Assembly: GCA_021785235.1 (NCBI GenBank)
Contig: JAJYGB010000425.1
Coordinates: 1-11,633 of the forward strand
Length of the DNA: 11,633 bases
Reading direction: 5' to 3'
Source of the DNA: Bacteroidota bacterium
GTDB taxonomy: Bacteria > Bacteroidota > Kryptoniia > Kryptoniales > JAKASW01
A program made the position numbers and the translations under genes. Below, piece by piece: positions 1-11,633 of this stretch (positions are counted from its first letter, which is position 1; each line of letters starts with the position of its first letter). The notes beneath the pieces were generated by a model, which was not told the DNA's origin, ran no database searches, and worked only from the letters and a program-made list of their open reading frames with translations.

Positions 1-264
1 TCGTGGTCGTCGGCGGGCAAGATGGGATTCAAAGGTTCGAGGAAGAGCACTCCTTTTGCGGCTCAGTCCGCCGGAGAGGCTGCGGCAAAGGAAGCAGCAA
101 GCCTCGGTATGAAGAAGGTGGAAGTGCTCGTCAAGGGTCCGGGGTCGGGGCGCGAAGCCGCCATTAGATCGCTGCAAACCGGCGGACTCGAGATCACCAG
201 TATCCGTGACGTCACGCCGATTCCGCATAACGGCTGCAGGCCTCCAAAGAGACGCAGAGTTTAA
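1..264 (+). CDS. rpsK: 30S ribosomal protein S11 (5'-truncated by window edge)
   Basis: The reading frame is open from base 1 and gives 87 residues, beginning inside the conserved [20 protein letters not shown] block of S11. It continues through [19 protein letters not shown] and ends in the family's signature C-terminus, [20 protein letters not shown]. The ATG at 22 is internal: it is the Met of GKMGFKG, not the true start, so roughly the first third of the protein lies outside the window. S11 sits on the platform of the small ribosomal subunit, where it helps shape the mRNA exit site next to the Shine-Dalgarno helix. The next gene, rpsD, follows after 22 nt, in the usual bacterial alpha-operon order. 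Nothing is unusual in the visible part. Confidence 0.97.
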
Positions 265-286
265 TAAAAATTTTTCGGAGTAGTAA

Positions 287-919
287 ATGGGAAGATATGT
301 AGAACCGAGTTGCAGACTGTGTAGAAGAGAAAGGCAGAAACTGTTCCTGAAGGGAGTCAAGTGCTACACTGACAAGTGCCCGCTGGAGAAGCGGAATTAC
401 CCTCCGGGCCAGCATGGTCTCCGCAGGCGCCAGAAAGTCAGCGAGTACGGAGTGCAGCTCCGCGAGAAACAGAAGGTTAAAAGGATGTACGGCATCTACG
501 AGCGGCAGTTCAGGAATTATTTCGAGATGGCCACTCACCAGAAGGGAAGGACAGGCGAAAACCTTCTCAGGCTTCTCGAACGCAGGCTGGACAATATTCT
601 TTACAGGCTTGGGTTCGCCCCCTCAAGAAAGGGTGCGCGCCAGCTCGTTCTCCACGGTCATTTTCTTGTCAATGGCAGGCAGGTGGATGTAGCTTCGTAT
701 CTCGTGAAAGCCGGAGATGTGATTAAGGTTGCCGAGGGGAGTAATCAGCTCGATGCGATACACTCTTCCCTCAAGAGGATAAAAGATGGAATGCTGCCGT
801 CATATCTGCAGCTTGACAAGGCGCAGTTGACCGGCACGTTCCTGCAAGTTCCGGAACGCTCGGAAATACCACTGCCGGATGTGAATGAACAACTCATCGT
901 CGAGTTGTACTCGAAGTAA
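287..919 (+). CDS. rpsD: 30S ribosomal protein S4, zinc-binding (C+) form
   Basis: This 210-residue protein has the full S4 layout. The N-terminal region carries four cysteines (C9, C12, C26, C31) in a CxxC...CxxxxC pattern, the zinc-binding C+ variant. It is followed by NYPPGQHG (38-44 region) and the [14 protein letters not shown] segment typical of S4. The S4 RNA-binding domain spans about 100-165 ([20 protein letters not shown] and following). S4 nucleates assembly of the 30S 5' domain and belongs to the decoding fidelity centre; in several bacteria it also represses its own operon. The start at 287 is supported by a GGAG about 8 nt upstream and by the typical MGRY N-terminus. C+ and C- paralogs coexist in some genomes; only this copy is visible here. 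Confidence 0.98.
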
Positions 920-921
920 TG

Positions 922-973
922 TTCGGCGGCCGCGAAAGTAAGCGTTTGCCGAATGGATCCCGGAAAGTCGGGA
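922..973 (+). promoter_or_regulatory. Two small hairpins in the rpsD-rpoA spacer
   Basis: The 90-nt spacer (920-1009) is much longer than the 22- and 15-nt gaps elsewhere in this operon. It can form two RNA hairpins: TTCGGC (922-927) pairing with GCCGAA (948-953), and TCCCG (958-962) pairing with CGGGA (969-973) around a 6-nt loop. No U-tract follows, so a terminator is unlikely. The rpoA Shine-Dalgarno (GAGGTG) lies downstream and outside both stems. A processing site, an S4-responsive element or a device that tunes rpoA translation are all possible, but none is demonstrated. Confidence 0.3.
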
Positions 974-1009
974 CGAGTAATTGAGAAATTTAATTGAGGT
1001 GAAAATCTA

Positions 1010-1999
1010 ATGAGCGCTGTGAAATTGCAAATGCCAGAAATAATAGTCCTGGATCAGTCTAGTTATAGCAATAATTTCGGCCGATTCATTGTGGAACCGC
1101 TCGAACGCGGCTACGCCACAACGCTGGGTAATTCATTCAGGAGAGTCCTCCTGTCGTCTATTCCCGGATGGGCCTTCACCCACTTCAGGATTCCCGGCGC
1201 CCTGCATGAATTTTCCACTATCAAAGGGATGTCGGAGGACCTTGTCGATTTCACTCTGAATCTCAAGGGAGTCCGCATAAAGCTTATAGATAAAAAGATC
1301 AATAAGATAAGCCTGAAGCTGAAGGGACCGATGGAGTTCACGGCTGATGAAATTCAGCGACAGTACCCCCAGATAGAAGTCCTTAGCCCCGAACATCACA
1401 TCGCAACCCTGAGCGATTCCAGGGAAATCGAGGTGGAATTGCGAATTGGCCGCGGCAAGGGATATGAGCCGGCTGAAGATCACAAGCTCGCCGAGGCTCC
1501 TGAGGATCTGGTGTCGGTGGACGCGTTGTTCTCACCGATCAGAAACGTCAGGTTCTTCGTCCAGCCGACCGGAGTCGGAGAGAAGACTACTCTCGAGAAG
1601 CTGACACTGGAAGTGGAAACTGACGGTTCGATTACTCCTGAGGACGCGGTTACGACCGCGGCGAAAATGCTGCAGGACCACATCCAGCTTTTCCTCAACC
1701 TCGGAATCCACCAGGAAGCGTCCGAAGAGGGGTCAGCCCAGGAGGAAGAGGCGGCGCGCGTGAGAAAGCTTTTGAAAATGTCAGTTGATGAACTCGAACT
1801 CTCGGTTCGTGCTCACAACTGCCTCAAGGCTGCGAACATCCACACGATCTCCGAGTTGGTCAACAAGGACGAGGCAGAACTTCTCCGGTTCAGAAATTTC
1901 GGACGCAAGTCCCTGGCGGAACTGGCGGAGAAGATCGGGAGCATGGGCTTGAATTTCGGAATGGACGTCAGCAAATATTTGAAAGACGACAACGAGTAA
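1010..1999 (+). CDS. rpoA: DNA-directed RNA polymerase subunit alpha
   Basis: This 329-residue protein has both alpha domains. The N-terminal assembly domain (about 1-235) includes the FGRFIVEPLERGYATTLGNS block and LRRVLLSS-like dimerisation helix (here SFRRVLLSSIPGWA). An acidic linker (about 236-255, SEEGSAQEEE) leads to the C-terminal DNA- and activator-binding domain (about 258-322). That domain contains VRAHNCLKAANIHTISELV, where R267 matches the UP-element-binding Arg265 of E. coli, and RNFGRKSLAELAEKIGSMGL. Two alpha subunits seed assembly of beta and beta' and contact promoter upstream DNA. The start has a GAGGTG Shine-Dalgarno 8 nt upstream. It lies between rpsD and rplQ, as in most bacteria. 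Length and motifs are normal. Confidence 0.98.
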   Translation: MSAVKLQMPEIIVLDQSSYSNNFGRFIVEPLERGYATTLGNSFRRVLLSSIPGWAFTHFRIPGALHEFSTIKGMSEDLVDFTLNLKGVRIKLIDKKINKISLKLKGPMEFTADEIQRQYPQIEVLSPEHHIATLSDSREIEVELRIGRGKGYEPAEDHKLAEAPEDLVSVDALFSPIRNVRFFVQPTGVGEKTTLEKLTLEVETDGSITPEDAVTTAAKMLQDHIQLFLNLGIHQEASEEGSAQEEEAARVRKLLKMSVDELELSVRAHNCLKAANIHTISELVNKDEAELLRFRNFGRKSLAELAEKIGSMGLNFGMDVSKYLKDDNE

Positions 2000-2014
2000 T
2001 CGGAGTTTTTAATA

Positions 2015-2479
2015 ATGAGACACCTGAATTCGGGAAGAAAATTAAAGAGAACGGCTCCCCATCGCAAAGCTCTGATGGAGTCTTTGGCAACGAGCCTCAT
2101 TCTATACAAACAAGTCAGAACGACGCTCGCGAAAGCGAAAGAGACACGCATGTTCATCGAACCTTTGATCACCAAGGCGAAGAAGGATAGCGTGCCGGCT
2201 CGCAGGCATGTCTCGCGCTTCATAAAGAACAGGGAGGCGCTAACTATACTGTTTTCTGAAGTCGCCCCCAAGGCGCAGGACAGACCGGGTGGGTACACCA
2301 GAGTCATAAAACTCGGTCAGCGGCACGGTGACGGCGGTGAAGTTGCCATTATTGAACTTGTTGACTTCAACGCAGCCGACGAAGCCGAGAAGCGTCGCAA
2401 GCCCTCGAAAGAGAAAGAAGCGGTTCCCGAGAAAGAAGAAAAGAAAGAAGCCAAGGCAGAGTCGGCCCCGGCTCAGTAG
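2015..2479 (+). CDS. rplQ: 50S ribosomal protein L17 with charged C-terminal tail
   Basis: This 154-residue protein starts with the L17 signature MRHLNSGRKLKRTAPHRKAL, continues with NLxTSLI-like ATSLILYKQVRTTLAKAKE, and ends its core in PGGYTRVIKLGQRHGDGGEV and AIIELVDFN (to about 119). The core matches the usual ~116-120 residues. The last ~35 residues (120-154) are an extra K/E/A-rich tail, probably disordered, as seen in L17 of Bacteroidota and relatives. L17 sits near the peptide exit tunnel of the 50S subunit. The gene follows rpoA by 15 nt, with CGGAG about 10 nt before the ATG. It is the last gene of the alpha operon; the next gene is 178 nt away. Confidence 0.97.
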   Translation: MRHLNSGRKLKRTAPHRKALMESLATSLILYKQVRTTLAKAKETRMFIEPLITKAKKDSVPARRHVSRFIKNREALTILFSEVAPKAQDRPGGYTRVIKLGQRHGDGGEVAIIELVDFNAADEAEKRRKPSKEKEAVPEKEEKKEAKAESAPAQ

Positions 2480-2522
2480 TCGTTCGCATCTCAGAATCCC
2501 GCAATTATACATCTCATCGATA

Positions 2523-2574
2523 GCTCCCTCGAACGGATCAAAATCCCGTCGCGAAGGGAGCCATGTCGGTTTTT
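2523..2574 (+). terminator. Possible terminator after rplQ
   Basis: GCTCCCT (2523-2529) pairs with AGGGAGC (2555-2561). Inside it, CG/CG pairs past a bulged A, and ACGGAT (2533-2538) pairs with AT-C-CCGT (2543-2549), with one bulged C and a CAAA loop. Together these make a long imperfect hairpin. A run of five T (2570-2574) follows only after 8 nt, so this is a poor fit to a classic intrinsic terminator. Its position, 44 nt after rplQ and before engB, supports an operon-end role. Confidence 0.38.
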
Positions 2575-2593
2575 GCGGTCCCCATCAGATGAA

Positions 2594-2624
2594 TTGAGAT
2601 TAACATTCGTTTTTGTTAACTTTA
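2594..2624 (+). promoter_or_regulatory. Candidate engB promoter (TTG-N20-TAnnTTT)
   Basis: TTGAGA (2594-2599) is followed after 17 nt by TAACTTTA (2617-2624). This is a weak match to the E. coli sigma-70 -10 box but fits the Bacteroidota-type TTG-N20-TAnnTTT pattern. The predicted transcript start would be near 2629, about 30 nt before the engB ATG at 2658. An imperfect inverted repeat, TTAACA (2600-2605) / TGTTAA (2614-2619), fills the spacer. The site rests on pattern matching in AT-rich DNA. Confidence 0.35.
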
Positions 2625-2657
2625 ACCGTGGAATTAATTTAACGGGGATATGACCGT

Positions 2658-3254
2658 ATGAAGATCGAAGCAGCGAAATTTGTCACGAGTGCTGTGGATT
2701 TTTCGCAAGTTCCTGATACCGACTTGCCGGAAGTGGCTTTTATAGGACGATCGAACGTCGGTAAGTCGTCGCTCATCAACAAGCTCTGTAACAAGAAAAA
2801 CCTTGCGCAGGCTAGTTCTACCCCCGGAAAGACCAGGTCTCTGAATTTTTTCCTGATTAACGACGAACATTATTTTGTGGACCTCCCGGGGTATGGCTAC
2901 GCCATCGCACCCGAGCACATGAAATCCAGTTGGGCAAAACTCGTGGAGACCTACCTTCAGGAGAGGAAACAGCTTAAGCTCGTCATCCAAATCCTCGATG
3001 CCCGTCATGAGCCCATGGAGCTCGACAAGATCATGATTGGCTGGCTGGAGTTCTACAAAATCCCGTATGTCATCGTAATGACCAAGGCGGATAAGCTCTC
3101 TCAGAACAAGATGAACACTCATATGGCGCGCGCGAAGGCGCAGCTCCCCAATCTGAAGTACTGCCAATCCTTCCTGCCGTTCTCGGCGATATCAGGCCAG
3201 GGTCGACCCGAGCTTGTAAAGCTTGTCGACGATTTTACCCAGGCTAAAGACTAA
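2658..3254 (+). CDS. engB: Ribosome biogenesis GTP-binding protein EngB (YsxC/YihA)
   Basis: This 198-residue TRAFAC-class GTPase has all its motifs in order: G1 GRSNVGKS (30-37), the EngB-typical SSTPGKTRSLNFF with G2 Thr at about 55, G3 DLPGYGYA (75-82), G4 TKAD (142-145) and G5 SAISG (176-180). The length matches single-domain EngB (about 190-210). EngB is a cytoplasmic GTPase required for late assembly of the large ribosomal subunit, where it acts near the L6/L36 region, and it is essential in many bacteria. The start at 2658 has GGGG 10 nt upstream. A different-frame ATG at 2650 opens only a three-codon ORF. The gene probably forms its own short unit: a candidate promoter lies before it and a strong hairpin after it. 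Its nearness to ribosomal genes fits its role. Confidence 0.96.
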   Translation: MKIEAAKFVTSAVDFSQVPDTDLPEVAFIGRSNVGKSSLINKLCNKKNLAQASSTPGKTRSLNFFLINDEHYFVDLPGYGYAIAPEHMKSSWAKLVETYLQERKQLKLVIQILDARHEPMELDKIMIGWLEFYKIPYVIVMTKADKLSQNKMNTHMARAKAQLPNLKYCQSFLPFSAISGQGRPELVKLVDDFTQAKD

Positions 3255-3277
3255 TCACCCCGACCCGGAAATTTGCA

Positions 3278-3323
3278 ATGCAGGCAAGACTATTGTCCTG
3301 CCTGCATCCTGTTTCCTTCCTTT
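3278..3323. terminator. Bidirectional terminator between engB and the cyd-like genes
   Basis: ATGCAGGCA (3278-3286) pairs perfectly with TGCCTGCAT (3299-3307). After one mismatch (A3287/C3298), GAC (3288-3290) pairs with GTC (3295-3297) around a TATT loop. This 12-bp stem lies in the 67-nt gap between two convergent genes. The + strand continues into a T-rich stretch (GTTTCCTTCCTTT, 3311-3323); the minus strand continues with TTGCAAATTT. The U-tracts are interrupted, but position and stem strength fit a shared terminator. Confidence 0.65.
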
Positions 3324-4458
3324 AGGAAGCCTTCGCGGCTTGCTTCTCGACCGCGGCTATCTTCGCTATCATCCATCCCACTACCGCGAGCCCGATCACG
3401 AACAATATCAGGAACGAGATCATGGGGCTCCACTGAGTGTTGACGGGAAGTTTGGAGACATCTTCATATCTGAATATTTCCACGTTCTGCACCCACTGCC
3501 TGCTGATGGCGTTTAGGCTAAGGACGACAACCTGAAGAATCGACGCGAGAATTATCGCTCCTTTTTTCAGCCCCTTCCTCTGTGTGAACAATACGGTAAA
3601 GACGAAACCTGGTGACACGGCAGTAAGACCGAATAAAAAATACACTAGGGGATGGCCGCCGACCTCACTGAGAGTCGATTTCTCCAGCGCCCCGAAAATA
3701 TACCAGCTTCCCATCGCGGCAAACCAAACGAGGCCGACCGCGTACAGGAGGAAGGAGAACCTTCCCGCCCATCTCTTATACTCGTCCGAAGTGTCGCGCC
3801 TTTTGAAGAACACCGCGTCGAAAGCGATGAACACTGCGGTCGTTGTTATCGCAAGCCCGAACATCATCAGCCATCTGGGTATGAGTGTCGGGTCCGCGGT
3901 GTTCAGCCCCGTCCCGGGAACGGCGCCGCCTACGTTTGTCCGGTTGAAAATGTGAATCCAGTCGTTCACGTTTGCCATCATACTGAAATTATTCGCGAAC
4001 AAAAAGCCGATGAATATGAATGCGATGGAACTGACCCAGGCGGAAGCCAGCGCGAATTTCGTGCTCTTATTGTTCTTGACGCTGAGGGAGTAAACGTACA
4101 CTCCGTAATACGCGAATATGAGAATCACGATGACGCTGAACCACGCATGCGCCATGAGTATTCCCGCCGGGTAGTAGAATTGATAGTAACCCACCTGGGT
4201 AAACAGGAGCGGGACTATTCCGAGGTTGACACCCAACGCAACGATGACGGGCATGGTCCGCGAAAGGCGGTGAGCGAGCTCAAGCGAATGGTTCTTCCCG
4301 AACGTCGCAAATATTGCGACAAGTATCATCCCGGCGTACCAGATATTCATCGGGATCATGTGAAGAACGAACCCGAGCACTTTGAAAAACGTGATAAACC
4401 AGAAAGGCGCCGGGTTGCCGAGCGGTGAAACGGGTCCGATCAAGTCCTGGGGGTTCAT
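3322..4458 (-). CDS. CydA-superfamily paralog, second subunit of a cytochrome bd-like oxidase
   Basis: This 378-residue polytopic membrane protein has about nine hydrophobic helices (roughly 20-50, 67-88, 98-125, 135-157, 194-217, 232-255, 269-291, 300-317, 344-368). It is not a canonical CydB. It echoes CydA instead: a His in helix 1 (H33), FANNFSMM after helix 4 (CydA: VANGWMQNP), DPTLIPRW at the start of helix 5 and SRQW (319-322) after helix 8 (CydA: GRQPW). The same P-x-x-I-x-R pattern occurs in its partner (P179/R184 there; P190/R195 here), so the two subunits look like paralogs. It lacks the helix-3 Glu pair of CydA and has H104 there instead, so it may not house the O2 site. Its ATG overlaps the partner's stop by 4 nt (ATGA), with GGAGG 7 nt upstream, so translation is coupled. 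Automatic annotation would probably call it hypothetical. Confidence 0.75.
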   Translation of the reverse strand: MNPQDLIGPVSPLGNPAPFWFITFFKVLGFVLHMIPMNIWYAGMILVAIFATFGKNHSLELAHRLSRTMPVIVALGVNLGIVPLLFTQVGYYQFYYPAGILMAHAWFSVIVILIFAYYGVYVYSLSVKNNKSTKFALASAWVSSIAFIFIGFLFANNFSMMANVNDWIHIFNRTNVGGAVPGTGLNTADPTLIPRWLMMFGLAITTTAVFIAFDAVFFKRRDTSDEYKRWAGRFSFLLYAVGLVWFAAMGSWYIFGALEKSTLSEVGGHPLVYFLFGLTAVSPGFVFTVLFTQRKGLKKGAIILASILQVVVLSLNAISRQWVQNVEIFRYEDVSKLPVNTQWSPMISFLILFVIGLAVVGWMIAKIAAVEKQAAKAS

Positions 4459-5891
4459 TTGGATGCCTCCTCTCTCATTGTCCTGTCCGCGAGCTGTTTG
4501 AAAGGCGATTTGCCAACATTCCCGCCGAATTTCATGCCGGCAGGGCTGGGTTCAGCCAGGGACGCAAGGTATTCTGTGAGCATCGTTGCCTCAGCCTGGG
4601 TCCCGCACCACGGCGGCATGAAAAAGTGTGCTTTGTCGAGGTGGGTGACCACAGTGTGGATCATATCTTTACTCCACCCCCGTGTGAGCTCGGCAACACC
4701 CGAGAAGCCGCTTACTGAGTGGCAATCGTTGCAGTGGTACTGGAAAAGCACCTGACCCACATTTTTCTGTTCATCCAACGGGAGCTGCAGAAGTTTGGCG
4801 TCTTCGATGTTCCCGTCGGCCCCGATGACCTGCGGGTAATGAGCCTTCATAAATGCCTTTGTCCAGGTGCCGCCGTTCAGGTATCCGGTTGCCTGCAGCC
4901 TCGGTATCTCCTGCACAAGTACGTTGTTGCCCGTGACATAGTTATAGATTATATAGGGTTTCCGCACGCCTTCGCGTATGAACTCCCCCGTGCCGGTGGC
5001 GGCGATTCCGAGAAGAAAATACAGAATTGCGAACCCCGGATTGATCCAGCCGGGATTCCGGTATGGACCGAAGAAGAGCATAAAAAAGACGACCGCTGAT
5101 GAGGCGAAAACCAAAATCGACAGGATGTTCAGTGCACTTGCACCGGCGAGTGCCGCCTTTGCGCTCTCGGGTATGTTTATGTACCACCACGCTCCACCGA
5201 TGGTTACCAGGGCAGCTCCGGCCATCGCCCACTTCGAGGTTCTATTCTCCACCAGGGCGCGAAGCTGGCTATCGTTCTTGAGCTTGAACGCTGCGTGGAG
5301 ATAAATGTAGAGCGAAGCCAGCAGAAGAGAAGCGCCTGACCGTGCGATAATCTGCGGAAATGTTTGTGGGTTGAAGAACGCTGCCCACATCCCCTTGTCG
5401 GGAGTCCAATTGCCGATGTCGAGCTGGAAAGCGGTAATCCCCGTGATCAATACAAGGCTGATGTAAGCTGCGACGGCATATATCCAGCCGATCATCTTGT
5501 GTGTCTTAACGTCGAGCCGCCCCCAGTAGTAGTGGAAGATGAAGGCAGAGACTACCTCGAGCACGAAGAACACGTACTCCATGGCCCAACCGAACACGAA
5601 GATGTGTATCAGCGATTCGGTTGCGAGGGGCGAGGCGAGCCCGATCGTCCACCAGATACCAACTCCTGTGATTGCTCCGAATACGACCGTGAGCAGAATG
5701 AAGAATAATGTGTGGGATTTAAGGTAATCAAGAAGGGATTTGTTATTTACTTTGTAGGCATAAGAGACTTCTCCGGCCAGCACGATGCCGCCGCCGACGG
5801 CATAGAGCGAAACGAAGACGTGGATCGTCGCGATCATGGCAATCAGCATCGGAGAAGTAAGGTTCGGAACGTACCACCATGGATAATGCAT
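4455..5891 (-). CDS. Cytochrome bd-like oxygen reductase large subunit with C-terminal cytochrome c domain
   Basis: This 478-residue protein has about eight membrane helices (12-38, 57-82, 92-120, 132-155, 178-203, 218-238, 253-273, 283-304) and then a soluble cytochrome c domain (about 372-445) with CNDCH (387-391) and a distal-ligand motif MPPW (M425). Superfamily features of CydA are visible: helix-1 H24 (E. coli H19), helix-3 E105 and E112 (E112 aligns with E107; E105 is one residue off E99), GRL at 124-126, and REGVRKPY at 306-313 (E. coli EYGRQPW, with E307/R310). The large periplasmic Q-loop of quinol oxidases is missing. R184 and S258 stand where the b558 ligands H186 and M393 would be. 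With the N-terminus periplasmic, as in CydA, eight helices place the heme c domain in the periplasm. I infer an oxidase that takes electrons from c-type carriers. The start is supported by GGAGG 5-6 nt upstream. Confidence 0.85.
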   Translation of the reverse strand: MHYPWWYVPNLTSPMLIAMIATIHVFVSLYAVGGGIVLAGEVSYAYKVNNKSLLDYLKSHTLFFILLTVVFGAITGVGIWWTIGLASPLATESLIHIFVFGWAMEYVFFVLEVVSAFIFHYYWGRLDVKTHKMIGWIYAVAAYISLVLITGITAFQLDIGNWTPDKGMWAAFFNPQTFPQIIARSGASLLLASLYIYLHAAFKLKNDSQLRALVENRTSKWAMAGAALVTIGGAWWYINIPESAKAALAGASALNILSILVFASSAVVFFMLFFGPYRNPGWINPGFAILYFLLGIAATGTGEFIREGVRKPYIIYNYVTGNNVLVQEIPRLQATGYLNGGTWTKAFMKAHYPQVIGADGNIEDAKLLQLPLDEQKNVGQVLFQYHCNDCHSVSGFSGVAELTRGWSKDMIHTVVTHLDKAHFFMPPWCGTQAEATMLTEYLASLAEPSPAGMKFGGNVGKSPFKQLADRTMREEASK

Positions 5892-5949
5892 TTAATCCTC
5901 CAGGGAGATTTTGGTTTATCATGTTAAGGAGCAGGGAAGGTAAGGGGAG

Positions 5950-6033
5950 CGGAGGGTGAGGGACTCGAACCCCCAAGCCCCAAAGGGCGCCGGTTTTCAA
6001 GACCGGTGCATTAGCCAATTCTGCCAACCCTCC
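5950..6033 (-). tRNA. tRNA-Ser (anticodon UGA)
   Basis: The minus strand folds into a complete 84-nt class II tRNA. The acceptor stem is GGAGGGT/ACCCTCC with discriminator G. The D arm (GCA/TGC) has GG in its loop, and the anticodon stem CCGGT/ACCGG carries the loop CTTGAAA, which gives anticodon UGA. A long variable arm (CGCCCTTTGGGGCTT) and a T arm with the TTCGAGT loop complete it. The long variable arm and G discriminator are serine identity features; UGA reads UCA and other UCN codons. The 3' CCA is not encoded (CTC follows), so it must be added by the CCA-adding enzyme. Only 58 nt separate it from the downstream oxidase gene on the same strand. Confidence 0.97.
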
Positions 6034-6046
6034 AGCTTGTGCAATT

Positions 6047-6075
6047 AATTTACATATTTACCGGCCGAGTTTCAA
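6047..6075 (-). promoter_or_regulatory. Promoter of the tRNA-Ser gene
   Basis: Read on the minus strand, TTGAAA (6075-6070) and TAAATT (6052-6047) are 17 nt apart. The -10 end lies 13 nt before the first tRNA base at 6033, so transcription would start about 7 nt upstream of the mature 5' end, a typical tRNA layout. The pair also fits TTG-N20-TAnnTT. No other promoter is evident between the tRNA and the oxidase genes, so this one may also drive them. Confidence 0.5.
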
Positions 6076-6079
6076 AGCA

Positions 6080-6111
6080 GCAAGCCGCGAAAGAACACCT
6101 TCGCGGCTTGC
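6080..6111 (-). terminator. Strong hairpin after the lipoprotein gene, probable terminator
   Basis: GCAAGCCGCGAA (6080-6091) and TTCGCGGCTTGC (6100-6111) form a perfect 12-bp stem with an 8-nt loop. It starts 15 nt past the stop codon of the minus-strand lipoprotein gene. The minus strand then reads TGCTTTGAAA, so the U-tract is poor and the element may act as a weak or factor-aided terminator or as a 3' end stabiliser. The -35 box of the tRNA promoter starts a few bases later. Confidence 0.5.
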
Positions 6112-6126
6112 CTCCTTCTTGATCTT

Positions 6127-6756
6127 CTAATTTCTTTTGAAGATGGCGAAATAGGATCCAAGAGGCAGAGGGTGAGTGAAGCCACCCCGTTTGAGGGACT
6201 GAAGCTCGTCCTGAACTTCGCCCGGGAAACGGTGGATATCCACTTCCCCGATGTGCCCGCTCGGGAGAATTGGAACCGACGACTTGAAAATAGCCGCAGT
6301 CGAGTCGAATGCGGCACCGCTCTTCAGGAGTGCGTACGCCGAGTCAGCATGGGCTGAAGTCGCGCACACAATTTCGGAAATGTCCATTATTTCCGGCTGG
6401 GCCGAGACAACTCTGGCCGTTTGGATGATCCTCATCTGGATTGGCTTGTCATCCAGCGTTGCAGGGGAAAACTTCCACTCCTTTATTCGCTGCACGGCGG
6501 CGGAATCCCACTGTTGGTCGCCGGTGGACCGGGTCAACGTGACGTGCCTGACGGCACCATCTTTGCCAACGAGTATTTCCATCTTGATGTAGAAGTCTCT
6601 GGAATCGAACGCTGGCGGAGGTGGCGGCAGGGTAGCCTTCTCAATCAACGTTGGCGGGATGATCTTAGAATTCAGGCCGTCAAAGGAAGCACAGCCGGCT
6701 ATCAGTGAAGCGGTGCTGAGCAAGACAATGGACATTAACATTTTCAGGCTTGACAT
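6127..6756 (-). CDS. Lipoprotein with TonB C-terminal domain and degenerate parvulin domain
   Basis: This 209-residue protein begins with a signal peptide (MSSLKMLMSIVLLSTASLIAGC) whose lipobox IAGC points to lipidation at C22. After a Pro-rich linker (PPPPP at 44-48) comes a TonB_C-like domain (about 52-116), with VGKDGAVRHVTLTRSTGD, the DSAAVQRIKEWKFSPA core and a final beta strand. Residues about 124-208 resemble a PpiC/parvulin domain: ISEIV, AYALLKSGAAFDSTAAIF, PSGHIGEVD, EVQDELQSLKRGGFTHPL and GSYFAIFK. Both usual parvulin histidines are missing (SHILV became SEIVC; GYHII became SYFAI), so isomerase activity is doubtful and a binding role is likelier. The start has GGGGGAG 6 nt upstream. 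It is a single gene, divergent from rimP and followed by a hairpin. The domain order is inferred by eye, and the cellular role is unknown. Confidence 0.75.
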   Translation of the reverse strand: MSSLKMLMSIVLLSTASLIAGCASFDGLNSKIIPPTLIEKATLPPPPPAFDSRDFYIKMEILVGKDGAVRHVTLTRSTGDQQWDSAAVQRIKEWKFSPATLDDKPIQMRIIQTARVVSAQPEIMDISEIVCATSAHADSAYALLKSGAAFDSTAAIFKSSVPILPSGHIGEVDIHRFPGEVQDELQSLKRGGFTHPLPLGSYFAIFKRN

Positions 6757-6790
6757 GAAACTCCCCCTTTCTAAAGTCTGATATCACATG

Positions 6791-6819
6791 ACTTTACGAA
6801 ATATTGTTTTCAAAATCAA
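6791..6819 (-). promoter_or_regulatory. Candidate promoter of the lipoprotein gene
   Basis: On the minus strand, TTGATT (6819-6814) and TAAAGT (6796-6791) are 17 nt apart. The predicted start near 6784 leaves a leader of about 28 nt that contains the GGGGGAG ribosome-binding site. The match is moderate (four of six bases in each box) in AT-rich DNA, so it is tentative. Confidence 0.3.
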
Positions 6820-6823
6820 CTTT

Positions 6824-6838
6824 GCGTCACCTGGACGC
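6824..6838. promoter_or_regulatory. Inverted repeat in the divergent lipoprotein/rimP intergenic region
   Basis: GCGTC (6824-6828) and GACGC (6834-6838) flank a 5-nt centre (ACCTG). The site lies between the two divergent promoters. The palindrome ACGCGT ends this element (6835-6840) and recurs exactly 40 bp later (6875-6880), overlapping the first base of the rimP -10 box. A shared operator is possible, but the repeats are short and no regulator is known. Confidence 0.22.
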
Positions 6839-6856
6839 GTTTGATGATCCTCAGTA

Positions 6857-6885
6857 TTGAAAAAGTGGATTCCGACGCGTATATT
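6857..6885 (+). promoter_or_regulatory. Promoter of the rimP-nusA-infB-rbfA operon
   Basis: TTGAAA (6857-6862) and TATATT (6880-6885) are separated by 17 nt, five of six matches to the sigma-70 consensus in each box. The pair also fits TTG-N20-TAnnTTT. Transcription should start near 6892, giving a 5' leader of about 48 nt before the rimP ATG. No + strand gene lies upstream for over 3.6 kb, so the operon needs a promoter here. Confidence 0.65.
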
Positions 6886-6903
6886 TCAACGGTCTCGGAC
6901 GAC

Positions 6904-6932
6904 TAGCCCGGAATTTCTGGGCTATTTTTTTT
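6904..6932 (+). terminator. Intrinsic terminator in the rimP leader (attenuator)
   Basis: TAGCCCGG (6904-6911) pairs with CTGGGCTA (6917-6924; one G-T pair) around an AATTT loop and is followed directly by eight T (6925-6932), a textbook intrinsic terminator. It starts about 12 nt after the predicted transcript start and ends 7 nt before the rimP start codon. No + strand gene precedes it, so its target must be the transcript of the rimP operon itself. No convincing antiterminator pairing is visible in the short leader. The stem would also crowd the weak rimP ribosome-binding site. Confidence 0.85.
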
Positions 6933-6939
6933 AGAGAAC

Positions 6940-7398
6940 ATGGAAAAAACAGAGAAAATAGAGAAATTGCGAGCATTGCTGGGCACCGCGGTTCAGAACC
7001 ACGGAGCCTTTTTGGTCGATTTGGCCGTCAAGGGCGAAGGGAAGAGGCAATTGCTCGAGGTCTATTGCGAGACCGAGAAGGGGATTACGATAAGCCAGTG
7101 CGCCGAGATCAGCCGTGGAATACTCCCCATCCTCGAGACATCCGGTATTCTGGGAGAGAGCTTCCGGTTGGATGTTTCCTCGCCGGGAGTCGGTGAGCCG
7201 TTGAAGGACAAAAGGCAATACCGGAGTAACATGGGAAGGCTTATGTCGGTCAAGTACCTGGAGGCAGGTGAAACGAAGGAAGCTGAGGGCGACCTGGCGG
7301 GATTGACTGAAGAGAAGATAACTTTGAGAGCAGGAACGGCCTCGATCGAACTGAGATTCGACTCGATAGTGGAAGCAAGAGTTAAAATTAGATGGTGA
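6940..7398 (+). CDS. rimP: Ribosome maturation factor RimP
   Basis: This 152-residue protein has the RimP architecture. The N-terminal alpha/beta domain (about 5-88) contains LLEVYCETEKGITISQCAEI and the family hallmark LDVSSPGVGEPL (77-88; usual form SSPGLDRPL). The SH3-like C-terminal domain (about 95-152) starts at YRSNMGRLMSVKY. RimP binds the free 30S subunit and helps assemble its S12/pseudoknot region. Its position directly before nusA and infB is conserved across bacteria. The start is at 6940, 7 nt after a terminator T-run. Its Shine-Dalgarno (AGAG, 6933-6936) is weak, unlike the strong one of nusA, which suggests limited translation of this first gene. Length is normal. Confidence 0.95.
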   Translation: MEKTEKIEKLRALLGTAVQNHGAFLVDLAVKGEGKRQLLEVYCETEKGITISQCAEISRGILPILETSGILGESFRLDVSSPGVGEPLKDKRQYRSNMGRLMSVKYLEAGETKEAEGDLAGLTEEKITLRAGTASIELRFDSIVEARVKIRW

Positions 7399-7409
7399 TA
7401 GGAGGATAA

Positions 7410-8717
7410 ATGCACGCAGAGAAGAGTGACATTATATCTGCCGCGGCAGAAATTGCGAAAGAGAAGGGCATCGACAAAGAGGTCGTCTCTGAAATTCTTG
7501 AAGAAGTATTCGCGGGAATAGTCAAGAAGAAATATGGTGATGACGCAGAAACGGATATCGTCACCAATGTGGATCGCGGCGAAATAGAGATTTATGTAAT
7601 AAAGAATATCGTTGAGACCGTCGAGAACCCCGGCAGGGAGATCAGCCTTGAAACGCTGAAGCAGATCGAACCGGACGGTGATTTTGAGATAGGCGATCAA
7701 TATCCCGAGGAGATACCGCCTGAGCAGCTGGGGAGGCGACTCGTGGTATTCGCGCGCCAGACGTTCCTCCAGCGCCTGCACGAATACGAGAAGAATGTTA
7801 TCTACGACGAGTACAACAAGATGATCGGCGAAATAGTCGTCGGAGAGATCTACCAGGTGAAACGCGACTTCATACTGGTGAACCACAACCGACGCGAACT
7901 TTTTCTTCCGCGCTCCGAACAGATCTCGAACGAGCACTACAGGAAGAATTCCACGGTTCGAGCGGTTGTCAAAGAGGTGCGTAAAGGGACGTCCGGTCCA
8001 CAGGTCATCATCTCAAGGGCCGACCCCATGTTTCTCAAGAAGCTGTTCGAGATGGAGATACCCGAGATTTTCGACGGCGTCGTAGAAATAAGGGCAATCG
8101 CTCGTGATCCCGGCAAGAGGGCGAAGGTAGCCGTGCTCTCGACTGATTCCAGAGTGGACGCAGTTGGAGCCTGCGTCGGCATGAAGGGGGTACGAATCCA
8201 TTCGATCGTCCGCGAGCTCAACAATGAGAACATAGACGTGCTTCTCTTCTCCGAGGAGCCGAAGGTCTTCGTGGAGCGCGCGTTAACTCCTGCCAAGGTA
8301 ACGAAGGTGGAAGTGGACCTCGAGAACCACAAAGCCCAGGTGTGGGTCGACAACAACCAGGAGTCTATCGCCATCGGCAAGGAAGGTATCAACGTTAAGC
8401 TCGCCTCGCGACTGACGGGCTTCGACATAGACCTGATGAGGGAAGGTGTCACCCCTGAAGCCAAGGGAGAGGGCAGGGAGAAGGAAGCGGCGGAGATGTA
8501 CGATATCGATCTCTCCGAGTTCAAGGAAGAGCTGGGCGAAGAGCTGCTCACCAAATTCCTGGACGCCGGCTACCTCACGGCGAGAAATGTCCTTGAAGCC
8601 ACCGATGACGAAATCAAGATGGACGTTGAAATCTCCGAGGAGGAGATCCAGAAGATAAAGGAAATGATGCGCAAGGAACTCGAGGAAGAACCAGAAAATG
8701 AACCGCGGGATGAATAG
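7410..8717 (+). CDS. nusA: Transcription termination/antitermination factor NusA
   Basis: This 435-residue protein has the standard domains. The N-terminal RNA-polymerase-binding domain (about 1-130) includes FARQTFLQRLHEYEKNVIYDEY. It is followed by an S1 domain (about 134-203, with NHNRRELFLPRSEQIS), KH1 (about 205-280, GMKG loop at 257-260) and KH2 (about 285-350, GKEG loop at 323-326 in IAIGKEGINVKLASRLTGFD). A short acidic C-terminal part (about 365-435) resembles one helix-hairpin-helix repeat, fewer than the two acidic repeats of E. coli NusA. NusA binds RNA polymerase and nascent RNA, promotes hairpin pausing and intrinsic termination, and joins antitermination complexes. The start has a perfect AGGAGG 6-7 nt upstream and lies 11 nt after rimP. 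NusA may act on the terminator in its own operon leader. Confidence 0.97.
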   Translation: MHAEKSDIISAAAEIAKEKGIDKEVVSEILEEVFAGIVKKKYGDDAETDIVTNVDRGEIEIYVIKNIVETVENPGREISLETLKQIEPDGDFEIGDQYPEEIPPEQLGRRLVVFARQTFLQRLHEYEKNVIYDEYNKMIGEIVVGEIYQVKRDFILVNHNRRELFLPRSEQISNEHYRKNSTVRAVVKEVRKGTSGPQVIISRADPMFLKKLFEMEIPEIFDGVVEIRAIARDPGKRAKVAVLSTDSRVDAVGACVGMKGVRIHSIVRELNNENIDVLLFSEEPKVFVERALTPAKVTKVEVDLENHKAQVWVDNNQESIAIGKEGINVKLASRLTGFDIDLMREGVTPEAKGEGREKEAAEMYDIDLSEFKEELGEELLTKFLDAGYLTARNVLEATDDEIKMDVEISEEEIQKIKEMMRKELEEEPENEPRDE

Positions 8718-8742
8718 GTTTTAAAGAAAGGCTACTCTCAGC

Positions 8743-11541
8743 ATGGCTGATACTACCACTAAGAAAAAACTCGTAACAAAAGTCGCATCGGAATTTCAGG
8801 TGTCCGCTGACCAGATCGTGGACTTTCTTAAGACGAAAGGTCACGACAAAGTGAAGCGCACCTCGTCTGTCGACGAGCAGATGTACAATGAAGTGGCCGC
8901 CCATTTCAAGAAAGAGCTGGACCAGGTAGGGAAGCGGCAGAAGATCAAAGAGCAGCTTACTGAGAAGCAGGAAGAAAAAGTTTCGGTAAAGAAACTCGTC
9001 GACACTGTGACTGTCGAGCGGCAGCATACTGCCGAAGCGAAAACGGAACCTGCGGTTCCGAGCATGCCCGCGGACGTGATTGAGCCGGCAGAGGTCACTG
9101 CGACGGCTCAACCGGTAGAAAATGAGCCTTTGCAGGTTGATTCTGAAGCTTCGGCTGTAGCAGCCGCGGAGCCCAGCTTGCAGGCGGAACTAACAGCGCG
9201 GGCTGCTGACGTAAGCGGGGTGGAAGCGCATCGGGTTGAGGAACCAACCGCGATTAGCGGAACAGAATCCCTGCCTGCGGCGCCCGTAGCCGACAAGTCG
9301 GTTGTGCCGGAGTCCACCCCCCAACAGAAAGCTGAAGAGCCGGCGCCTCCCAAGAAGGAAGAAAAGGGTTTGAAGATCCGCGGCAGGATGGATCTGCGCA
9401 CCGGCCGCCTGATCACCGAAGAGGAAATGCGGATGCGCAAGGAGCTTGAAGAAGCTCAGAAGAAGACCAAGGAGGCCGAAGCCCAGCTCGAAACCGAGAC
9501 CCAGGCCCAGAAGAAGAAAAAGAAGAAAAAGAAAAAAATCCGCGAGCAGAGTGCCGAGGTTGTGCCCGTCCCCGAAGTTGAATCGGAAGAGGATATTAAG
9601 AAGCGCAAGAAAAAGAAGGGAAAGCATCCCGATGTAGATCAGGCTGAAGTCGACCTCGCATTTCAGCGGACTATGGCAAGCATCGGGGATTCAGGCGACT
9701 CCGAGCGCGCCGCGAACAGGAAGAAGAAAAGAAAAGAAAAATTTGAGGCTGCACAAATCGAGATCGAAAAGAAGGAAATTGAGAAAAGACAACTGAAGCT
9801 CTCGGAGTTCGTCTCGGTCGGGGAGCTTGCAAGGCTAATGAACGTCGATGTCGGTGAAGTCATATCCAAGTGTATCTCGTTTGGACTGATGGTGTCGATA
9901 AACCAGAGACTGGATTTGGAGACCATAACCCTGCTCGCCGACGATTTCGGTTACGAGGTAGAGCTGCAGCAGGAATATACGGCCGATGTGCTCGAAGACA
10001 GGCCGGATGACGAGGAGACGCTCAAACCCCGTCCTCCCGTGGTTACGATCATGGGACATGTCGATCACGGTAAGACCTCGCTGCTCGATTTCATCAGGCA
10101 GGCGAATGTGGTGGCCGGAGAAGCGGGCGGAATAACCCAACATATAGGCGCATACCAGGTCAGCCTGCCGAACGGGAAACAGATTACATTTCTCGACACA
10201 CCGGGACACGAGGCCTTCACGGCAATGCGTGCCCGGGGTGCACAGGCGACAGACATTGTAATCCTAGTGGTCGCGGCCGACGATAACGTTATGCCGCAGA
10301 CTATCGAGGCGATCAACCACGCCCGCGCCGCGAACGTGCCGCTTCTCGTCGCTATAAACAAGATAGACAGGCCGGAGGCGAATCCGGAGAGGATAAAGAA
10401 ACAGCTTGCCGACCACGGCGTCCTGCTCGAAGAGTGGGGAGGCAAGACCCAGTCCGTGGAAATTTCAGCCAAGAAGGGAACCAACGTCGAGCTCCTCCTG
10501 GAGAAGGTCCTTCTCGAGGCGGAAGTCCTTGACCTGAAAGCCAATCCCGACAGGCTGGCGAGAGGTGTCGTGATCGAATCGACACTCGACAGGGGAAGGG
10601 GCGCGGTGGCGACTGTCCTGGTCCAAAAAGGGACGCTGAAAGTAGGCGACGCCTACGTCGCGGGAACAAGCAACGGAAAAGTCCGCTTGATGACCGACGA
10701 GCGTGGAAAGAAAATAACCGCGGCCGGCCCGGCGATGCCGGTGCAGGTCGTGGGCTTTGACGAACTTCCGCTTGCGGGTGACGTCATAGTTGCCCTCGAG
10801 AACGAGAAGATCTCCCGTGAAATCAGCAACCGCAGAAAGATAATCAAGCGCGAACAGACTATGCGCGGCTCACAGCACCATGTGACCCTGGAAGACATTT
10901 CCAAGGAAATCAAGGAAGGCATGATCAAGCAGCTTAGCATTGTCGTCAAAGGCGATGTGGACGGCTCCGTGGAAGCGCTCAGCGACTCTCTTGCGAAACT
11001 CTCGAACGATGAGGTGAGAGTCCAGGTCATACACAAGGCCGTCGGAGCGATTTCCGAGTCCGATGTACTTCTCGCCGCAGCCTCGAACGCGATTGTCCTC
11101 GGTTTCCACGTCAGGCCCAGCTCGGCCGCAAGGAAACTCGCCGAGGCGGAATCAGTCGACATAAAGCTCTACAGCATCATATACGACGCGATCGAAAACG
11201 TGCGAAAGGGACTCGAAGGATTGCTGAGTCCGGAAATCCGCGAAGACGTCGTCGGCTCGCTCGAGGTTCGCCAGACATTCAAGGTCCCGAAATTCGGCAC
11301 TGTCGCCGGTTGCTACGTTGTGGATGGAAAGATCCAGAGAAACAACCGTGTCAGACTGGTCCGCGACGGGATCGTGGTATTCGAAGGTACCATTGCTTCA
11401 CTACGAAGATTCAAGGACGATGTGAGAGAAGTTGAGGAAGGATACGAATGCGGCGTCAGCCTCGAGAATTACAATGACCTCAAGGAAGGCGATACAATCG
11501 AAGCCTTCGCTATAGTGGAGACCCAGCGAACGCTTGCGTGA
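8743..11541 (+). CDS. infB: Translation initiation factor IF-2
   Basis: This 932-residue protein is at the long end for bacterial IF-2. An N-terminal IF2N-type domain (about 8-60) is followed by a low-complexity Ala/Glu/Pro then Lys-rich linker (about 95-350, with a run of nine Lys at 257-265). A second IF2N-like domain (about 352-415) precedes the GTPase domain (about 432-600), with G1 GHVDHGKT (438-445), G2 GGITQH (462-467), G3 DTPGHE (485-490), G4 NKID (539-542) and G5 SAKKG (575-579). Domains II-IV follow, ending in the fMet-tRNA-binding beta barrel (about 845-925, [17 protein letters not shown]). IF-2 recruits fMet-tRNA and drives subunit joining. The gene starts 25 nt after nusA with a weak AAAGG about 12 nt upstream; the [10 protein letters not shown] start fits the family. 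Confidence 0.97.
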
Positions 11542-11594
11542 CCGGCACTTGTTCGGAAGTCACAAAGAGACCGCAGGAAAGAAAAGTTATCTAA

Positions 11595-11633
11595 ATGTCC
11601 GTCAGAACAGAGAAGGTTGGTAATCTCATAAAA
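11595..11633 (+). CDS. rbfA: Ribosome-binding factor A (5' fragment, cut by window edge)
   Basis: Thirteen codons are visible, MSVRTEKVGNLIK, which match the N-terminus usual for RbfA (MSxRxEKVaxLIK). The gene lies 53 nt after infB, its normal position in the nusA-infB operon. An AGGAAAG sequence about 15 nt upstream is the only Shine-Dalgarno candidate. RbfA is a cold-shock-linked KH-fold factor that binds the 30S subunit and helps mature the 16S rRNA 5' end. The identification rests on a short segment plus gene order, so it is strong but not complete. Confidence 0.85.
   Translation, partial: MSVRTEKVGNLIK

What the first reader, a model, noticed from the sequence alone, without database searches (positions are those of the whole stretch)
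3322..5891. Two-subunit cytochrome bd-like oxidase lacking a quinol site and carrying its own heme c
The large subunit keeps the CydA superfamily core (H24, E105/E112, E307 and R310 in REGVRKPY) but lacks the periplasmic Q-loop. By manual alignment it also lacks both ligands of low-spin heme b558 (R184 near the H186 position, S258 at M393). It ends in a cytochrome c domain (CNDCH, MPPW). An even helix count places this domain in the periplasm, so electrons would flow from a c-type carrier through heme c straight to the high-spin hemes. Phylogenomics has defined non-quinol cytochrome bd families (OR-C and OR-N types); this pair probably belongs to the heme c group. As far as I know that group is biochemically uncharacterised.
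Basis: partly seen in the sequence, partly recalled or inferred. Interest (0 to 1): 0.72.

Follow-up and report, generated by a model that had tools for sequence, protein, structure and literature searches.

The report
Heme-c cytochrome bd-like oxygen reductase
Two adjacent genes encode a relative of the bacterial oxygen-respiring enzyme cytochrome bd that has lost its quinol-binding part and carries its own heme c, so it probably takes electrons from a c-type cytochrome; the kind is already described from genomes, but I found no study of the protein itself.

Summary
The large subunit (4455-5891, minus strand) has the CydA core, no Q-loop, neither ligand of heme b558, eight predicted membrane helices and a C-terminal cytochrome c motif. 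H24/E105/E112/E307/R310 and CxxCH...M are kept in at least 103 of 104 aligned large subunits, the window included. In a tree it lies apart from quinol-oxidising CydA, from long heme-c-free CydA-like proteins and from its partner. The partner (3322-4458) looks like a second, degenerate CydA copy rather than CydB: it keeps the helix-1 histidine in 86 of 86 sequences and lacks acidic counterparts of E105/E112 and, in the near clade, of E307. Best reading: a cytochrome c:O2 reductase, with electrons passing from a c-type carrier to heme c and on to the high-spin heme pair. This fits the published OR-C group, known to me by recall and secondary citations; Murali et al. 2021 was not held and no named OR-C sequence was reachable. 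Additions: some relatives carry two or three heme c motifs, and in 16 gut-type planctomycete genomes this is the only CydA-family match and no heme-copper oxidase was found. Activity, heme content and direct electron transfer are inferred.

The parts
4455..5891 (-). large subunit, heme-c CydA-like protein, 478 aa, 8 predicted TM helices plus C-terminal cytochrome c domain
3322..4458 (-). small subunit, degenerate CydA paralogue (CydA'-like), 378 aa, 9 predicted long helices
5820..5822 (-). codon of H24 (E. coli CydA H19 equivalent, high-spin heme ligand)
   Evidence: profile alignments; 81/81 and 23/23 conserved
5556..5579 (-). codons E105 to E112 (E. coli E99/E107 equivalents; E105=E99 is by conservation, one search aligns E99 with E92)
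   Evidence: 81/81 and 23/23 conserved; HMM alignment
4962..4973 (-). codons E307 to R310 in REGVRKP (E. coli E445/R448 equivalents)
   Evidence: conserved 80/81 and 23/23
4719..4733 (-). heme c attachment motif CNDCH, residues 387-391
   Evidence: 80/81 and 23/23
4608..4619 (-). MPPW, residues 425-428; M425 is the putative distal ligand of heme c
   Evidence: M425 80/81 and 23/23
4360..4362 (-). codon of H33 in the small subunit (aligns with H24 of the large subunit)
   Evidence: 65/65 and 21/21 conserved; hhalign

Best explanation
The pair encodes a membrane oxygen reductase of the cytochrome bd superfamily that oxidises a c-type cytochrome instead of quinol. The large subunit binds two high-spin hemes between helices 1, 3 and 8 (H24, E105/E112, E307, R310) and a heme c in its periplasmic C-terminal domain. 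Electrons pass from a periplasmic c-type carrier to that heme c and then to the heme pair, where O2 becomes water with protons taken from the cytoplasm. The small subunit is a CydA copy that has lost the acidic ligands and takes the place of CydB as structural partner. Shown by sequence or model: core ligands, loss of quinol site and b558 ligands, heme c motif, fold and pairing. Inferred: heme content, electron donor, direction, direct transfer, proton uptake, and membership in the published OR-C group.
Against: No biochemical data. 24 of 26 genomes of the first set also have a heme-copper oxidase match, so there it need not be the main oxidase. Presence is patchy: 20 of 41 genomes around G001 had no match to the large profile, and 2 of the 21 with a match had only short fragments. 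The small subunit's invariant H33 could mean a further heme. No CxxCH protein recurs as a neighbour, and 4 of the 16 gut-type genomes show no cytochrome b match. TM7 is aligned weakly, so the absence of a distal b558 ligand rests on alignment.
Confidence: 0.78

Rival explanations
1. The complex carries an extra heme in the small subunit (ligand H33) or uses other ligands in the large subunit, so electrons go from heme c through a b-type relay before reaching the oxygen site.
For: H33 is conserved in 65/65 near and 21/21 distant small subunits and aligns with H24. R320 is 64/65 (one undetermined residue) and 21/21, and distant small subunits still have D (15/21) and R (21/21) at the E307/R310 positions.
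Against: E105 and E112 have no acidic counterpart in the small subunit by the profile alignment, and Q321/Q324 stand at the E307/R310 positions in the window. A conserved His can serve packing or proton transfer. H199 of the large subunit is invariant only in the near clade (0 of 23 in the distant one).
Confidence: 0.25
2. The enzyme is not mainly a respiratory oxidase but an O2/NO/peroxide-scavenging cytochrome c-linked reductase used for protection.
For: It is kept in gut-type planctomycetes with no COX1 match. Detoxification roles are described for canonical bd enzymes (passages of PMC10839748; PMC8225038).
Against: Most genomes of the first set also carry COX1 (24 of 26), so many hosts respire oxygen. 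Scavenging and respiration are not exclusive, and nothing here separates them.
Confidence: 0.2
3. Electrons run the other way or the complex is an ACIII-like cytochrome c:quinone reductase, as once proposed for the Nitrospina bd-like protein.
Confidence: 0.04
4. It is an ordinary quinol-oxidising cytochrome bd with a shortened Q-loop.
For: CydA superfamily membership.
Against: No Q-loop, no b558 ligands, no CydB recognised by Pfam, heme c fused, and a separate branch in the tree.
Confidence: 0.03

Closest known systems
OR-C group of the cytochrome bd superfamily (Murali, Gennis and Hemp 2021; paper not held, content recalled; group named in passages of PMC10839748, PMC13189123 and PMC11707229)
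   Same: CydA core with active-site ligands, no quinol site, heme c (the heme c trait of OR-C is my recall)
   Different: No difference found; no named OR-C reference sequence was available for a direct test
Canonical quinol-oxidising cytochrome bd, CydAB (qOR; E. coli CydA from NC_000913)
   Same: Helix 1-4 core, H19/E99/E107/E445/R448 equivalents, H126 equivalent
   Different: No Q-loop, no H186/M393, 8 instead of 9 helices (9 recalled), fused heme c, CydA-like instead of CydB partner
OR-N / bd-like proteins of Nitrospira and Nitrospina (passages of PMC10839748, PMC12342949, PMC3578206)
   Same: No quinol site; proposed cytochrome c donor; proposed CydA+CydA' partnership
   Different: The Nitrospina protein has 14 predicted helices with three helices in place of the Q-loop; long heme-c-free relatives found here (by my guess OR-N) branch apart
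Archaeal CydAA' (recalled)
   Same: Two CydA-type subunits
   Different: Quinol oxidase without heme c (recalled, not tested)

Membership tests
Cytochrome bd superfamily (CydA-like) | Significant match to Cyt_bd_oxida_I / CydA profile | tested here: met
   PF01654 35.7 bits over cut-off 26.2; hhalign E 3.7e-15
Cytochrome bd superfamily (CydA-like) | Four-helix core with ligands of the two active-site hemes | tested here: met
   H24, E105, E112 in 81/81 and 23/23; E307 in 80/81 and 23/23
OR-C | No quinol-binding Q-loop | tested here: met
   Helix 6 to helix 7 gap about 13 residues; canonical Q-loop has no counterpart
OR-C | Fused heme c domain (recalled as the trait behind the name) | tested here: met
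   CxxCH and M425 in 80/81 and 23/23
OR-C | Branches with named OR-C reference sequences | not tested
   Defining paper not held; no named OR-C sequence reachable. The tree shows only a separate heme-c branch
OR-C | Uses cytochrome c, not quinol | not testable with these tools
   Needs enzymology
qOR (canonical CydAB) | Low-spin heme b558 ligands H186 and M393 | tested here: not met
   Opposite A183 (R184 adjacent) and L254; 60/60 H and M in the canonical set
qOR (canonical CydAB) | Q-loop with E257 | tested here: not met
   No counterpart; E257 is 60/60 in the canonical set
qOR (canonical CydAB) | Partner recognised as CydB by Pfam | tested here: not met
   Small subunit has no Pfam match at E<=1e-3. 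By fold the seven best Foldseek rows are CydA chains, a CydB chain comes eighth
OR-N | 14 predicted helices with extra helices in place of the Q-loop, no heme c | tested here: not met
   8 helices and heme c motif; helix trait from PMC3578206 passage; absence of heme c in OR-N is recalled

The most novel reading that the evidence does not exclude
The family is a bd-type cytochrome c oxidase with a new electron-entry design: heme c feeds the high-spin pair directly, with the invariant R184 standing at the vacated b558 site, and a second degenerate CydA copy that may hold one heme at H33. In termite- and ruminant-type gut planctomycetes it is the only respiratory oxygen reductase, giving them a copper-free cytochrome c oxidase for life at traces of oxygen.
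Probability: 0.4. Interest if true: 0.65.

Novelty: new member of a known kind. Interest (0 to 1): 0.42.

Why it matters
If the reading is right, oxygen can be reduced by a copper-free cytochrome c oxidase built on the bd scaffold, which would show that the low-spin heme and the quinol site are add-ons to a minimal two-heme engine. The family occurs in many uncultured phyla. In some gut-type planctomycetes it may be the only oxidase, so the source name 'cytochrome ubiquinol oxidase subunit I' that several family members bear would misstate the electron donor.

Tried and rejected
Sequence search of the PDB with the single large protein gave nothing; with the profile, only a weak cytochrome c-552 match at E 0.027; the small-subunit profile gave only one match at E 0.93, taken as chance. 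NCBIfam gave no hit for the large protein and one far-below-cut-off hit for the small one, taken as chance. Neighbour clustering: besides the large subunit, none of the 36 other listed clusters that occur in three or more loci holds a CxxCH protein. Nine cluster representatives were scanned with Pfam: ACR_tran, HlyD, Bac_transf, zf-HC2, DHO_dh, ABC_tran and DUF1559-type genes; the two without a match (L038, L039) are antisense frames over the oxidase genes themselves. A second conserved histidine, H199, looked like a possible new heme ligand with H131, but at that column 23 distant relatives have T (17), S (3), A, V or L, never H, so it cannot be a general ligand; H131 equals E. coli H126. hhalign without removing the Q-loop did not align TM8; cutting the Q-loop columns from the canonical profile fixed that. 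Loss of the small subunit in 12 gut-type planctomycete loci was checked genome-wide: 11 of the 12 genomes have it on another contig, one (G299) gave no match; the other 4 loci without it stop within about 150 bases of the large gene's end, at a contig end. Promoter and terminator scans gave no excess over shuffles. No AOX search was made. Paper search for Thermoguttaceae with cytochrome, gut and oxidase gave 0 papers; one for Kryptonia with cytochrome gave 8, of which only the listing was seen. Searches for this kind of enzyme showed no biochemical study of a heme-c bd enzyme in the rows listed (at most 20 each; titles and abstract starts); most subscription papers are not held. Of eight papers only passages were seen: PMC10839748, PMC12342949, PMC13189123, PMC11707229, PMC7618691, PMC3578206, PMC12324825, PMC8225038.

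Full report
What is there. Two frames on the minus strand, 4455-5891 (478 aa) and 3322-4458 (378 aa), overlap by four bases (ATGA), and GGAGG-type sites precede both starts. The flanks are housekeeping genes: by my recognition of the translations rpsK, rpsD, rpoA, rplQ and an engB-type GTPase (Pfam MMR_HSR1) on one side; a tRNA-Ser, a TonB_C protein, rimP, nusA and infB on the other. The same genes recur around the pair in Kryptoniota-type contigs, collinear in blastn with L001-L004. The closest named locus is L001 (Candidatus Kryptoniota isolate Ww171), 91% identical in the large protein and 78.5-83.4% in DNA. No whole genome is held for the window.

Spread and pairing. The protein database gave 2680 large and 930 small homologues (only the candidates sharing most words were scored). 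One scan of genome contigs gave 179 relatives, of which the best 80 loci were kept: Kryptoniota, Acidobacteriota, Chloroflexota, Zixibacteria, Planctomycetota, Armatimonadota, Bipolaricaulota, Riflebacteria, WOR-3 and others by record title. Among G001 and its relatives, 21 of 41 genomes match the large profile, two of them only by short fragments, so presence is patchy. A small gene (E<=1e-5) lies in 64 of 80 loci, downstream in 61 (in L053 within an over-long frame) and upstream in 3 (L064, L068, L077). Of the 16 without, 4 end at a contig end; the other 12 were searched genome-wide, with a hit in 11. Distances of large and small proteins correlate (r 0.90, n 63 after dropping L053 and L054; 0 of 2000 permutations); shared ancestry alone can give this.

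Tree. 108 rows (44 of 104 large, 30 of 86 small, 23 of 60 canonical, 11 of 11 heme-c-free CydA-like proteins, most of them long), roughly helices 1-5: each group is one side of one branch, support 100/99 (large), 100/100 (small), 100/99 (canonical) and 98/89 (heme-c-free). The tool warns that long branches meet, so the order among groups is unsure. The name OR-N for the last group is my guess; one of its rows (L189) is only 474 aa.

Variation. Of 23 distant large relatives, 10 have one CxxCH, 10 two and 3 three; 23 of 23 keep H24, E105, E112, H131, R184, E303, R306, E307, R310, one aligned CxxCH and M425. A small-type gene is found in 23 of 23 of these loci; two (L187 truncated, L195 over-long) were left out of the residue counts.

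Physiology. In 26 genomes of the first set, COX1 matches 24, Cytochrom_B_N_2 26 and NrfD 23; a canonical CydA was seen in 3 of 23 (G003-G005). In 16 planctomycete genomes, four from ruminant-gut records by title or code and twelve whose isolate codes I take to be termite-gut (an inference), COX1 matches 0 of 16, cytochrome b 12 of 16, and each has one match to the CydA family, of the heme-c frame size (17 of 17 including G012, which also lacks COX1). In these 16 the ligands and the heme c motif are complete. Completeness of these genomes is not told, AOX was not searched, and they were picked because they hold the gene.

Mechanism. From anatomy: a periplasmic c-type carrier reduces heme c, then the high-spin pair reduces O2. 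Shown: ligands, lost quinol and b558 sites, heme c motif, pairing. Inferred: donor, heme content, direct transfer and proton uptake. The cytochrome b match in 26 of 26 first-set hosts makes a cytochrome c pool plausible; that domain can also occur in other cytochrome b complexes.

Known or new. Passages of PMC10839748 and PMC13189123 name the families qOR, OR-C and OR-N, and PMC11707229 names OR-C and OR-N profiles; PMC12342949, PMC12324825 and PMC3578206 discuss OR-N or bd-like proteins. Murali et al. 2021 itself was not held; that OR-C carries heme c is my recall. On that basis this is a new member of a known kind. I saw no biochemical study of the heme-c kind in the searches named in Tried and rejected, which cover only open-licence papers and capped lists.

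Noticed in passing
L186-L188, L190-L193, L195-L199, L209 (large-subunit ORFs): Thirteen distant relatives carry two or three CxxCH motifs C-terminal to the CydA core, each locus with the same type of partner gene: a possible stepwise growth of the periplasmic heme c relay.
   Followed up: partly
G295-G309 and G021 (loci L056-L058, L061, L064-L075): Gut-type planctomycete genomes have no COX1 match and only one CydA-family match, the heme-c protein; the small gene is often on another contig or upstream.
   Followed up: partly
L180-L183, L200-L205: Long (about 620-1050 aa) CydA-like proteins without CxxCH and without a small-type partner in the stretch fetched; probably OR-N type.
   Followed up: partly
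L054 4612-6038: The large-subunit gene is split into two overlapping frames in this MAG; sequencing error or real frameshift not settled.
   Followed up: no
window 6127-6756 (-): 209-aa protein with a TonB_C domain and a weak C-terminal SurA/PPIase-like match, beside the oxidase pair.
   Followed up: no
L082-L084 (G003-G005): Some Kryptoniota-type genomes also carry a canonical quinol-type CydA.
   Followed up: partly
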